Positions 1 through 64,000 of a stretch of 64,000 nucleotides of DNA are shown here, in pieces. The notes beneath the pieces were generated by a model. It saw only the letters and a program-made list of their open reading frames with translations. It was not told where the DNA came from and searched no databases. The translations under genes were made by a program, and so were the position numbers. The stretch comes from an uncultured Winogradskyella sp. (lineage in GTDB: Bacteria; Bacteroidota; Bacteroidia; Flavobacteriales; Flavobacteriaceae). The DNA lies in NCBI GenBank assembly GCA_913055905.1, contig CAJXLB010000004.1, positions 62,001 through 126,000 of the forward strand, read 5' to 3'. Each line of letters begins with the position of its first letter. Position 1 is the first letter of the stretch.

Positions 1-1386
1 GGTGCCGTTGTCCTTTGCGGAATTTTCCAAGGCTGAGATTACATTTTCAATTTTATTTCTTAGGTTGAATTTTTCTGGGTCTAATTCAACTTTATTGGCT
101 TCAATTTTATTTATCTGAAGGATATCGTTTATAAATGTGAGCAAATAGTCTCCAGAAAACTTTAGTGACTTTAAATGCGGAATCTGGGATTCTTTTGGGT
201 CTTCATCCAACAGCATATTGGTGAGTCCCGTAACAGCATAAAGCGGTGTTCTTAGCTCGTGCGTTACCGTTGAAAGAAAGTTAGCCTTAGTCTTGGAGGC
301 TAGTTCTGCTTTTTCTTTTGCTACAATAAGTTCGTCATTCTTTTTATGCAGCATGTTATTGGTCTTCAACCTTATATTATTGTTTTTATAGAGCGATAAG
401 GTCAATAAAGACAAAATGGTAATTAAGGCAATACTTAAAATGGTTGTAATTCTTGTGAAATTGTTTTCAGAGCTGATATCGTCTATTTGCCGCTTTAACT
501 GTTCGTTCTCAGCATCCTTGTATTCATTTAAATACTTGCCAGTAACACTTTCACTCAGACGTTCCCTTTGAATATTCAATAGAGAATCTGAAAGTTTTAT
601 GTGCTTTTTGATGTAGTTGTACGAGCTTTTGTAGTCACCTCGCTTTTCGTGAATTTCACTTAGGACCAAATATCCTGTATTAATGTTTTGGGTGATTCCA
701 TATGCCTCTGCAAGTGATAGTCCTTCCTCCACTTGAGCTAGTGCTGTGTCATAATTTTGTAAAGCACTCGATACCTTTCCAGACTGAATTAGAGCGCTAC
801 TTAATCGTCTCTGCTGATCGTACTTTTTTGCCAGTATAATCGTTTTTTCTAACTGTGCCTTGGCCAAGTCATAGTCTTCTTGAGCGATATGAACTATGGC
901 TTCATTTAGTGTGACTTCAGAAATGTATTCTTCCAAGCCTTCCTGTTCAAATAGGGTTTTGGCCGAATTGAAATATTCAAGGGCGTCTTTATATTCTTTA
1001 TTTGTGCTGTGGAAGACACCTTTTATATTGTAGGTAATGGCAAGATTGTCGTAGTCACTATTCTTGCGTTGAAGTAAAATGGCGTTTTTTAATGCGATGT
1101 TGGCTTTGTCGTACTCTTCTAAGATAAAGAGCAGTTTCGCAATTTTTGTATGTATGCGCCCTTCGTTTTCCTCATCATTTATTTGTACTGCAATATCTAA
1201 GGCCTTGTTAAGGTTGTCCTTAGCATTGTAGTAATCACCTCTATCACTTTCTAACTTAGCCTGATCGATGTGATTTTGCAACCTCATAGCAAGAACATCC
1301 TTGTCTTCCATTCCATTAATCTGGGCCATGGAAAGCGAGGAGAAGCTAACTAGGAAAATAAATATGAAATGTTTGATTTGGGACAT
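1..1386 (-). CDS. TPR-containing sensor histidine kinase, 3' part cut by window edge
   Basis: The reading frame starts at the ATG at 1386 and is still open at base 1, so only about 462 residues are visible. A signal peptide (MSQIKHFIFIFLVSF...) is followed by a helical, TPR-like region to about residue 290 (repeated A-L-x-x-Y-x-x-A patterns), a membrane segment at about 308-332, a short coiled coil, and a HisKA dimerisation domain with the H-box VTHELRTPL (His376 is the likely phosphorylated residue). The ATPase domain lies beyond the window. This architecture, periplasmic TPRs plus a cytoplasmic kinase, is common in Bacteroidetes; the signal sensed is unknown. It lies 30 bases after gap on the same strand and may be cotranscribed with lipA-gap. 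Confidence 0.88.
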   Translation of the reverse strand, partial: MSQIKHFIFIFLVSFSSLSMAQINGMEDKDVLAMRLQNHIDQAKLESDRGDYYNAKDNLNKALDIAVQINDEENEGRIHTKIAKLLFILEEYDKANIALKNAILLQRKNSDYDNLAITYNIKGVFHSTNKEYKDALEYFNSAKTLFEQEGLEEYISEVTLNEAIVHIAQEDYDLAKAQLEKTIILAKKYDQQRRLSSALIQSGKVSSALQNYDTALAQVEEGLSLAEAYGITQNINTGYLVLSEIHEKRGDYKSSYNYIKKHIKLSDSLLNIQRERLSESVTGKYLNEYKDAENEQLKRQIDDISSENNFTRITTILSIALITILSLLTLSLYKNNNIRLKTNNMLHKKNDELIVAKEKAELASKTKANFLSTVTHELRTPLYAVTGLTNMLLDEDPKESQIPHLKSLKFSGDYLLTFINDILQINKIEANKVELDPEKFNLRNKIENVISALENSAKDNGT

Positions 1387-1416
1387 TTCAAGACACTTTT
1401 GATAAAACAAATATAA

Positions 1417-2433
1417 CTATTTATTCGACAAAAGTGATGATTTATCCGATAAATTGCAAATTAATTCTAAAATTCTTGCACTGTATCCTGTTTCATTGTC
1501 GTACCATCCTACAATTTTCACCATATTTCCAATGACCGAAGTCATCTGTGCATCAAAAATACAGGAATGGGAGTTTCCTATAATATCAATAGATACAATA
1601 GGGTCTTCGGTGTAAGCCAGTATGCCTTTATAATGCCCTTCGGATTCTCGCAGGAAAAGCGCGTTAATTGTTTCAATCGTAGTGTCTTGCTTAACATTGA
1701 TGGTAATGTCTGTTAAAGAACCATTAGGAACAGGCACTCTTATACCACAACCTCCAATAACCTCTGATAATTTAGGAAAGATTTTAGTGAGGGCTTTTGC
1801 TGCGCCAGTCGTCGTTGGCACTATGCTCTGAGCAGCAGCTCTAGCACGTCTTAAATCCTTATGAGGCTGGTCGTGCAAACTCTGATCTGTAGTATACGAA
1901 TGTACTGTGGTTATATAGGCCTGTTTTACGCCAAAATGCCTTTCTACAATGTCAATCATTGGTGCAGCATTATTGGTCGTGCATGAGGCATTTGAAATTA
2001 TTCTTTCATCACCAGTAATTAAATGATCATTGACGCCCAGTACTATAGTTTTAATATCATCCTCAATTGGTGGTGCCGATAAAACCACATGTTTGGCGCC
2101 ATTTTTAATATGGTAATCTAAATCTGGCCTATGTTTGAATTTTCCTGTGGATTCAACCACAATGTCCGGCCTAACTAATGCCCAATTAATATTTTTAGGA
2201 TGGTTGGCACTGAACAATTGTATTTTTTTATCGTTTACGATGAGGTAGTCGCTTCCATAAGAAATACAGGCATCTAATTTACCATGAATACTGTCGTATT
2301 TAAGAAGGTGCGATAAGGTCCTTGAATCTGCAAGGTCATTAATTCCGACTATTTCAATCCGTTTGTCGTTAAGAGCTAATCTGAATATACGTCGACCAAT
2401 TCTACCAAAACCATTAATGGCTACCCTGATCAT
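1417..2433 (-). CDS. gap: Type I glyceraldehyde-3-phosphate dehydrogenase
   Basis: 338 residues, normal length for GAPDH. The N-terminal Rossmann fold has NGFGRIGR and Asp33 in INDLAD, which favours NAD over NADP. The catalytic cysteine is Cys151 in SNASCTTN, paired with His178, and the S-loop region RRARAAAQSIVPTTTGAAKA is intact. The usual CTTNCLAP is CTTNNAAP here, so the second, non-catalytic Cys is missing. It catalyses oxidative phosphorylation of glyceraldehyde 3-phosphate in glycolysis/gluconeogenesis. Flavobacteria often carry two GAPDH paralogues and this looks like the more divergent one; a role on erythrose 4-phosphate cannot be excluded. Its ATG overlaps the lipA stop as TAATG, which indicates translational coupling. 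Confidence 0.93.
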   Translation of the reverse strand: MIRVAINGFGRIGRRIFRLALNDKRIEIVGINDLADSRTLSHLLKYDSIHGKLDACISYGSDYLIVNDKKIQLFSANHPKNINWALVRPDIVVESTGKFKHRPDLDYHIKNGAKHVVLSAPPIEDDIKTIVLGVNDHLITGDERIISNASCTTNNAAPMIDIVERHFGVKQAYITTVHSYTTDQSLHDQPHKDLRRARAAAQSIVPTTTGAAKALTKIFPKLSEVIGGCGIRVPVPNGSLTDITINVKQDTTIETINALFLRESEGHYKGILAYTEDPIVSIDIIGNSHSCIFDAQMTSVIGNMVKIVGWYDNETGYSARILELICNLSDKSSLLSNK

Positions 2434-3305
2434 TAATTGATGTGTTTTTGCGCTTTATAGGATGACCTCACCAAAGCACTACTCTCTACATGCCTAAAGC
2501 CTAGCTCAAGACCAATTTCTTCATATTCCTTGAATTCATCAGGATTTATAAAACGTTTAACCGGTAAGTGTTTTTTGCTCGGTTGCAAATATTGGCCAAT
2601 AGTAACCACATCAACATTGTTTTCCCTCAAATCATGAAGCGTTTCGATGACTTCTTCGCGAGTCTCCCCAAGACCGAGCATAATTCCCGACTTTGTTCTG
2701 CGCTGACCTTGGTCTTTGAGGTATTTTAGAACGCCCATGCTACGGTCATATTTGGCCTGAATTCGCACTTCGCGCGTTAATCGTCTTACCGTTTCAATAT
2801 TGTGGGATACAACTTCTGGCGCTACTTCTATAATGCGGTCTATATGTCGTTCTACCCCTTGAAAATCTGGAATTAAAGTCTCTAAGGTTGTTTGAGGATT
2901 CATTCTCCTTACCGCCTTCACGGTTTCTGCCCACATGATACTGCCCATATCCTTTAGGTCATCTCGGTCTACACTCGTTAAAACCGCGTGCTTTATCTGC
3001 ATGATTTTAATGGAACGCGCTACCTTTTCTGGCTCATCCCAATCTACGGTTTCAGGTCTTCCTGTTTTAACACCACAAAAACCACAAGAGCGGGTACAGA
3101 TATTTCCTAAAATCATGAAAGTTGCTGTGCCTTCACCCCAGCATTCACCCATATTTGGACAGCTCCCTGAAGTACAAATCGTGTTTAGGTTGTATTTATC
3201 AACAAGCCCTCTAAGTTCTTTATACTTTTTGCCCGTTGGTAATTTAACCCTTAACCACTTTGGTTTTCTTTCTGGTAATATATTTGAAGCTACAGTCGTT
3301 TCCAT
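2433..3305 (-). CDS. lipA: Lipoyl synthase (radical SAM)
   Basis: 290 residues, full length. It inserts two sulfurs into the octanoyl group on lipoyl domains of the 2-oxoacid dehydrogenases and glycine cleavage system. Both iron-sulfur sites are visible: the auxiliary cluster CX4CX5C (Cys44, Cys49, Cys55) and the radical-SAM CX3CX2C (Cys70, Cys74, Cys77). The C-terminal R-S-S-Y at 280-283 provides the conserved serine ligand of the auxiliary cluster. A perfect TAnnTTTG promoter element lies 22 bases upstream (3327-3334), so it can be transcribed apart from the Nramp-like gene 51 bases upstream. lipB is not in the window. Confidence 0.97.
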
Positions 3306-3326
3306 GCAATTTTTCTTTTCGTGTTA

Positions 3327-3334
3327 CAAAGATA
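3327..3334 (-). promoter_or_regulatory. Promoter -7 element of lipA
   Basis: On the minus strand this reads TATCTTTG, an exact match to the Bacteroidetes -7 consensus TAnnTTTG, 22 bases before the lipA ATG. It lies in a longer string, TCGTATCTTTGTAAC, that recurs exactly upstream of the small gene at 6244-6447. Confidence 0.7.
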
Positions 3335-3356
3335 CGAAGTTAAAATCTAAAAATAT

Positions 3357-4586
3357 CTAAAAGGTGCTAAGGTACCAAGCGCTAAAACCAATAAGAAATA
3401 AAATTCCCAGCCATGATAAAACTTTCAGTTTTAAACTTGGTCTCCAGGTAGCAGGTGTGTGTTTGCTGGTAATAAGGAAGTAATTGGCTAAAGCATAGAA
3501 GGGTGCGGTTACAAAAGACAAAATCGTTGCGATTTTTATTAAGAGACCCATTTCCGAGGCAAAGGCAAAGAAAATAATTAAGGTTCCGGCAGTGAGAATT
3601 ACAATCCAAATGAGATACCCGCGTTTTAAAGACCAATTGAGCAAGAGATTAAGGCTTAGAGACATTGATCGTGGCGAGGCATCTAAGGTGGTAATTGTAG
3701 TGCTGAACATCGTTGTAAACGCTGCAATAGCAATAATTAGATAAGACCAATTTCCCAAACTGTTGGTATAAGCCTCTATAATCTGATTTGAAAATACCAG
3801 TGCTTTAGGACTAAAGGACTCTCCGGAGTTGTACATTACAAAATAGCCAAGACATACAAAGACTACTCCTAAAAAAATGGCACCTAAGAATCCAATATTA
3901 AAGTCAAAAAGAGCTGAGCGCGGCGTTAACCCAGAAGTCATTTTATGTTTTTCTATAGACCAAAGCGAATGCCAAATGGAGATATCTAAAGGTGCTGGCA
4001 TCCAACCCATAAATGCGATTAAAAACGCTATTTCAGTCGTTGATTTTGGAAAGACTTGCCTAAAAGATACAGGACCGTTAAAGTCCCGAAACGCAAAAAT
4101 TACAGCCGCCAGTGTGCTTATTGATAATAAAACTATGATAACCTTTACGGTCTTATCGAGCGCTCTGTACTTTCCAAAAACGAGGATAACCAAACAGATT
4201 AACAATAAGATTATAGTCCATATTTCCGTGCTGAGGTCAGCCAAGAGCGCTGTATTTGAAAAAAGCGTTTTTGCAAGACCTGCGGTAACAATGGTAACGG
4301 CTGCCTGAATGGTAAACATCGTTGCTGTACTAAGAACCACATAGCTCAATAACACCCATTTTCCCAATTTATAATAGCCATGCAGCAAGGTTTCCTTAGT
4401 TGCCGCAGCATACCGAGGGCCAAACTGAAAGAAAGGATATTTAAAAACATGAACCAGAAGCAAAGCCCATAGAAGACCCAAACCGTAATCTGCACCAGCC
4501 CTTGTTGATTGTACGAGGTGGGACACGCCTATGGCTGCAGCGGCAAAAAGAAGCCCTGGACCAAGTTGCCTTAGCCTAACTAGCAT
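3357..4586 (-). CDS. Divergent Nramp-family transporter-like membrane protein
   Basis: 409 residues with about 11 hydrophobic segments. The N-terminus (RQLGPGLLFAAAAIGVSH, then STRAGADYG) aligns without gaps to transmembrane helix 1 of Nramp/MntH metal-proton symporters (GP(G/A)...DPGN...QAGA-x-(F/Y)G). The metal-binding DPGN is replaced by GVSH (residues 20-23). The helix-6 MPH motif is MPAP, so the methionine is kept. Substrate is therefore uncertain: a non-canonical divalent metal, another cation, or something else. The start overlaps the upstream sigma factor by 11 bases, so the two genes are probably coupled. Confidence 0.8.
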   Translation of the reverse strand: MLVRLRQLGPGLLFAAAAIGVSHLVQSTRAGADYGLGLLWALLLVHVFKYPFFQFGPRYAAATKETLLHGYYKLGKWVLLSYVVLSTATMFTIQAAVTIVTAGLAKTLFSNTALLADLSTEIWTIILLLICLVILVFGKYRALDKTVKVIIVLLSISTLAAVIFAFRDFNGPVSFRQVFPKSTTEIAFLIAFMGWMPAPLDISIWHSLWSIEKHKMTSGLTPRSALFDFNIGFLGAIFLGVVFVCLGYFVMYNSGESFSPKALVFSNQIIEAYTNSLGNWSYLIIAIAAFTTMFSTTITTLDASPRSMSLSLNLLLNWSLKRGYLIWIVILTAGTLIIFFAFASEMGLLIKIATILSFVTAPFYALANYFLITSKHTPATWRPSLKLKVLSWLGILFLIGFSAWYLSTF

Positions 4587-5130
4587 TGGATTTAGTAATT
4601 ATTTCTGCTAGCAACTTTTTTGCACGTAAGAGCTTAACCTTAACATTATTCATAGGCTCATTGAGTTCCTCGCAAATTTCCTTATAACTTAATTCTTGAA
4701 AGTATCTTAAATTAATGATTTGTTGGTAATGTGGTTTCAGTTTTTTTATGTCCCTTAGAAGTTTAGCCAAATTCTGATCTGTGATTATTTTATCCTCAGG
4801 AGTGGGAGAATCATCAATAATATCAATAAAGTTGTCTTGATTGTCTTTTGAAGTGTTTCTAATGGTTTTCTTCTGTTTTCGAACGAGGTCGATGTGAAGG
4901 TTTTTTGAAATGGTAATCAACCAAGTTTTAAAATTATAGCTTGGGTCGTAAGTGTCTATTTTATCAAAAGCCTTTGAGAAGGTCTGAATCGTAATATCTT
5001 CTGCATCATTTTCATTTTGGGTACGTTTTAGCTGAAAGGCATAAACATCGTTCCAAAACGTGTCCAAAAGAAAGTTAAATGCTAATTGGTCGTTGTTTTT
5101 GGCTTTAATTATGGCGTCTTCTATTTCCAA
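4576..5130 (-). CDS. ECF-type RNA polymerase sigma factor
   Basis: 184 residues with a region 2 (about 20-95, including QNENDAEDITIQTFSKAF) and a region 4 helix-turn-helix (about 130-180, YFQELSYKEICEELN), joined by an acidic linker. It directs core polymerase to alternative promoters. The start is a TTG at 5130: an in-frame stop lies four codons upstream and no ATG occurs before conserved region 2. It overlaps the end of the glycosyltransferase by 10 bases and the Nramp-like gene by 11. No anti-sigma gene is adjacent, so how it is controlled cannot be told from the locus. Confidence 0.9.
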   Translation of the reverse strand: MEIEDAIIKAKNNDQLAFNFLLDTFWNDVYAFQLKRTQNENDAEDITIQTFSKAFDKIDTYDPSYNFKTWLITISKNLHIDLVRKQKKTIRNTSKDNQDNFIDIIDDSPTPEDKIITDQNLAKLLRDIKKLKPHYQQIINLRYFQELSYKEICEELNEPMNNVKVKLLRAKKLLAEIITKSNAS

Positions 5131-6233
5131 TGTCCAGGTTTAGAGATTAGGTTGGCAATAAATATAACCAATTGAAAAATAACTAAAATTAACTCAAGTA
5201 AAGGTGCCAAAACTATGAGGTTAAGTTCCTTAAAAGTCTTTGCAGCATACCAAAATGCAGTTAGTTGAACGGTAAACCTTAATGCAATCAAGGAGACTAC
5301 AAGCTGTTTGTTTTCAATAAAAATAAGTGAAACAGGTATTAAGAGCCAGAATAACAATTGGCTTGAATAAAATACACTTAATAGCAGTTTATGCCTGGTT
5401 TTGTAGAATGTTGCAGTGCTGACATGGCGTCTTTTCTGCAAAAACCAAGACCTAAAGGTTGTTTTTGGTTTAGAAATGGTAAAACTTTCTGGATCTAAAC
5501 TTACTGCTGTATTCGTTGACGTGGCTATGGCGTTTATAAATAAGTCATCATCGCCAGACATTAGGCTCATATGACTTGAAAAACCAGAATTGTTAAAGAA
5601 AAGTTCCTTTCGATAAGCCAAATTTCTTCCTACGCCCATATATGGTTGGCCTAATAAGGTGTACGAGAAATATTGTAGTGCTGTAAAAACGGTTTCAAAT
5701 CGAATGAGTTGATTGAGTAGAGATGATTTTTTCTTCGCGTAGCCACCATATCCCAAGACAATAGATTTTTCATTAGAAAACTCAGAGCTCAACCTACTGA
5801 GCCAATTTTGTGAATTAGGTTTGCAATCGGCATCGGTGAAAACTAGAAAATTGTTTGTTGCAGCCTTTATACCTAGCGTTAACGCATATTTCTTATTTCC
5901 CCAAAATGCTTCAATGGACTTTACGTCAACTACTTTTACATTAGGGTGGGATGTTTTGAATGAAGTCATAACCTCAAGGGAATCATCCGTAGAGCCATCA
6001 TTAACCAATACAACTTCAAAATTGGGATGGTTTTGATTTAAAAGGGAAGGTAGGTTTTCTTTGAGATTTTTAGCTTCGTTTTTTGCGCAAACAATAACGG
6101 ATAACGCAATATTTTTTTTCTTTTTCTTTTCCTTCTTTTTTGTGGCAAAGGCAAAAAAGAAACTACCGTAAAAAATGATTTGTATACTTACAACGAGAAT
6201 AAAAACAATGAGCAATGAAAGATTTAAGCTCAT
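5121..6233 (-). CDS. Membrane-bound family 2 glycosyltransferase
   Basis: 370 residues. One N-terminal membrane segment (about 5-28) precedes a GT-A domain: SVIVCAKNEAKNL at the start, VNDGSTDDS for nucleotide binding, a metal-binding FTDADC, a GDDDLF acceptor-site motif, and QKRRH, the counterpart of the QxxRW motif of processive enzymes. Two or three membrane helices close the protein (about 285-365). It probably transfers a sugar from a nucleotide donor to a lipid or polysaccharide acceptor on the cytoplasmic face; donor and acceptor are not evident. It starts 10 bases after the small CxxC protein and its end overlaps the sigma factor. Confidence 0.9.
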   Translation of the reverse strand: MSLNLSLLIVFILVVSIQIIFYGSFFFAFATKKKEKKKKKNIALSVIVCAKNEAKNLKENLPSLLNQNHPNFEVVLVNDGSTDDSLEVMTSFKTSHPNVKVVDVKSIEAFWGNKKYALTLGIKAATNNFLVFTDADCKPNSQNWLSRLSSEFSNEKSIVLGYGGYAKKKSSLLNQLIRFETVFTALQYFSYTLLGQPYMGVGRNLAYRKELFFNNSGFSSHMSLMSGDDDLFINAIATSTNTAVSLDPESFTISKPKTTFRSWFLQKRRHVSTATFYKTRHKLLLSVFYSSQLLFWLLIPVSLIFIENKQLVVSLIALRFTVQLTAFWYAAKTFKELNLIVLAPLLELILVIFQLVIFIANLISKPGHWK

Positions 6234-6243
6234 TAGCTACTAC

Positions 6244-6447
6244 TTAAGAATGTTGAGGTTCTTTACAATCCTTAAATTGATCAGGGGTTTTACCACAAAA
6301 TCCGCAAGCCTCTCCATCTTGATTTAGCATCGGGTTTTGACTGGCGCAAGTACCAGCAAATTTCCCGTCTTTTTTTGCCCAAATTTTAATGGTTATGCCA
6401 GCAATGGCTAAAACTAATAATCCTAAAGTTAAGAGTAATAATTTCAT
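6244..6447 (-). CDS. Small membrane-anchored CxxC protein, function unknown
   Basis: 67 residues: an N-terminal hydrophobic anchor (about 2-23) followed by a short soluble tail with four cysteines (Cys34, Cys48, Cys51, Cys61), two of them as CGFC. The tail could bind a metal or a small iron-sulfur cluster, or form disulfides. I recognise it only as a short conserved-looking flavobacterial membrane protein without a named function. It is the first gene of a run with the glycosyltransferase, sigma factor and Nramp-like gene and has a strong promoter match at 6469-6476. Confidence 0.8.
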   Translation of the reverse strand: MKLLLLTLGLLVLAIAGITIKIWAKKDGKFAGTCASQNPMLNQDGEACGFCGKTPDQFKDCKEPQHS

Positions 6448-6468
6448 TTAATTACTTAAATTTGGTTA

Positions 6469-6476
6469 CAAAGATA
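6469..6476 (-). promoter_or_regulatory. Promoter -7 element of the small CxxC gene operon
   Basis: TATCTTTG on the minus strand, an exact TAnnTTTG match 22 bases before the ATG, within the 15-base string TCGTATCTTTGTAAC also found at the lipA promoter. Confidence 0.7.
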
Positions 6477-6575
6477 CGAGTTTTCATTGACTTTATCTCC
6501 CCAAACATGACATGTCCTTCTTAGTTATTGGAGAAATAAAAATCTTTATTAATTCCTAACTAATTCAATTTTATT

Positions 6576-7262
6576 ATGAAAAAACAATTTGCTGAATTCT
6601 TTGGAACCTTCTGGCTTGTATTTGGTGGTTGTGGAAGCGCTATTTATGCAGCTGGAGTGCCAAACTTAGGTATTGGCTTTGCAGGTGTCGCCCTTGCTTT
6701 TGGTTTAACAGTTTTAACTATGGCCTATGCGGTTGGCCATATTTCTGGCGGTCATTTTAATCCTGCGGTATCTATTGGTCTTTGGGTCGGTGGTAGATTT
6801 GAGGCCAAGGATTTAATCGGTTACATTTTGGCGCAAGTTTTAGGCGCTATAGCTGCAGCTGGTGTACTTTACGTCATTGTCACTGGAAAATCTGGATTTG
6901 ATTCAGTTGGAGGTTTTGCCGCTAACGGATACGGTGAGTTATCGCCAGAAGGCTACAGCCTCATGTCTGCTCTTATTGCTGAGATTGTTCTTACAGCATT
7001 TTTCTTGCTGGTTATTTTAGGGAGCACTAATGCAAGGGCGCCAAAAGGTTTTGGGCCTTTGGCTATTGGCTTGGCCTTAACCTTGATTCATTTAATAAGT
7101 ATACCTATAACCAATACTTCGGTTAATCCTGCGAGATCATTAAGTCAGGCTATTTTTGCTGAGGGAGCCTACTTGTCTCAAGTATGGTTGTTTTGGGTCG
7201 CGCCAATTGTTGGTGCCATTATAGGAGGATTAATCCATAAAGCTTTGTTTGAAAAAGAATGA
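6576..7262 (+). CDS. aqpZ: Aquaporin Z
   Basis: 228 residues with six membrane helices and the two half-helix NPA motifs of the aquaporin fold (Asn62-Pro63-Ala64 and Asn184-Pro185-Ala186). The second is followed by Arg (NPARS), the selectivity-filter arginine. A His-containing GGHFNPAVS loop and length near 230 match water-selective AqpZ rather than the longer glycerol facilitators. It conducts water across the inner membrane for osmotic adjustment. It stands alone, divergent from the gene run to its left, and ends at a bidirectional terminator. Confidence 0.95.
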
Positions 7263-7276
7263 TATTGGATAAAATA

Positions 7277-7313
7277 AAAAATCGGTATCCTTTTTGGGTA
7301 CCGATTTTTTTTT
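7277..7313. terminator. Bidirectional terminator between aqpZ and the anti-sigma gene
   Basis: Stem ATCGGTATCC/GGTACCGAT (one bulge) with a TTTTT loop. It has A-rich sequence on the left and nine Ts on the right, so it can end transcripts from both convergent genes. Confidence 0.85.
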
Positions 7314-7331
7314 ATTCGTTAATGAAATGAG

Positions 7332-8123
7332 TTAATCCTTCTTTAAGGTGATTTCTGCGACTTCAGCGTTCTCTTCATTAGTTTCTTCTCCTTTCTTCCC
7401 GATTTTAATGCTAAGTGCAAGGGCATCTTCAACATATGGGATTTGTTTTAGTTTTCTGTCCGATTCATCCAAAATACCTAAGTTCACCATACGGTCTTGC
7501 AATTCTGCCCAAATTTGATAATGTTGTTCTTCCGGTAATTTGGGTAAAGTAATAACGTCAATCATGGACGTTTTGTCCACAGGATTAATATAGGCAACCG
7601 TTTTAAGGTTTTTAGCACGCTCATTTCCGTTTAGGACGTATTTTTTTGCATCAGGATTGTTGAGTTTCATCAACTGCTCTGAGAGTTCGGCCAGTTTGGA
7701 GTTGTTCTTTTCAATATCACTGCGAAGGTCAAAAATCTCATCTACAACGATATTGTTTTCTTCATGCAAGGCTATATTTTTTTGATACAGCATAAACGTT
7801 GAAAATGCAAAAACAATAGCAGCCGCTGATGCAGCAATGCTGTACCAAGAGATTTTTCTTCTATGAACTAAGTTTATAACTTGTTCTGATTGTGGCTGGT
7901 CTATGGCCTTAAGTATTTGTTTAAGGGTATCATTAGGAACATCCACTGCTCCAGCTTTTGCAATAATTTCTAAATTCTTTTGAAGGTCCTCGTAAGCTTC
8001 AGCTGCTTCAGGATAGTTAGAAATAAAAAACTCAACCTCCTTTGTTTCGGCCATAGAGGTTTCTCCAACCAAGTACTTATTCAGAAGGCCTGAATTTAAA
8101 AAGCTATGTAATTTTGTTTCCAT
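7332..8123 (-). CDS. Membrane anti-sigma factor (RskA-like)
   Basis: 263 residues. The cytoplasmic N-terminal helical part (about 1-85) would hold the sigma factor; it lacks the zinc-binding HxxxCxxC signature. A membrane helix at about 90-110 (ISWYSIAASAAAIVFAFSTF) is followed by a coiled coil and a periplasmic domain of the anti-sigma-K (RskA) type, including LPKLPEEQHYQIWAEL. It lies 12 bases downstream of its partner sigma factor on the same strand, the standard arrangement for an ECF/anti-sigma switch. The tail is acidic. The signal that releases the sigma factor is unknown. Confidence 0.88.
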   Translation of the reverse strand: METKLHSFLNSGLLNKYLVGETSMAETKEVEFFISNYPEAAEAYEDLQKNLEIIAKAGAVDVPNDTLKQILKAIDQPQSEQVINLVHRRKISWYSIAASAAAIVFAFSTFMLYQKNIALHEENNIVVDEIFDLRSDIEKNNSKLAELSEQLMKLNNPDAKKYVLNGNERAKNLKTVAYINPVDKTSMIDVITLPKLPEEQHYQIWAELQDRMVNLGILDESDRKLKQIPYVEDALALSIKIGKKGEETNEENAEVAEITLKKD

Positions 8124-8135
8124 ATCTCTAAAGTT

Positions 8136-8669
8136 TTAAGGGTCATAGACTTTTCTAAGTTCTCGTAACCCAATCTTTAATCTCGATTTTATTGTTCCTA
8201 GAGGAATGCCCAGTTCGTCACTTGCCTCCTGTTGTGTCATGCCCTCAAAAAAAAGAGCCTCTAACACTATTCTGTACTTTTCCTCTAGTCTTCCAACATG
8301 CTCCTTGATGTCCATGACATCTTGGTTTAAATTTCCTGTTGGTAATATATATACGTTGGATTTATCGATTTGGACTTCTTTATGGTATCTATTATTAAAA
8401 CTTCTGAGTTTATCTATGGCAGTGTTACGCGCAATTCTAAAGAGCCAGGTAAATAACTTGGCCTTAGATGGGTCGTATTTTCCAGAATTTCGCCAGACTT
8501 TAATAAAGGTTTCCTGTAAAGCGTCTTCTGCTATTTCCTCGTTTTGGGTTATTTTTAATATAACACCATAAAGACTCGATGAATAATTTTCATAGAGCAA
8601 GTTGAGTGCGCGTTTATCTCCGTCCTGGAGATAAGCGATGATATGTTCTTCAATTGAGGAAGCGCTCAA
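8136..8669 (-). CDS. ECF sigma factor paired with the anti-sigma factor
   Basis: 177 residues of the SigK-like ECF type. Region 2 includes EEIAEDALQETFIKVWRN and WLFRIARNTAIDKLR (about 45-95); region 4 includes FEGMTQQEASDELGIPLGTI (about 135-170). The start at 8669 is TTG; a nearby upstream ATG is out of frame and meets a stop at once, and no in-frame ATG occurs before region 2. Such pairs usually regulate themselves together with envelope or oxidative stress genes; no target is evident here. Confidence 0.92.
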   Translation of the reverse strand: MSASSIEEHIIAYLQDGDKRALNLLYENYSSSLYGVILKITQNEEIAEDALQETFIKVWRNSGKYDPSKAKLFTWLFRIARNTAIDKLRSFNNRYHKEVQIDKSNVYILPTGNLNQDVMDIKEHVGRLEEKYRIVLEALFFEGMTQQEASDELGIPLGTIKSRLKIGLRELRKVYDP

Positions 8670-8835
8670 AACAGTTGTGTTAAATTTTTTTTAGACCCTG
8701 ACATCCAAAATAGTGTTTTAATCGTAAATATAATTAAATAGCTTCCATTGGAGCTTTTTAAGGTATTTTTTAGAATAATTTTTCTTCTTTTACAGGATTG
8801 ATTAATAGCATTTTCAAAAAGTTATTCTAATATAA

Positions 8836-8862
8836 AAAGTCGCATTTATTGCGGCTTTTTTT
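8836..8862 (-). terminator. Terminator of murB
   Basis: Stem AAAAAGTCGC/GCGGCTTTTT (one G-U pair), loop ATTTATT. Its edge touches the murB stop codon at 8861-8863. It is A/T-flanked on both sides and so could act in both directions. Confidence 0.8.
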
Positions 8863-9874
8863 ATATGATGTTTACTTCCGTTTCAATCCTAATATTAAAA
8901 ATGCGCAAAACGGTCTTTTGGATTAAAAGGGCCAGATTTAAAATGTCCGTACCTTTGGCATTCCCATAATTTACTAAAACCAGAGCTTGTTTGTTATGTA
9001 CGCCGTAGTCGCCTAATCGCTTCCCTTTAAAACCAGCCTTTTCAATGAGCCAGCCTGCGGGAACTTTAACTTTCGAGTCTGAAACTCTATAATATGGAAT
9101 GTCACTAAAATTATTTTGAAGTTTTTCCAGTTGCTCATTATCTATGATAGGATTTTTAAAAAAGCTTCCGCTATTGCCTATTTCTTTTGGGTCGGGTAAT
9201 TTGCTTTGCCTTATGGCGATAACGGCATTGGAAATATCCCTAATTTGAGGATTATCAATATGGTTTTTCTTTAGCTCGTCCTTAATGGCACCATAATCCA
9301 TATTGAGCTTATGGTCTGTTTTTGTTAGCCTAAATCGAACGCTTGTAATGATATATTGATTTTTAAGCTCATTTTTAAAGATAGATTCCCTGTAAGCAAA
9401 CTTACATTGGTCTTTATTAAAAATTCGTTCTTCTTGGGTTTTAATGTTAATAGCTTCACAGCTTACCATAATATCCTTTAGCTCTACACCATAAGCTCCA
9501 ATATTTTGAATTGGAGCGGTACCTACATTACCAGGTATAAGCGAAAGATTTTCTACACCGCCATAGTTATGTTTTATACACCACATTACAAAATGGTGCC
9601 AATTTTCACCTGCCTTGGCTTCAACAGTAACATGGGTGTCATCGCTATCGATGACCTCTATGCCTTTAATATCTATGTGTAAAACAAGGGCATCAACATC
9701 CTTAGTTAGTAACATATTACTGCCACCACCAAGAACAAATAAAGGATGTTTAGATTTTTTGGATAAAACCTGTTTTAATTCATCTTTACAGGTAATCCTG
9801 CAATATTCTTTTGCCTTAGCTTCAATGCCAAAGGTGTTCAAGTGACGCAGTGAAACATTTTGAAGTATCGTCAT
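8861..9874 (-). CDS. murB: UDP-N-acetylmuramate dehydrogenase
   Basis: 337 residues, the long type I (E. coli-like) form. MurB reduces UDP-GlcNAc-enolpyruvate to UDP-MurNAc with NADPH and FAD in cytoplasmic peptidoglycan precursor synthesis. Visible marks: the RHLNTFGI start, FAD-binding LGGGSNMLL, GNVGTAPIQNIGAYGVEL, and the catalytic-serine motif GNSGSFFKNP. Its ATG overlaps the stop of the upstream aminotransferase as TAATG, so the two are translated as a pair. Confidence 0.97.
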   Translation of the reverse strand: MTILQNVSLRHLNTFGIEAKAKEYCRITCKDELKQVLSKKSKHPLFVLGGGSNMLLTKDVDALVLHIDIKGIEVIDSDDTHVTVEAKAGENWHHFVMWCIKHNYGGVENLSLIPGNVGTAPIQNIGAYGVELKDIMVSCEAINIKTQEERIFNKDQCKFAYRESIFKNELKNQYIITSVRFRLTKTDHKLNMDYGAIKDELKKNHIDNPQIRDISNAVIAIRQSKLPDPKEIGNSGSFFKNPIIDNEQLEKLQNNFSDIPYYRVSDSKVKVPAGWLIEKAGFKGKRLGDYGVHNKQALVLVNYGNAKGTDILNLALLIQKTVLRIFNIRIETEVNII

Positions 9875-11064
9875 TAATCTTGGTATACTTTTAGAGCTTC
9901 TGCAATTACCTTGACAGCCGTTTTTAAGCTTTGTTCGTTCAGAACATACGCAATTCTTATTTGGTTCAATCCTACACCTGGGGTGGAATAAAAACCTGCT
10001 GCTGGTGCTACCATTACCGTGTTGTTTTCATAATCAAAGGATTCTAACAGCCAGCGTGCAAAATCATCGGCACTTTTAACAGGAAGCTCAGCTATACAGT
10101 AAAAGGCACCATTCGGTTTGGCAACTTTTACACCAGGGATTTTTCTTAATTCCTCAATAAGAACATCGCGTCTTTTTACGTATTCCTCCTTAACGTTGTC
10201 AAAGTAGCTCTGTGGAGTTTCAAGAGCGGCTTCAGCAGCAATTTGTGCCAATGTAGGAGGGCTAAGACGTGCCTGTGCAAACTTAAGGGCTGTTTGCATA
10301 ACGGCTTTATTTTTAGATACAAGGTAGCCTATACGTGCACCACACAAACTGTATCGTTTTGAAACGGAATCTACGACAATGGCATGCTCTTCCAGGCCTT
10401 GTTCCTGTAATATGGAATAATGGGAGATGCCATCGTAGACAAATTCGCGATAGACTTCATCAGCGATAAGAAAAAGGTCGTGTTTCTTTACGAGAGCCGC
10501 AAGTTGTTTTATTTCTTCTTTAGAATAAAGATATCCCGTTGGATTTCCTGGGTTACAAATTAAAATAGCCTTGGTCTTCGGTGTAATAAGCTTTTCGAAT
10601 TCAGCTATAGGTGGTAAGGCAAAGTTGTCTTCTATTTTGGATATTACAGGCACGATATTTACACCAGATGCGGTAGAAAACCCATTATAATTCGCGTAGA
10701 AAGGCTCAGGAATGATTATTTCATCATCTTCATCCATAATGCTTCCAAAGGCAAATAACAACGCCTCGCTACCTCCTGTGGTAACGATGATATCGTTATG
10801 TGTTACTTCGATATTATTTTTATGGTAGTAAAGTGCTATCTTTTTTCTGTAGTCCTCAGCACCTTCCGATCTTGAATAGGCTAGGACATCCAAGGAGTGA
10901 ATTTTTACCGCATCAAGTGCTACAGTAGGACTTTTAATATCGGGTTGTCCAATATTCAGATAATAGACCGTTTTCCCCTGTTTATTAGCTTCCTCTGCAT
11001 AAGGAACTAACTTTCTTATAGGAGACTCTGGCATTTTTAAACCTTTTTTTGAAATTGACGGCAT
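9874..11064 (-). CDS. Class I PLP-dependent aminotransferase (aspartate aminotransferase-like)
   Basis: 396 residues of fold-type I. The pyridoxal-phosphate lysine is Lys236 in VDSVSKRYS. NPGNPTGYL (171-179) and ADEVYREFVYD carry cofactor contacts, and an arginine in NQIRIAY near the C-terminus would bind the substrate carboxylate. It most resembles AspC/AlaA-like enzymes that move amino groups between aspartate, alanine or aromatic amino acids and 2-oxoglutarate; specificity cannot be fixed from sequence. It precedes murB with a one-base overlap. A perfect 18-base palindrome lies in its leader. Confidence 0.92.
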   Translation of the reverse strand: MPSISKKGLKMPESPIRKLVPYAEEANKQGKTVYYLNIGQPDIKSPTVALDAVKIHSLDVLAYSRSEGAEDYRKKIALYYHKNNIEVTHNDIIVTTGGSEALLFAFGSIMDEDDEIIIPEPFYANYNGFSTASGVNIVPVISKIEDNFALPPIAEFEKLITPKTKAILICNPGNPTGYLYSKEEIKQLAALVKKHDLFLIADEVYREFVYDGISHYSILQEQGLEEHAIVVDSVSKRYSLCGARIGYLVSKNKAVMQTALKFAQARLSPPTLAQIAAEAALETPQSYFDNVKEEYVKRRDVLIEELRKIPGVKVAKPNGAFYCIAELPVKSADDFARWLLESFDYENNTVMVAPAAGFYSTPGVGLNQIRIAYVLNEQSLKTAVKVIAEALKVYQD

Positions 11065-11123
11065 CTGTTTTAGGTTTCTGAGGTGATGTAATTCTTAAAG
11101 TTTCATTAAAAATGGAAGATGCG

Positions 11124-11141
11124 CTTAAGAGTACTCTTAAG
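11124..11141. promoter_or_regulatory. 18-bp perfect palindrome in a divergent promoter region
   Basis: CTTAAGAGTACTCTTAAG is its own reverse complement over all 18 bases. It lies between the divergent aminotransferase and protease genes, in the 105-base intergenic space. A palindrome without a loop suits a dimeric DNA-binding regulator better than an RNA hairpin. The regulator is unknown. Confidence 0.6.
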
Positions 11142-11160
11142 ATTTGTATCTTCTATAGTG

Positions 11161-11168
11161 CAAAAATA
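11161..11168 (-). promoter_or_regulatory. Promoter -7 element for aminotransferase-murB
   Basis: TATTTTTG on the minus strand, an exact TAnnTTTG match about 97 bases before the aminotransferase ATG. The palindrome at 11124-11141 would fall just after the transcription start, a position suited to repression. Confidence 0.55.
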
Positions 11169-11169
11169 A

Positions 11170-12522
11170 ATGAAATTGTATACGCGATATATTATCCTTT
11201 TATTTTTTATCATTAATTATGGTTTTGGGTTGGCTCAGGACAAGTTTTATTTTAACAAGCAGAAAAGCGATAAAATTGATTTTGAACTTATAGGAAACCT
11301 TATAATTATCCCTCTCGAAATTAACAATGTTCCGCTCTCTTTTGTGCTGGATACCGGAGTGAGCAAACCTATACTCTTTAATATTAAGGAAACCGATACC
11401 ATAGGATTAAAGAACATTGAAACTTTTTTTCTCTATGGTTTAGGCGGTAACGGAAAGTTAGAAGCGTTGAAATCAACAGGGAATGCCTTTAGATTTGGAG
11501 ACATAACCTTATTTAATAAGGATTTGTTTGTGGTTTATGATGAGGACATAAATTTCACCCCACGTTTAGGTATTTTGGTTCATGGCATCATTGGGTACGA
11601 CATTTTTAAAAACTTTATCATTGAGATTAATTACACCTCAAAATTTATTAGACTTCACAAGCCAGAAACCTTTAAGCCGAAGCGCAGCAGAAGATGGGTT
11701 ACACTCCCCTTGGAAATAAATAAAAAGAAACCCTATCTCAATGCCGAAGTAGTGCTTTCAGAAAATGGTAAAAAGGTTAAACTGCTTTTAGATACTGGAA
11801 GTAGTGATGCCATTTGGCTTTTTGAAGACCAAGAGCAGGGTATCACTCCTGATAAGGAATTAGTGTTTACAGATTACTTAGGGAAGGGTTTGAGCGGTTC
11901 CGTTTACGGCCAAAGATCAAAACTAAAAAAATTTAAAATAGGAGAATTTGAATTAGAGCGGGTAAATGTGGCTTTTCCCGATTCTGCCTCCGTTGATAAG
12001 ACAAAAATAGTAAAGGAAAGAAGTGGCTCGCTAGGAGGTGATATCCTTAAGCGGTTCAACTGTTTTATAGACTACACCAACTCAAAGATTTACCTTAAAA
12101 AGAATCGTTACTTTAAAGAGCCGTTCACGTATAACAATAGTGGTATTGTGATTGAGCATAACGGAATTATGTTTGTTAAGGAGGAAATTAATATTCCTGT
12201 AAAGGCTTACGGACGGTCCAGTGAAGGAGCGATTAGCATAAATCAGTATGTTAACTACATGACCACTGTTAAACCTGCCTATGAGATAGTCGAAGTTCGT
12301 AAGTCTTCAAATGCTTATGCCGTTGGCTTAAGAAAAGGAGATGTGCTTATTAGCGTAAACGGTAAAAAAGCCTACGAGTACAAGCTCTCAGACATTAATG
12401 AATTATTACACGGCACGACAGGCAAGACCCTTAAAATACAAGTGGACCGCTATGGTTTAAAAAAGTCCTTTAAGTTTGAATTAGACAATGTCTTTACAAA
12501 AAAGGAGCCCTCTGCAAAATAA
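11170..12522 (+). CDS. Secreted retropepsin-like aspartyl protease with PDZ domain
   Basis: 450 residues. A signal peptide ending near residue 22 (FGLAQ) is followed by two aspartyl-protease lobes, each with a D-T-G triad: LDTGVS at Asp61 and LDTGSS at Asp208. They are a tandem repeat of the retropepsin fold rather than a dimer of one. A PDZ domain occupies about 360-440 (AVGLRKGDVLISVNGKKAYE). The enzyme probably cuts or binds proteins in the periplasm or at the outer membrane; its substrate is unknown. It is a single-gene unit ended by the hairpin overlapping its stop. Confidence 0.87.
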   Translation: MKLYTRYIILLFFIINYGFGLAQDKFYFNKQKSDKIDFELIGNLIIIPLEINNVPLSFVLDTGVSKPILFNIKETDTIGLKNIETFFLYGLGGNGKLEALKSTGNAFRFGDITLFNKDLFVVYDEDINFTPRLGILVHGIIGYDIFKNFIIEINYTSKFIRLHKPETFKPKRSRRWVTLPLEINKKKPYLNAEVVLSENGKKVKLLLDTGSSDAIWLFEDQEQGITPDKELVFTDYLGKGLSGSVYGQRSKLKKFKIGEFELERVNVAFPDSASVDKTKIVKERSGSLGGDILKRFNCFIDYTNSKIYLKKNRYFKEPFTYNNSGIVIEHNGIMFVKEEINIPVKAYGRSSEGAISINQYVNYMTTVKPAYEIVEVRKSSNAYAVGLRKGDVLISVNGKKAYEYKLSDINELLHGTTGKTLKIQVDRYGLKKSFKFELDNVFTKKEPSAK

Positions 12523-12536
12523 AGGGCTCCATATTT
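12504..12536. terminator. Terminator between the protease and the DUF1573 gene
   Basis: Perfect 8-bp stem GGAGCCCT/AGGGCTCC with an 11-base loop that contains the protease stop codon. T-rich sequence follows on the plus strand, and a run of Ts on the minus strand, so it can serve both convergent genes. Confidence 0.8.
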
Positions 12537-12566
12537 TATTTCAATAGTATGTTTGTTTGTGTAGAG

Positions 12567-13007
12567 TTATTGCTCAATCATACTTTTTGATTTTTTCTCC
12601 AAGACGCTTGTTTTATTTGGGTCTACCACCAAGCCTTTAATTTTTAAAGCTACGGTAGGTGTGTCTGCATTAGAGAAAACAGTAATTGTTTTTCTTATTG
12701 GATTGACACGATTAGTGTCATACTTTACCTGAATTTCACCAGTTTCACCAGGCATAATAGGACCTTCTGGCTTTTTAGGAACTGTACATCCACATGTGGA
12801 TTTCACGTTAGAGATAACCAAAGGGGCGTTTCCAGTATTTGTAAATTCAAATACACGCACGCCGTCGGCACCTTTTTCAATGGTTCCGTAATCAATGACC
12901 TTGGTCTTAAATTCTATTTTAGCTACTTTCTCTTGTGCATAAACCCCAATAGATAAAAGGCTTACAAATAATACTGCTATTAAATTTTTCATCATGATAA
13001 ATTTCAT
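12567..13007 (-). CDS. Secreted DUF1573 domain protein
   Basis: 146 residues: signal peptide (about 1-24, ending GVYAQ) then one DUF1573 domain (about 28-135), an immunoglobulin-like beta sandwich abundant in Bacteroidetes. Typical parts are DYGTIEKGADGVRVFEFTN, SNVKSTCGCTVPKKPEGPI and a G-E-I-Q-V-K-Y-D strand. It is probably a periplasmic or surface structural protein; no enzymatic motif is visible. Two further ATG codons (12995, 12992) would also give a usable signal peptide, so the start is not fixed. Confidence 0.85.
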   Translation of the reverse strand: MKFIMMKNLIAVLFVSLLSIGVYAQEKVAKIEFKTKVIDYGTIEKGADGVRVFEFTNTGNAPLVISNVKSTCGCTVPKKPEGPIMPGETGEIQVKYDTNRVNPIRKTITVFSNADTPTVALKIKGLVVDPNKTSVLEKKSKSMIEQ

Positions 13008-13142
13008 ATTACAATGTTAAAACTACTTACTTTTTCTATGCCATCAAAATTAATTAGACGTATGGTACATTATTTAACATCGCTGCACCTAATAAAAATA
13101 CGTTTCATTAGTGATTTAGTTTCTCAAAAAGAGAAATATAAG

Positions 13143-13150
13143 TACTTTTG
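13143..13150 (+). promoter_or_regulatory. Promoter -7 element of valS
   Basis: TACTTTTG, an exact TAnnTTTG match 30 bases before the valS ATG. The rest of the 173-base gap to the DUF1573 gene shows nothing else I can name. Confidence 0.6.
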
Positions 13151-13180
13151 TCATCCATTTAGCAAAAATAATACCAAAAT

Positions 13181-15817
13181 ATGGAAATCCCGTCCAAATA
13201 TAAGGCTCAGACTGTAGAAGGCAAATGGTACAAATACTGGATGGACAACGGCTATTTTTATTCCAAACCAGATGATAGGGAGCCCTATACAATTGTAATT
13301 CCTCCACCAAATGTTACAGGAGTTTTGCATATGGGCCACATGTTAAATAATACCATTCAAGATGTGTTGGTAAGACGTGCGCGTCTATTGGGCAAGAATG
13401 CATGTTGGGTTCCTGGAACGGATCATGCGTCTATCGCAACAGAAGCTAAGGTAGTTGCTAAACTAAAGGAGGAGGGGATCCATAAAAATGATTTGTCTCG
13501 AGAAGAGTTTTTAGAGCATGCCTGGGCTTGGAAGGAAGAATATGGAGGCGTTATTTTAGATCAGCTTAAAAAACTTGGATGTTCTTGCGATTGGAATAGA
13601 ACAAAATTTACTTTGGATGACGATATGTCAGAATCGGTAATCAAGGTGTTTGTGGATTTATACAAGAAAGGTCTGATTTACCGTGGCTACAGAATGGTCA
13701 ATTGGGATCCAGAGGCTAAAACCACACTTTCAGATGAAGAAGTAGAATATGTTGAGAAGCAAGGAAAACTCTATTATATCAATTACAAGATTGAAGGTTC
13801 TGATGATGTTTTGACCATCGCAACCACAAGACCGGAAACATTATTGGGCGATACAGCCATTTGTATCAATCCAAATGATGAGAGACATACAAATCTTAAG
13901 GGTAAAAAAGCAATAGTGCCTGTTTGCAATAGGGTAGTACCAATTATTGAAGATGACTATGTAGATTTAGAATTTGGAACCGGATGTCTTAAGGTCACTC
14001 CTGCACATGATGAAAATGATAAGCAATTAGGTGATAAGTACGATTTAGAAGTAATAGATATTTTTAATGACGACGCTACACTCAATTCGTATGGACTGCA
14101 CTATGAGGGTAAAGACCGATTTCAGGTACGAAAAGAAATAGTTAAGGAATTAGAGGAGTTGGGTGCCCTGTTAAAAGTTGAAGACTATACCAATAGAGTA
14201 GGGATTTCTGAGCGCACCAAGGCCATTATTGAACCTAGACTTAGCGATCAATGGTTCCTTAAAATGGAAGATTTGGTTAAGCCGGCCATTGCCGCAGTTT
14301 TAGAAACAGGAGCAATTAAATTGTTTCCAAAAAAGTTTGAGAATACCTATCGGCATTGGATGGAAAACATACGCGACTGGAATATTTCCCGTCAGTTGGT
14401 TTGGGGTCAACGAATTCCAGCCTACTATTATGGCGATGCCAAAGAGGATTTTGTAGTTGCCGAAACTACTGCAGAAGCCCTCGAGAAGGCCAAAGAAGCA
14501 ACATCAAATCAAAATTTGAAATTGTCTGATTTAAGGCAAGAGTCAGACGTTCTAGATACTTGGTTTTCATCTTGGCTGTGGCCAATCAGTGTTTTCGATG
14601 GTATAAGAAATCCAGAGAACAAGGAAATAAATTATTACTATCCCACAAACGACTTGGTTACCGGTCCGGATATTCTATTTTTTTGGGTAGCTCGGATGAT
14701 TATTGCTGGTTACGAATTCAGGGATGAAAAGCCTTTTGAAAATGTTTATCTCACAGGTTTGGTTAGAGATAAGCAACGTCGTAAAATGTCTAAATCCCTT
14801 GGTAATTCACCAGACGCGCTAAAACTTATAGATGATTATGGAGCTGATGGCGTTAGGGTAGGGCTTTTATTAAGTTCGGCCGCAGGAAACGATTTGTTGT
14901 TTGACGAAGCACTTTGCCAACAAGGAAAGCAGTTTGCCAACAAAATATGGAACGCCTTTAGATTGGTTAATGGATGGGAAGTTGATGACGCTTTAAAGCA
15001 ACCTCAAAGCAGTAAGATAGCGCTAGAATGGTTTTCGTCTAAATTTCAAGCTGTCCTTGAAGACATAGAGGACCATTTTTCCAAATATAGACTGAGCGAT
15101 GCCTTAATGGCTATTTATAAGTTGGTCTGGGATGATTTTGCTTCTTGGTTATTGGAGATTGTAAAGCCTGGCTATCAGCAACCCATCGACCGCAAAACGA
15201 TGGCAGATTTGAGACTGCTGTTTGAAGATGTTTTAAAGTTGTTACATCCTTTTATGCCATTTATTACAGAAGAAATATGGCAATATATGGATGTTCGAAA
15301 ATCTAATGAGGCTTTAATAATAAGCACATGGCCAAAGAGTAGACCAAAACAGTTGGATTTAATCGCTGGTTTTGATTTTGCCGCTGAGGTTGTATCAGGC
15401 ATCAGAACCATTCGAAAAGAAAAGAATATTTCATTTAAGGAAGCGCTAGACCTAAAGGTTGTGAATACAGAAAATGTACCATCAACCTTCGATGAGGTTA
15501 TTTGTAAGCTTGGAAATGTAAATGATTTGGAATATATCACCGATGCCGTAGAAGGAGCTTTAACTTTTAGGGTAAAAGCCAATGAATATTATATTCCTAT
15601 GGCGGGAAATATTGATGTAGAGGCAGAAATAACTAAATTAAAAGAAGAACTAAGTTATACGGAAGGATTTTTAAATGCTGTTCGCAAAAAACTTTCGAAC
15701 GAGCGATTTGTGAATAATGCTCCTGAAAAGGTTGTAGCCATTGAGAAAAAGAAGGAGGCCGATGCGCTGGCTAAAATCGAAACGCTAAAGAGCAGTTTAG
15801 AAAGCCTTAAGAATTAA
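13181..15817 (+). CDS. valS: Valine--tRNA ligase
   Basis: 878 residues. This class I synthetase attaches valine to tRNA-Val and edits threonine mischarging. The HIGH motif is HMGH (50-53, in [14 protein letters not shown]) and KMSKS is intact at 535-539. Between them lies the editing domain (about 200-330, with [12 protein letters not shown]). An anticodon-binding helical domain and a C-terminal coiled-coil arm of ValS (about 810-878, rich in K and E) complete the protein. It is monocistronic with its own promoter. Confidence 0.98.
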
Positions 15818-15931
15818 AAAAAACAACTTGTAAGAGAAGAAAATATAGTAACAATCAAATTTTTATTAACCATAAATTTCATTTATACATATCATAAAAA
15901 ACATATATAAAATTATATGAAAAATGATATG

Positions 15932-15939
15932 CATCTTTG
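15932..15939 (+). promoter_or_regulatory. Promoter -7 element of icd
   Basis: CATCTTTG matches TAnnTTTG at 7 of 8 positions and is followed by TAATTG, as in other promoters here. Transcription would start near 15944, which excludes the upstream in-frame ATG at 15924 and supports the start at 15960. Confidence 0.5.
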
Positions 15940-15959
15940 TAATTGTAAACAACAACCCT

Positions 15960-17396
15960 ATGACAAAAATCACAGTAGCGAAGGGCGATGGTATCGGCCC
16001 AGAAATTATGGATGCCACATTACGTATTTTAGAAGCAGCTGGAGCACAATTAGACATCGACGAGATTGAAGTTGGAGAAAAAGTCTATTTAGCTGGTAAT
16101 ACCGCAGGTATATCTGATGAAGCCTGGGAAACTATTAGACGTAACAAAATTTTCCTCAAAGCACCGATCACAACACCTCAAGGTGGAGGTTACAAAAGTT
16201 TAAATGTAACCACACGTAAGACCTTAGGGCTTTTTGCCAATGTAAGACCTTGTAAAAGTTTGCACCCTTACATAGCTACAAAGCACCCAGAAATGGATGT
16301 AGTTATTGTAAGAGAAAACGAAGAGGATTTATATGCAGGTATTGAGCACCAACAAACAGATGAGGTTGTTCAGTGTTTAAAATTAATAAGCCGACCAGGT
16401 TGTGAAAAAATAATCACTTATGCCTTCGAGTATGCAAAGAAGTTTGGCAGAAAGAAAGTAACCTGCTTCACTAAGGATAACATTATGAAGCAAACGGATG
16501 GTTTGTTCCATAAAGTATTTGATGAAATTGCAGCTAAATATCCAGACATTGAGAATGAGCATTGGATTGTTGATATAGGAGCGGCAAAATTGGCAGATTC
16601 ACCAGAAGTATTTGATGTTATCGTAATGCCTAACCTCTACGGAGATGTCCTTTCAGACGTAGCAGCACAGATAACAGGTTCTGTAGGTTTGGCAGGATCG
16701 TCTAACATAGGCCATGATCATGCCATGTTCGAAGCTATTCACGGTTCAGCTCCAAGAAGAGCAGGCCAGAATATGGCGAACCCTTCTGGTTTAATTCAAG
16801 GTGCTATTTTAATGTTACAGCATATTGGTCAATCAGATATTGCGGCTAAAGTTCAGAATGCATGGTTAAAAACCATGGAAGACGGTATCCATACTTACGA
16901 TGTATACGATGAGAAAGTAAGTACCCAAAAAGTAGGTACCAAGGAATTTGCAGATGCTGTAATTTCTAACCTAGGGCAGGTGCCAAAGCATCTTAAAAAG
17001 GTTGAATTCGAAAATACAGGAGCTATTGAAATTCCGAAACATACACGAAGACCAAGAGCAGAGAAGGTGCTGGTTGGTGTAGACGTATTTGTGGACTGGG
17101 AAGGTACAGACCCAGATGTGATTGGAGAAAAACTCCAAAAAATGAATACCGACGTGTTACACCTCACTATGATTACCAATAGAGGTGTAAAAGTTTGGCC
17201 TAATGGTTTTGACGAGACTTTCTGTACGGACCATTGGCGTTGTCGCTTTAGTGCAAAGGATGGAAAAGCACCAACTAAGGCTGATATCATTGAGGTATTA
17301 ACAAAGGCTGAGGAGAACGGAATCGATGCCATCAAAACAGAAAACCTATATACGTTTGATGGCGTGAGAGGTTACTCTCTTGGTCAAGGTCAATAG
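15960..17396 (+). CDS. icd: Isocitrate dehydrogenase, long Thermus-like form
   Basis: 478 residues from the ATG at 15960 (MTKITVAKGDGIGPEIM). It oxidises isocitrate to 2-oxoglutarate in the citric acid cycle. The isocitrate/isopropylmalate dehydrogenase core covers about 1-335: GDGIGPE, substrate arginines in the VRENEEDLYAGIEH region, metal-binding NLYGDVLSDVAAQ, and IHGSAPRRAGQ for cofactor binding. A C-terminal extra domain of about 140 residues, as in the Thermus enzyme, follows. An ATG 36 bases upstream is in frame but lies within the predicted promoter and adds a hydrophobic tail unlike the family start. Confidence 0.94.
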   Translation: MTKITVAKGDGIGPEIMDATLRILEAAGAQLDIDEIEVGEKVYLAGNTAGISDEAWETIRRNKIFLKAPITTPQGGGYKSLNVTTRKTLGLFANVRPCKSLHPYIATKHPEMDVVIVRENEEDLYAGIEHQQTDEVVQCLKLISRPGCEKIITYAFEYAKKFGRKKVTCFTKDNIMKQTDGLFHKVFDEIAAKYPDIENEHWIVDIGAAKLADSPEVFDVIVMPNLYGDVLSDVAAQITGSVGLAGSSNIGHDHAMFEAIHGSAPRRAGQNMANPSGLIQGAILMLQHIGQSDIAAKVQNAWLKTMEDGIHTYDVYDEKVSTQKVGTKEFADAVISNLGQVPKHLKKVEFENTGAIEIPKHTRRPRAEKVLVGVDVFVDWEGTDPDVIGEKLQKMNTDVLHLTMITNRGVKVWPNGFDETFCTDHWRCRFSAKDGKAPTKADIIEVLTKAEENGIDAIKTENLYTFDGVRGYSLGQGQ

Positions 17397-17417
17397 GCCT
17401 TAGACAGATTGAAATAC

Positions 17418-17470
17418 ATTTACATCCCAAGTGTTTGGGTTAGTTAAGTAGTTACGCTTGGGATGTAAAT
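17418..17470. repeat. Perfect 14-bp hairpin between icd and a small membrane protein gene
   Basis: ATTTACATCCCAAG (17418-17431) and its exact reverse complement CTTGGGATGTAAAT (17457-17470) enclose a 25-base loop. No T-run follows on either strand, so it is not a standard intrinsic terminator. It ends 16 bases before the next ATG, where an RNA hairpin could shape translation or protect the end of the icd mRNA. Confidence 0.7.
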
Positions 17471-17486
17471 AAAATATAAAGACACC

Positions 17487-17696
17487 ATGATAGTGGTAGA
17501 CGCAGGATTGGTAAATTTTTTCATAGGTTGTTACATACTAATTATCCTGCTGCTGTGTATCGTTGTGCTTAGATCACAGATAAATCGTAAAGATAAAGTA
17601 ATTTGGTTAGTATTATTACTGTGTTTGCCCGTCTTTGGTGTCTTTTTTTATCTTATTGCGAGCACCTTTGGCGCCACTAAAGTATTTTCAAAATAA
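17487..17696 (+). CDS. Small PLDc_N-type membrane protein
   Basis: 69 residues with two membrane helices (about 8-28 and 38-62). The segment DKVIWLVLLLCLPVFGVFFY is typical of the PLDc_N domain, otherwise found at the N-terminus of cardiolipin synthases; here it stands alone without a phospholipase D domain. Function unknown; short stand-alone PLDc_N proteins are frequent in Bacteroidetes. It lies 90 bases after icd, behind a perfect hairpin. Confidence 0.75.
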   Translation: MIVVDAGLVNFFIGCYILIILLLCIVVLRSQINRKDKVIWLVLLLCLPVFGVFFYLIASTFGATKVFSK

Positions 17697-17713
17697 AGGA
17701 GAAATCACTCTTA

Positions 17714-18994
17714 TTACCATTCATTAATCTTATTGCTGTCTAACTTCACAAAAATAAACAGCAATATGGTGAAGCCCCAAAGTCCTGAACCACCATAACT
17801 AAAAAACGGAAGAGGAATACCTACTGTGGGTATTAAACCCATTACCATGCCAATGTTTATTGTAAAATGTAAAAAGAAAATGGAGGCAACGCCATAGCCA
17901 TAAACCCTACTGAATTGGGATTTTTGGGCTTCAGCCAAATACAGAATGCGTATAATTAGAGCCACAAACAAGATTACCACAAAACTGCTGCCAAGAAAAC
18001 CCCATTCTTCACCAACCGTACTAAAGATATAGTCGGTTTCCTGCTCAGGAACAAATTTACCAGTAGTCCTTGTACCTTGCAAAAAACCTTTTCCAGTTAT
18101 ACCACCTGAACTAATAGCTTGCTCCGACTGAATAAGATTGTAAGCTTCGGCTTTTTTCATCTTTTCCAATTTAATAGGGTCTTTTTCCAATCGTAACCAC
18201 AAGCTAATCCTATTTTGTTGGTGAGGTTTTAATACATGTTGATAAAACAGTTTGACACCAAAGGAAAATCCAATGGCCAAAAGCAACACAAGAATATATT
18301 GAAGCACAGAGCTTCGTTTCTTTCGTCTCAGTAAGTACCGCGATAGCAAAACAGCCGCAGCAATCAGCACTGTAATTGTTACGCCTAACTTCAAAGATAA
18401 CACAGCAAGAAAAATTAAGGATAAGGCTACGACAAGGTACACTTGCTGGAGTCCCTCACGGTAGAATACAAAAAAGAATGCCAAATACACTATCGTACTT
18501 CCTGCATCATTTTGAAGGAGGATGAGCAATGCTGGAATAACAATTATGGCGGCAACCCTTAGCTGGTCCTTAAGGGTTTTCATGTTGGTTTGGATGTCAC
18601 TAATATATTTTGCGACAGCTAATGCTGTGGCAAACTTTGCAAACTCGCTGGGTTGGATGGTCATACTTCCAATACCATACCATGACCTAGCACCGTTGAT
18701 TTCCTTTCCAAATATAAATAGACCCAAAAGCGCAAGAATGGCGATGAGATAGATAATACTGGCAAAACGTTCATAGAATTTGGCCTCGAGGGACAGGATT
18801 AGGATAATCAAAATCAATGACAATCCCATAAATATGAGTTGTTTGCCATATAATTGTGACGTGTCAAAGTAGTTTGTAATCTCACCAACATGCGAGGCAG
18901 ACAGTATATTGAGATAACCAAAGGCTACGAGAAGTACATACAAGAGGATAATTATCCAATCAAATTGAAAGCGTCTTTGGTTTTCTCTATACAT
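17714..18994 (-). CDS. rodA: Rod-shape peptidoglycan polymerase RodA
   Basis: 426 residues, SEDS family, about ten membrane helices. RodA is the glycosyltransferase that extends peptidoglycan glycan strands during lateral wall growth, working with PBP2. Visible motifs: NGARSWYGIGSMTIQPSEFAK (lipid II channel region), TDYIFSTVGEEWGFLG, and IPTVGIPLPFFSYGGSGLW near the C-terminus. It is the last gene of the mreB-mreC-mreD-PBP2-rodA operon, 15 bases after PBP2. Confidence 0.96.
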   Translation of the reverse strand: MYRENQRRFQFDWIIILLYVLLVAFGYLNILSASHVGEITNYFDTSQLYGKQLIFMGLSLILIILILSLEAKFYERFASIIYLIAILALLGLFIFGKEINGARSWYGIGSMTIQPSEFAKFATALAVAKYISDIQTNMKTLKDQLRVAAIIVIPALLILLQNDAGSTIVYLAFFFVFYREGLQQVYLVVALSLIFLAVLSLKLGVTITVLIAAAVLLSRYLLRRKKRSSVLQYILVLLLAIGFSFGVKLFYQHVLKPHQQNRISLWLRLEKDPIKLEKMKKAEAYNLIQSEQAISSGGITGKGFLQGTRTTGKFVPEQETDYIFSTVGEEWGFLGSSFVVILFVALIIRILYLAEAQKSQFSRVYGYGVASIFFLHFTINIGMVMGLIPTVGIPLPFFSYGGSGLWGFTILLFIFVKLDSNKINEW

Positions 18995-19009
18995 TAAAAC
19001 GAGATAATT

Positions 19010-20920
19010 TTAATCTATGGTTGCGTAATTTTCAATAACCTGTAATTGAGTTTCACCATTAATTTTAAATGGTTCACCCGAATAAGGTTTTGCGTATTCA
19101 TTCTCTAGGCTGTGGGTGAAAATCCATTTTTCCAAGTCTTTGCGGGTCGTTTCGCCCTTAATATATTTCTCTATCATTAAGCTGGCCATTTTCCCAGCAA
19201 AACGGCTACCCCAATAACCATTCTCCACAAAAACAGCAATAGCAATGGTAGGATTATCTTTAGGAGCAAAAGCCACAAAAATGGAGTGATCCGTTAATTG
19301 TGTTTTAACTCCATCAATTTTAATGAAGTTTTCAGCCGTACCAGTTTTACCACAGATATCAATTCCAGGTATTCTCAATGTGCTAGCCGTACCTTCATTA
19401 TAAACATCAAACATACCTTGTATCACAGGTTCAAAATGTTCCTTATCTATGGAAGTATATTTAGGAAGTTTGAATTTACTGGGAATTGTGTCCCCTTCGA
19501 TATCTTTAATGATGTGTGGCGTGTAATAATAGCCTCTGTTTCCTATAGCAGCTGCCATATTAGCTAATTGAATAGGTGTAGCTTCTACTTCACCTTGACC
19601 TATGGCATTTGAAACGATATAGGTTGAGGCCCAGCGATCATCGCCATAGGCACGATCGTAATAGTCACCATCAGGAATGCGTCCAGGTCTGCCCACAGGT
19701 AAGTCGTTATTGAGAAAATCTCCTAGACCAAAGCTCTTGGCATGATTGGCCCAAACATTCACACCATCTCCAGCATCATCATATTTTTCAATAATGCGTC
19801 GGTAAACATTAACAAAATAGGCATTGCAGGATTGGGAAATACCCTGATTCATATTAACAGGACTTTTATGGTGGTGGCATCCCGTTAATTTTCGGCTTCC
19901 ATAGTAGTAGCCCATACGACAGGAAAACCTGTCATTAGTGTCAACTACACCTTCTTGAAGGGCAATTAAGGCATTGATAACCTTGAAGGGCGAACCTGGA
20001 GGATATTGAGCCTGAAGGCCTCTATCGTAGGTGGGCATATTAATAGTGTCCCTAAATAATCGGGAAAAATTTTTGTTGCGTTCCCTACCTACCAATAAAT
20101 TAGGATTATAGCTGGGACCTGTTACCATGGCTAAAATTTCACCACTACTAGGTTCCAACGCTACAATGCCTCCTCGCTTATGTTTCATCAGTAATTCGCC
20201 ATAAGCTTGAAGCTCAGAATCTATGGTTATGGTAATATCCTTTCCTGGTTTTGGTAAAGTATCGTATAGGCCATTTTTATAGGGCCCAATATTTTTATTA
20301 AACCGATCCTTTTGTATAAAATTTATTCCCTTAGTTCCTCTCAGGGTTTTTTCATAAGATTTTTCTATCCCTTGCTTTCCAATAAGGTCACCCATTTTAT
20401 AATAGGAATCTCTGTTTATATCGCGCTGTCCTACTTCGCCCAAATCGCCCAAGACATTGGCGCCAATGTTTGTTTGGTAGGCTCGCATTGACCTTTTTTG
20501 GATATAGAAACCTTCATACTTCCACATAACTTCCTGTAGAACGGCATAATCTTCCTTGGATAATTGGGGCACAAAGGGAGAGGGTAATCGCGGTGAATAA
20601 TTTATTGCCTTTTGGAGTTTTTCTTCATAGGTATCAACGTCAATACCCAATAAATCGCAAAATTCTCGTATTTCCAATGAATCCAAGGGTTCAATTTCCC
20701 TTGGAATGACCATGACATCGTAAGAGGGCTGATTGGCAACTAATAGTTTTCCGTTTCTATCATAAACATAGCCACGTTTAGGATAGTTGTATTCCTTCCG
20801 GATGGCCGTATCTTCCAAAATGCTATAGGACGCCCCGTGGTACACCTGTAGATAGAATAAACGTGCTAAGAATACAAGTCCTACTAAAATGGTTGTTGAT
20901 AAAAGTAATAACTTCCTCAT
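19010..20920 (-). CDS. mrdA: Penicillin-binding protein 2 (elongasome transpeptidase)
   Basis: 636 residues. One N-terminal membrane anchor, a PBP dimer (pedestal) domain (about 45-220), and a transpeptidase domain (about 250-600). The three active-site motifs are present: SxxK as Ser310-P-F-K in PPGSPFK, SxN as Ser364-C-N, and KTG at 525-527. It cross-links peptidoglycan in the periplasm together with RodA under MreBCD control. Its ATG overlaps the mreD stop by four bases (ATGA), a sign of translational coupling. Confidence 0.96.
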   Translation of the reverse strand: MRKLLLLSTTILVGLVFLARLFYLQVYHGASYSILEDTAIRKEYNYPKRGYVYDRNGKLLVANQPSYDVMVIPREIEPLDSLEIREFCDLLGIDVDTYEEKLQKAINYSPRLPSPFVPQLSKEDYAVLQEVMWKYEGFYIQKRSMRAYQTNIGANVLGDLGEVGQRDINRDSYYKMGDLIGKQGIEKSYEKTLRGTKGINFIQKDRFNKNIGPYKNGLYDTLPKPGKDITITIDSELQAYGELLMKHKRGGIVALEPSSGEILAMVTGPSYNPNLLVGRERNKNFSRLFRDTINMPTYDRGLQAQYPPGSPFKVINALIALQEGVVDTNDRFSCRMGYYYGSRKLTGCHHHKSPVNMNQGISQSCNAYFVNVYRRIIEKYDDAGDGVNVWANHAKSFGLGDFLNNDLPVGRPGRIPDGDYYDRAYGDDRWASTYIVSNAIGQGEVEATPIQLANMAAAIGNRGYYYTPHIIKDIEGDTIPSKFKLPKYTSIDKEHFEPVIQGMFDVYNEGTASTLRIPGIDICGKTGTAENFIKIDGVKTQLTDHSIFVAFAPKDNPTIAIAVFVENGYWGSRFAGKMASLMIEKYIKGETTRKDLEKWIFTHSLENEYAKPYSGEPFKINGETQLQVIENYATID

Positions 20921-21423
20921 TTACGGTTTTGACTAAACAAAATTATTATAAGTATGGCTACTATTGTAGTGAATATACTTGAAAATAACGTCTTTTTTAG
21001 TATTAACCATATGCCACTGATGTTAAAAATCTCTAAGGAGAAGAGCATAAGGTGGTGGATAAGGGTTCCTACGGCCACATAGCTTATGAGACTGCCAATT
21101 TCTAAATTATTGAATTTAACACTTTGATGTTCGTAGAGCATTCCAAAGGAGAACTTTAGAAGTACGGGTCTACTGTAAGCCAATAAGACAGATGATGCAG
21201 CATGGACGCCTCCAGAATCCAAAAACGTATCTATGGTCATTCCTAAAAGAAAGCTCACCAAAAGTAAAATAAGCCGATTGTCCTTTATTGGAAACAAAAA
21301 AATGAAAATGATATAGATGTAAGGATTGATATAGCCCAAAAAGTTGATGTTGTTAAAAATGGCAACCTGTGCCAAGACCAACAGAATAAATTGGATTATA
21401 TGTAAACCTAGTGCACTATTCAT
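20917..21423 (-). CDS. mreD: Rod shape-determining protein MreD
   Basis: 168 residues, almost entirely hydrophobic, with five or six predicted membrane helices. MreD joins MreC and the MreB filament to RodA/PBP2. Sequence motifs are weak in this family (FLFPIKDNRLILLLVSFLLG is typical), so the call rests on hydropathy, length and position between mreC and PBP2. It overlaps mreC by 8 bases and PBP2 by 4. Confidence 0.92.
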   Translation of the reverse strand: MNSALGLHIIQFILLVLAQVAIFNNINFLGYINPYIYIIFIFLFPIKDNRLILLLVSFLLGMTIDTFLDSGGVHAASSVLLAYSRPVLLKFSFGMLYEHQSVKFNNLEIGSLISYVAVGTLIHHLMLFSLEIFNISGIWLILKKTLFSSIFTTIVAILIIILFSQNRK

Positions 21424-22237
21424 TAAGCTTATCCTCTAGTTGTTTGATTTCCTCTCTATCAGTATTCTCAATGATATAAACCTTGCCTATATTGGTCATG
21501 TCATTAAAAAGCCTAACGTCTATGGTATAGGTATCTCCACCAACATCGGTCGTGAAATTTTCAACAGTTCCAATTTGTATGCCCTTAGGAAAAATAGCCG
21601 ACTGGCCACCTGATACAATGGTGTCGCCAACTTTAACTGGTGCAAATTTTGACACGTCTATGAGTTGCATGATGTCGGGCGAAGCGCCATTCCAGGTTAA
21701 GGACCCAAAGTGGTTAGTAGCTTTTAATTTTGCGTTAATTCTACTCTTTTTATTTAATATGGAAAGCACTGTTGAATATCCATTACTGGTATTATCAATG
21801 ATTCCAATAATGCCTTTAGGGTGTATAACACCAAAATCTCTTTTGATGCCATCTTTATTGCCTTTGTTTAAAGTGAGGTAGTTATTGGTTAAAGAATAGC
21901 TGTTTTTATAAACTTCTGCTGAGGTGATGCGATATTTTTTACCATCTAAAATAGAATCCTTCGTGCCTGTAGCTAAAGATTCTTTTGAATTAAACAATAC
22001 TTCCTTGAGACGCTTATTTTCTTCAATAAGGAGTTCATTTTCTTGTTTGAGGGAAAAATATTGATCTACGGAATTTATAGTGCCGTAAATGCCACCAGTA
22101 ACAGCATTGGCTGAATTTATAAATCTACTTCTATGATAAGAGTGGGATTGTATGGTTAGCGCCAACGAAATTCCAAATAGCAACAAAAACAATAGAAACG
22201 TTTTGTTTCGTATTACAAAGTTTATGATTTGTTGCAT
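21416..22237 (-). CDS. mreC: Rod shape-determining protein MreC
   Basis: 273 residues: an N-terminal membrane helix (about 12-28), a coiled coil (about 55-85, QENELLIEENKRLKEVLFN) and a beta-barrel periplasmic domain (about 100-260) with GVIHPKGIIGIIDNTSNGYS and VGDTIVSGGQSAIFPKGI. MreC binds PBP2 and switches on RodA-PBP2 synthesis in the periplasm. It starts 9 bases after mreB. Confidence 0.95.
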   Translation of the reverse strand: MQQIINFVIRNKTFLLFLLLFGISLALTIQSHSYHRSRFINSANAVTGGIYGTINSVDQYFSLKQENELLIEENKRLKEVLFNSKESLATGTKDSILDGKKYRITSAEVYKNSYSLTNNYLTLNKGNKDGIKRDFGVIHPKGIIGIIDNTSNGYSTVLSILNKKSRINAKLKATNHFGSLTWNGASPDIMQLIDVSKFAPVKVGDTIVSGGQSAIFPKGIQIGTVENFTTDVGGDTYTIDVRLFNDMTNIGKVYIIENTDREEIKQLEDKLNE

Positions 22238-22246
22238 TAATTAGAA

Positions 22247-23275
22247 TTATTTAATCAATACGCTTTTGTATTTAGGTAAATTCTTTAAGACAATTCCAGT
22301 ACCTCTTACAACGGCACGTAATGGGTCTTCAGCAATATAAACCGGCAAATCTGTTTTTTGGGATAAACGCTTGTCTAGTCCACGTAGCATAGAACCACCA
22401 CCAGCAAGGTAGATACCTGTATTATAGATGTCTGCTGCAAGTTCTGGAGGGGTTTGGGATAGGGTTTCCATCACGGAGTCCTCAATACGGAGTATGGATT
22501 TATCTAGTGCTTTTGCAATTTCCCTGTAGGATATCTGCACTTGTTTTGGTTTTCCGGTGAGTAAGTCTCGCCCTTGAACACTCATGTCTTCTGGCGGTAA
22601 TTCCAAGTCCTCTGTAGCGGCACCAATCTTTATTTTTATTTTTTCTGCAGTACGATCGCCAACATATAAGTTGTGTTGCGTTCGCATATAATAGATGATA
22701 TCATTGGTAAAGACGTCTCCAGCAACTTTTACTGATTTATCGCAGACAATACCACCAAGAGCGATAACAGCGATTTCTGTAGTTCCGCCACCTATGTCTA
22801 CAATCATATTACCTTTTGGTTGCATAATGTCTACACCAATACCAATAGCTGCAGCCATGGGTTCGTGGATTAAGTAGACTTCCTTGCCATTAACGCGTTC
22901 ACAGGATTCTTTAACGGCGCGCATCTCTACTTCTGTAATACCTGATGGAATACAAACAACCATTCTAAGCGCAGGGTTAAAGAATTTCTTGCGCAACGCA
23001 GGTATGTTTTTTATAAACATACTTATCATCTGTTCTGACGCGTCAAAATCGGCAATGACGCCATCTTTCAAAGGACGAATCGTTTTAATATTTTCATGGG
23101 TCTTTCCCTGCATCATATTGGCTTCCTTGCCAACAGCGATTATCTTGCCGCTAATTCTATCCCTAGCCACAATTGATGGGTTGTCTACAACAACTTTATC
23201 GTGATGGATAATAAGGGTATTTGCCGTTCCTAAGTCTATGGCTATTTCTTCGGTTAAGAAATCAAAAAATCCCAT
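22247..23275 (-). CDS. mreB: Rod shape-determining actin homologue MreB
   Basis: 342 residues. Actin-fold ATPase that forms membrane-associated filaments guiding lateral wall synthesis. Phosphate loops IDLGTANTLI (about 13-22) and DIGGGTTEIAVI, the adenosine motif AGGGSMLRGLD near 290, and EPMAAAIGIG are all present. First gene of the elongasome operon. The 151-base gap to purH upstream shows no clear promoter consensus. Confidence 0.98.
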   Translation of the reverse strand: MGFFDFLTEEIAIDLGTANTLIIHHDKVVVDNPSIVARDRISGKIIAVGKEANMMQGKTHENIKTIRPLKDGVIADFDASEQMISMFIKNIPALRKKFFNPALRMVVCIPSGITEVEMRAVKESCERVNGKEVYLIHEPMAAAIGIGVDIMQPKGNMIVDIGGGTTEIAVIALGGIVCDKSVKVAGDVFTNDIIYYMRTQHNLYVGDRTAEKIKIKIGAATEDLELPPEDMSVQGRDLLTGKPKQVQISYREIAKALDKSILRIEDSVMETLSQTPPELAADIYNTGIYLAGGGSMLRGLDKRLSQKTDLPVYIAEDPLRAVVRGTGIVLKNLPKYKSVLIK

Positions 23276-23426
23276 GCGCTATTAATAATTATTGGGGTTA
23301 CTTCTATTGGTCTTTAATGACATTATGTAAATGTAATCAATTATACGATAAATCTTCTATTCTAGATGTTTATTGGGTTGCTTTTATTAAAAAAGATACA
23401 GCATTTAAATTCAGAAACCTCTGGCA

Positions 23427-24956
23427 TTAATGCTTAAAATGTCTTGTTCCGGTGAAAACCATGGCTAAATCATGTTTATTACAATAATCAATGCTAAGCT
23501 GGTCTTTAATAGAACCACCTGGCTGTATAACGGCTTTAATACCTGCGTTATGTGCAATCTCAACACAATCTGGAAATGGAAAAAAAGCATCGCTTGCCAT
23601 TACCGCGCCCTTTAAATCAAACTCAAAGGATTTGGCCTTATGTATGGCTTGATTAAGTGCATCAACACGGCTGGTCTGTCCGGTTCCACTTGCACAAAGC
23701 TGTTTGTTTTTTGCCAAAACAATGGTGTTTGATTTAGTATGCTTACATATTTTGGAAGCAAAAATCAAATCGTCCAATTCTGCCTCTGACGGATTGGAAT
23801 TGGTTACACTTGTTAAATCTTCTTTACTATCCGTTTTGCTATCCTTATCTTGAACCAACATACCGTTTAGGCAGGTGCGTATTGTGGTGTCTGCTAACGT
23901 TACGTCTTTTAATTCTAAAATAATTCTATTCTTTTTGCCTTTGAGTATTTCTAGGGCGTCTTCGCTAAAGGATGGTGCAATTACAACTTCGCAGAATAGT
24001 TTATGGATTTCTTCAGCAGTTGGTTTATCAATTTCCGAATTGCTAATTAATATGCCACCAAACGCAGAAACGGGATCACCTGCCAAAGCGTCTACATAGG
24101 CGTCGTGTACCGTTTTGCGCTGGGCAAAACCACAGGCATTGTTATGCTTCAGTATGGCAAACGTCGGATCTTCATTTTTAAATTCCAGAATTAGATTAAC
24201 GGCAGCATCTACATCTAAAAGATTGTTGTAACTGAGTTCCTTACCATGAAGTTTGTTGAACATTGCATCAAAATCACCAAAGAAAAATCCTTTTTGGTGT
24301 GGATTTTCACCATAGCGTAACACTTTTCCTTTGGTTTCGCTCACTTTCAATACCGGAATCTCTTCTGTTTGGTTAAAATAGTTGAAAATAGCCGTATCGT
24401 AATGAGAGGACACATTAAAGGCTTTAGCTGCAAAGTGTTTTCTATCATCTAGAGACGTTTTACCGTCCTTATCATTCAGTAGATTTAAGAAACTCGAATA
24501 GTCTTCAACCGAAGACACACAAACGACATCAGCATAATTTTTAGCGGCTGCTCTGATTAACGATATGCCGCCTATGTCTATTTTCTCAATTATATCTTGA
24601 TGGTTAGCTCCGGATGCTACGGTGTTCTCAAAAGGATAAAGGTCTACTATGACCAAATCAATTTGGGGAATTTCAAATTCGGCCAACTCAGCAATGTCAC
24701 TCTGATTTTCTTGACGATTTAATATGCCTCCAAAAACTTTGGGATGCAGGGTTTTTACACGGCCACCAAGAATTGAAGGGTATGATGTTACATCTTCTAC
24801 TGGGACTACATCGATACCCAAGTCCTTTATGAATTTTTCCGTTCCTCCTGTAGAATATATAGTAACATTTAATTCGTTTAGTTTTTTAACTATAGGTTCT
24901 AACCCATCTTTACTGAAGACTGAAATTAGTGCGGAGGAAATGGTTTTATTGCTCAT
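23427..24956 (-). CDS. purH: Bifunctional AICAR transformylase / IMP cyclohydrolase
   Basis: 509 residues from the ATG at 24956 (MSNKTISSALISVFSKDGL). It catalyses the last two steps of IMP synthesis. The N-terminal MGS-like cyclohydrolase domain (about 1-135) has ISVFSKDG, YSTGGTEKFI and GGRVKTLHPKVFGG; the C-terminal transformylase domain has ILKHNNACGFA and MASDAFFPFPDCVE. An in-frame ATG 13 codons upstream is unlikely because a perfect promoter element lies at 24983-24990, between the two starts. Confidence 0.96.
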   Translation of the reverse strand: MSNKTISSALISVFSKDGLEPIVKKLNELNVTIYSTGGTEKFIKDLGIDVVPVEDVTSYPSILGGRVKTLHPKVFGGILNRQENQSDIAELAEFEIPQIDLVIVDLYPFENTVASGANHQDIIEKIDIGGISLIRAAAKNYADVVCVSSVEDYSSFLNLLNDKDGKTSLDDRKHFAAKAFNVSSHYDTAIFNYFNQTEEIPVLKVSETKGKVLRYGENPHQKGFFFGDFDAMFNKLHGKELSYNNLLDVDAAVNLILEFKNEDPTFAILKHNNACGFAQRKTVHDAYVDALAGDPVSAFGGILISNSEIDKPTAEEIHKLFCEVVIAPSFSEDALEILKGKKNRIILELKDVTLADTTIRTCLNGMLVQDKDSKTDSKEDLTSVTNSNPSEAELDDLIFASKICKHTKSNTIVLAKNKQLCASGTGQTSRVDALNQAIHKAKSFEFDLKGAVMASDAFFPFPDCVEIAHNAGIKAVIQPGGSIKDQLSIDYCNKHDLAMVFTGTRHFKH

Positions 24957-24982
24957 AATTTTAGGTTGTGTTTTTAATGCGG

Positions 24983-24990
24983 CAAAAATA
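24983..24990 (-). promoter_or_regulatory. Promoter -7 element of purH
   Basis: TATTTTTG on the minus strand, an exact TAnnTTTG match 27 bases before the chosen purH ATG. It decides between the two possible purH starts. Confidence 0.65.
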
Positions 24991-25100
24991 CGCATATTAC
25001 CTATGAAAACATTGGGCTTAAAGTGAGTTTGTTAAAGTTTTTTGTAACAATGAATTGTTGACAACGTCTAACCAAAGAACTCCAGTAAAGGGATATCTAA

Positions 25101-26351
25101 ATGCTAGTCTACCTAAGATTATTAAAAGAAAGTTTTTCTTTTGCGATAACAGCGCTGAATAACAATAAACTCAGGACCTTTCTTTCGCTTTTAGGCGTAA
25201 CAGTTGGTATTTTTTCCATAATAGCTGTGCTCGCTGCTGTAGATTCATTGGATAGAAGTATCAGGGAAAACTTGGATGGTATTGATACCAATACCATTTA
25301 CATCATGAACATCTCTTTTGGACCTACTGATGTCCCCAAATGGAAGCGGGATAATTTTGATCCTATTTCTTATGACGACTACAATTTTGTTAGGAAAAAC
25401 ATATCCGATATTGAGGCTTCTGCCTACAGTATTTTTGGCTTAAGGGAAACGGTTAGGTACCAAGCGGAAACCTTAGGAGGTGTTAATGTAGCAGCGGTAA
25501 CACATGGTATTTATGACATAGAGCGACTTAAATTGGGCAAGGGGCGGTTTTACACCGAGGTAGAATCAGAGACAGGCTCGCCCGTAGTGGTTATAGGCTA
25601 TCGTTTAGCTGAAAACCTCTTTGGCAAAGCAGAGCCTTTGGGCAAGGAGGTGCGAATTTTTGGAAGAAAATTAAAGGTCATTGGTGTTTTGGAAAAATAC
25701 GGTGACGGGATTGGAGACTCACCAGATGATACTGTTTATCTGCCGGTTAATTTTGTTCGTGGTATTAGAAATACAGGGAAAAATGGCTATCCTACTGCTA
25801 TTGTGATTAAACCAAAATCATATGTAGATATTGATGCGTTTGAGGGCTTATTAACGCAGAAATTTAGAATACATCGCGGCGTTAAAGCTGGTGAGATAAG
25901 CGATTTTTTTCTATCCAAGCTTTCGGGCTTTGTCAATTTAATCGATGGTATAATTTCTACTATGAATGCCATTGGGTGGATGCTCAGCGGATTTTCCTTA
26001 CTTGTGGGAGGATTTGGTATTGCCAACATTATGTTTGTGAGTGTTAAGGAACGGAATAATATTATCGGAATTCAAAAATCCCTGGGTGCTAAGAATAGAT
26101 TCATTCTTTTTCAATTTCTTTTTGAAGCGATCATCCTTGCACTTCTTGGCGGACTCGTTGGTCTTGGATTGGTTTACCTGATAACGGTATTGGTAAATCT
26201 AACTATAGAGGATTTTACTTTTGTTCTGTCCTTTACTAACATCGCTATAGCAATTGGTATATCTAGTTTTATAGGGTTGGTTTCTGGTGTTATTCCAGCC
26301 TTGTCTGCGTCACGGCTCGATCCAGTAGAGGCCATTAGAACGGGAATGTAA
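25101..26351 (+). CDS. FtsX/MacB-type ABC transporter permease (copy 1)
   Basis: 416 residues. N-terminal membrane helix after LRTFLSLLGVTVGIFSIIAV, a periplasmic MacB-PCD domain (about 50-260), and three membrane helices of the FtsX domain (about 285-405; NIMFVSVKERNNIIGIQKSLGA). MacB-like permeases act by mechanotransmission to move lipoproteins, peptides or drugs out of the periplasm. No ATPase gene is adjacent, so the energising subunit must be elsewhere. The next gene is a close paralogue. Confidence 0.9.
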   Translation: MLVYLRLLKESFSFAITALNNNKLRTFLSLLGVTVGIFSIIAVLAAVDSLDRSIRENLDGIDTNTIYIMNISFGPTDVPKWKRDNFDPISYDDYNFVRKNISDIEASAYSIFGLRETVRYQAETLGGVNVAAVTHGIYDIERLKLGKGRFYTEVESETGSPVVVIGYRLAENLFGKAEPLGKEVRIFGRKLKVIGVLEKYGDGIGDSPDDTVYLPVNFVRGIRNTGKNGYPTAIVIKPKSYVDIDAFEGLLTQKFRIHRGVKAGEISDFFLSKLSGFVNLIDGIISTMNAIGWMLSGFSLLVGGFGIANIMFVSVKERNNIIGIQKSLGAKNRFILFQFLFEAIILALLGGLVGLGLVYLITVLVNLTIEDFTFVLSFTNIAIAIGISSFIGLVSGVIPALSASRLDPVEAIRTGM

Positions 26352-26427
26352 TTATAATTTCAATTTAAGTTTTTTTAACAGATTTCTTTCTTAAACCAAT
26401 TATCTTTAGCCTTAATAATTGGGTACG

Positions 26428-27681
26428 ATGTTGGTATATATTCGTTTATTGAAAGAAAGCTTCTCTTTTGCTTTTAGTGCTCTGGCCAATAATAAGCTTA
26501 GGACTTTTTTGTCATTGCTGGGCGTTACTATTGGTATTTTTTCCATTATAGCCGTTTTGGCGGCCGTAGATTCCTTGGATAAAAATATTAAAGACCAGCT
26601 AAGCGCCTTGGATAGCAATACGATGTATTTGTCCAACTTTAGTTTTGGACCCACAGAGGTGCCGCGCTGGAAATGGCAAACTTTTGACAAAATATCTTAC
26701 ACAGAATATAAGTATTTGCAGGAGTCCTTATCACAAGTTGAAGAAATGGCCTATCAACTTTTTGTGCCAAGAGAAAGTATTAGATACGAATCCGAATTGA
26801 TTCAAAGCGTAAATACAGTCGTGGTTTCTAGCGAGTTTTCAGATATCCAGCGACTGGAGTTCGAAAAAGGCCGCTTTTACAATGAAATGGAATCTAATGC
26901 TGGAAGGGCCGTGGTGGTTATTGGTTCTGAAATTGCAAAGAATCTGTTTGGAGACATTGATCCCATAGGTAAAAAGGTGAGGCTTTATGGTCAAAAATTT
27001 ACAGTTATCGGTGTAGTAAAAAAGGAAGGGTCTGGACTTTTTGGCGACAGCAATGATATTTCAATCTTCTTACCATCAAATTTTGTGAGAACGCGATATG
27101 GCGAAAACGTGTCATCCATGATTCCGGTAGTTATTATTAAACCAAAATCTGGTGTTGATGCCGATGAGGTAGAGGCAGAATTAGTGCAATTACTGAGAAA
27201 TAAGCGCGGCATTAAACCCGATGAAATCAATACGTTTTTTATTAGTGTGGTTGAAGGTCTTCAAAGCTTTATCGATGGTATCATTGCAAGCATGAACACC
27301 ATAGGTTGGGTGATTAGCCTTTTTTCTTTACTGGTAGGAGGTTTCGGAATTGCCAATATTATGTTTGTTAGTGTAAAAGAGCGCACTAATATTATTGGTA
27401 TTCAGAAGTCCTTAGGCGCAAAAAATAAATTTATTTTATTTCAATTTTTGTTTGAAGCGGTTATTCTGGCTGTTGTTGGTGGAATTGTGGGTCTGGTGAT
27501 GGTGTGGTTTGGTACTCTCATCGCCTCAGGATTTACAGAGGACTTTGAATTTGTGCTATCTTTTAAAAATATGCTTATTGGATTTTCAATATCCTCGTTT
27601 ATTGGATTGATTTCGGGCGTTGTTCCAGCCATTTCAGCTTCACGGCTAGATCCGGTTGAAGCCATAAGAACTGGGATGTAA
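26428..27681 (+). CDS. FtsX/MacB-type ABC transporter permease (copy 2)
   Basis: 417 residues with the same layout as the gene before it and long identical stretches, such as LVGGFGIANIMFVSVKER and the closing ASRLDPVEAIRTGM. This is clearly a tandem duplication; the periplasmic domains have diverged more than the membrane parts. The two copies could form a heterodimer on one ATPase. The start at ATG 26428 is chosen by alignment with copy 1 (MLVY(L/I)RLLKESFSFA); an upstream TTG at 26419 is less likely. It ends directly against the convergent GAF gene. Confidence 0.9.
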   Translation: MLVYIRLLKESFSFAFSALANNKLRTFLSLLGVTIGIFSIIAVLAAVDSLDKNIKDQLSALDSNTMYLSNFSFGPTEVPRWKWQTFDKISYTEYKYLQESLSQVEEMAYQLFVPRESIRYESELIQSVNTVVVSSEFSDIQRLEFEKGRFYNEMESNAGRAVVVIGSEIAKNLFGDIDPIGKKVRLYGQKFTVIGVVKKEGSGLFGDSNDISIFLPSNFVRTRYGENVSSMIPVVIIKPKSGVDADEVEAELVQLLRNKRGIKPDEINTFFISVVEGLQSFIDGIIASMNTIGWVISLFSLLVGGFGIANIMFVSVKERTNIIGIQKSLGAKNKFILFQFLFEAVILAVVGGIVGLVMVWFGTLIASGFTEDFEFVLSFKNMLIGFSISSFIGLISGVVPAISASRLDPVEAIRTGM

Positions 27682-28158
27682 TCAATATATATAAGTTTCT
27701 ACGGGAATAATGGTAGCCACTTTTTTGCATACATATTCCAAAAAACGTTCGTCTTGCTCCGTAAATGGGTCTGCTGTGTTAGAATCAATATCTATTTGTC
27801 CAATATTTTCGCCATTTACAAAAATTGGAACTACAATTTCAGCCTTAACTGTAATACTGCAGGCTATATAATTATCTTGTGCTGAAACGTCTGGGACTAC
27901 AAAATTTTTATTGCTTACAGCCACTTGTCCACAAATGCCTTTTCCAAAAGGAATGATAGTATGGTCAGTGGGTGCACCTACATACGGCCCTAAACGTAAC
28001 TCGTCCTTATCGCCATTTTTGAAATAGAATCCTACCCAATTGTAGTAATCAATATGTTCTTCGAGCAGTTGGCATATACCCAATAGACGCTCGTCGATAC
28101 TTTTATCGTTTTCTGAAATTATTGATTTTATTTCTCGTTTTAAGTCTTGAAAGTTCAT
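27682..28158 (-). CDS. GAF-domain protein, free-methionine-R-sulfoxide-reductase-like
   Basis: 158 residues, essentially one GAF domain. YYNWVGFYF, GPYVG, PFGKGICGQ and NYIACS resemble free methionine-(R)-sulfoxide reductase (fRMsr). Two of the three fRMsr cysteines have counterparts (Cys76 in GKGIC, Cys100 in IACS); the third, usually a few residues before GxGxCG, is absent. It may reduce free Met-R-O or be a small-molecule sensor. The ATG at 28158 is used; a TTG two codons earlier is possible. Its stop codon abuts that of the convergent permease gene. Confidence 0.8.
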   Translation of the reverse strand: MNFQDLKREIKSIISENDKSIDERLLGICQLLEEHIDYYNWVGFYFKNGDKDELRLGPYVGAPTDHTIIPFGKGICGQVAVSNKNFVVPDVSAQDNYIACSITVKAEIVVPIFVNGENIGQIDIDSNTADPFTEQDERFLEYVCKKVATIIPVETYIY

Positions 28159-28249
28159 GAACAAAATTTTGGTAAAAGTATCTAATTTGGACAGTTTAGA
28201 AATATGGATTTTATAAATTTAACAACAAACTAACACAGCAGTTATTTTT

Positions 28250-28798
28250 TTGAAATCATTCCTTTTAAAATACAAACTTGTTTTTAAGTTCATCATCACC
28301 TTTGTAGCTGTATATTCCGTTCTTACACTTGGGTATAATTACTACCTATCTATGTCCAGCGGTGCTTTATACTATCCAGATTTTGCTACTAACTTGGTAG
28401 CCAGGCAAACGGATGCGCTTCTGGAAAGTGTGGGTTATTCTACTGTAATGGAACCACACCCAAATGAGCCTTCGATTAAAATTATTATTAATGGAAAATT
28501 TGTAGCCACGATAGTAGAGGGTTGTAATGCCATTAGTATCATTATTTTGTTTTTGTCCTTTATTTTTGCGTTCGCATCAAGTGTGAAATCAACACTTTTT
28601 TACGCCTTTGCAGGAAGTATAATTATCTACGCTTTTAATCTCATAAGAATTGTAATCCTGGCAATTGGATTGTATCACTATCCTTGGCGCAGGGAAGTCC
28701 TTCATACGGTCATTTTCCCATTGTTAATTTATGGAACGGTTTTCTTGCTTTGGATGATTTGGGTTAATCGTTTCACTAAATCCAAACAGCATGTCTAA
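28250..28798 (+). CDS. xrtF: Exosortase family protein XrtF
   Basis: 182 residues, polytopic membrane protein. Exosortases are transpeptidase-like enzymes that process C-terminal PEP-CTERM-type signals at the membrane; XrtF is the flavobacterial branch. The catalytic triad residues are visible: Cys92 in VEGCNAIS, Arg133 in NLIRIVILA and His152 in VLHTVIFP. The start is TTG at 28250, giving the expected short N-terminus before the first membrane helix; no ATG is nearby. It overlaps the next gene by 8 bases. Confidence 0.92.
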   Translation: MKSFLLKYKLVFKFIITFVAVYSVLTLGYNYYLSMSSGALYYPDFATNLVARQTDALLESVGYSTVMEPHPNEPSIKIIINGKFVATIVEGCNAISIIILFLSFIFAFASSVKSTLFYAFAGSIIIYAFNLIRIVILAIGLYHYPWRREVLHTVIFPLLIYGTVFLLWMIWVNRFTKSKQHV

Positions 28799-29219
28799 AT
28801 TGGTAAGATATGGTTTGGTTGTTTTGCTGTTTCTGGTCCTGGTTGCTGTGAGAGCCTTTGAGGATGTCCTATTTTATGATCCGTATTTGTCCTTTTTTAA
28901 GAAAGACTATTTATATATAGACAGTCCCAGACGCGAAGTGGCAAAGCTCGTTGCGTTCACCAGTCTCAGGTATTTAATAAATACAATAGCTTCTTTAGGC
29001 ATTATTTATTTATTGCTTAAGGATAAAGGCATGCTGAAATTATCCATTTTGCTTTATTCTGGAGCATTTATACTATTGATTATACCCTTTTTATATTTTG
29101 TTATTAATCCGAGACAGGAAGATTACTATCTTTTTTTTAATGTAAGGCGCTTCTTGATTCAGCCTTTATTTCTAATTCTCTTCTTACCGGCATTCTATTA
29201 TTTTAAGCTCAATCGTTAA
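28791..29219 (+). CDS. Exosortase F system-associated membrane protein
   Basis: 142 residues with about four membrane helices (starting at 5, 62, 84 and 120) and the typical N-terminal segment RAFEDVLFYDPYLSFFK. This family is found next to xrtF in Flavobacteriia and probably works with it; biochemical role unknown. Its ATG lies inside the xrtF end (8-base overlap), supporting cotranslation. Confidence 0.88.
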   Translation: MSKLVRYGLVVLLFLVLVAVRAFEDVLFYDPYLSFFKKDYLYIDSPRREVAKLVAFTSLRYLINTIASLGIIYLLLKDKGMLKLSILLYSGAFILLIIPFLYFVINPRQEDYYLFFNVRRFLIQPLFLILFLPAFYYFKLNR

Positions 29220-29257
29220 GGCTTTGGTAATTTGTGTATGGAATTTTTTCAAATTGT

Positions 29258-29265
29258 TACCTTTG
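29258..29265 (+). promoter_or_regulatory. Promoter -7 element directly before the HYC_CC_PP gene
   Basis: TACCTTTG, an exact TAnnTTTG match only 4 bases before the ATG at 29270. If used, transcription would begin at or next to the ATG, giving a leaderless or near-leaderless mRNA. Confidence 0.55.
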
Positions 29266-29269
29266 CATT

Positions 29270-29680
29270 ATGAAAGCATCGCTTTTACATAAGGGGTTAT
29301 CAACTGTACTGTCCGTATTGGTGCTCTTGTCAACGTTGTCCGTAACGATAGAAAAACATTTTTGTGGCGGACAACTTGTAGATGTAGCCGTATTCTCGAA
29401 GTTAGACCGATGTGGCGGTGATATAGACGATATGCCTACTTCTGACACTTTGAAATCATCCTGTTGTAAGGATGAGGTTGACGTCATAGAAGGCATAGAT
29501 GATCTTAATGTTACCGTTTTTGAGGATGTTGAAATTAAGCTCCAAAAGTTTGCGGTAGTTTTCTTTATATCCTATTATCTTCATTCTGATGGAGTTTCAA
29601 ACCCTATACCAAGTGGGTATTACAAACCTCCAAACCTTGTTAAAGACATTTATATCCTTAACGAAACCTATTTAATTTGA
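29270..29680 (+). CDS. HYC_CC_PP family protein
   Basis: 136 residues from the ATG at 29270. A signal-peptide-like hydrophobic start (about 8-25) is followed by the motifs that name the family: H-F-C (His30-Phe-Cys32, as HFCGG), a Cys-Cys pair (Cys65-Cys66 in SSCCKD) and a Pro-Pro (YKPPN) near the C-terminus. An extra CGG lies at Cys48. The conserved Cys/His suggest periplasmic metal binding or redox work; the function is not established. It sits just upstream of an HMA-MauE protein, a TonB receptor and an HMA protein. An ATG 36 bases earlier (29234-29236 region start) is less likely because it would precede the promoter. Confidence 0.85.
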   Translation: MKASLLHKGLSTVLSVLVLLSTLSVTIEKHFCGGQLVDVAVFSKLDRCGGDIDDMPTSDTLKSSCCKDEVDVIEGIDDLNVTVFEDVEIKLQKFAVVFFISYYLHSDGVSNPIPSGYYKPPNLVKDIYILNETYLI

Positions 29681-29755
29681 TTCTAAAGTTGCTTTAAGGC
29701 TTTACGGTTAAGCCTTTTATCTATCCTTTTTTAGTAATCAAATTATACAATACCA

Positions 29756-30484
29756 ATGACACATACATATAAAGTTACAGGCATGACCTGTAGCGGCTGC
29801 AAAGCTTCGGTGGAGTCTTCCCTAGGTTCCTTAGATGGCATCGAGGATGTTTCTGTAAATCTGGAGGAGTCAACTGTAAAATTGACCATGTCAGAGCACA
29901 TCCACTTGAAGGAATTGCAAAATGCATTAGCCGACAAATATCAAATTTCAGAATTACCAGAAAAAAACGTCTTTAAACAAACGACAGCAGAGCCACAGAA
30001 AGAACAGAGTGAGCTTAGGCAGCTGTTTCCCTTATTTCTAATTTTTGGTTACATACTGATAGCCTCAGTTTTGTTAAACATGAATCCTTGGAGTACCACG
30101 GACTTTATGTTGGATTTCATGGGACTCTTTTATATTGTTTTTAGTTTTTTCAAACTACTGGATTTAAATGGGTTTCCAAAGAGCTTTAGCATGTACGATC
30201 CCTTAGCCAATCGCATACCTGTTTATGGTTGGATTTATCCTTTTATTGAGGTATTACTTGGGTTAATGTTCTTATTCCGATTTAGAATTGATGTAGCTCT
30301 AGTTTTAACCGTGGTAGTTCTGGGTATAACCACTTTTGGTGTTACCAAAGCGCTATGGAGTAAAAAAACCATAAAATGCGCTTGTCTAGGGACTGCGTTA
30401 AATCTACCGATGACCAAGGCTACATTTATTGAAAATACAATTATGATAGTCATGGCCATCATCATGTTATTTAAAATTCTTTAA
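29756..30484 (+). CDS. HMA domain fused to a MauE/DoxX-like membrane domain
   Basis: 242 residues. The N-terminal heavy-metal-associated domain (about 1-68) has the metal site GMTCSGC (Cys12, Cys15). After a polar linker come four membrane helices (about 85-242) of the MauE/DoxX redox-associated type, with a conserved-looking CAC pair (Cys208, Cys210 in IKCACLGTALNLPMT). It could pass metal ions or electrons across the inner membrane, but this is inference. It ends 3 bases before the TonB receptor ATG, so the two are cotranscribed. Confidence 0.86.
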   Translation: MTHTYKVTGMTCSGCKASVESSLGSLDGIEDVSVNLEESTVKLTMSEHIHLKELQNALADKYQISELPEKNVFKQTTAEPQKEQSELRQLFPLFLIFGYILIASVLLNMNPWSTTDFMLDFMGLFYIVFSFFKLLDLNGFPKSFSMYDPLANRIPVYGWIYPFIEVLLGLMFLFRFRIDVALVLTVVVLGITTFGVTKALWSKKTIKCACLGTALNLPMTKATFIENTIMIVMAIIMLFKIL

Positions 30485-30487
30485 AAG

Positions 30488-32722
30488 ATGAGGCAACTAG
30501 TTATATTTATGATATTAGCGGTGTCTGTGCTTCCAGCTCAAGATCAGTTGAAAGGATTGGTTTTGGAAGCGAGCACGGACAAAGAACTGCCCTTACAAGG
30601 AGCCAACATTTATTGGTTGGGATCATCCGTTGGAACGGTATCAGCAGAAGATGGTACTTTCGCGCTCCCTTACAAGTTTTCGTTCAATAGATTGGTCATT
30701 AGCTATGTTGGTTTTAAAACCGATACACTAATCGTTAATGAGAATAAATTCATTAAGCACGTTTTGCAACCATCGGAACAGTTGGATGCTGTGAAACTAA
30801 CATCGCGAAAGCAGTCTACGATGAAGTCGTATTTAAAAGCTGCAAATACTTTTACTGTGAGTAATGATGAATTGTTAAAAGCAGCTTGTTGTAATCTTTC
30901 AGAAAGTTTTGAAACCAACCCTTCTATCGATGTTAATTTTGCCGATGCCGTTTCGGGAACGAAGCAAATAAAGATGTTGGGTTTAAATTCGCCCTACATC
31001 TTAATAACAACAGAAAATGTTCCGGCTATCCGAGGTGCCTCTCAGGCTTACGGCTTAAGTTTTATTCCGGGTACATGGGTTGAGAGTATCCAAATTACAA
31101 AAGGCGCAGGGAGTGTGGTCAATGGTTTTGAGAGTATTGCGGGCCAGATTAATGCGGAACTTGTAAAGCCACTTACAGATGATAGACTTTTTGTCAATGC
31201 CTATGCTGGTATTAATGGACGGTTGGAATTAAACACCCATATTAATCAACAGGTGTCAGATAAATGGAGCAGTGGCTTGTATATCCATGGGAATCTTAGA
31301 GAACAGAAATTTGATAGAAACGATGACAGTTTTTTGGATGTTCCTCTGAAGGAGCAAATCAACATAATGAACAGATGGCAATACACAGATTCTGAAAAGG
31401 GACTGGTTAGTTTTATAAATCTCCGATACTTAAATGATAATACACAGTCTGGTCAGGTTGGTTTTGAACCAGAACGCGATAGGGGAACTACGAACTTTTG
31501 GGGAAGCGAAATAGATACAGAACGTTATGAGATTACCACAAAATTGGGTTATGTTAACCCAGAAATACCATACCAAAGTTTAGGTTTTCAAACGGCATTG
31601 AGCTACCATAACCAAGAATCGTATTTTGGTCTTAATACTTATGATATTGAGCATACCAGTTTTTACTCAAACCTGGTTTACAATAGCATTATTTCAGATT
31701 CTAGGCACAAAATTAAAACAGGTTTAAGTTTTACGTACGATAGTTATGATGAGTTGGTCAATACTACAAGTTATGATCGAATAGAAAACTCTTTTGGAGG
31801 CTTTTTTGAATATTCCTATGACAACTTGGATAAGCTCACATTAACGGCTGGTATTAGGGCCGATCAACATAATAGGTTCGGTTTTTTCATTACGCCACGC
31901 TTACATGTAAGATATACGCCTTGGGAAAAATCAGCATTTAGGGCATCAGTTGGGAGAGGTGTAAAAAGCGCCAATATTTTCGCAGAAACCCAGAACATGT
32001 TTTCAAGTTCTAGACAGATTAATATTATCGACTCTGGAGGGAAAATCTATGGATTAGACCCAGAGATTGCGTGGAATTATGGTGTAAGTTATTTGCAAGG
32101 CTTTAACCTGTTTAACAGAAAAGCAGACATAACCTTAGATTTTTACCGTACGGAGTTTCAAAATCAGGTGATTACAGATTGGGAGAATCCGTTTGAAATT
32201 TCGTTTTATAATTTACAGGGCGAGAGTTTTGCCAATAGTTTTCAGTTTGAATTTAACTATAACGCTTTTGAACGGTTTGATTTAAGAATGGCATACAAAT
32301 TCTACGATGTACAAACCGATTATTTAAGCGGCCGATTGGACAACCCCTTAATTCCGCGGCATCGAATTTTTGTCAACACAGCTTATGAAACCGAATTAAA
32401 TGCAAAGGGAGCTCAATGGAAGTTTGATGCTACTTATAATTGGTTGGGTAGACAACGTTTTCCTAATACGGATTTAAGTCCTGAAGCGTTTCAACTGGGA
32501 GAATTTTCACCAACTGTTGGTACACTCAACCTACAAGTGACAAAAGTCTTTTCCCCAAATTTTGAAATCTATGTTGGAGGCGAAAACGTCACGGATGTAA
32601 GGCAACCCAATCCAATATTAAGTCCCGATAATCCGTTTGGTCCAAATTTTGACAGTAATTTTGTCTATGGTCCCATTTTTGGAAGTATGTATTACGCAGG
32701 ACTTCGATTTAAAATTAATTAA
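30488..32722 (+). CDS. TonB-dependent outer-membrane receptor, probably for a heavy metal
   Basis: 744 residues: signal peptide, carboxypeptidase-regulatory-like domain (about 22-105, LKGLVLEASTDKELPLQGAN), plug (about 130-225) and a 22-strand barrel ending in aromatic/hydrophobic GLRFKIN. The plug holds an unusual Cys134-Cys135 pair (KAACCNLSESF). With HMA proteins on both sides, copper or a similar metal complex is the likely substrate, imported with TonB energy; this is from context. No SusD partner is present, so it is not a glycan system. Confidence 0.9.
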   Translation: MRQLVIFMILAVSVLPAQDQLKGLVLEASTDKELPLQGANIYWLGSSVGTVSAEDGTFALPYKFSFNRLVISYVGFKTDTLIVNENKFIKHVLQPSEQLDAVKLTSRKQSTMKSYLKAANTFTVSNDELLKAACCNLSESFETNPSIDVNFADAVSGTKQIKMLGLNSPYILITTENVPAIRGASQAYGLSFIPGTWVESIQITKGAGSVVNGFESIAGQINAELVKPLTDDRLFVNAYAGINGRLELNTHINQQVSDKWSSGLYIHGNLREQKFDRNDDSFLDVPLKEQINIMNRWQYTDSEKGLVSFINLRYLNDNTQSGQVGFEPERDRGTTNFWGSEIDTERYEITTKLGYVNPEIPYQSLGFQTALSYHNQESYFGLNTYDIEHTSFYSNLVYNSIISDSRHKIKTGLSFTYDSYDELVNTTSYDRIENSFGGFFEYSYDNLDKLTLTAGIRADQHNRFGFFITPRLHVRYTPWEKSAFRASVGRGVKSANIFAETQNMFSSSRQINIIDSGGKIYGLDPEIAWNYGVSYLQGFNLFNRKADITLDFYRTEFQNQVITDWENPFEISFYNLQGESFANSFQFEFNYNAFERFDLRMAYKFYDVQTDYLSGRLDNPLIPRHRIFVNTAYETELNAKGAQWKFDATYNWLGRQRFPNTDLSPEAFQLGEFSPTVGTLNLQVTKVFSPNFEIYVGGENVTDVRQPNPILSPDNPFGPNFDSNFVYGPIFGSMYYAGLRFKIN

Positions 32723-32742
32723 ACATAAAAACAACTAATAAA

Positions 32743-33111
32743 ATGAAACAAGTACTAATTATCTTTCTTTTAAGTTTGGGAACACTAGCGTTTGCCCAAA
32801 ACAAAAATGCTAAAGCAAGTATTGAGGTCGATGGTGTTTGCGGTATGTGTAAGGAACGTATCGAGAAAGCAGCCATTAGAACCAAAGGTGTAAAATCGGC
32901 GGTTTGGAATATTGACACGCATGAGCTTAAACTTATCTTTGACGAACGTAAAACCGATATTAAGGAGATTTCAAAACAGATTGCTGCAGTAGGTCATGAT
33001 ACTAAGGAAATTAAGGCAACGGAAGAAGCCTACATGTCCGTGCATGCCTGTTGTAGATATCGCGATAAGGATGTTGTAAAAGACCATGAAGGAGAAAAAA
33101 ACAACAATTAG
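32743..33111 (+). CDS. Secreted heavy-metal-associated (HMA) domain protein
   Basis: 122 residues: signal peptide ending near residue 19 (LAFAQ) and a single ferredoxin-like HMA domain (about 25-92) with the metal site GVCGMC (Cys33, Cys36). After the domain comes HACCRYRD, a His-Cys-Cys site (His101, Cys103, Cys104). It is probably a periplasmic metal chaperone serving the TonB receptor encoded 20 bases upstream. Ends at a strong bidirectional terminator. Confidence 0.87.
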   Translation: MKQVLIIFLLSLGTLAFAQNKNAKASIEVDGVCGMCKERIEKAAIRTKGVKSAVWNIDTHELKLIFDERKTDIKEISKQIAAVGHDTKEIKATEEAYMSVHACCRYRDKDVVKDHEGEKNNN

Positions 33112-33120
33112 AAGAACTAA

Positions 33121-33151
33121 AAAAGCCTGAAATAATTTTCAGGCTTTTTTT
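33121..33151. terminator. Bidirectional terminator between the HMA gene and groEL
   Basis: Perfect 10-bp stem AAAAGCCTGA/TCAGGCTTTT with an 8-base loop, T-run on the plus strand and T-run on the minus strand. Confidence 0.9.
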
Positions 33152-33172
33152 ATGTTGAAGACTAATGCAGGA

Positions 33173-34825
<1,653 letters not shown>

Positions 34826-34850
34826 CTAAGTTTTTTGTGTTAATAGCTAT

Positions 34851-35126
34851 TTATACAATTGCAAGGATGTCGCTTTCGCGCATCATGAGGTAATCTTTAC
34901 CCTCTAATTTAAGCTCTGTGCCACCATACTTTCCGTAAAGGACAACGTCACCTACTTTTACAGTTAAAGGCTCATCTTTTTTGCCATTTCCTACAGCAAC
35001 AACGGTACCTTTTTGAGGTTTTTCTTTTGCATTATCTGGAATAATAATACCAGATGCCGTTTTAGTTTCAGCCTCCATAGGTTCTACAAGAACTCTATCT
35101 GCTAATGGTTTAATGTTTACGCTCAT
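34851..35126 (-). CDS. groS: Co-chaperonin GroES (Hsp10)
   Basis: 91 residues, standard length. The seven-subunit lid of the GroEL chamber. [10 protein letters not shown] at the start, the mobile loop [19 protein letters not shown] and the [14 protein letters not shown] end are all typical. It is first in the groS-groL operon. Upstream, at 35198-35212, lies an inverted-repeat-like element shared with the miaB promoter region. Confidence 0.99.
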
Positions 35127-35197
35127 TGTATATATATGTTTTAATGTTAATGATTATACGTTGCCAAAAAGACGAAAATTATGCCAACCCAGCTATA

Positions 35198-35212
35198 CTG
35201 ACAAAGTTGCAG
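35198..35212. promoter_or_regulatory. CTGACA-type element upstream of groS
   Basis: CTGACAAAGTTGCAG, 72 bases before the groS ATG, differs at only two positions from the perfect inverted repeat CTGACAAAGTGTCAG at 39941-39955 near miaB. It may be an operator or alternative promoter part for stress control of groSL. Weak 7/8 promoter match TCTTTTTG (minus strand) at 35165-35172. Confidence 0.45.
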
Positions 35213-35215
35213 TCA

Positions 35216-35243
35216 AAAAAAAAGCCAGCTATTAGCTGACTTT
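35216..35243 (-). terminator. Terminator of secG operon
   Basis: On the minus strand AAAGTCAGC, loop TAATA, GCTGGCTTT and then a run of nine Ts. It ends transcripts of the miaB-to-secG run just before the groS promoter. Confidence 0.85.
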
Positions 35244-35260
35244 TAAGTTTTACAGTATAA

Positions 35261-35608
35261 TTACTCTCCTGTTGGAGGATCCGTAATTGGTAATTCGTTT
35301 GTGCTTGACTCTGGTGTTACTGGCATTTCCGTTGTTTCTTCTGTATCCAAGGCTTTAGATTCTGTGTTGTTCACAGAACCAATAGTGAGGTTTGAAGCAA
35401 GAATCAGTACAATCAAAGCTGTTGCCAAAAACCACGTACTTTTATCAAGGAAGTCTCCGGTTTGTTTTACGCCACCGATCTGTTGGGTGCCGCCACCGCC
35501 AAACGAGGAGGACAAACCACCACCTTTAGGATTTTGTACCATTATAACAACAACCAAAAGAAAGGCTACTATTACTATTAAGATTAAAAATATTGTAAAT
35601 GCACTCAT
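35261..35608 (-). CDS. secG: Preprotein translocase subunit SecG
   Basis: 115 residues with two membrane helices (about 2-22 and 58-76). Between them is the conserved SecG loop VQNPKGGGLSSSFGGGG. A Thr/Glu/Pro-rich acidic C-terminal tail (about 80-115) extends past the usual end. SecG assists SecYE in protein export at the inner membrane. It is the last gene of the miaB / sigma-54 activator / lptE / TPR / secG run, with the start codon next to the TPR gene's stop. Confidence 0.95.
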   Translation of the reverse strand: MSAFTIFLILIVIVAFLLVVVIMVQNPKGGGLSSSFGGGGTQQIGGVKQTGDFLDKSTWFLATALIVLILASNLTIGSVNNTESKALDTEETTEMPVTPESSTNELPITDPPTGE

Positions 35609-35609
35609 A

Positions 35610-36593
35610 TTATGAATTATTATGTTCTCTAAGCTCTTCTACCGCTTTAATTTGGTCTGCAAAGAAACTACTTTTTTCTGGATATTTCAAACTTAAAATC
35701 TTATAGGATTGAATCGCTTTGTCATAGTTCTTTTGTTCTAAATAAATACGAGCCAAGGTTTCTGTCATTAGGGTGTCACTTTCGTCTTCTTCATTATTTA
35801 CAAGCCTCGGTTTTGGAGCGGATGCCTGGTTCGGTTTTATTTTTGGATTTTCTGCTATAAACTTATCTATGAGGTTCAACTTACTGGATAGTGGCTCCTC
35901 AGTGGATGTCGATGTGATACTCTTTTCAATATCTTTTTGAGAATCCGTACCTGTTTCTTCTTCTGTTTTCGATTCGTTTTCTCGCTCTATTGGTTTAAGG
36001 CTAGCTATCTTTAACCATTCCATAAAGGAGTGACTTTCCGTTTTATCAAAGTCTAGCGGTTTACCAATATTTAGTTTTTCCTCAGGAGAACGGTTGTCCT
36101 TATTATCAGGTTCATTTTGTTTTAATTCTACATTTTCTCTAGGCTTAAAGTCTTCTGGTTCATTTTTAGATTCCGATGCCTTGGTCTGAAAAAGTTCCGG
36201 GTCTAAAACACGTTCTGTTGCTTTAATGTGCGCCTTTAGGGCATCATCTATGGCTACACTTTTATCAATAGAAATGTCATCTGGATCATTAACCGTAATG
36301 GTTTTTATGTACTGGGAGTTTTGTTTGATGTGATTTGAAATCTCATTTTGGTTGAAGGTGTCCGATGTAATATAGTCAAACAAAACGCTACGGTCCGTCG
36401 TGTGCGCTGCCGTAACTTTTAAGGCATTGTTATACTTGTAGCTTTCTTTTTGTTTTAACCCTTTTAAGTAAAGCGCATGTAAGGCTTGAAAGTAGGGGTA
36501 AGACCTTAGGGTTTGGGCAAGAGCTTCCGTCTGGCTAGGTGTGATAGCGTCCGGGTGCTGCATAAGGTATGTGAGGTCTTGCTGCTTCATCAT
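35610..36593 (-). CDS. Low-complexity protein with C-terminal TPR
   Basis: 327 residues, no signal peptide. The N-terminal third is helical (QTEALAQTLRSYPYFQALHALYLKGL). The middle is highly charged and probably disordered (about 130-255, rich in E, K, S and T). A single TPR-like helix pair closes the protein (about 268-320: ARIYLEQKNYDKAIQSYKIL). Likely a cytoplasmic scaffold; no enzymatic motif. Its start immediately follows the lptE stop and secG follows without a gap, so a link to envelope assembly or export is plausible. Confidence 0.82.
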   Translation of the reverse strand: MMKQQDLTYLMQHPDAITPSQTEALAQTLRSYPYFQALHALYLKGLKQKESYKYNNALKVTAAHTTDRSVLFDYITSDTFNQNEISNHIKQNSQYIKTITVNDPDDISIDKSVAIDDALKAHIKATERVLDPELFQTKASESKNEPEDFKPRENVELKQNEPDNKDNRSPEEKLNIGKPLDFDKTESHSFMEWLKIASLKPIERENESKTEEETGTDSQKDIEKSITSTSTEEPLSSKLNLIDKFIAENPKIKPNQASAPKPRLVNNEEDESDTLMTETLARIYLEQKNYDKAIQSYKILSLKYPEKSSFFADQIKAVEELREHNNS

Positions 36594-37097
36594 TTACCAA
36601 TTGGCCAAGGACGTATTAAAGATATCTTGTGTAATACGTTCAAAAATCTCTTCAAATGCTGCTTCTTTGGTGCCTCCTGTAAGTTGGTCGTTGGCAGGAT
36701 AGTCAAAAAAGAACGAAAAACGTTGCTCAAAATCCTTTTCTTCATCCAGTGTATTGTAATAACGCACATTAACGCCAATGGTAAGTCGGTTTTGTGCTGC
36801 TCTATCTCCAGTCGTAGCCGTCATTGGTGCTATTCTGTATTCTACAATTTCACCTTCAAAGATGAGGTCACCACCTTCGGTTACCAAATCTAAATTGGTT
36901 TGGTTCACCATTAAATCTTGCAAGGCATTTGTAAATCTAATATCTAAGCCTGGCTCTATTAGTGGTGCGTTATTCTGAAAGAAATTAACTTGAAACGTTT
37001 CCGCATCACCAGTATCGCCCTGATTAAACTTGTAAATGCCACAGCCAAAAAGATTGAGGCATAGACCTATTATTACTATTTTATTTAAAAATTTCAT
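36594..37097 (-). CDS. lptE: LptE-family LPS-assembly lipoprotein
   Basis: 167 residues with a lipoprotein signal (LCLNLFGC, lipidated Cys19). The body resembles the LptE family of Bacteroidetes: a GIYKFNQGDTGDAETF start, a beta sheet, and a C-terminal helix EEIFERITQDIFN. LptE plugs the LptD barrel and helps insert lipopolysaccharide in the outer membrane; LptD is not in the window. It is translated directly before the TPR gene with no spacer. Confidence 0.88.
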   Translation of the reverse strand: MKFLNKIVIIGLCLNLFGCGIYKFNQGDTGDAETFQVNFFQNNAPLIEPGLDIRFTNALQDLMVNQTNLDLVTEGGDLIFEGEIVEYRIAPMTATTGDRAAQNRLTIGVNVRYYNTLDEEKDFEQRFSFFFDYPANDQLTGGTKEAAFEEIFERITQDIFNTSLANW

Positions 37098-37158
37098 CTT
37101 CTCTCTATTACTATAGCTTTTCGCGCTCTCGTTTTGACATTAAAATTGTTGTCTACTT

Positions 37159-38427
37159 TTAAAGATTGTATTGTTTAATCTTCCTGTAGAGCGTTCTCTC
37201 GCTGATGCCTAATTCTGCTGCAGCTAATTTGCGTTTACCATTGTGGCGTTCTAGCGATTTTTTAATGAGTTCTAGTTCTTTATCTTGCAATGATAGGGTC
37301 TCCTCTTCCTCAATTTCTTCTGCGAAATGATATTTATCATCGGTAGTTGTGTCCTGTTCCTCTTTTATTTCAGAATGTTCGGGTATAGATAAAACTTCTA
37401 CATCATTAGAATCTTGAGCGTCAAAAGTTTCGGAGTCCGAATCACCATATATTTTTTGAATCAATTGTTCGTTCTCTTTCTGTACCTCGCCCACATTACC
37501 CGATTTCATTAATTCCATGGTAAGTTTTTTTAAATCGTTAAGATCACTTTTCATGTCAAACAAAACCTTGTACAAAATTTCCCTTTCATTGCTAAAATCA
37601 CTTTCAGACTTCGCATTATTAATCACCGCAGGCAAATTGTTTCCAGCATCTGGCAAATAGTTGCTTAAAGTCTTGGCATCTATGGTCCTATTTTGCTCAA
37701 GGATAGATATTTGTTCAGCTACATTGCGTAACTGGCGAATGTTGCCATTCCAGCGATATTTGAGCAAAAGGTTTACGGCATCATCCGTTAATTTAACCGT
37801 GGGCATTTTATATTTTAAGGCAAAATCACTCGCAAACTTTCGGAATAGCAAATGAATGTCATCCTTACGGTCTCGCAATGCAGGAAGGTGTATGTCTACC
37901 GTACTGAGGCGATAGAAAAGATCCTCACGGAATTTCTCTTTTTTAATGGCTTCGAACATGTTTACATTTGTCGCTGCCACAATCCTAACATTGGTTTTTT
38001 GAACTTTGCTGGACCCAACTTTTATAAATTCGCCATTTTCCAAAACACGAAGCAATCTCACCTGAGTAGTAAGCGGTAACTCACCCACTTCGTCTAGAAA
38101 TATGGTCCCGCCATCGGCTACTTCAAAATAGCCAGATCGTGTTTGTGTGGCACCAGTAAAAGCGCCTTTTTCATGTCCGAACAATTCGCTATCAATAGTG
38201 CCTTCTGGTATAGCGCCACAGTTTACTGCAATATATTTGCCGTGCTTTCTATGAGATAACTGATGAATGATCTTTGGAATACTCTCTTTACCGACACCAC
38301 TTTCTCCAGTGACCAAAACCGATATATCAGTTGGCGCCACTTGCATGGCTTTTTCTATGGCACGGTTTAATTTAGGATCATTACCAATGATTCCAAAACG
38401 TTGTTTTATGGCTTGAACGGATTCCAT
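37159..38427 (-). CDS. Sigma-54-dependent transcriptional activator without sensor domain
   Basis: 422 residues. The AAA+ domain begins almost at the N-terminus: Walker A GESGVGKE (41-48), the sigma-54-contacting GAFTGA loop (88-93), and FREDLFYRLS. There is no receiver, GAF or PAS domain. After a long acidic linker (about 300-375) comes a Fis-type helix-turn-helix (GKRKLAAAELGISERTLYRK). Activity must be set by expression, partner proteins or the linker. It lies 2 bases after miaB and before lptE, so it may tune envelope genes, though its targets are not shown. Confidence 0.93.
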   Translation of the reverse strand: MESVQAIKQRFGIIGNDPKLNRAIEKAMQVAPTDISVLVTGESGVGKESIPKIIHQLSHRKHGKYIAVNCGAIPEGTIDSELFGHEKGAFTGATQTRSGYFEVADGGTIFLDEVGELPLTTQVRLLRVLENGEFIKVGSSKVQKTNVRIVAATNVNMFEAIKKEKFREDLFYRLSTVDIHLPALRDRKDDIHLLFRKFASDFALKYKMPTVKLTDDAVNLLLKYRWNGNIRQLRNVAEQISILEQNRTIDAKTLSNYLPDAGNNLPAVINNAKSESDFSNEREILYKVLFDMKSDLNDLKKLTMELMKSGNVGEVQKENEQLIQKIYGDSDSETFDAQDSNDVEVLSIPEHSEIKEEQDTTTDDKYHFAEEIEEEETLSLQDKELELIKKSLERHNGKRKLAAAELGISERTLYRKIKQYNL

Positions 38428-38429
38428 AA

Positions 38430-39878
38430 CTAGTTGTTTTCTGAGTATCCAACGGCTTCACCAATAAGTGTAGCGCTAGTACAATCCAAAATCTTAACAT
38501 TAACAAAATCACCAACATTGTAATGCTCTTTTGGAAACACCACCACGGTGTTTTGGCTATTACGGCCAGACCAATGCGCATCAGAACGTTTGGATTCCTT
38601 TTCAATTAGAACTTCCTCAACCTTGCCTAGGTGCTGCTGTGTCCTATATAAACTGTGCTTTTGTTGTAATTCTATAATTTCTGTTAAGCGTCTTTTTTTA
38701 ACGTCTTCCGGAATATCATCTTCCATTTTTCTAGCGGCTAAAGTTCCAGGCCGTTCAGAATAGGCGAACATAAATCCGAAGTCATACTTCACATATTCCA
38801 TTAAACTTAAGGTATCTTGATGGTCTTCTTCGGTTTCTGTTGGGAAGCCAGCAATCATATCTTGGGATATACCACAATCTGGGATGAGACGTCTTATGTT
38901 ATCAATTAATTCAAAATACTCTTCTCGCGTATGCAAGCGATTCATCGCTTTAAGAATACGGTTGCTACCACTTTGAACCGGTAGATGAATGTAGTTACAG
39001 ATGTTCTTGAATTTGGCCATGGTCTCAATAACATCCAATGTCATGTCTTGAGGGTTGGACGTCGAGAATCTAAAACGCATTTTAGGTTGAGCCTTGGCAC
39101 ACAGTTCCAAAAGCTTGGCAAAATTCACAGCGGTTGCTTTCTGGAGTTCCGAAGCTTTATTAAAATCTTTTTTAAGGCCTCCACCATACCACAAATAACT
39201 ATCTACATTTTGACCTAAAAGCGTCACTTCCTTATATCCTTTATCCCAAAGATCGTTAATCTCTTCTATAATGCTTTGAGGGTCTCTGCTTCGCTCACGT
39301 CCTCTGGTAAACGGTACTACACAAAAGGTACACATATTATCGCAACCTCTGGTTATGGAAACAAAAGCTGTGACACCATTGCTATTCAATCTTACTGGAG
39401 CGATATCGCCATAGGTTTCTTCCTTGGAAAGTATAACGTTTATGGCATCTCTACCTTCTTCAACTTCGGCCAATAGATTTGGTAAGTCTTTGTACGCATC
39501 TGGACCTACCACTAGGTCTACTATTTTTTCCTCTTCTAGGAATTTGGTTTTTAGGCGTTCTGCCATGCAGCCCAAAACGCCCACTTTCATTTTAGGATTA
39601 TTCTCAGCCTTTACAGCATTATATTTTTTAAGGCGTTTTCTAACCGTTTGCTCAGCTTTGTCCCTTATAGAGCACGTATTAACTAGAACTAAATCTGCTT
39701 CTTCGAGATTTTGGGTTGTGTTGTAACCTTGGTCTGATAGAATTGAAGCAACAATTTCACTGTCGCTAAAATTCATTTGGCATCCATAACTTTCAATAAA
39801 AAGCTTCTTGCTATTCCCTTGTTTTTTGTCGAGAATAAGCGCCTCACCTTGTTTGTTTTCGTCTATAATCTTTTCCAT
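38430..39878 (-). CDS. miaB: tRNA-2-methylthio-N6-dimethylallyladenosine synthase
   Basis: 482 residues. Radical-SAM methylthiotransferase that adds CH3-S to i6A37 of tRNAs reading UNN codons. The N-terminal MTTase domain (about 25-150) has Cys33 in [12 protein letters not shown]; the radical-SAM cysteines are Cys179, Cys183 and Cys186 in [10 protein letters not shown]; a TRAM domain closes the protein (about 410-475). The N-terminus carries some 20 extra polar residues. First gene of the run to secG. Confidence 0.96.
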
Positions 39879-39915
39879 TCGTATGTTGTAATGCTTCTAA
39901 GTGTCAACAAGCATG

Positions 39916-39923
39916 CAAAGATA
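39916..39923 (-). promoter_or_regulatory. Promoter -7 element of miaB
   Basis: TATCTTTG on the minus strand, exact TAnnTTTG match 38 bases before the ATG. A TTTG (-33 type) lies 21 bases upstream of it at 39945-39948, inside an inverted repeat. Confidence 0.7.
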
Positions 39924-39940
39924 GTATTATTTTATGTATT

Positions 39941-39955
39941 CTGACAAAGTGTCAG
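39941..39955. promoter_or_regulatory. Inverted repeat over the miaB -33 region
   Basis: CTGACAAAGTGTCAG: outer arms CTGACA and TGTCAG are exact reverse complements around AAG. It covers the TTTG -33 element of the miaB promoter, a position suited to an operator. A near copy lies upstream of groS. Confidence 0.5.
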
Positions 39956-40025
39956 CGTTAAAAACAGATTTGATTTTCTGGATAAAAAAGACGTTTTTTG
40001 ATAAATCAACCAATATAAAATCGTC

Positions 40026-40817
40026 ATGACAACTCCAGAAATTTTGCAGCGTATACAGAACGCCAAACCTCTAGATTTTAGTTCCATTTTTAACCAAAGT
40101 ATCGACCTTTTTAAGAAAGTATGGGTGCAAGGATTGATAACGGTACTTTTAAATATGCTTTTGGCCATTCCGTTGGTTATGATCATTTACATTCCCCTAA
40201 TTTTTATGGGTGTGATGGATAGCATTAATTCTGCTGTGGCTGAAAGTAATGGTTATGCAGCCGCTAATGGTCCTGAATTAGGTCCTTTGGCTATGATAGG
40301 TATGTTTGTCATTTACAGTATTGTTGCGGTGGCCATGAGCACACTTGCTCTCGGTTTAAGGTCCGCATTTTATCGCATTTGTAAGCTTAAGGACTTTGAT
40401 GAAATGGGTAAAGAAGATTACTTTTATTTTTTCAAAAGGCAATATTTAAGTAAAACGTTTTTGGTAGCAATCACTTCCATGGGAATTGCACTTTTAGCTA
40501 CTCTACTCTGTTTTTTGCCTTTAATTTACGCCATTGTGCCGTTGAGCTATGTCTATGTGGTTTATGCCTTTAATCCAGATATGTCGTTATCTGATATATT
40601 TAAATTAAGTTTTGAACTGGGTAATAAGAAATGGCTTCTAACTTTTGGGTTGCTCATTTTTTGCGGCTTATTGGCAGGAATCGTTGGCTTTATTCTTTGT
40701 TTTGTAGGTGTGTATGTGACACAATCCTTTAGCTACCTTCCACCGTACCTTATATATAAGGATGTGGTAGGCTTTGATGAAGAATCTACCTTGCCAAAGT
40801 TAGAAGAGCAGAATTAA
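40026..40817 (+). CDS. Polytopic membrane protein of unknown function
   Basis: 263 residues with about five membrane helices (starting near 37, 90, 150, 207 and 225) after a 30-residue cytoplasmic N-terminus. Members of this flavobacterial family are sometimes named beta-carotene monooxygenase in databases; I see no oxygenase motif (no conserved four-His iron site), so that name should not be trusted. It resembles general glycerophosphoryl/DUF-type membrane proteins with repeated helix pairs. Monocistronic, 161 bases before topA, divergent from miaB. Confidence 0.8.
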   Translation: MTTPEILQRIQNAKPLDFSSIFNQSIDLFKKVWVQGLITVLLNMLLAIPLVMIIYIPLIFMGVMDSINSAVAESNGYAAANGPELGPLAMIGMFVIYSIVAVAMSTLALGLRSAFYRICKLKDFDEMGKEDYFYFFKRQYLSKTFLVAITSMGIALLATLLCFLPLIYAIVPLSYVYVVYAFNPDMSLSDIFKLSFELGNKKWLLTFGLLIFCGLLAGIVGFILCFVGVYVTQSFSYLPPYLIYKDVVGFDEESTLPKLEEQN

Positions 40818-40894
40818 CCATGTACGTTGACTGATATACACTCGAGGAAACTAAAATTTTAGTAATCATATAATGGTGTCGTCCGAGCTAAAAT

Positions 40895-40964
40895 GGATAC
40901 AAATTAAAAGGCTTCAAGTTTTCAGATTAGGATTGTATCTTAATTTTCGCATACATTTGTATCC
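40895..40964. repeat. Inverted repeat GGATACAAAT around the topA promoter
   Basis: GGATACAAAT (40895-40904) and its exact reverse complement ATTTGTATCC (40955-40964) are 50 bases apart. A related GATTGTATCT lies between them at 40931-40940. The right arm overlaps the topA -7 element, so the repeat could be an operator. Confidence 0.5.
40952..40959 (+). promoter_or_regulatory. Promoter -7 element of topA
   Basis: TACATTTG, exact TAnnTTTG match 19 bases before the topA ATG, with a TTG 16 bases upstream of it. Confidence 0.6.
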
Positions 40965-40978
40965 TCAAAAATTATAGC

Positions 40979-43477
40979 ATGTCGAAGAATTTAGTGATTG
41001 TTGAGTCGCCTGCCAAGGCAAAAACCATAGAGAAATTTCTAGGAAAAGATTACAGGGTTGAGTCTAGTTTTGGTCACATTGCAGACTTGCCTTCCAAGGA
41101 GCTCGGTGTTGATGTAGACAAGGATTTTAAACCGAAATATCAAATTTCCAAGGATAAGCGTGATGTGGTCAAGAAATTAAAGGACTTGGCAAAAAAGGCA
41201 GAAGTCGTTTGGCTCGCAAGTGATGAAGATAGGGAAGGAGAAGCTATAGCTTGGCATCTAGCTGAGACCTTAGATTTAGATAAGGACAAGATAAAACGCA
41301 TTGTCTTCCACGAGATTACCAAGAGTGCTATTACCAAGGCTATTGAAAATCCTAGAACCATAGATTATAACCTTGTGGATGCACAACAGGCAAGGCGCGT
41401 TTTAGACCGAATTGTAGGTTACGAACTGTCACCAGTCTTATGGCGCAAGGTTAAAGGTGGTTTGTCTGCAGGACGTGTGCAATCCGTTTCCGTTCGTCTC
41501 ATCGTTGAGCGTGAGCGCGAAATTCAAGATTTTAAACCGGAGGCATCCTACAGAGTTGATGCTGAGTTTAAAACCTCGGAGGGTAACACATTTAAAGCCA
41601 AACTCCCTAAAAATTTTGGTTCAAAAGAAGAGGCGGAGTCTTTCTTAAATAGAAATATAGGCGCTACTTACCAAGTGGCCAACTTAGAGAAAAAGCCTGT
41701 TAAAAAATCGCCTGCACCACCATTTACAACGTCGACCTTGCAGCAAGAAGCAGCGCGCAAACTTGGTTTTTCGGTAAGCAGGACCATGAGCAATGCCCAA
41801 CGCTTGTATGAAGCTGGTCTTATTACTTATATGAGAACAGATAGTGTTAACCTGTCTGATGAAGCCCGTAAAGGTGCGGCCGCAGCAATTAAATCGGCAT
41901 ACGGAGAGATTTACAGCAAACCAAGAAATTATAAGGGTAAAGCCAAAGGTGCTCAAGAAGCTCACGAAGCCATTCGCCCAACAGATTTTGCCAGCCCTTC
42001 CATTAATGCAGATAGAGACCAATCCAGACTCTACGATTTAATATGGAAACGCGCTATCGCTTCGCAAATGAGTGATGCAAAATTAGAACGTACCAATGTT
42101 AAAATAAAAGTAGATAGTCCTCAAACTGTAGAGGAGCTTTTCACGGCCAATGGCGAAATCATAACCTTTTATGGGTTTTTAAAAGTTTATCTCGAAGGTA
42201 CCGATGATGAGGATACAGAACAATCAGGTTTATTGCCAGAATTAAAAGTGTCCGATATTTTAGAACGAAACTTTATTTCTGCCACCGAAAGATTCACGCG
42301 ACCACCAGCGCGTTACACAGAAGCTTCTCTGGTTAAAAAACTTGAAGAGCTTGGTATTGGTAGACCATCCACTTATGCGCCAACAATTTCAACAATTCAA
42401 AATAGAAACTATATCGAGAAAGGGACTATCGATGGTGCAGAGCGCAAATATGCACAGTTGCGGCTAAAAGGTGATACGGTTGAAGAAAAAGAACTTACAG
42501 AGCGTGTTGGGTCAGATAAAGGGAAATTGGTACCAACAGATATAGGAATGATCGTTACGGACTTTTTGGTGAATCATTTTGAAAGCATCTTAGATTATAA
42601 TTTTACAGCTAAGGTAGAAGAGAGTTTTGATGATATTGCCGAAGGCAAGGAAGATTGGACCGCTATGATGAAGGATTTTTACAAAGGCTTTCATCCACAA
42701 GTCGAAGATGTTCAGGAAAATGCAGAACGCGAATCGGGCGAAAGGATTTTAGGTACGGATCCCAAAACCGGACGACAAGTTAGCGTACGTCTGGGTAAAT
42801 TCGGACCAATGGTTCAAATGGGAACGGTAGATGATGATGAAAAACCTGTCTTTGCCAGCCTAGCTCCAGATCAGCAGTTAAGTACCATTACCTATGAGGA
42901 GGCTATGGAATTGTTTAAGCTTCCTAAGTCACTTGGTCACTATAAAGATGATGAGGTCGAAGTAAATATTGGACGGTACGGCCCTTATGTGAGATATGGT
43001 AAAAAATTTGTATCGCTGCCTAAGGGAGCAGACCCCTTATCTGTTGAGCTAGACGAGGCCATTAAGTATATCGAGGAGAAGGAAAAGGCAGACGCACCTA
43101 TTTACACCTATAAAGGTCTAGAGGTTACCAAAGGTAAAGGACGGTTTGGACCATTTATAAAATGGAATAACATGTTCATAAATGTGAATAAAAAATACGA
43201 TTGGGATAATTTATCTGAGGAAGACATCGTAACTTTGATCGAAGAAAAAATACAGAAGGAAAAAGATAAGTTGGTGCATGTTTGGGAAGATGAAGGTATT
43301 CGTGTAGAAAAGGCCAGATGGGGAAGACACAAGGTCATAAAAGGAAGACAAAAGGTTGAACTTGCCAAGACCGTAGATGTTAGCGATATGAGTTTAGAAG
43401 AGGCCCAGGCCATTCTAGAAAAAAATGCTCCAAAAAAGAAAACAAAACGAAAAAAAGCCACAACAAAAAAGAAATAG
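40979..43477 (+). CDS. topA: DNA topoisomerase I (type IA)
   Basis: 832 residues. Relaxes negative supercoils through a covalent 5'-phosphotyrosine. The Toprim domain opens the protein (NLVIVESPAKAKTIEKFL, ASDEDREGEAIAWHL) and the active-site tyrosine is Tyr284 in LITYMRTDS. Instead of C-terminal zinc ribbons there are Bacteroidetes-type repeats (YGPYVRYGKKF, RFGPFIKWNN) and a Lys-rich tail (about 815-832) that may hold DNA. The following arginase-like gene starts 6 bases after its stop, so the two are cotranscribed. Confidence 0.97.
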   Translation: MSKNLVIVESPAKAKTIEKFLGKDYRVESSFGHIADLPSKELGVDVDKDFKPKYQISKDKRDVVKKLKDLAKKAEVVWLASDEDREGEAIAWHLAETLDLDKDKIKRIVFHEITKSAITKAIENPRTIDYNLVDAQQARRVLDRIVGYELSPVLWRKVKGGLSAGRVQSVSVRLIVEREREIQDFKPEASYRVDAEFKTSEGNTFKAKLPKNFGSKEEAESFLNRNIGATYQVANLEKKPVKKSPAPPFTTSTLQQEAARKLGFSVSRTMSNAQRLYEAGLITYMRTDSVNLSDEARKGAAAAIKSAYGEIYSKPRNYKGKAKGAQEAHEAIRPTDFASPSINADRDQSRLYDLIWKRAIASQMSDAKLERTNVKIKVDSPQTVEELFTANGEIITFYGFLKVYLEGTDDEDTEQSGLLPELKVSDILERNFISATERFTRPPARYTEASLVKKLEELGIGRPSTYAPTISTIQNRNYIEKGTIDGAERKYAQLRLKGDTVEEKELTERVGSDKGKLVPTDIGMIVTDFLVNHFESILDYNFTAKVEESFDDIAEGKEDWTAMMKDFYKGFHPQVEDVQENAERESGERILGTDPKTGRQVSVRLGKFGPMVQMGTVDDDEKPVFASLAPDQQLSTITYEEAMELFKLPKSLGHYKDDEVEVNIGRYGPYVRYGKKFVSLPKGADPLSVELDEAIKYIEEKEKADAPIYTYKGLEVTKGKGRFGPFIKWNNMFINVNKKYDWDNLSEEDIVTLIEEKIQKEKDKLVHVWEDEGIRVEKARWGRHKVIKGRQKVELAKTVDVSDMSLEEAQAILEKNAPKKKTKRKKATTKKK

Positions 43478-43483
43478 ACCTCT

Positions 43484-44650
43484 ATGAATTTTAATTTTTT
43501 AACGCCTGTTTCGGATGCAGTTCTAGCTCATAACGAACTGGTTGCCCAACAAGGTTTAGGAAAAAAGGTTAAGATTCACTCCCAACAACGTGGTCTTCCC
43601 GATTTAGAGGATGTTCAAATTGCCATTATTGGCGTTAAGGAAAACAGGAACGATATTAATTACATTGGCGAAGACCTAAATTTCGATGCGGTAAGACAGA
43701 CGTTTTACACGTTATTTCCTGGAAATTGGCATACGCGCATTGCAGACCTGGGTGATATTAATCCAGGCGAAACGGTAGAGGATTCTTATTTTGCGGTAAA
43801 GACCGTTATTAACGTATTAGTAGAAAAGGGGATTGTGCCTATAATTTTAGGAGGAAGTCAAGATTTGACCTATGCCAATTATCGGGCTTACGATAACCTC
43901 ATTCCTATGGTCAACATTGTTAATGTAGATTCGCACTTCGACCTTGGAGATGCCAATCTGCCAATTAAGAATAACAGTTACGTGGGAAAAATTATAGTTG
44001 AAGAACCATACAACCTGTTTAACTATACTACTATAGGTTATCAAACTTATTTTAATTCCCAAGAGGAAATTGACCTTGTAGAAAAACTATATTTTGAAGC
44101 GTATCGACTGGGAGAGATTTCTTCGAGCATAAATATGGTAGAGCCATTGATGCGCGATGCGCATATCGTGTCTATAGATTTAAAATCTATTGAAGCGGCT
44201 TCCGTGAGTGATAATCAGAAATATTCACCGAATGGTTTTTCCGGAAAAGAGATTTGTGCCATTAGTAGATATGCTGGTATAAGTAATAAGGTATCTTCCT
44301 TTGGAATTTACGAATATCATAATTCAAAAAATGATACAGCAACCTCAATGTTAATCGCCCAGGTGATGTGGTATTTTATTGAAGGTATAAATTGTAGGGT
44401 CAAGGACGATGATTTCACTAATGAAAACCTTTACCAAAAATATAATGTCCTTGTAGAAAATGACGAGCTCATTTTCTTCAAAAGCCTTAGGACAGGACGT
44501 TGGTGGATAGAGATTCCATTTTTGCCAGATGTCAATAATAAATTAAAGAAGCATACGTTATTACCATGCATGCATGCCGATTATGTGCAAGCAACGTCGG
44601 GTGAAATACCTGAAAGGTGGTATAAAGCTTACAGGAAGAACACCTTATAA
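43484..44650 (+). CDS. Arginase-fold (ureohydrolase-like) protein with incomplete metal site
   Basis: 388 residues resembling arginase/formimidoylglutamase. The family's metal ligands are only partly kept. GGDH is GGSQD here, with Gln126 for the first His. DAHxD is kept as DSHFD (Asp149, His151, Asp153). SxDxD is SIDLKS, with Asp232 kept but Lys234 in place of the second Asp. A functional two-manganese site is therefore doubtful and the protein may bind rather than hydrolyse. It lies between topA (6 bases) and gldK (159 bases), so a role with the gliding/T9SS motor is possible. Confidence 0.82.
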   Translation: MNFNFLTPVSDAVLAHNELVAQQGLGKKVKIHSQQRGLPDLEDVQIAIIGVKENRNDINYIGEDLNFDAVRQTFYTLFPGNWHTRIADLGDINPGETVEDSYFAVKTVINVLVEKGIVPIILGGSQDLTYANYRAYDNLIPMVNIVNVDSHFDLGDANLPIKNNSYVGKIIVEEPYNLFNYTTIGYQTYFNSQEEIDLVEKLYFEAYRLGEISSSINMVEPLMRDAHIVSIDLKSIEAASVSDNQKYSPNGFSGKEICAISRYAGISNKVSSFGIYEYHNSKNDTATSMLIAQVMWYFIEGINCRVKDDDFTNENLYQKYNVLVENDELIFFKSLRTGRWWIEIPFLPDVNNKLKKHTLLPCMHADYVQATSGEIPERWYKAYRKNTL

Positions 44651-44656
44651 ATCCTA

Positions 44657-44718
44657 CATTTCATCGAGATTTAACGATTTTTTAATCGATGAAATGCATT
44701 TTTTGAGGATGAAATGCA
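44657..44718. repeat. Inverted and direct repeats upstream of gldK
   Basis: CATTTCATCGA (44657-44667) and its exact reverse complement TCGATGAAATG (44686-44696) enclose an 18-base spacer. A third, direct copy GATGAAATGCA follows at 44708-44718 (compare GATGAAATGCA at 44688-44698). The set lies in the 159-base gap before gldK, upstream of the predicted promoter, and may bind a regulator or form a terminator-like hairpin for the upstream operon. Confidence 0.6.
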
Positions 44719-44736
44719 AAAAAAAATGGAAAAAAG

Positions 44737-44767
44737 TTGTTTTTTCGAAAATATATAAATATGTTTA
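44737..44767 (+). promoter_or_regulatory. Promoter of the gldKLMN operon
   Basis: TTG at 44737-44739 and TATGTTTA at 44760-44767 (7 of 8 to TAnnTTTG), 20 bases apart, 42 bases before the gldK ATG. The -33 part lies in GAAAAAAGTTGTTTTTT, which recurs with one change before the LRR gene. Confidence 0.6.
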
Positions 44768-44809
44768 CCACCTTGAAATTAAAGATGACTAATTTAACCT
44801 CGAGTTACT

Positions 44810-46162
44810 ATGAATATTAAGAAGTTTATTTTACTAACCACTGTATTGGTTTTGGTTGCCAGCTGTAATTCTGGGGACCGAGGACAGTTAGTAGGTGTAA
44901 AGGGTAAGAAATGGCACCCTGAGAAACCTTACGGTATGACTTTGGTACCAGGTGGTGCATTCATTATGGGTAAGTCAGATGATGACATTGCTGGCGTTAA
45001 TGATGCTCCAACAAAAACGGCAACAGTTCGTGCATTTTATATGGATGAGACCGAAATTACCAATAGTGAGTATCGTCAATTCGTAGAATGGGTAAGAGAT
45101 TCTATCTTGAGACTAAAATTAGCCGAAATGGCCGACTTGGAAGGAAAGACTCCTGGTAATGGCGACATTGGTGAGTTTGCCTATCTAGATTCAAACCCTG
45201 ATGATTTGAATGCCTACGAAAGTTACATGCTTAATACTTATGGAAACGAACAACGCAAGATAAATCGCGATATCGATTTAATTTTCGATACAGATGATTA
45301 TCCAGACGAGTTATACGCTGAGGTAATGGATGGTATGTATTTGCCATTGGAAGAGTCGTATAATGGCCAGCGTACTTGGGATGTTAAGCAGTTTAAATTT
45401 CAGTACACGTATATGGACATCCAAAAAGCGGCTAAAGATAGAAGCTTGAAACGAAGCGATGTCATTATTAAGGAAGAGGTAGAGGTATATCCAGATACCA
45501 CAGCTTGGATAAGGGACTTTGCCTATTCATATAATGAACCTATGCACAACGACTACTTCTGGCATGATGCTTATGGCGATTATCCTGTAGTAGGTGTGTC
45601 TTGGAAACAAGCGCAGGCCTTTTGCCAATGGAGAACCCTATACCATAACGGTTACCAAAAGAGCAGAGGAAAGCAACCTGTAAACGCTTATCGTCTACCA
45701 TCTGAGGCAGAATGGGAATACGCAGCTCGAGGTGGCTTGCAAGGTGCAACCTATCCTTGGGGAGGTCCTTACACCAAGAACGACAGAGGTTGTTTCATGG
45801 CAAACTTTAAGCCATTACGAGGCGATTATGCTGCTGATCAAGCATTATATACTGTGGAAGCGGATGCCTATGACCCAAATGATTTCAATCTTTACAATAT
45901 GGCAGGAAACGTTTCCGAGTGGGTCAACGGTTCTTACGACCCAGGGTCTTATGAATATGCTTCAACAATTAACCCTAATGTTAACGATCCAGAAAATTCC
46001 CGTAAGGTAGTTCGTGGAGGGTCTTGGAAGGATGTTGCTTATTTCTTACAGGTAAGTTCACGTGATTATGAGTATGCAGACTCTGCAAGAAGCTACATTG
46101 GCTTTAGAACTGTTCAAGATTATATGGGTACTGAGGTAACCCAAAATGCAGCTACAAATTAG
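44810..46162 (+). CDS. gldK: Gliding motility / T9SS lipoprotein GldK
   Basis: 450 residues. Lipoprotein signal with lipidated Cys19 (LVASCNSG), then a formylglycine-generating-enzyme (sulfatase-modifying) fold from about 45 to 435: LVPGGAFIMGKSDDD, FYMDETEITNSEYRQFVEW, YRLPSEAEWEYAARGG, NMAGNVSEWVNGSYDPG, VVRGGSWKD. The insertion at about 100-200 is typical of GldK. With GldN it forms the periplasmic ring under the outer membrane of the type IX secretion system. Starts the gldKLMN operon. Confidence 0.97.
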   Translation: MNIKKFILLTTVLVLVASCNSGDRGQLVGVKGKKWHPEKPYGMTLVPGGAFIMGKSDDDIAGVNDAPTKTATVRAFYMDETEITNSEYRQFVEWVRDSILRLKLAEMADLEGKTPGNGDIGEFAYLDSNPDDLNAYESYMLNTYGNEQRKINRDIDLIFDTDDYPDELYAEVMDGMYLPLEESYNGQRTWDVKQFKFQYTYMDIQKAAKDRSLKRSDVIIKEEVEVYPDTTAWIRDFAYSYNEPMHNDYFWHDAYGDYPVVGVSWKQAQAFCQWRTLYHNGYQKSRGKQPVNAYRLPSEAEWEYAARGGLQGATYPWGGPYTKNDRGCFMANFKPLRGDYAADQALYTVEADAYDPNDFNLYNMAGNVSEWVNGSYDPGSYEYASTINPNVNDPENSRKVVRGGSWKDVAYFLQVSSRDYEYADSARSYIGFRTVQDYMGTEVTQNAATN

Positions 46163-46242
46163 AATACTAAATTAAACATAACCCAAATTTTATTAACCTA
46201 CTTAAGTTAGACCATTAACTTAAACTTAAACTAAACAAAACT

Positions 46243-46875
46243 ATGGCACAGAAAGGTAAAATTACAATCACTAACATGATTTACGGATTAGGAGCAGCAA
46301 TCGTAATTGTTGGAGCTTTATTTAAAATTCAGCATTGGCCTTATGGCTCTGAAATCCTAACAGTAGGGATGATTGTAGAAGCGCTGGTATTTACATATTC
46401 GGCTTTTGAAAAGCAACAAGCAGATTTAGACTGGTCGCTTGTATATCCAGAACTAGCTGGAGGAGCAACCTCTGGGAAAAAGAAAAAAGAAGAACCAAAA
46501 GATGCAGAAGGTCTTCTATCAAAGAAATTAGATAACCTTTTAAAAGAAGCTAAAATCGACGGTGAGTTAATGGCGAGCTTAGGAAATAGTATTAAAAATT
46601 TTGAAGGTGCTGCAAAAAGTATATCTCCTACAGTAGATTCTATGTCTGCACAGAAGAAATACAGCGAAGAACTTTCTTTGGCGGCTGCACAAATGGAATC
46701 ACTAAATAGCTTGTACAAGGTACAAATGGAAAGTGCCAACCGTCAAGCTGCAATCAATGAAGAGGCAGTAGAAAGTGCTATTAAACTTAAGGAGCAAATG
46801 GCCTCGCTAGCATCTAATTTATCCTCACTCAATGGTGTTTATGGTGGAATGTTATCCGCAATGAACAAAAACTAA
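46243..46875 (+). CDS. gldL: Gliding motility / T9SS motor protein GldL
   Basis: 210 residues. Two N-terminal membrane helices (about 10-30, 38-56) with the conserved GALFKIQHWPYG loop, and a long cytoplasmic helical tail. GldL surrounds the GldM dimer in the inner membrane as the proton-driven motor of type IX secretion and gliding. The conserved Glu in the second helix (VEALVF) is the kind of residue used in proton coupling. Follows gldK by 80 bases. Confidence 0.97.
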   Translation: MAQKGKITITNMIYGLGAAIVIVGALFKIQHWPYGSEILTVGMIVEALVFTYSAFEKQQADLDWSLVYPELAGGATSGKKKKEEPKDAEGLLSKKLDNLLKEAKIDGELMASLGNSIKNFEGAAKSISPTVDSMSAQKKYSEELSLAAAQMESLNSLYKVQMESANRQAAINEEAVESAIKLKEQMASLASNLSSLNGVYGGMLSAMNKN

Positions 46876-46919
46876 TTAGTTTTTATCATTAATCTTAAAC
46901 ACATTTAAAATTAATTACA

Positions 46920-48497
46920 ATGGCAGGAGGAAAATTATCTGCAAGGCAGAAAATGATTAACTTAATGTACTTGGTATTTATTGCTATGATGGCAATGAAC
47001 ATGTCCAAGGAAGTACTATCCGCATTTGGTCTGATGGAAGCGAAATTCGCAGAATCAAATACGGTAGCAGACGAAAAAAATGATGCTTTACTAGCTGATC
47101 TAGCAACAAAGGCTGAAGAAAAGCCTATGGAATTTGCTGTGCCAGCAAATAAAGCTGCAGAGGTGAGCATTGTTTCCGATAGATTTTATAAGTATATAGA
47201 AACGCTTAAACAAGATTTATTAAGGGAAGGTAATTACACCATAGACCCAGAAACGGGAACATTGCCGTTTGAGGCTATGGATAAAACCGATATTCTTGAT
47301 GAAATGTGGTTTACAGGAGATCGCTATACTAAAAAAGGTCAGGAAGTTGTAAACAAAATACAAGAATACAAGGAAGATATCAAGAGAATTCTTGGGTCTG
47401 ACGTGAAGTATAAAAAAGCAATTGAGCGCTTTGAAAGCCGCTTTAGCTTAGATAAAGTTGAAAATCAAAAAATTGGTAAGGAAATAGATTGGTTGAATTA
47501 CCATTTCCAAGGGTTCCCAGCTATTGCATCATATACAAAGCTTACCGCTATGCAAAATGATGTAAAGGTAACAGAGACCAACCTTTTCAACTTATTTTTA
47601 GGAAATACATTAGACGAAGCCGTTTCTTTAAAGAAATATCAAGCTATTGTTTTGGCAGACAAATCAGCATTCTTCGCTGGCGAACAATTCCAAGGAAAAG
47701 TTGTTCTTGGAAAGTACGCTAACGTTACGCCAACCAAATTAACAGTACAAGGTAAAGAGATTAATGTGGCTGAAGCCATAGACTCTAGCGGTGCTGCACG
47801 TCTTGATTTCAATGTAGGAAATGTTGGAGAACAGAAAATTGAAGGTAAGTTTACCTTTTTAGAAGACGGAAAGCCACTTGAAATTCCTATTGTTGGTAAC
47901 TATGTGGTCGTTCCAAGACCTAAATCAGCAACCATTTCAGCAGATAAAATGAATGTTGTGTACCGTGGTGTAGAAAATCCAATGACAATCTCTTTTGCTG
48001 GTGTACCAGACAACAAAGTAAATGCTTCTGGTGCTGGTTTAAGTAAGGTATCAGGGCAAGGAAAATATGTTATGAATCCAGGTGCTGGTAAAGAAGTTAC
48101 AATCAATGTAACTGCTACCTTGGATGATGGCTCTAAAGAAAGCGATAGCAAAACCTTTAGAATTAAGGATATTCCTGCGCCAACTGGTGTAATTGCTGGT
48201 CAAACAGGAGTTGTTAAATTACCAAAACGAAACGTGGAAATTGGTACTGTAAGTGCTAAGCTAGACGATTTTGTATTCGACTTGCCAATTGAAGTAACTT
48301 CATTTAAAATTAAAGTACCAGGACAGCCTACAGTAAACGTAGCAGGTACAAAAATGAATGGTCAGGCTCAAGCAGCAATCAAAAGAGCACGTCGTGGAGA
48401 TAACATTACAATTTTTGATATCAAAGCAAGAATCAAAGGAAATTCATCTTACAAGTTAAAGAATGTTTCTCCTGTAATTGTTGAGGTAACCAATTAA
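46920..48497 (+). CDS. gldM: Gliding motility / T9SS protein GldM
   Basis: 525 residues. GGKLSARQKMINLMYLVFIA forms the single N-terminal membrane helix with its preceding Arg/Lys. The periplasmic part has four domains of the GldM type, including KPLEIPIVGNYVVVPRPKSA and PTVNVAGTKMNGQAQAAIKR near the end. GldM spans the periplasm as a dimer and links the GldL motor to the GldK-GldN ring. Follows gldL by 44 bases. Confidence 0.97.
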   Translation: MAGGKLSARQKMINLMYLVFIAMMAMNMSKEVLSAFGLMEAKFAESNTVADEKNDALLADLATKAEEKPMEFAVPANKAAEVSIVSDRFYKYIETLKQDLLREGNYTIDPETGTLPFEAMDKTDILDEMWFTGDRYTKKGQEVVNKIQEYKEDIKRILGSDVKYKKAIERFESRFSLDKVENQKIGKEIDWLNYHFQGFPAIASYTKLTAMQNDVKVTETNLFNLFLGNTLDEAVSLKKYQAIVLADKSAFFAGEQFQGKVVLGKYANVTPTKLTVQGKEINVAEAIDSSGAARLDFNVGNVGEQKIEGKFTFLEDGKPLEIPIVGNYVVVPRPKSATISADKMNVVYRGVENPMTISFAGVPDNKVNASGAGLSKVSGQGKYVMNPGAGKEVTINVTATLDDGSKESDSKTFRIKDIPAPTGVIAGQTGVVKLPKRNVEIGTVSAKLDDFVFDLPIEVTSFKIKVPGQPTVNVAGTKMNGQAQAAIKRARRGDNITIFDIKARIKGNSSYKLKNVSPVIVEVTN

Positions 48498-48529
48498 TAA
48501 ACAATTTATCTGAAGAGATAGCGTTCTAA

Positions 48530-49465
48530 ATGAACAAACCCAAATTTAAGAGAACAATGAAAATGAGAAGCTTTTTATATACAGGTATAGCCGTTATAGC
48601 AACTAATTTTATGTTTGCTCAGGCCAATATCCTCAATGCGAAAATACCAGAAGAAATTGGTATGAAAACTGAAGCACAACTCGCTCTAGATAACGATAAG
48701 CCTTTAGAGTATGGCTACGTTGGAGACAGGGATATATTGTACTCTAAAATGATTTGGGAAAAAGTTGTTTTAGACGAGCGTGTAAACTTTCCACTATATT
48801 TTCCTGTTGAAGAAAACTTAGGAGAGAATAGAAAGTCACTCTATCAGGTTTTAATGGAAAATTTGGAAAGCGGAATGATTCCAAAGGTATATGCCGATTC
48901 TTACTTTACTGAAGAGCGTACCTTAAAGGATTTGGAAGCATCCCTTACCATGACTAGAATTACCAATGCAGGGATAGATTACATGAATGAAAACGCTGTT
49001 GGTCAAGATGAAGTTCCAGAAGAGTTTATCATTAGACGTGAAATTGGTCCTGCGGACATCAATTCATATCTTATAAAAGGTCTTTGGTATTTTGACAAGC
49101 GCCAAGGCGAATTGAAATATCGTATCCTTGCGTTAGCTCCTGCAGCGCCAGATGTTAATTTTATTGATGAGGAAGGTGATGCCAATAGTGAACCGATTCC
49201 AATGTTCTGGGTGTTCTATCCAGAGATTAGGGATATCTTACACGAAGCCAAAGCTTTTAATGATAGCAACAGTGCAGTTCCTATATCTTTTGACCACTTG
49301 TTAAATAGTAGACGTTTTAGCGGTATTATCTACAAGGAAGAAAATGTATATGGTGACAGGGAAGTAAAAGAATATGTTGCTGAAAATGCATTGATGCAGC
49401 TGTTGGAATCTGAGCGAATCAAAAATAAAATACGCGATTTCGAACAAGATATGTGGAGCTATTAG
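48530..49465 (+). CDS. gldN: Gliding motility / T9SS protein GldN
   Basis: 311 residues. Signal peptide ending at FMFAQ; downstream motifs VNFPLYFPVEE, LYQVLMENLESG and MFWVFYPEIRDILHEAKAFN are typical of GldN/PorN. It pairs with GldK in the periplasmic ring. The first ATG (48530) gives a long basic leader; later in-frame ATGs at 48557 and 48563 would give a more typical signal peptide, so the start is unsure by about 10 codons. Last gene of the operon, ending at a strong terminator. Confidence 0.95.
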   Translation: MNKPKFKRTMKMRSFLYTGIAVIATNFMFAQANILNAKIPEEIGMKTEAQLALDNDKPLEYGYVGDRDILYSKMIWEKVVLDERVNFPLYFPVEENLGENRKSLYQVLMENLESGMIPKVYADSYFTEERTLKDLEASLTMTRITNAGIDYMNENAVGQDEVPEEFIIRREIGPADINSYLIKGLWYFDKRQGELKYRILALAPAAPDVNFIDEEGDANSEPIPMFWVFYPEIRDILHEAKAFNDSNSAVPISFDHLLNSRRFSGIIYKEENVYGDREVKEYVAENALMQLLESERIKNKIRDFEQDMWSY

Positions 49466-49486
49466 TATCCACAAGATAGAATGAAG

Positions 49487-49513
49487 CGCCCACTTTTGTA
49501 GTGGGCGTTTTTT
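49487..49513 (+). terminator. Terminator of the gldKLMN operon
   Basis: CGCCCACT (49487-49494), loop TTTGT, AGTGGGCG (49500-49507), then TTTTTT. Perfect 8-bp GC-rich stem. Confidence 0.9.
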
Positions 49514-49573
49514 ATATGTGGAAGTTGGGACATAATTTTGTTAACTTCTAAACAAGAAAATTAAATCAATAGG

Positions 49574-50623
49574 ATGAGGAATGTAGATTATATTATTGTG
49601 GGCTGCGGTTTGGCTGGTATTGCGTTCTGCGAAACCTTAAGAGCTCATAACAAATCATTCCTTGTCTACGACAATAATTCGCAACAATCCTCTTTGGTTG
49701 CTGCAGGACTTTACAACCCGGTTATACTAAAGCGATTCACGCCAGTTTGGCAAGTTAAGACCCAACTGAAAATTGCTCTTCCGCTTTATGCTAAAATAGA
49801 ACAGGATTTAAATATAAAAATTGATTATCCATTGAGGATATTGAGGCGTTTCGCTTCTGTCCAAGAACAGAATCTTTGGTTTACGGCAGCAGATAAACCG
49901 GCTCTACAGGACTTTATGAATCCAACAGTAATTTCTAATGTAAATGATAACATTGATGCGCCATTTGGCTTTGGTGAGGTGCTTCAAGCAGGCCGTTTAG
50001 ATACTGAAGTTCTTCTAAAGGAATACAGACTCTACCTCTCAAAACAAGGTTTACTGATTACCCAGAAATTCAATTATGATGTAGTGCGCTCAACAGACCA
50101 TCATATTTATTATGAAAACATCCAAGCACAACAGATAGTTTTTGCGGAAGGTTTTGGTATGAAACAAAACCCTTTTTTCAACACCTTACCGCTCAACGGT
50201 ACAAAAGGGGAAGTCCTTACGGCCTATATCCCAAATTTAAAAATAGATTTCATTGTAAAATCTTCGGTTTTTGTGATTCCATTGGGTGAGGACCTCTATG
50301 CTGTGGGTTCAACTTATAACTGGCAAGACAAGACTAATCATCCTACTAAGGAAGCAAAGGAAGAACTTCTAAGAAAACTTAAGACATTTATTACGGCAGA
50401 CATCCAAATTGTAGATCACGTTGCAGGCATAAGACCAACGGTTAAGGATCGCAGACCTTTGGTAGGTAGTCATCACGACCATAAAAACATTCATGTACTA
50501 AATGGTCTTGGAACGCGAGGAGTCCTCATAGCACCTTACGCTGCAGAGCAACTATATCGATCCATAGAACTGAATGAACCGCTTGATGAGGATATTAATA
50601 TTCAAAGGTTCATTAAGGATTAA
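49574..50623 (+). CDS. FAD-dependent oxidoreductase, D-amino-acid-oxidase (DAO) family
   Basis: 349 residues. The Rossmann dinucleotide motif is at the start: DYIIVGCGLAGIAF (residues 4-17). SSLVAAGLYNPV follows as the second FAD-contact element. The C-terminal GIRPTVKDRRPLVG and NGLGTRGVLIAP are typical of the DAO fold (glycine oxidase, ThiO and relatives). It probably oxidises an amine substrate in the cytoplasm; specificity is not evident. Monocistronic; ends back to back with the convergent DUF983 gene. Confidence 0.85.
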   Translation: MRNVDYIIVGCGLAGIAFCETLRAHNKSFLVYDNNSQQSSLVAAGLYNPVILKRFTPVWQVKTQLKIALPLYAKIEQDLNIKIDYPLRILRRFASVQEQNLWFTAADKPALQDFMNPTVISNVNDNIDAPFGFGEVLQAGRLDTEVLLKEYRLYLSKQGLLITQKFNYDVVRSTDHHIYYENIQAQQIVFAEGFGMKQNPFFNTLPLNGTKGEVLTAYIPNLKIDFIVKSSVFVIPLGEDLYAVGSTYNWQDKTNHPTKEAKEELLRKLKTFITADIQIVDHVAGIRPTVKDRRPLVGSHHDHKNIHVLNGLGTRGVLIAPYAAEQLYRSIELNEPLDEDINIQRFIKD

Positions 50624-51010
50624 TTAATCCTTCTTTACTAAGGATTTGTCGTAGGACATGAATAAGTTGATCCAAATATTGCGTGACAACCTCATGATAA
50701 TTGGCATAAAACCAATGAGGGTAAGTATAATAGCTATAAAAGCCGTTATCAGGGACGTTTCAATAATCAAATACGAAATAACGAAAGCCGCTACGGCAAA
50801 AGCAATACCTACGGCATAACTCACGTACATAGAGCCATAAAAAAACGACGGTTCCATTCGGTAGCGTGTGCCACAATGCGAACATTTGTCGTTAATCTTT
50901 AATGTATCGGATAAAACATAGGGATTTTTAGTAACATACATAGATTCTTGGTGGCATTTCGGGCATGCTCCAAAAAGAATACTATATAATTTCATTCCTT
51001 TCTTAATCAT
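50624..51010 (-). CDS. DUF983 membrane protein with zinc-ribbon-like cysteines
   Basis: 128 residues. Two CxxC pairs (CPKCH at about 15-19 and CSHCG at about 39-43) form a probable zinc ribbon, followed by two membrane helices (about 60-80, 85-105). DUF983 proteins are widespread in Bacteroidetes and alphaproteobacteria; function unknown. Its stop codon directly abuts that of the convergent flavoprotein gene (50623/50624). Confidence 0.85.
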   Translation of the reverse strand: MIKKGMKLYSILFGACPKCHQESMYVTKNPYVLSDTLKINDKCSHCGTRYRMEPSFFYGSMYVSYAVGIAFAVAAFVISYLIIETSLITAFIAIILTLIGFMPIIMRLSRNIWINLFMSYDKSLVKKD

Positions 51011-51021
51011 AGATATTCACT

Positions 51022-51029
51022 TACTTTTG
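51022..51029 (+). promoter_or_regulatory. Promoter -7 element of the ABC-F gene
   Basis: TACTTTTG, exact TAnnTTTG match, 66 bases before the ATG at 51096. It excludes the in-frame TTG at 51027 as start. Confidence 0.6.
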
Positions 51030-51095
51030 CGATGTCATAACAATGAAACAAAGATACCTATTAATGAGGGTTGTTTCGTAACAAAAGTCACAAAA

Positions 51096-53009
51096 ATGCT
51101 CAATGTCCATAACCTGTCGGTTTCTTTTCAAGGCGAATTTCTTTTTGAAGAAATCACCTTTAAGCTTGGGGCTGGAGGCCGTGTTGGACTCATTGGTAAA
51201 AATGGTGCGGGTAAGTCTACCTTGCTAAGGATCTTAGCCAATGAACAAGAATACGATAGTGGTCAAATAGCCAAGGATAAGGATATTAAGATAGGCTTTC
51301 TTAAACAAGACATTGATTTTGAACATGGCCGAACCGTTTTAGAGGAAGCCTACGAAGCGTTTGAAGAAATAAAGCAATGTGAGGCTAAACTAGCAGACAT
51401 TAATACCGAGCTTTCGCAACGAACCGATTATGAGAGTGATACTTATCATCAACTTATGGTAGATTTAAACGATATTCAGCATCAATATGAAATTATTGGC
51501 GGATACAATTACCAAGGAGAAACCGAAAAGGTACTTCAGGGACTAGGTTTTAACAGAGACGATTTCAACAAGCTTACAGATACCTTTTCTGGTGGATGGC
51601 GCATGCGCATAGAATTGGCGAAGCTATTACTTCAAAATAACGACCTTCTATTGCTGGATGAGCCCACGAATCACCTAGATATAGAATCTATCCTTTGGTT
51701 GGAAGGATTTCTTAAGGTCTACCCAGGTGCAGTGGTCATAGTTTCCCATGATAAGATGTTTCTGGATAATGTGACTACTAGAACTATAGAAATATCCTTA
51801 GGAAGGATTTACGATTATAATAAGCCTTACAGTAAATTTCTAGAGTTGCGCCAAGACATACGTCAACAACAAATTGCGGCCCAAAAGAATCAAGAAAAAC
51901 AGATTGAACAAACAGAAAAGCTCATAGAAAAATTCAGGGCCAAAGCGTCAAAAGCAAGCATGGCGCAATCTCTCATTAAAAAACTAGATCGTATAGAGCG
52001 TATCGAGGTAGATGAAGATGATAATAGTGTAATGACGTTAAATTTTCCGGTTTCCATAACGCCTGGTAAAGTTGTGGCAGAGCTAAAGAATGTATCTAAG
52101 CATTACGGGAAGCTAGAGGTGCTTAAAGACGTTAACTTAACCATTTCAAGAGGTACAAAAACTGCCTTTGTAGGTCAAAATGGACAAGGAAAATCAACCC
52201 TTGCAAAAATTATTGTTGGCGAAATACCTCATGAAGGCAAATGCAACTTAGGCCATAATGTAAAATTAGGGTACTTCGCCCAGAATCAAGCAGAATATCT
52301 CGATGGCAATAAAACAGTCCTAGATACGATGATTGATGCAGCCAATGAATCCAACAGAAGTAAGGTTAGAGATATTCTAGGTGCTTTTTTGTTCAGAGGA
52401 GAGGAGGTAGATAAGTATGTCAAGGTGCTTTCCGGTGGCGAGCGCAATCGTCTGGCGCTTGCAAAATTATTGCTTCAGCCTTTTAATGTGCTTATTATGG
52501 ATGAGCCAACCAACCACTTGGATATACAATCTAAAAATGTATTAAAAGAAGCTTTAAAATCTTTTGAAGGTACTTTGATATTGGTATCTCACGACCGTGA
52601 GTTTCTTCAGGGGCTTACAGATATCGTTTACGAGTTTAAGGATAAAAAAATTAAGCCATATTTGGGAGATATCGATTATTATTTAGAGGATAGAAACCTT
52701 CAAAACTTAAGAGAGGCCGAAAAACGCACAGTAAATGAAGAGAAGAGCTCAAAAGGAGACAATAAAGATTCCTATAAAAATCAGAAGAAAGCCAAGTCCA
52801 TAAAAAATAAGATCAGCAACATTGAATCCCGAATAAGTCAATTGGAAAAGGATATTAAATCCGATGATTTTAAGTTAGAAACCGATTACGACAAGACCGC
52901 TTCGGACCCTAATTTTTTTGACCAGTATCAGGCCAAAAAATCCGATTTAGAATCCCTTATGGAAGAATGGGAATCCCTTCAAGAAGAATTAGAAGGCTTT
53001 AACAATTAA
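51096..53009 (+). CDS. ABC-F family ATPase (ribosome-associated type)
   Basis: 637 residues from the ATG at 51096. Two ABC ATPase domains in one chain without membrane segments: first Walker A GKNGAGKST (34-42) and signature FSGGW; second Walker A GQNGQGKST and signature LSGGE; both have LLDEPTNHLD-type Walker B (LIMDEPTNHLD in the second). Between them lies the P-site linker with a basic helical pair (QEKQIEQTEKLIEKFRAKAS). A C-terminal coiled coil (about 560-637) is present, as in Uup. Such proteins act on the ribosomal E site to relieve stalling. Starts 85 bases after the divergent DUF983 gene. Confidence 0.93.
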   Translation: MLNVHNLSVSFQGEFLFEEITFKLGAGGRVGLIGKNGAGKSTLLRILANEQEYDSGQIAKDKDIKIGFLKQDIDFEHGRTVLEEAYEAFEEIKQCEAKLADINTELSQRTDYESDTYHQLMVDLNDIQHQYEIIGGYNYQGETEKVLQGLGFNRDDFNKLTDTFSGGWRMRIELAKLLLQNNDLLLLDEPTNHLDIESILWLEGFLKVYPGAVVIVSHDKMFLDNVTTRTIEISLGRIYDYNKPYSKFLELRQDIRQQQIAAQKNQEKQIEQTEKLIEKFRAKASKASMAQSLIKKLDRIERIEVDEDDNSVMTLNFPVSITPGKVVAELKNVSKHYGKLEVLKDVNLTISRGTKTAFVGQNGQGKSTLAKIIVGEIPHEGKCNLGHNVKLGYFAQNQAEYLDGNKTVLDTMIDAANESNRSKVRDILGAFLFRGEEVDKYVKVLSGGERNRLALAKLLLQPFNVLIMDEPTNHLDIQSKNVLKEALKSFEGTLILVSHDREFLQGLTDIVYEFKDKKIKPYLGDIDYYLEDRNLQNLREAEKRTVNEEKSSKGDNKDSYKNQKKAKSIKNKISNIESRISQLEKDIKSDDFKLETDYDKTASDPNFFDQYQAKKSDLESLMEEWESLQEELEGFNN

Positions 53010-53042
53010 GATTATTTTAACGGCATCACTTTGTGATATGGG

Positions 53043-53050
53043 TAACTTTG
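53043..53050 (+). promoter_or_regulatory. Promoter -7 element of the RND efflux operon
   Basis: TAACTTTG, exact TAnnTTTG match 21 bases before the ATG at 53072. It argues against the in-frame ATG at 53033, which lies before it. Confidence 0.65.
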
Positions 53051-53071
53051 CGCTCCTATCAACCTTGCATT

Positions 53072-54196
53072 ATGTTAAGAAAAGTCATCTTATCGATTTT
53101 GGGTTTAGCTTTAGTTGTTGGATCTATCTTTGTCGCTAATACGCTGATTAAGAATAAAAATAAGCCTAAACCAGTAGCTTCAAAAGTGGTTAAAACCGTT
53201 TTTGTAGATACAGTACACAACGCAACCATACCAATAGTTATTACTGCTAATGGAAATACTGTCGCCAAACGCCGAGTGGAGATTTATTCAGAAGTGCAAG
53301 GCGTATTTAAGCCAACGGGCAAATTATTTAAGGCGGGACAATCTTACCGAAAAGGCGAACGATTGATACATATTGATGCTTCTGAATACTATGCAAGTGT
53401 ACAATCGGCCAAAAGTAATTTATACAATGATATCGCTGCGATTATGCCGGATTTGCGTTTAGATTTTCCTGAGATTTATCCGAAATGGGAAAACTACTTG
53501 TCATCATTTGATCTAGAAGCAGCCACACCTAAGTTACCAGAAATAACATCAAATAAGGAAAACTATTTTATAACGGGACGTGGAATTGTATCAAGTTATT
53601 ACAATGTAAAAAACTTAGAACAGCGTCTATCCAAGTATTATATAAATGCACCGTTTTCGGGAGTTTTAACGGAAGCATTGGTTACTGAAGGTACGCTGGT
53701 TAGAAATGGTCAAAAACTCGGAGAATTTATCGATACATCTGAGTATGAAATTGAAGTAGCCATAACCAAAAGTTATGCACCTTTTATTAAGGTTGGTGAA
53801 GAGGTGGTTCTATCAGACCTAAATGGTACGAGCACCTATACGGGAATGGTTTCACGCGTCAACGGTAGTATTGATTTAACCACTCAGACCATCACGGCAT
53901 TTATAAATGTTAAGCATCCAGATATAAAGGAGGGTATGTATCTCAAAGCAGATTTAAATGCAAGAGACGAGCCAAATGCTGTTGAAATAGATAGAATGCT
54001 TTTATCAGAAGATAATACCATTTTTGCAGTTCGGGATAGTGTGCTAGAATCAATAAGCGTGAAACCAGTATTTTTCTCAGATAAGAAGGTTATTCTAAAG
54101 GATGTGAAGGACGGAACGGTGATTCTTAAAAAACCGGTTCCTGGTGCTTACTCTGGTATGTTGGTAAAACCTTATTTAGATACCCAAGCCCAATAA
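53072..54196 (+). CDS. RND efflux periplasmic adaptor (HlyD/MFP family)
   Basis: 374 residues from the ATG at 53072 (MLRKVILSILGLALVVG). One membrane anchor (about 5-24), then a short lipoyl/barrel-sandwich half (GNTVAKRRVEIYSEVQG), a helical hairpin (about 110-180), the second lipoyl half (INAPFSGVLTEALVTEG) and a beta barrel with GMYLKADLNARDEP. It bridges the pump and TolC channel. Followed after 4 bases by the pump gene. Confidence 0.93.
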   Translation: MLRKVILSILGLALVVGSIFVANTLIKNKNKPKPVASKVVKTVFVDTVHNATIPIVITANGNTVAKRRVEIYSEVQGVFKPTGKLFKAGQSYRKGERLIHIDASEYYASVQSAKSNLYNDIAAIMPDLRLDFPEIYPKWENYLSSFDLEAATPKLPEITSNKENYFITGRGIVSSYYNVKNLEQRLSKYYINAPFSGVLTEALVTEGTLVRNGQKLGEFIDTSEYEIEVAITKSYAPFIKVGEEVVLSDLNGTSTYTGMVSRVNGSIDLTTQTITAFINVKHPDIKEGMYLKADLNARDEPNAVEIDRMLLSEDNTIFAVRDSVLESISVKPVFFSDKKVILKDVKDGTVILKKPVPGAYSGMLVKPYLDTQAQ

Positions 54197-54200
54197 AATC

Positions 54201-57200
54201 ATGCGAAAGATCATTGCGTTCTTTATTAGATACCATGTCGCCGTCAATATTTTGATCGGTGCCTTTTTTGTGTTTGGTATTTTAGGGTTTAGTGCTTTAA
54301 AATCTAGTTTTTTTCCTTTAGTAGATTCTAAGATTATCACGATTACCATAACCTATCCTGGAGCATCGCCTCAGGAAATTGAAGAAGGTGTGGTACTTAA
54401 GATTGAAGATAATCTCAAAGGACTTCGTGGTATAGATAGGGTAACCTCTGTTTCTAATGAAAATGGAGGGACTATCACCGTAGAAATAGAAAAAGGGGAA
54501 AATATAGACTTCATGCTCCTAGAGGTGAAGAATGCAGTTGATCGTGTACCGAGTTATCCTGCCGATATGGAGCCGCTTATAGTTGCTAAAAGAGAGGAAG
54601 TTAGACAAACGATAAGCTTTGCGGTAAGCGGTGAGAACATTCCTCTAGCAACGCTAAAACAAATTGCTAGACAGATAGAAAATGATCTTCGTGGGATACA
54701 GGGAATTTCCCAAGTGGAGATTTCTGGGTTTCCAGCAGAGGAAATTGAAATCGCCGTAAACGAAAACAACTTATTAGCCTACGATATTACGTTTACAGAT
54801 GTCGCTCTAGCGGTAGGGCAATCCAACATACTTGTTACTGGAGGAAACATTAAAACCGACAAGGAAGATTATTTAATTAGGGCCAATAACAGGTCTTATT
54901 ATGGAGATGAACTTTCCAATATTGTAATAAAGGCAACACCAAGTGGTAAAACGGTGCGTCTTAAGGATGTGGCCATTATAAGGGACCGCTTCTCAGAAAC
55001 TCCTAATGCCACTTATTTTAATAGAGAACTTTCTGTAGATATAACGGTAACCAGTACCAATAATGAAGATCTGGTCAGTTCTGCCCAAAAAGTAAAAGAT
55101 TACATAGAACAATTTAATCAAAAGTACACCAATGTGCGTTTAGACGTGGTTAGGGATTTGTCCATAACCTTGGAGCAACGGACACAATTGCTTTTTGAAA
55201 ATGCCTTGGCAGGAATTATTCTAGTTCTAATTTTCCTTTCCCTGTTCTTGAATACTCGATTGGCATTTTGGGTGGCGTTTGGCCTACCTATTTCCTTCTT
55301 GGGAATGTTTATGTTTGCCGGACAGTTTGATGTTACGATTAACGTTCTTTCGTTATTTGGAATGATTATCGTCATCGGGATATTGGTAGATGACGGTATT
55401 GTTATTGCAGAAAATATCTATCAGCATTATGAACGTGGAAAAAAACCAATTCAAGCAGCTATAGATGGTACTCTTGAAGTAATTCCTCCTGTAGTATCCG
55501 CTATCATTACCACACTTTTGGCTTTTTCAACATTTCTGTTCTTAGACAGTAGGATTGGGGAATTCTTTAGTGAGGTTTCTGTTATTGTTATTCTTACGTT
55601 AACGGTATCTCTTATCGAGGCGCTCATTATCCTACCAGCACACTTGGCGCACTCTAAAGCATTGCGTGCCAAAAATGGTCAAGATGAACCACAAGGAATC
55701 AAGCGCTTTTTTGCAAAAATGCGTGCTATTAATAAACTTGGCGATCGTATTATGAGCTTTAATAGAGATCGGATTTACGCGCCCTGTTTGCGCTTTGTGC
55801 TGGAGTATAAATTATTGGCTCTGAGTATTTTTATCGCCTTGTTAATCTTCACCCTTGGCGCCGTAGGAGGTGGCATTATCAGTGTAACGTTGTTTCCTAG
55901 AATAGCCAGCGATCAGGTTGCTGTAACTTTAGATATGCCAAATGGCACCAATGAACGCATTACGGATTCTATTATTTCAATGATTGAGGATAAGGTAGAT
56001 ATAGTCAATGCAGAATTTACAGAAGAGTATCTCCAAGAGACCGATAAGGAATTGGTTGAAAATGTTATTAAAACGATTAATAGTTCGTCTAGTGCCGCAT
56101 TGCGCATAAATATGCTTCCTGGTGAGGAGCGCCCAGATGAAATCACTTCAATCTTAGTGGCAAATAGATTGCGCGAACTGGTAGGGCCTGTAGTAGGTGT
56201 AGAACGCTTAATATTTGGGTCTGGAAGCAATTTTGGAGGAAGTCCAATTTCAGTATCCTTACTGAGTAATAATATAGCGGAACTTAAGGCAGCTAAGGCA
56301 GAGCTTAAGGAAATAATGGCTTCAAATCCTGCTTTAAAAGATGTTGAGGATAATGACCCTGCTGGTATAAAGGAGATTCGTCTTCAGCTCAAACAAAGTG
56401 CTTACCTTCTTGGCCTAGACCTAAGAACCGTTATGAATCAGGTCAGGGCCGGATTTTTTGGAGTGCAGGCACAGCGCTTTCAAAGAGGTCAAGATGAAAT
56501 CCGCGTATGGGTAAGGTATGATCGAACGAATAGAGCATCTATTAACGATTTAGACGGAATGCGCATAAGGACGCCCAGCGGTGATCGAGTAAACCTAAGG
56601 GATATTGCAGAATACAGTATTGAGCGCGGTGATGTATTAATTAATCACTTGGAAGGTCAACGTGAAATTCAAGTATCTGCAGATATGAAGGAAGCCAATG
56701 CCAGTAATACAGATATTATGGCAGATTTAAGAGAGAACATCATTCCGCAGCTGCAATCAAAATACCCAACCATTTCAGCTTCCTTTGAAGGACAGAACAG
56801 AGAGCGCGAGAAGTTGACTCGCTCACTTAAATCGGCTGGTTTGGTTATCATATTGTTGATTTACGCCACCATAGCATTTACATTCAGAAGTTACAGTCAG
56901 CCCTTATTACTTATAGTTTTAATTCCTTTTAGTTTAACAGCAGTGGCTTGGGGCCATTTACTTCTTGGCTTTCCTTTAAACATACTTTCGCTATTGGGAA
57001 TTATAGCACTTATTGGCATAATGGTTAATGATGGTTTGGTACTTATTGGAAAATTCAATTCCAATTTAAAGGAAGGTTTGCATTTTGATCGTGCATTGAT
57101 TGAGGCAGGTAAATCTCGATTTAGGGCTATTTTTCTAACCTCATTGACTACCATTGCAGGTTTGGCACCATTGCTTTTGGAAAAAAGTAGGCAAGCCCAA

Positions 57201-57398
57201 TTTTTAAAACCTATGGCTATTTCTATAACCTTTGGAATAGCATACGCCACAGTCCTTACGCTACTAGCGCTACCTTTGTTACTCTCCATTAGCAATAATA
57301 TTAAGGTAGGAGCCAAATGGCTGGCGAGTGGAAAAACCATAACGAAAGAAGAAGTAGAACGTGCAGTTATTGAACAACATGAGCAGGCTGAAGTATAA
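54201..57398 (+). CDS. RND efflux pump, HAE-like permease
   Basis: 1065 residues, the usual length of AcrB/HAE pumps. Twelve membrane helices with two large periplasmic loops. The proton-relay region is in the fourth helix: FGMIIVIGILVDDGIVIAENI (Asp-Asp pair). Typical boxes are ITYPGASPQEIEEGVV, SVDITVTSTNN, and ALIGIMVNDGLVLIGKFN in the second half. It exports toxic compounds or envelope material using the proton gradient; substrate unknown. The first helix region begins MRKIIAFFIRYHVAVNI. The TolC gene overlaps its end by 20 bases. Confidence 0.95.
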   Translation: MRKIIAFFIRYHVAVNILIGAFFVFGILGFSALKSSFFPLVDSKIITITITYPGASPQEIEEGVVLKIEDNLKGLRGIDRVTSVSNENGGTITVEIEKGENIDFMLLEVKNAVDRVPSYPADMEPLIVAKREEVRQTISFAVSGENIPLATLKQIARQIENDLRGIQGISQVEISGFPAEEIEIAVNENNLLAYDITFTDVALAVGQSNILVTGGNIKTDKEDYLIRANNRSYYGDELSNIVIKATPSGKTVRLKDVAIIRDRFSETPNATYFNRELSVDITVTSTNNEDLVSSAQKVKDYIEQFNQKYTNVRLDVVRDLSITLEQRTQLLFENALAGIILVLIFLSLFLNTRLAFWVAFGLPISFLGMFMFAGQFDVTINVLSLFGMIIVIGILVDDGIVIAENIYQHYERGKKPIQAAIDGTLEVIPPVVSAIITTLLAFSTFLFLDSRIGEFFSEVSVIVILTLTVSLIEALIILPAHLAHSKALRAKNGQDEPQGIKRFFAKMRAINKLGDRIMSFNRDRIYAPCLRFVLEYKLLALSIFIALLIFTLGAVGGGIISVTLFPRIASDQVAVTLDMPNGTNERITDSIISMIEDKVDIVNAEFTEEYLQETDKELVENVIKTINSSSSAALRINMLPGEERPDEITSILVANRLRELVGPVVGVERLIFGSGSNFGGSPISVSLLSNNIAELKAAKAELKEIMASNPALKDVEDNDPAGIKEIRLQLKQSAYLLGLDLRTVMNQVRAGFFGVQAQRFQRGQDEIRVWVRYDRTNRASINDLDGMRIRTPSGDRVNLRDIAEYSIERGDVLINHLEGQREIQVSADMKEANASNTDIMADLRENIIPQLQSKYPTISASFEGQNREREKLTRSLKSAGLVIILLIYATIAFTFRSYSQPLLLIVLIPFSLTAVAWGHLLLGFPLNILSLLGIIALIGIMVNDGLVLIGKFNSNLKEGLHFDRALIEAGKSRFRAIFLTSLTTIAGLAPLLLEKSRQAQFLKPMAISITFGIAYATVLTLLALPLLLSISNNIKVGAKWLASGKTITKEEVERAVIEQHEQAEV

Positions 57399-58704
57399 AT
57401 ATCTTTTATGTTTTGCAGCATTGCTGCTAGTGATAAAATTGGGATCGCAGAATAAATTAACCCCTTCTGAGGCAATCACATTGGCCCTCGAGAATAATTA
57501 TGGCATAAAAGTGGCCAAAAATACGGTGGAGGTTGCAGAAAACAATAAAGACGTATTAAACTCTGGTTATCTACCAACGGTTACAGGTAATGCAGGTGCG
57601 GTTTACAATAGAGATAATATTACGGCCCAATTTGCAAATGGAGATAACGCCACTTTAAACGGCGCAGAGAGTTCTAGATATAATGCAAATGTAAACCTGA
57701 ATTATACCTTATTTGATGGTCTAGGACGTCTTTACGATTATAAGCGCCTGAAGGAAGAATATAAATTGACCGAATTGGAAGCTCGTGAAACTATAGAGAA
57801 TACCATTTCGCAACTACTAACGGTTTATTATGATGTGGCAAGACGCTCGGAAAACTTGAAGTCCTTAAAGGAAACGCTTGCTATATCAAAAAACAGGCTC
57901 AAAAGAGCAGAATACCAGTTTGATTATGGGCGAAACACCAAACTGGATGTCTTAAATGCTGAGGTTGACATCAACAACGATAGTATCAACATCATCAACG
58001 CCCAGCAAAACTTAATCAATGCAAAACGAGATCTCAATTTTGTTACAGGTAATGCCATTGCTAACGAATTTGAAGTAGATACTACCATCACCTTTTTAAT
58101 GAATTTAAATAAAGAGGAGTTATTGAATAAATTGTATGCTAATAATGTTAACCTTCTTCAGAACCAGCAGAACATAAATATCAATGAATTTACGCTTAAA
58201 GCCAATAGGTCTGGATATTTGCCTTCCATAGGACTTACCGGAACTTACGGTTGGAATGAAAACAACAATAACGCAGCAGCCTTCGTCGCTGTTTCAACCA
58301 ATGTTGGGCTATCTGGTGGACTGAACCTTACTTGGAATTTATTTGATGGTGGCAGTACGATAACACAAGTAAAAAACGCCAAAATTAATCTGGAAAACCA
58401 GAAATTACAGCAAGAAGAGTTAAGGTTGGATATAGAGCGAAATTTTAATAATACATGGGACGACTACCAAAATAAGCTCAAAATATATCGCGTCCAGGAG
58501 GAAAATATTAAAACGGCCAAGAATAATTTTTTAAGAACCGAGGAAAAGTTTAAGTTGGGACAGATAATTTCTATAGAATTCAGGCAAGCCCAGTTGAATC
58601 TATTAACAGCCGAATTGAGCAGAAATCAGGCCAAATACGATGCTAAACTAGCTGAAATAGCAGTGTTACAGATTTGTGGCGAACTATTGAATGTTGAACT
58701 CTAA
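57379..58704 (+). CDS. TolC-family outer-membrane efflux channel
   Basis: 441 residues from the ATG at 57379, overlapping the pump gene by 20 bases. Signal peptide (LLCFAALLLVIKLGSQ), then two outer membrane efflux protein (OEP) repeats, each a long helical hairpin with beta strands: LTPSEAITLALENNYGIKVA at the start and SGYLPSIGLTGTYGWNE in the second. Asn/Gln-rich helices form the periplasmic tunnel. Completes the tripartite pump. A GTG six codons earlier is also open but less likely. Confidence 0.93.
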   Translation: MSRLKYKYLLCFAALLLVIKLGSQNKLTPSEAITLALENNYGIKVAKNTVEVAENNKDVLNSGYLPTVTGNAGAVYNRDNITAQFANGDNATLNGAESSRYNANVNLNYTLFDGLGRLYDYKRLKEEYKLTELEARETIENTISQLLTVYYDVARRSENLKSLKETLAISKNRLKRAEYQFDYGRNTKLDVLNAEVDINNDSINIINAQQNLINAKRDLNFVTGNAIANEFEVDTTITFLMNLNKEELLNKLYANNVNLLQNQQNININEFTLKANRSGYLPSIGLTGTYGWNENNNNAAAFVAVSTNVGLSGGLNLTWNLFDGGSTITQVKNAKINLENQKLQQEELRLDIERNFNNTWDDYQNKLKIYRVQEENIKTAKNNFLRTEEKFKLGQIISIEFRQAQLNLLTAELSRNQAKYDAKLAEIAVLQICGELLNVEL

Positions 58705-58705
58705 T

Positions 58706-58713
58706 TACCTTTG
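58706..58713 (+). promoter_or_regulatory. Promoter-like -7 element directly before the CPXCG gene
   Basis: TACCTTTG, exact TAnnTTTG match, only 2 bases before the GTG at 58716. If functional it would make a transcript starting at or just inside the start codon; it may also be fortuitous. Confidence 0.35.
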
Positions 58714-58715
58714 TT

Positions 58716-58898
58716 GTGCTTGAACATTTTTTTCAATGTCCTTATTGTTGGGAACAGATTTCTATGCTAATAGACCTGTCTCAGAGTGCTCAAACTTATA
58801 TTGAGGATTGTGAGATTTGCTGTAATCCTATTCAGGTTTCGGTAACTACAGCTCATAACGATATTGTCAGTTTTGAAGCCAGAAGTATTGAGCAGTAG
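58716..58898 (+). CDS. CPXCG cysteine-rich protein
   Basis: 60 residues starting at GTG 58716 (MLEHFFQCPYCWE). Two cysteine pairs, Cys8-x-x-Cys11 (CPYC) and Cys32-x-x-Cys35 (CEIC), form a probable zinc ribbon. Small CPXCG proteins are widespread in proteobacteria and Bacteroidetes; the function is unknown. GTG is needed because the next in-frame ATG would lose the first CxxC. Lies 11 bases after the TolC gene and is probably cotranscribed with it. Confidence 0.85.
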   Translation: MLEHFFQCPYCWEQISMLIDLSQSAQTYIEDCEICCNPIQVSVTTAHNDIVSFEARSIEQ

Positions 58899-58962
58899 AA
58901 ATTTTTAAAACTCTGTAAATCAAATAAATATACTTTTCAAGTATGTAGTTCATCGAAAAAAG

Positions 58963-58993
58963 TTGTTCTTTTAGCGAATAGCCTTTATATTCG
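58963..58993 (+). promoter_or_regulatory. Promoter of the LRR gene
   Basis: TTG at 58963-58965 in GAAAAAAGTTGTTCTTTT, and TATATTCG at 58986-58993 (7 of 8 to TAnnTTTG), 20 bases apart. Same layout and nearly the same -33 surroundings as the gldK promoter. Confidence 0.55.
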
Positions 58994-59029
58994 TATGTAT
59001 AATGTGCCCCTCCACATAAATCTGCTATT

Positions 59030-59875
59030 ATGAAAACTTTAAAACTAACTGTGTTATGTTGCTTGCTCTCTGTATTTACGTTTGCCAACGTTTCTCAAAG
59101 CGAAAGAGAAGCACTTCTAGCACTTTACAATTCTACCAATGGTGCCTCTTGGACAAATTCATGGGACTTAAACGAGCCAGTTAACACTTGGTTTGGTGTC
59201 ACTGTAGAACAAGACAAAGTTGTAGCTATTGAGCTAATGTTCAATAATCTCGAAGGTGAGATTCCTAATGAGCTTTCGCAGTTAACGGCTTTAAGGGTTC
59301 TCAATCTGTCATTCAATAAACTTTCAGGTCAATTGCCAGTAGCACTAACTGAATTAACAGCGCTTCAAGAATTAAAATTATTTTCGAATAGATTAAACGG
59401 AACTATTCCATCATCAATAGGAAATCTCAAGAATTTAAAGGCGTTAGAGCTCTACAATAATTCCATTACTGGTGAGATACCAGAATCCATAGGGCAATTA
59501 TCTCAATTGGAAGCGCTTATCTTAAGTAGTAATCAACTCATGGGAAAACTCCCTAGCACACTTTCAAATCTTAAGACCCTAAAGGTGTTAAGCCTTTTTG
59601 ATAACAAATTATTTGGTACGATTCCGTCAACTGTAGGTGAATTGCAGCAATTAGAAGAGTTGGTCTTATCAAATAATGCCTTTTATGGTACCTTACCAAA
59701 TGAATTAGCTCAATTAAATAACTTAAAGACATTGCTGCTTAGCAATAATGGATTCAAAGGAAATTACGCCCATTTAAAGGAAGAACTACCTAACATAGTT
59801 GATTTTGATTTAGACAAATCAAACATGGAAGGTGTGTTGGTTACTCTTGACGAAGAAACCGGAAACGACAACTGA
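59030..59875 (+). CDS. Secreted leucine-rich-repeat protein, plant-type repeats
   Basis: 281 residues. Signal peptide (about 1-19, LSVFTFANVS), an N-terminal cap like plant LRRNT (REALLALYNSTNGASW, then NTWFGVTV), and about seven 24-residue repeats of the form LxxLxxLxLxxNxLxGxIPxxLGxL (about 65-250), for example LKALELYNNSITGEIPESIG. The tail is acidic. No type IX sorting domain is visible. Such proteins bind other proteins at the cell surface; the ligand is unknown. Confidence 0.9.
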   Translation: MKTLKLTVLCCLLSVFTFANVSQSEREALLALYNSTNGASWTNSWDLNEPVNTWFGVTVEQDKVVAIELMFNNLEGEIPNELSQLTALRVLNLSFNKLSGQLPVALTELTALQELKLFSNRLNGTIPSSIGNLKNLKALELYNNSITGEIPESIGQLSQLEALILSSNQLMGKLPSTLSNLKTLKVLSLFDNKLFGTIPSTVGELQQLEELVLSNNAFYGTLPNELAQLNNLKTLLLSNNGFKGNYAHLKEELPNIVDFDLDKSNMEGVLVTLDEETGNDN

Positions 59876-59901
59876 TTTTAATTTTGGTTGAACATTAATT
59901 G

Positions 59902-59937
59902 AATAGCGCTCAGACCCGTTTTGAGCGTTATTTTTTT
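59902..59937 (+). terminator. Terminator of the LRR gene
   Basis: AATAGCGCTCA / TGAGCGTTATT stem (one G-U pair), 9-base loop, then a run of Ts to 59937. Confidence 0.85.
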
Positions 59938-59948
59938 GGCAAATTCTC

Positions 59949-59978
59949 TTGTAGAAACTAAAAACCATTGTATATTTG
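59949..59978 (+). promoter_or_regulatory. Promoter of the initiator tRNA
   Basis: TTG at 59949-59951 and TATATTTG at 59971-59978 (exact TAnnTTTG), 19 bases apart, 10 bases before the tRNA. It is the clearest full promoter in the window. Confidence 0.75.
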
Positions 59979-59988
59979 CAGTCCACAT

Positions 59989-60061
<73 letters not shown>

Positions 60062-60067
60062 CAAAGA

Positions 60068-60096
60068 AAACCAGTTGTTTAGCAACTGGTTTTTTT
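60068..60096 (+). terminator. Terminator of the tRNA
   Basis: Perfect 10-bp stem AAACCAGTTG/CAACTGGTTT, loop TTTAG, then TTTT. Begins 7 bases after the tRNA. Confidence 0.9.
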
Positions 60097-60146
60097 ATGC
60101 CCTTATTTTTCCACTTACAATGTTTACAGAACTACAATACGTGAAA

Positions 60147-62861
60147 TTATCCTGTTCCCTTCAATCCACCCGAAATGGCATTTACTAACAACAATAACCT
60201 TAATAAATAGGTTTCGCTCAGTTCTGGATTGGTGTCCCTAATCTCACGCCATTTTATCAGGTATTCAATCTGAATGTCGTGAAGCCTATTCAAGGCCTCT
60301 GTTCTCAAATGGATATTATCAAGTTTTGTGACCCTTCGTTTGCTTCTTGACCCTTTGAGCAAGTCTTCTACGCTTTCCAGAGACGAATCGTAATCGTTAG
60401 ATATTAAGTTCATGAGTTCTGATCTAACCTCGTCATCTTCGAATAATTTTGCAAACCTCCTCATAATAACTCTGTCAGAATCCAAAAGGTTGGATTCTAT
60501 TTGGATTAATGCATATTTGAGGAAATACCAGTCGTTAGACAATTGCTGAAGGCGTTTAAAATCTTTAGGATGCTCTTTTCTATATTGGCTTAAAGCCGTC
60601 CCTAGACCAAACCAGCCGCTGATATTGAAACGCGATTGGTTCCAGCTGAAAACCCAAGGGATAGAGCGCAGGTCTTCCAAAGACCGTTGTCCTGTGCGCC
60701 GTGCTGGTCTAGAGCCTATTTTGCTCTGCTCCAAAACATCTATGGGTGTTGCCTTGGAATAGAATTCTATAAATTTTGGATGGTCCAATAATTGTCTATA
60801 GGTCTTTCTGGCCAAAACAACCAAGTTGTCCATTATTTTATAGAGTTGCTCATCTTTAGAAGGTTTTGCAGGTATCATGGCCTGACGTGCTGTTCCCGCC
60901 ACAAACATTTCTAGATTGTAAGTGGCTGTGATGAGATTGGCAAATTGGTTGGCAATGGTTTCGCCTTGTATGGTCATTTTAATTTTTCCACTCATAGAAC
61001 CTGGCGGCATACTGTCTAAAAAGCGATGGATTTTACCTCCACCACGACTAATGGTGCCACCACGGCCATGGAAAAAACAAAGTTTTACACCAAGTTCCGT
61101 GGCTGTCTTTGTTAGGTTTTCTTCAGCTTTGTAAATGTTCCAGCGACTGGTTAAAATGCCACCATCCTTGTTGCTATCACTATAGCCTAACATCACTTCT
61201 TGGATGAATTCTTCTGAGCCTTTTCGCTGCTTCTTCATCACTGGATGATTTAAAAAGGCGCTTAATATTTCTGGACCTGCCATAAGATCATCGATGGTTT
61301 CTAACAAGGGTACAACGGGCAGTTTAGCATCTCTAAGCCCAACTTCGCGTAAAAGAATAAAGACCAGCAGTAGATCGCTGAGGCTTCTGGTCATACTAAC
61401 AATAATGGAACCGATTCCTTCTTTGCCATAACGGTCTATATAGGATTTAACTTCCGTCAAATAGCCTAAGACATTATCAGCTTCAGTACCACATGAGGTG
61501 CCTGCTACCAGAAATGGACGATTACTATTAAGTTCTTCATTTAAAAAAGCTAAGCGCTGCTCTTCGCTCCAACTCCCATAATCATAGTCTTTTCGACCAG
61601 AGGCTTTTAAGATTTGGCTAATGGCTTTTTCGTGATAGGCACTATTGTTTCTAATATCTAGCTTCGCCAAATGAAACCCAAAACAATCAACCAGGCGCTC
61701 TAGTGGAAATAGATATTGTTTAGCTAGGCGTTTAGAGTCGATGTCAATAAGCGTAGCTCTTAATAATTTTAGCTCTGTTGCTAAGTCTTTAGCTGTTTTA
61801 AAATAGCCTTTTTCGCCCAAGCTATGATTATCGGTAATGGTATTGTCTAAGCGTAGCAATAACAAGTTTATAAATTGCCGTAAAGGCTCTGAGGGATTAC
61901 GCTCTATGGCTTTTTTGCCAGCACTTCCAAAAAGTGAACCCGTTTCTTTTACATGAGCCAAAAATGGTTTTGGGAGTTCGTTACGATAGCTCGAAACACT
62001 AAGCTTTGCTCCTAAATCTAAAAGTTGAGCTTTTATCATGTTTAGGGCGGCACTTCGGTGCATTTTTAAGGTGCTGGCTGTAAATTCTGGGGTAACAAAA
62101 GGGTGGCCATCACGGTCGCCACCAACCCAACTGCCAAAGGTTATTCGCGGAAAATCTTCTGGCCATTCTAAGGCGTTCTTTGAAAAGCCAGTGCTTTCCC
62201 ATGCATTTTGCAGTCTTTTGTCTGCTAAACTCAAGGCTTTTGGGTACACATTTTGAAAATAATGCATGAGGTTGTTGCGTTCATCTTCGAGGCGAGGCTT
62301 TTGAAGATAAATCTCTCCTGTTCGCCACCAGCGCTCCATGATAGCGATGATATCTTTTTTTAAGGTATTCTGCTCAGAGGGTGTCCAGTTAGGATTCTCT
62401 TTTTTCACTAACATTAAATACAGTTCCCTGTGAATTTCCAAGACTGTCAAACGCTTCGCTTCCGTTGGGTGCGCGGTAAGCACAGGAATGACATTGACCT
62501 CTTTTAATTTCCTAAGGATTTCTTCTTCCGTGATGCCCTGATTTTTCCATTGGTGCAAGGTTTCGCCCCAAGACCCTCTTATGGCTTCAATACCAAAATG
62601 AGTTTCTGTCTTTCTTCGGTATTGTGCGGCAGCATTCTCTTCTGCCAAATTCAATAGCTCAAAACAAATTCCAATGGCTTGTGTTATACGCTCACTGGCT
62701 ATATCGGTTGCTTTACCAGTTGTTTCGGTTCCAAAAGGAAGGCTTTGAGCCAACTCCTTTTCACCAACGGACTCTAGCATTTCCTTAAATAAGGCAATCA
62801 AATAGTTGAAATCTGCTTTTATTTTTTCTTGGCCTTTTTTCTGAAGTGTTTCTTTTGTCAT
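60147..62861 (-). CDS. ppc: Phosphoenolpyruvate carboxylase
   Basis: 904 residues, normal for bacterial PEPC. It fixes bicarbonate onto PEP to give oxaloacetate, refilling the citric acid cycle. Catalytic motifs are intact: VLTAHPTEAKR with His131, and FHGRGGTISRGGG with His598; also GYSDSNKDGG and the regulatory/C-terminal VNAISGGLKGTG ending (usual NTG). It stands alone, convergent to the tRNA. Confidence 0.98.
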   Translation of the reverse strand: MTKETLQKKGQEKIKADFNYLIALFKEMLESVGEKELAQSLPFGTETTGKATDIASERITQAIGICFELLNLAEENAAAQYRRKTETHFGIEAIRGSWGETLHQWKNQGITEEEILRKLKEVNVIPVLTAHPTEAKRLTVLEIHRELYLMLVKKENPNWTPSEQNTLKKDIIAIMERWWRTGEIYLQKPRLEDERNNLMHYFQNVYPKALSLADKRLQNAWESTGFSKNALEWPEDFPRITFGSWVGGDRDGHPFVTPEFTASTLKMHRSAALNMIKAQLLDLGAKLSVSSYRNELPKPFLAHVKETGSLFGSAGKKAIERNPSEPLRQFINLLLLRLDNTITDNHSLGEKGYFKTAKDLATELKLLRATLIDIDSKRLAKQYLFPLERLVDCFGFHLAKLDIRNNSAYHEKAISQILKASGRKDYDYGSWSEEQRLAFLNEELNSNRPFLVAGTSCGTEADNVLGYLTEVKSYIDRYGKEGIGSIIVSMTRSLSDLLLVFILLREVGLRDAKLPVVPLLETIDDLMAGPEILSAFLNHPVMKKQRKGSEEFIQEVMLGYSDSNKDGGILTSRWNIYKAEENLTKTATELGVKLCFFHGRGGTISRGGGKIHRFLDSMPPGSMSGKIKMTIQGETIANQFANLITATYNLEMFVAGTARQAMIPAKPSKDEQLYKIMDNLVVLARKTYRQLLDHPKFIEFYSKATPIDVLEQSKIGSRPARRTGQRSLEDLRSIPWVFSWNQSRFNISGWFGLGTALSQYRKEHPKDFKRLQQLSNDWYFLKYALIQIESNLLDSDRVIMRRFAKLFEDDEVRSELMNLISNDYDSSLESVEDLLKGSRSKRRVTKLDNIHLRTEALNRLHDIQIEYLIKWREIRDTNPELSETYLLRLLLLVNAISGGLKGTG

Positions 62862-63033
62862 TGTTTTGGTCTTGGTGTTTTAGTTTAAAATGCTCGTGCC
62901 ACGTCCAGGCACTTACACCTTTAAATATAATGGTTTTAGTTAATTTCTTTATAAAATAAAGGTTAACAATATGGTTTAAAAATTTAATTTAGGTTTTGAT
63001 GTTTTTGTAAAAATTTACAGTCAATATGCTACA

Positions 63034-63076
63034 TAAAGCAGCCTAATTGCACTATGTCAATTAGGCTGCTATAATT
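63034..63076 (-). terminator. Hairpin between the stress protein gene and ppc
   Basis: AGCAGCCTAATTG (63037-63049) and its exact reverse complement CAATTAGGCTGCT (63058-63070) with an 8-base loop: a perfect 13-bp stem. It follows the universal stress gene by about 54 bases. On the minus strand only TTTA follows, so it is a probable terminator with a weak T-run. The rest of the 262-base gap to ppc holds nothing I can name. Confidence 0.65.
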
Positions 63077-63123
63077 TAGATTTAGTTAGTATTTGAATGA
63101 CTGTTCAGGCTTGTGGTTGACCA

Positions 63124-64000
63124 TTACTGTAAGGCATAGGTCTCGGTCATGCTTCTATCTATTTCTTCTGAAGGTCTTCTTATGATTCGTTTTTTGTTGA
63201 AAACCAATAGTGGTATTGAAATGTCGTACTCCATAGTCTTAACTAGGTCCTTGTGAAGCAATTTTTCAATAAAGGATTCGCGTTGACGCTCCATCATAAC
63301 CAAAACCTCAGGGTGGTCTTTTTCTATAAACTGCTTTAAGCCAGTTTCCACATCGTCAGCACGTCTAGAAGAGAACACGATGTTAGTATACGGAATACGC
63401 AAACTCACCATGGATTTAAACCATTCCATTTTCCTGTCGTGATAATCCGCTCCCTTTCTAGGAATATGCACAATTTCTATCTGGGCATTGAACGGTTCTG
63501 CCAATTCTACCAAACGTTCAAGGGCATGTAGGTCTGATTCTTCAAAGTCTGTTGCATAGAGCAAATTAGACCAGTCCTCATAAAGCGCATAATCAGGTAA
63601 GATAAGCAGTGGTGCATGTAAGCTTGACATTAATTCATTGGCGATATTCGCTGTAAAAATACCACGTAGTGAGTATGGGTCTTTTATCCCAACAATAACT
63701 AAGTCTGCATCAATTTTAGATGCTGTTTTTATAATGGCTTCCGAAATTGAATCCGATTTTACCGCATGGTAGTTCATTTGTAAGTATCCTTCTTCTTTTT
63801 TTAGATACTTTTGGCAGTAGGTTTTAAGAATATTGTGCTGTTCTTCTTCAAAATTTTTTTGAAGCACACCTCTAGACCGCACTGTAGTTGTTACAATAGG
63901 CATTAAATCGTAAACATGGACCGCGTGAAATTCAGCATTCATTGCTTTACTCAGCCTATAAGCATATTTAAGTTCTGGCACTGATTTTTTTGCACAATCG
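63124..64000 (-). CDS. Tandem universal stress protein (start beyond window)
   Basis: The frame stays open to base 64000; the visible part is about 291 residues. A GTG at 63981 is open, but the residues before it (DCAKKSVPELKYAYRLSKAM) fit the usual USP start, a T-D-F-S-type strand then a helix, so the true start is likely about a dozen codons outside. Two UspA domains: first to about residue 140 with VGIKDPYSLRG, second from about 150 (NLLYATDFEESDLHALERL) to 275. The ATP-binding GxxGxxG motif is not evident, so the protein may not bind ATP. General stress role assumed. Confidence 0.87.
   Translation of the reverse strand, partial: DCAKKSVPELKYAYRLSKAMNAEFHAVHVYDLMPIVTTTVRSRGVLQKNFEEEQHNILKTYCQKYLKKEEGYLQMNYHAVKSDSISEAIIKTASKIDADLVIVGIKDPYSLRGIFTANIANELMSSLHAPLLILPDYALYEDWSNLLYATDFEESDLHALERLVELAEPFNAQIEIVHIPRKGADYHDRKMEWFKSMVSLRIPYTNIVFSSRRADDVETGLKQFIEKDHPEVLVMMERQRESFIEKLLHKDLVKTMEYDISIPLLVFNKKRIIRRPSEEIDRSMTETYALQ

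Follow-up and report, generated by a model that had tools for sequence, protein, structure and literature searches.

A most likely copper-related gene set of Bacteroidota headed by HYC_CC_PP, a candidate cis-acting leader

The four genes described here encode an HYC_CC_PP protein (HYC), an HMA-MauE membrane protein, a TonB-dependent receptor and a secreted HMA protein in a 64,000-nucleotide stretch of DNA from an uncultured Winogradskyella sp., the whole of which we call the window. They form a conserved set that is most likely copper-related. Computational analysis shows conservation of the cluster and of its cysteines, the position of HYC in front of copper units, and a covarying mRNA stem. 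Because HYC heads many kinds of copper unit, and because a hairpin links its stop codon with the following start, a role as a sensor acting in cis is more probable for it than one as a carrier in the periplasm. To our knowledge, little has been established about copper intake and sensing in Bacteroidota.

Table 1. Features of the locus, in window coordinates
Feature	Position	Strand	Description
TACCTTTG, match to the presumed Bacteroidetes -7 box TAnnTTTG	29258-29265	+	4 bases 5' of the HYC start codon
HYC_CC_PP protein	29270-29680	+	136 aa; signal-like helix, HFC, C48, CC, C-terminal PP block running to YLI, stop TGA
Last 17 codons of HYC (PP ... YLI)	29627-29677	+	PP-to-end length nearly fixed in the family
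5' arm of predicted mRNA stem	29673-29688	+	includes final two HYC codons and stop codon
Inner hairpin AAGGCTT/AAGCCTT	29696-29716	+	inside predicted stem
3' arm of predicted stem	29729-29745	+	ends 10 bases before HMA-MauE start codon
HMA-MauE membrane protein	29756-30484	+	242 aa; CSGC in HMA, CAC in MauE part; optional member
TonB-dependent receptor	30488-32722	+	744 aa; N-terminal CarbopepD_reg_2, plug, barrel
Plug Cys-Cys codons, residues 134-135, in AACCNLSESFETN	30887-30892	+	CC conserved in receptor subfamily
Secreted HMA protein	32743-33111	+	122 aa; signal ending FAQ; CGMC, HACC

The open reading frames of the window place the four genes on one strand, with successive gaps of 75, 3 and 20 bases. 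The first protein scores 92.1 bits against the HYC_CC_PP model NF047658 (curated cut-off 28) and is thus a member of this family; the name of the model records the motifs, and a literature search found no paper using it. The second protein unites a MauE domain (PF07291, 63.4 bits against a gathering cut-off of 27 bits) and an HMA domain (PF00403, 51.5 bits against 24.8 bits) in a single chain. CarbopepD_reg_2, Plug and beta-barrel domains were found in the receptor, with PF07715 and PF00593 above cut-off, and the HMA domain was matched in the fourth gene product. These reading frames and family matches confirm the order, the common strand and the short last gaps given in an earlier sequence-only reading of this DNA, and the paired-cysteine motifs that it described are present in each of the four proteins (Table 1).

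A survey of gene neighborhoods, which that reading had itself named as the test that could refute it, showed that the cluster is conserved. Among the 79 named loci holding a receptor of >500 aa, with HYC sought up to 4 kb upstream, the order HYC ... receptor, HMA is retained in 75; of the four exceptions two start within the operon itself, in one (L128) HYC lies beyond the 4-kb limit and one (L151) lacks HYC. The secreted HMA gene adjoins the receptor in all 79. HMA-MauE is optional, being present in the cluster at just 27 of the 79, and in four loci its place is taken by a Cu(I)-export-type P1B ATPase carrying CPC, YN and MxxSS, which we take to be the Cu(I) P1B ATPase signature. This distribution speaks against the earlier proposal that HMA-MauE forms the inner-membrane end of a trafficking path. 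The same scarcity of HMA-MauE, along with partners that are copper proteins, makes it very improbable that the locus is a thiol-redox system built on the MauE side and the Cys pairs, which would mature the receptor with metals only incidental, even though MauE is tied to redox by its family name and every member has a Cys pair. Mere inherited synteny of the Flavobacteriaceae GAF-XrtF-GroEL region might also generate clustering, and the entire region is indeed syntenic in many named loci. However, 10 of the 79 lack both the XrtF partner and GroEL in the stretch but still have all or some of the trio, and outside Flavobacteriaceae the receptor has HYC or HMA as a neighbor in 33 of 43 loci (the profile-found receptors fetched, of 45 listed) with the gene order changed, which refutes this explanation and leaves it hardly credible.

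The plug Cys-Cys is present in the window receptor and in all 46 fetched receptors scoring >470 bits, versus none of the 14 relatives at 374-461 bits. In the 80 named loci this pair is partly selected, because the patterns by which they were found include KAACC, and it is the profile-found receptors that constitute the fair test. AlphaFold yielded no confident receptor plug in which to locate the Cys-Cys site. A PDB sequence search with A1 returned 15 sequences (siderophore, colicin I, SusC/RagA-type and unnamed receptors), none of them named as a copper receptor. The cysteines of the HMA proteins are likewise conserved, with GMTCxxC and CAC in 34/34 of the HMA-MauE set and both Cys pairs at 98–100% in 99 secreted HMA proteins. 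We infer that the receptor and the secreted HMA protein are well suited as candidate carriers of copper through the outer membrane and the periplasm.

The genomic context of HYC points to the metal. The genes that follow HYC include ACR_tran (CusA-type) pumps, multicopper oxidase, MbnP, DUF3347, an AraC regulator and a P1B ATPase, partners of these kinds being found for 8 of 10 scanned proteins; the CusA-type pumps, the multicopper oxidase and MbnP among them make copper the likely metal. The earlier idea of a heavy-metal uptake system is therefore retained as to the metal, most likely copper, but not as to uptake as opposed to defence. An operon serving another soft metal (silver, mercury, zinc or cadmium) is improbable: HMA domains and Cys pairs do bind several metals, and the HMA parts of the locus also give weak MerP and ZntA-type scores, but the partners are P1B ATPases with the Cu(I) signature, multicopper oxidase and MbnP, and no mercuric reductase or ZIP/Zur partners were noticed among the neighborhoods read. 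A heme-copper oxidase was also considered as the copper consumer and rejected; PF00115 does not discriminate because it is present in 236/247 sampled genomes, and genome G332 has the receptor without a PF00115 match.

The position of HYC within these units resembles that of a leader gene. In 149/152 cases a same-strand gene follows within 350 bases, and HYC lies before the receptor, never directly after it. The gap behind it is wide, with medians of 69.5–107 bases versus 0–24 for the remaining operon gaps; scans for intrinsic terminators in the gaps behind HYC found none conserved. The motif TAnnTTTG, presumably the Bacteroidetes -7 promoter box, is found in 96/151 HYC upstream stretches of 150 bases, 79 of them with the box 10–19 bases from the start-codon end, and upstream of other genes in 38/77 (GAF), 13/168 (TonB) and 1/50 (HMA-MauE) cases. 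No strict -33 box was found in the window. HYC has a neighbor on its own strand no more than 70 bases upstream in 60/152 cases and is thus not invariably the first gene.

The motifs of HYC go beyond coincidence: across 122 HYC proteins H30, C32, C48, C65, C66 and P121 are conserved at 96–99% and P120 at 90%. Among 133 HYC proteins that contain both CC and PP, the PP begins 17 or 18 residues from the C-terminus in 101, and the HYC genes show a preference for the TGA stop codon (105/152 versus 197/1339 other genes). Homology to DUF2946 (Pfam PF11162), which we take to be the CruR/CutF family, was considered and not seen in family searches: the window HYC protein matches no family at E 10, and DUF2946 is absent among the 25 listed of 33 families matched by any of 76 HYC members.

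As the RNA at its stop codon is predicted to fold onto the stretch before the next gene, HYC resembles a built-in switch more than a metal carrier. In the window, positions 29672–29765 have a computed fold of -17.5 kcal/mol (z -3.67), and 0 of 200 shuffles were as stable. When arms were swapped among 111 HYC gaps, native arms paired at -8.53 versus -4.23 kcal/mol for swapped ones, and similar differences were obtained outside Flavobacteriaceae (n=34; -7.72 versus -4.31) and for next genes other than the labelled partners (n=16; -8.19 versus -4.45), each with 0 of 5000 permutations, while control gaps showed only a slight effect. Pairing is maximal when the 5' arm is taken from the HYC stop codon onward and the 3' arm up to the next start, versus a flat profile in control gaps. 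The mean folding z is -1.63 for HYC gaps (n=121) versus -0.32 for 550 control gaps, with just 45% of the 121 individually significant at 0.05, and in 18 of the 111 pairing between native arms does not exceed the swapped mean. RNAalifold on Winogradskyella found changes on both sides in 4 of 21 pairs, with an unfavourable covariation term (+1.06). A strong stem was not found at the HYC-like upstream reading frames of loci L202 and L204, and Rfam gave eight matches at E up to 1 across 29000–33400, all below the gathering score and none in the HYC gap.

These observations bear on whether HYC might be a true periplasmic metallochaperone that gives copper to the secreted HMA protein, the stem being plain translational coupling or a non-sensing RNA-stability element. 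The signal-like N-terminus and invariant metal-type ligands would suit such a role, and a chaperone next to an HMA protein is sensible, as argued earlier. Nevertheless, HYC precedes widely different copper units and is placed before the receptor, its gaps are unlike the control gaps, and AlphaFold with 76 sequences produced no confident HYC fold (pLDDT 63.9), making this explanation rather unlikely, although a double role as chaperone and cis leader may be compatible with all these points. The leader position and the stop-to-start hairpin thus disfavour HYC as the periplasmic carrier of the earlier trafficking path, of which the receptor and secreted HMA protein survive as candidates, and HMA-MauE as a fixed inner-membrane end does not.

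We lean, at slightly better than even chances, towards a copper-homeostasis operon of Bacteroidota in which HYC acts mainly in cis via the stem. Stalling, copper as the signal, the sign of the response and transport by the receptor are what we infer here. During synthesis of the exported HYC nascent chain, with its HxC, C48 and CC, copper would alter the speed at which the ribosome completes the C-terminal block (PP ... FLI-TGA), whose length is fixed. If a ribosome lingers on the last codons of HYC, it would open the mRNA stem, and this opening would set translation of the downstream genes. A point against the model is that, with the PP 16–17 residues ahead of the end, a ribosome halted at the PP itself would not reach the stem. 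Bacteroidota start translation without Shine-Dalgarno sequences. The receptor with the plug Cys-Cys probably carries copper over the outer membrane, the periplasmic HMA protein probably takes it over from there, and HMA-MauE would be an optional inner-membrane partner. More tentatively, and with a good deal more doubt, HYC_CC_PP might be a Bacteroidota-specific class of nascent leader that senses copper and stalls on TGA during termination, its 17-residue PP ... FLI block then occupying the exit tunnel, and that is wired by the stop-to-start stem to a separate outer-membrane copper receptor subfamily that binds metal via its plug Cys-Cys. If HYC is a nascent-chain sensor, a single short gene would explain post-transcriptional copper control throughout the phylum, in front of units for uptake and efflux as well as oxidase and regulator units, and the stem would be an exact, testable RNA switch; the plug Cys-Cys is a marker of a receptor subfamily directly testable for copper.

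In the accessible text of the sources retrieved, a literature search on copper uptake and response, CutF and arrest peptides in Bacteroidota found no description of this locus. Like OprC (TIGR01778) and CrtA, TonB-dependent receptors linked to copper in the part of the report available (PMC12914433), the window receptor lies in a context that is most likely linked to copper. However, it has no match to TIGR01778 at E 0.1, the best place for that model in its own genome being elsewhere and below cut-off. It also lacks the CxxxM-HxM copper site of OprC, its sole Cys being 134-135 with no Met at +4, and differs by its plug Cys-Cys from CrtA, for which that available part reports no conserved Cys (PMC12914433). 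The OprC-like receptor of Bizionia, going by the accessible portion of its description, is a different protein (PMC11213822).

The closer parallels concern HYC. CruR of Bordetella pertussis (bp2923-bfrG), as its available account describes it, is an upstream reading frame with a Cys motif and a C-terminal PP that lies before a TonB-dependent receptor gene and is involved in copper control (PMC9426467); HYC shares the arrangement and may share the copper control. In contrast, CruR has CXXC and a RAPP three residues from the end, neither of which occurs in HYC, and it employs Rho-dependent termination in a 162-bp gap instead of a start-site stem (PMC9426467). CutF of the Rhodobacter capsulatus cutFOG operon is, in the accessible part of the report, a small exported protein that acts in cis, contains Cys, has a proline motif close to the C-terminus and is encoded by the first gene, where an mRNA stem-loop in a short gap shields the ribosome site of the next gene; CutF-like proteins are reported in Bacteroidota too (19% of 5,334, un-normalised) (PMC9973294). 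Compared with this account, HYC differs in its metal site (HxC, C48 and CC instead of CxxxC) and in the place of its PP, which lies within the CutF filter of <=15 residues from the end in only 16/152 cases and at 17 in the window protein (PMC9973294). HYC further differs by its fixed C-terminal block, its TGA preference and its lack of a DUF2946 match. On the other hand, it too is a small exported Cys protein with PP near the end, commonly heading copper genes (including RND and TonB) on the same strand, with a short gap whose computed mRNA stem extends over the start of the gene that follows (PMC9973294). By analogy, and without membership by sequence, HYC would appear to resemble CutF and CruR, the nascent-chain copper sensors of Proteobacteria.

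In the window, the sequence-only reading had described four same-strand genes, and all of them are present where it placed them, with matches to the families it named (NF047658 and Pfam). They encode the small, cysteine-rich HYC_CC_PP protein (HYC), an HMA-MauE membrane protein, a TonB receptor and a secreted HMA protein, separated in that order by 75, 3 and 20 bases. A GroEL gene lies downstream on the other strand. HYC occurs at one place in the window's own genome, and the nearest named loci (receptor-holding loci from named organisms) are from Winogradskyella.

The four-gene set and the region 5' of it (positions in the window)
Feature	Position	Strand	Remarks
Tandem pair of MacB-type permease genes	25101-27681		upstream; read by eye
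Exosortase XrtF (TIGR04128) and its partner membrane protein (TIGR04127)	28250-29219		immediately 5' of the four genes
HYC	29270-29680	+	NF047658 member, 92.1 bits (cut-off 28)
HMA-MauE	29756-30484	+	expected Pfam domains
TonB receptor	30488-32722	+	expected Pfam domains
Secreted HMA	32743-33111	+	expected Pfam domains

HYC is present in 73 of 99 relatives, among them all 60 same-genus genomes (the window's own included). Across the phylum, 74 of 247 sampled genomes have it, 69 of these over the cut-off. Within the genus it has two settings, that of the window and one adjoining CusA-type pump genes and P1B ATPases. The neighborhood survey, based on 79 named loci (one of 80 was left out, its receptor being cut off), found the clustering conserved: HYC lies at most 4 kb upstream of the receptor in 75, and the secreted HMA gene adjoins the receptor in all 79. 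HMA-MauE is found in 27, preceding the receptor in 18 and following the HMA gene in nine, a P1B ATPase stands immediately 5' of the receptor in four, and the XrtF partner is close to the HYC, receptor and HMA trio in 39. Outside the family, 43 receptor loci, from 45 listed with strong scores, have HYC upstream in 28, HMA beside the receptor in 22, both in 17 and either in 33. Gene order shifts here, many loci reading HYC, HMA, receptor, with HYC still in front. The Bernardetia record reads HYC, receptor, HMA; that of Parabacteroides a hypothetical protein (not scored as HYC), receptor, HMA; and that of Haliscomenobacter HMA, receptor, second receptor, CusA. Of the 10 outside-family loci with neither HYC nor HMA, several carry a short Cys-rich ORF on the upstream side, in some cases with WQPP at its end; we regard these as leads only.

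The cysteine pair noticed in the receptor proved conserved: residues 134-135 are Cys-Cys in 47/47 receptors above 470 bits, the window's included, and are their only conserved cysteines. His 267 (94%) and His 461 (89%) are also conserved. The pair is missing from 14/14 relatives at 374-461 bits, which have no adjoining HYC or HMA in the stretch read. The window receptor has no TIGR01778 match at E 0.1 and lacks CxxxM; its AlphaFold model resolves the barrel and not the plug, and the pair is therefore unplaced. We found no description of this Cys-Cys subfamily in the literature searched. The best TIGR01778 match in the same genome is a different receptor outside the window (G000:C4:141017-142918; 250 bits, cut-off 472), possibly the flavobacterial OprC-like receptor.

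Copper is likely to be the metal of the system, given the copper-type P1B ATPases and copper-linked proteins encoded downstream of HYC. In four loci (L098, L123, L128, L141) a P1B ATPase carrying CPC, YN and MxxSS, the Cu(I) signature, stands where HMA-MauE would be; for one of the four, Pfam confirmed both the HMA and the ATPase domains. Between HYC and the receptor, L241 has an AraC-type regulator and an ATPase with the same motifs. Ten proteins following HYC elsewhere were scanned, and include ACR_tran pumps, an AraC regulator, MbnP (twice), a multicopper oxidase and a DUF3347 protein; a copper link was absent for two of the ten. Three AraC-type regulators after HYC carry an N-terminal CxxC, NMVCxRC (L241:2891-3481, L041:6322-6900, L070:6994-7677), and are possible copper sensors; Pfam finds only the HTH in that of L041. 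Separately, the secreted HMA gene of one locus is followed by a Cys-rich ORF of 106 aa (L098:12779-13099) that reads like a candidate four-helix copper-storage protein, and a small Cys-rich protein after the receptor (L206:8317-8661) has a YHS-like stretch by eye.

A same-strand gene starts within 350 bases downstream of HYC in 149/152 cases. The 5' neighbor lies on the opposite strand in 62 cases; of the same-strand neighbors, 27 are more than 70 bases away and 60 are at 70 bases or less, 38 of these 60 being the XrtF partner; HYC is thus the first copper gene, not always the first gene. Within one unit, the gene just 5' of HYC was never seen to be a receptor; it was HMA-MauE twice and HMA once. 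The distance between a -7 box and the end of the HYC start codon is 10-19 bases in 79/151. Few residues are conserved: HxC, C48, CC, PP and the C-terminal end. CC-to-PP spacing is 54-57 in 104/133, the start of PP is 17 or 18 residues short of the C terminus in 101/133, and 110/152 proteins end in LI (93) or II (17). TGA is the stop codon of 105/152 HYC genes versus 197/1339 other genes (>=200 aa), and TGAT is found at the stop in 98/152 versus 78/1339. Two loci (L043, L070) have two divergent HYC genes, each heading its own unit. A Flavobacterium group (L131, L142, L144, L145, L149, L150, L154, L155) shows a naturally varied C-terminal block: NAPP...LYA or a similar ending replaces PP...FLI, and PP is 14-16 residues from the C terminus.

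By eye, the gaps after HYC contain complementary arms, one from the HYC stop codon and the other immediately ahead of the following start codon, whose sequences vary between genera. Against dinucleotide shuffles the mean z was -1.63 for 121 HYC gaps versus -0.32 for 550 others, with 45% and 13%, respectively, reaching p 0.05 (XrtF-partner gaps: 12% of 26). When the arms were slid, HYC pairing peaked at the stop and start codons, with no peak in 433 controls. Swapping arms between loci weakened pairing from -8.53 to -4.23 in 111 collapsed HYC gaps, from -8.88 to -4.52 in 77 Flavobacteriaceae gaps, from -7.72 to -4.31 in 34 gaps outside that family and from -8.19 to -4.45 in 16 gaps where the next gene is no labelled partner (0/5000 permutations each). 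In a sister run, which kept 109/122 HYC gaps and drew 200 controls after collapsing 556, control gaps showed a slight effect (-4.47 versus -4.20, reached by 60/2000 permutations). For the window's gap the computed folding energy is -17.5 kcal/mol (z -3.67; 0/200 shuffles equally stable), and the 5' arm includes the last two HYC codons and the stop. Against the stem, fewer than half of the HYC gaps reach significance individually, and the covariation term is unfavorable in a genus alignment of eight sequences, although 4/21 pairs change on both sides. Among the Flavobacteriaceae rows, 71 have ATT as the last HYC codon, more than expected from the 56% Ile background, and RNA selection may therefore partly explain the LI end.

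Held at the HYC stop, a ribosome would sit over the start of the 5' arm and open the stem, whereas a ribosome halted at PP would fall short of it; hence we favor a delay at the very end of HYC, while PP lies in the tunnel. A step at termination would agree with the preference for TGA. Efflux and oxidase units downstream of HYC argue for a copper-on response, while the receptor argues for copper-off. The receptor would hand copper to the periplasmic HMA protein, with HMA-MauE as an optional member.

We found no published account of HYC_CC_PP as a leader in the literature on this family, copper leaders and Bacteroidota copper, and no description of the stem in the literature searched. RAPP/RGPP leaders of copper genes are reported to be missing from Bacteroidota (PMC12992588). 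CutF-like proteins have been reported there (19% of 5,334), with RND, TonB and other neighbors, in PMC9973294, whose filter requires PP no more than 15 residues from the C terminus; 16/152 HYC pass it. The same source describes CutF of Proteobacteria as a Cys protein that is exported; copper delays its completion, and this delay opens a stem covering the ribosome site of the next gene. In PMC9426467, CruR is the leader ahead of a TonB receptor, and copper ends expression there by way of Rho. HYC resembles CutF in layout, as computed here from sequence, and CruR in its cargo, the TonB receptor downstream at this locus.
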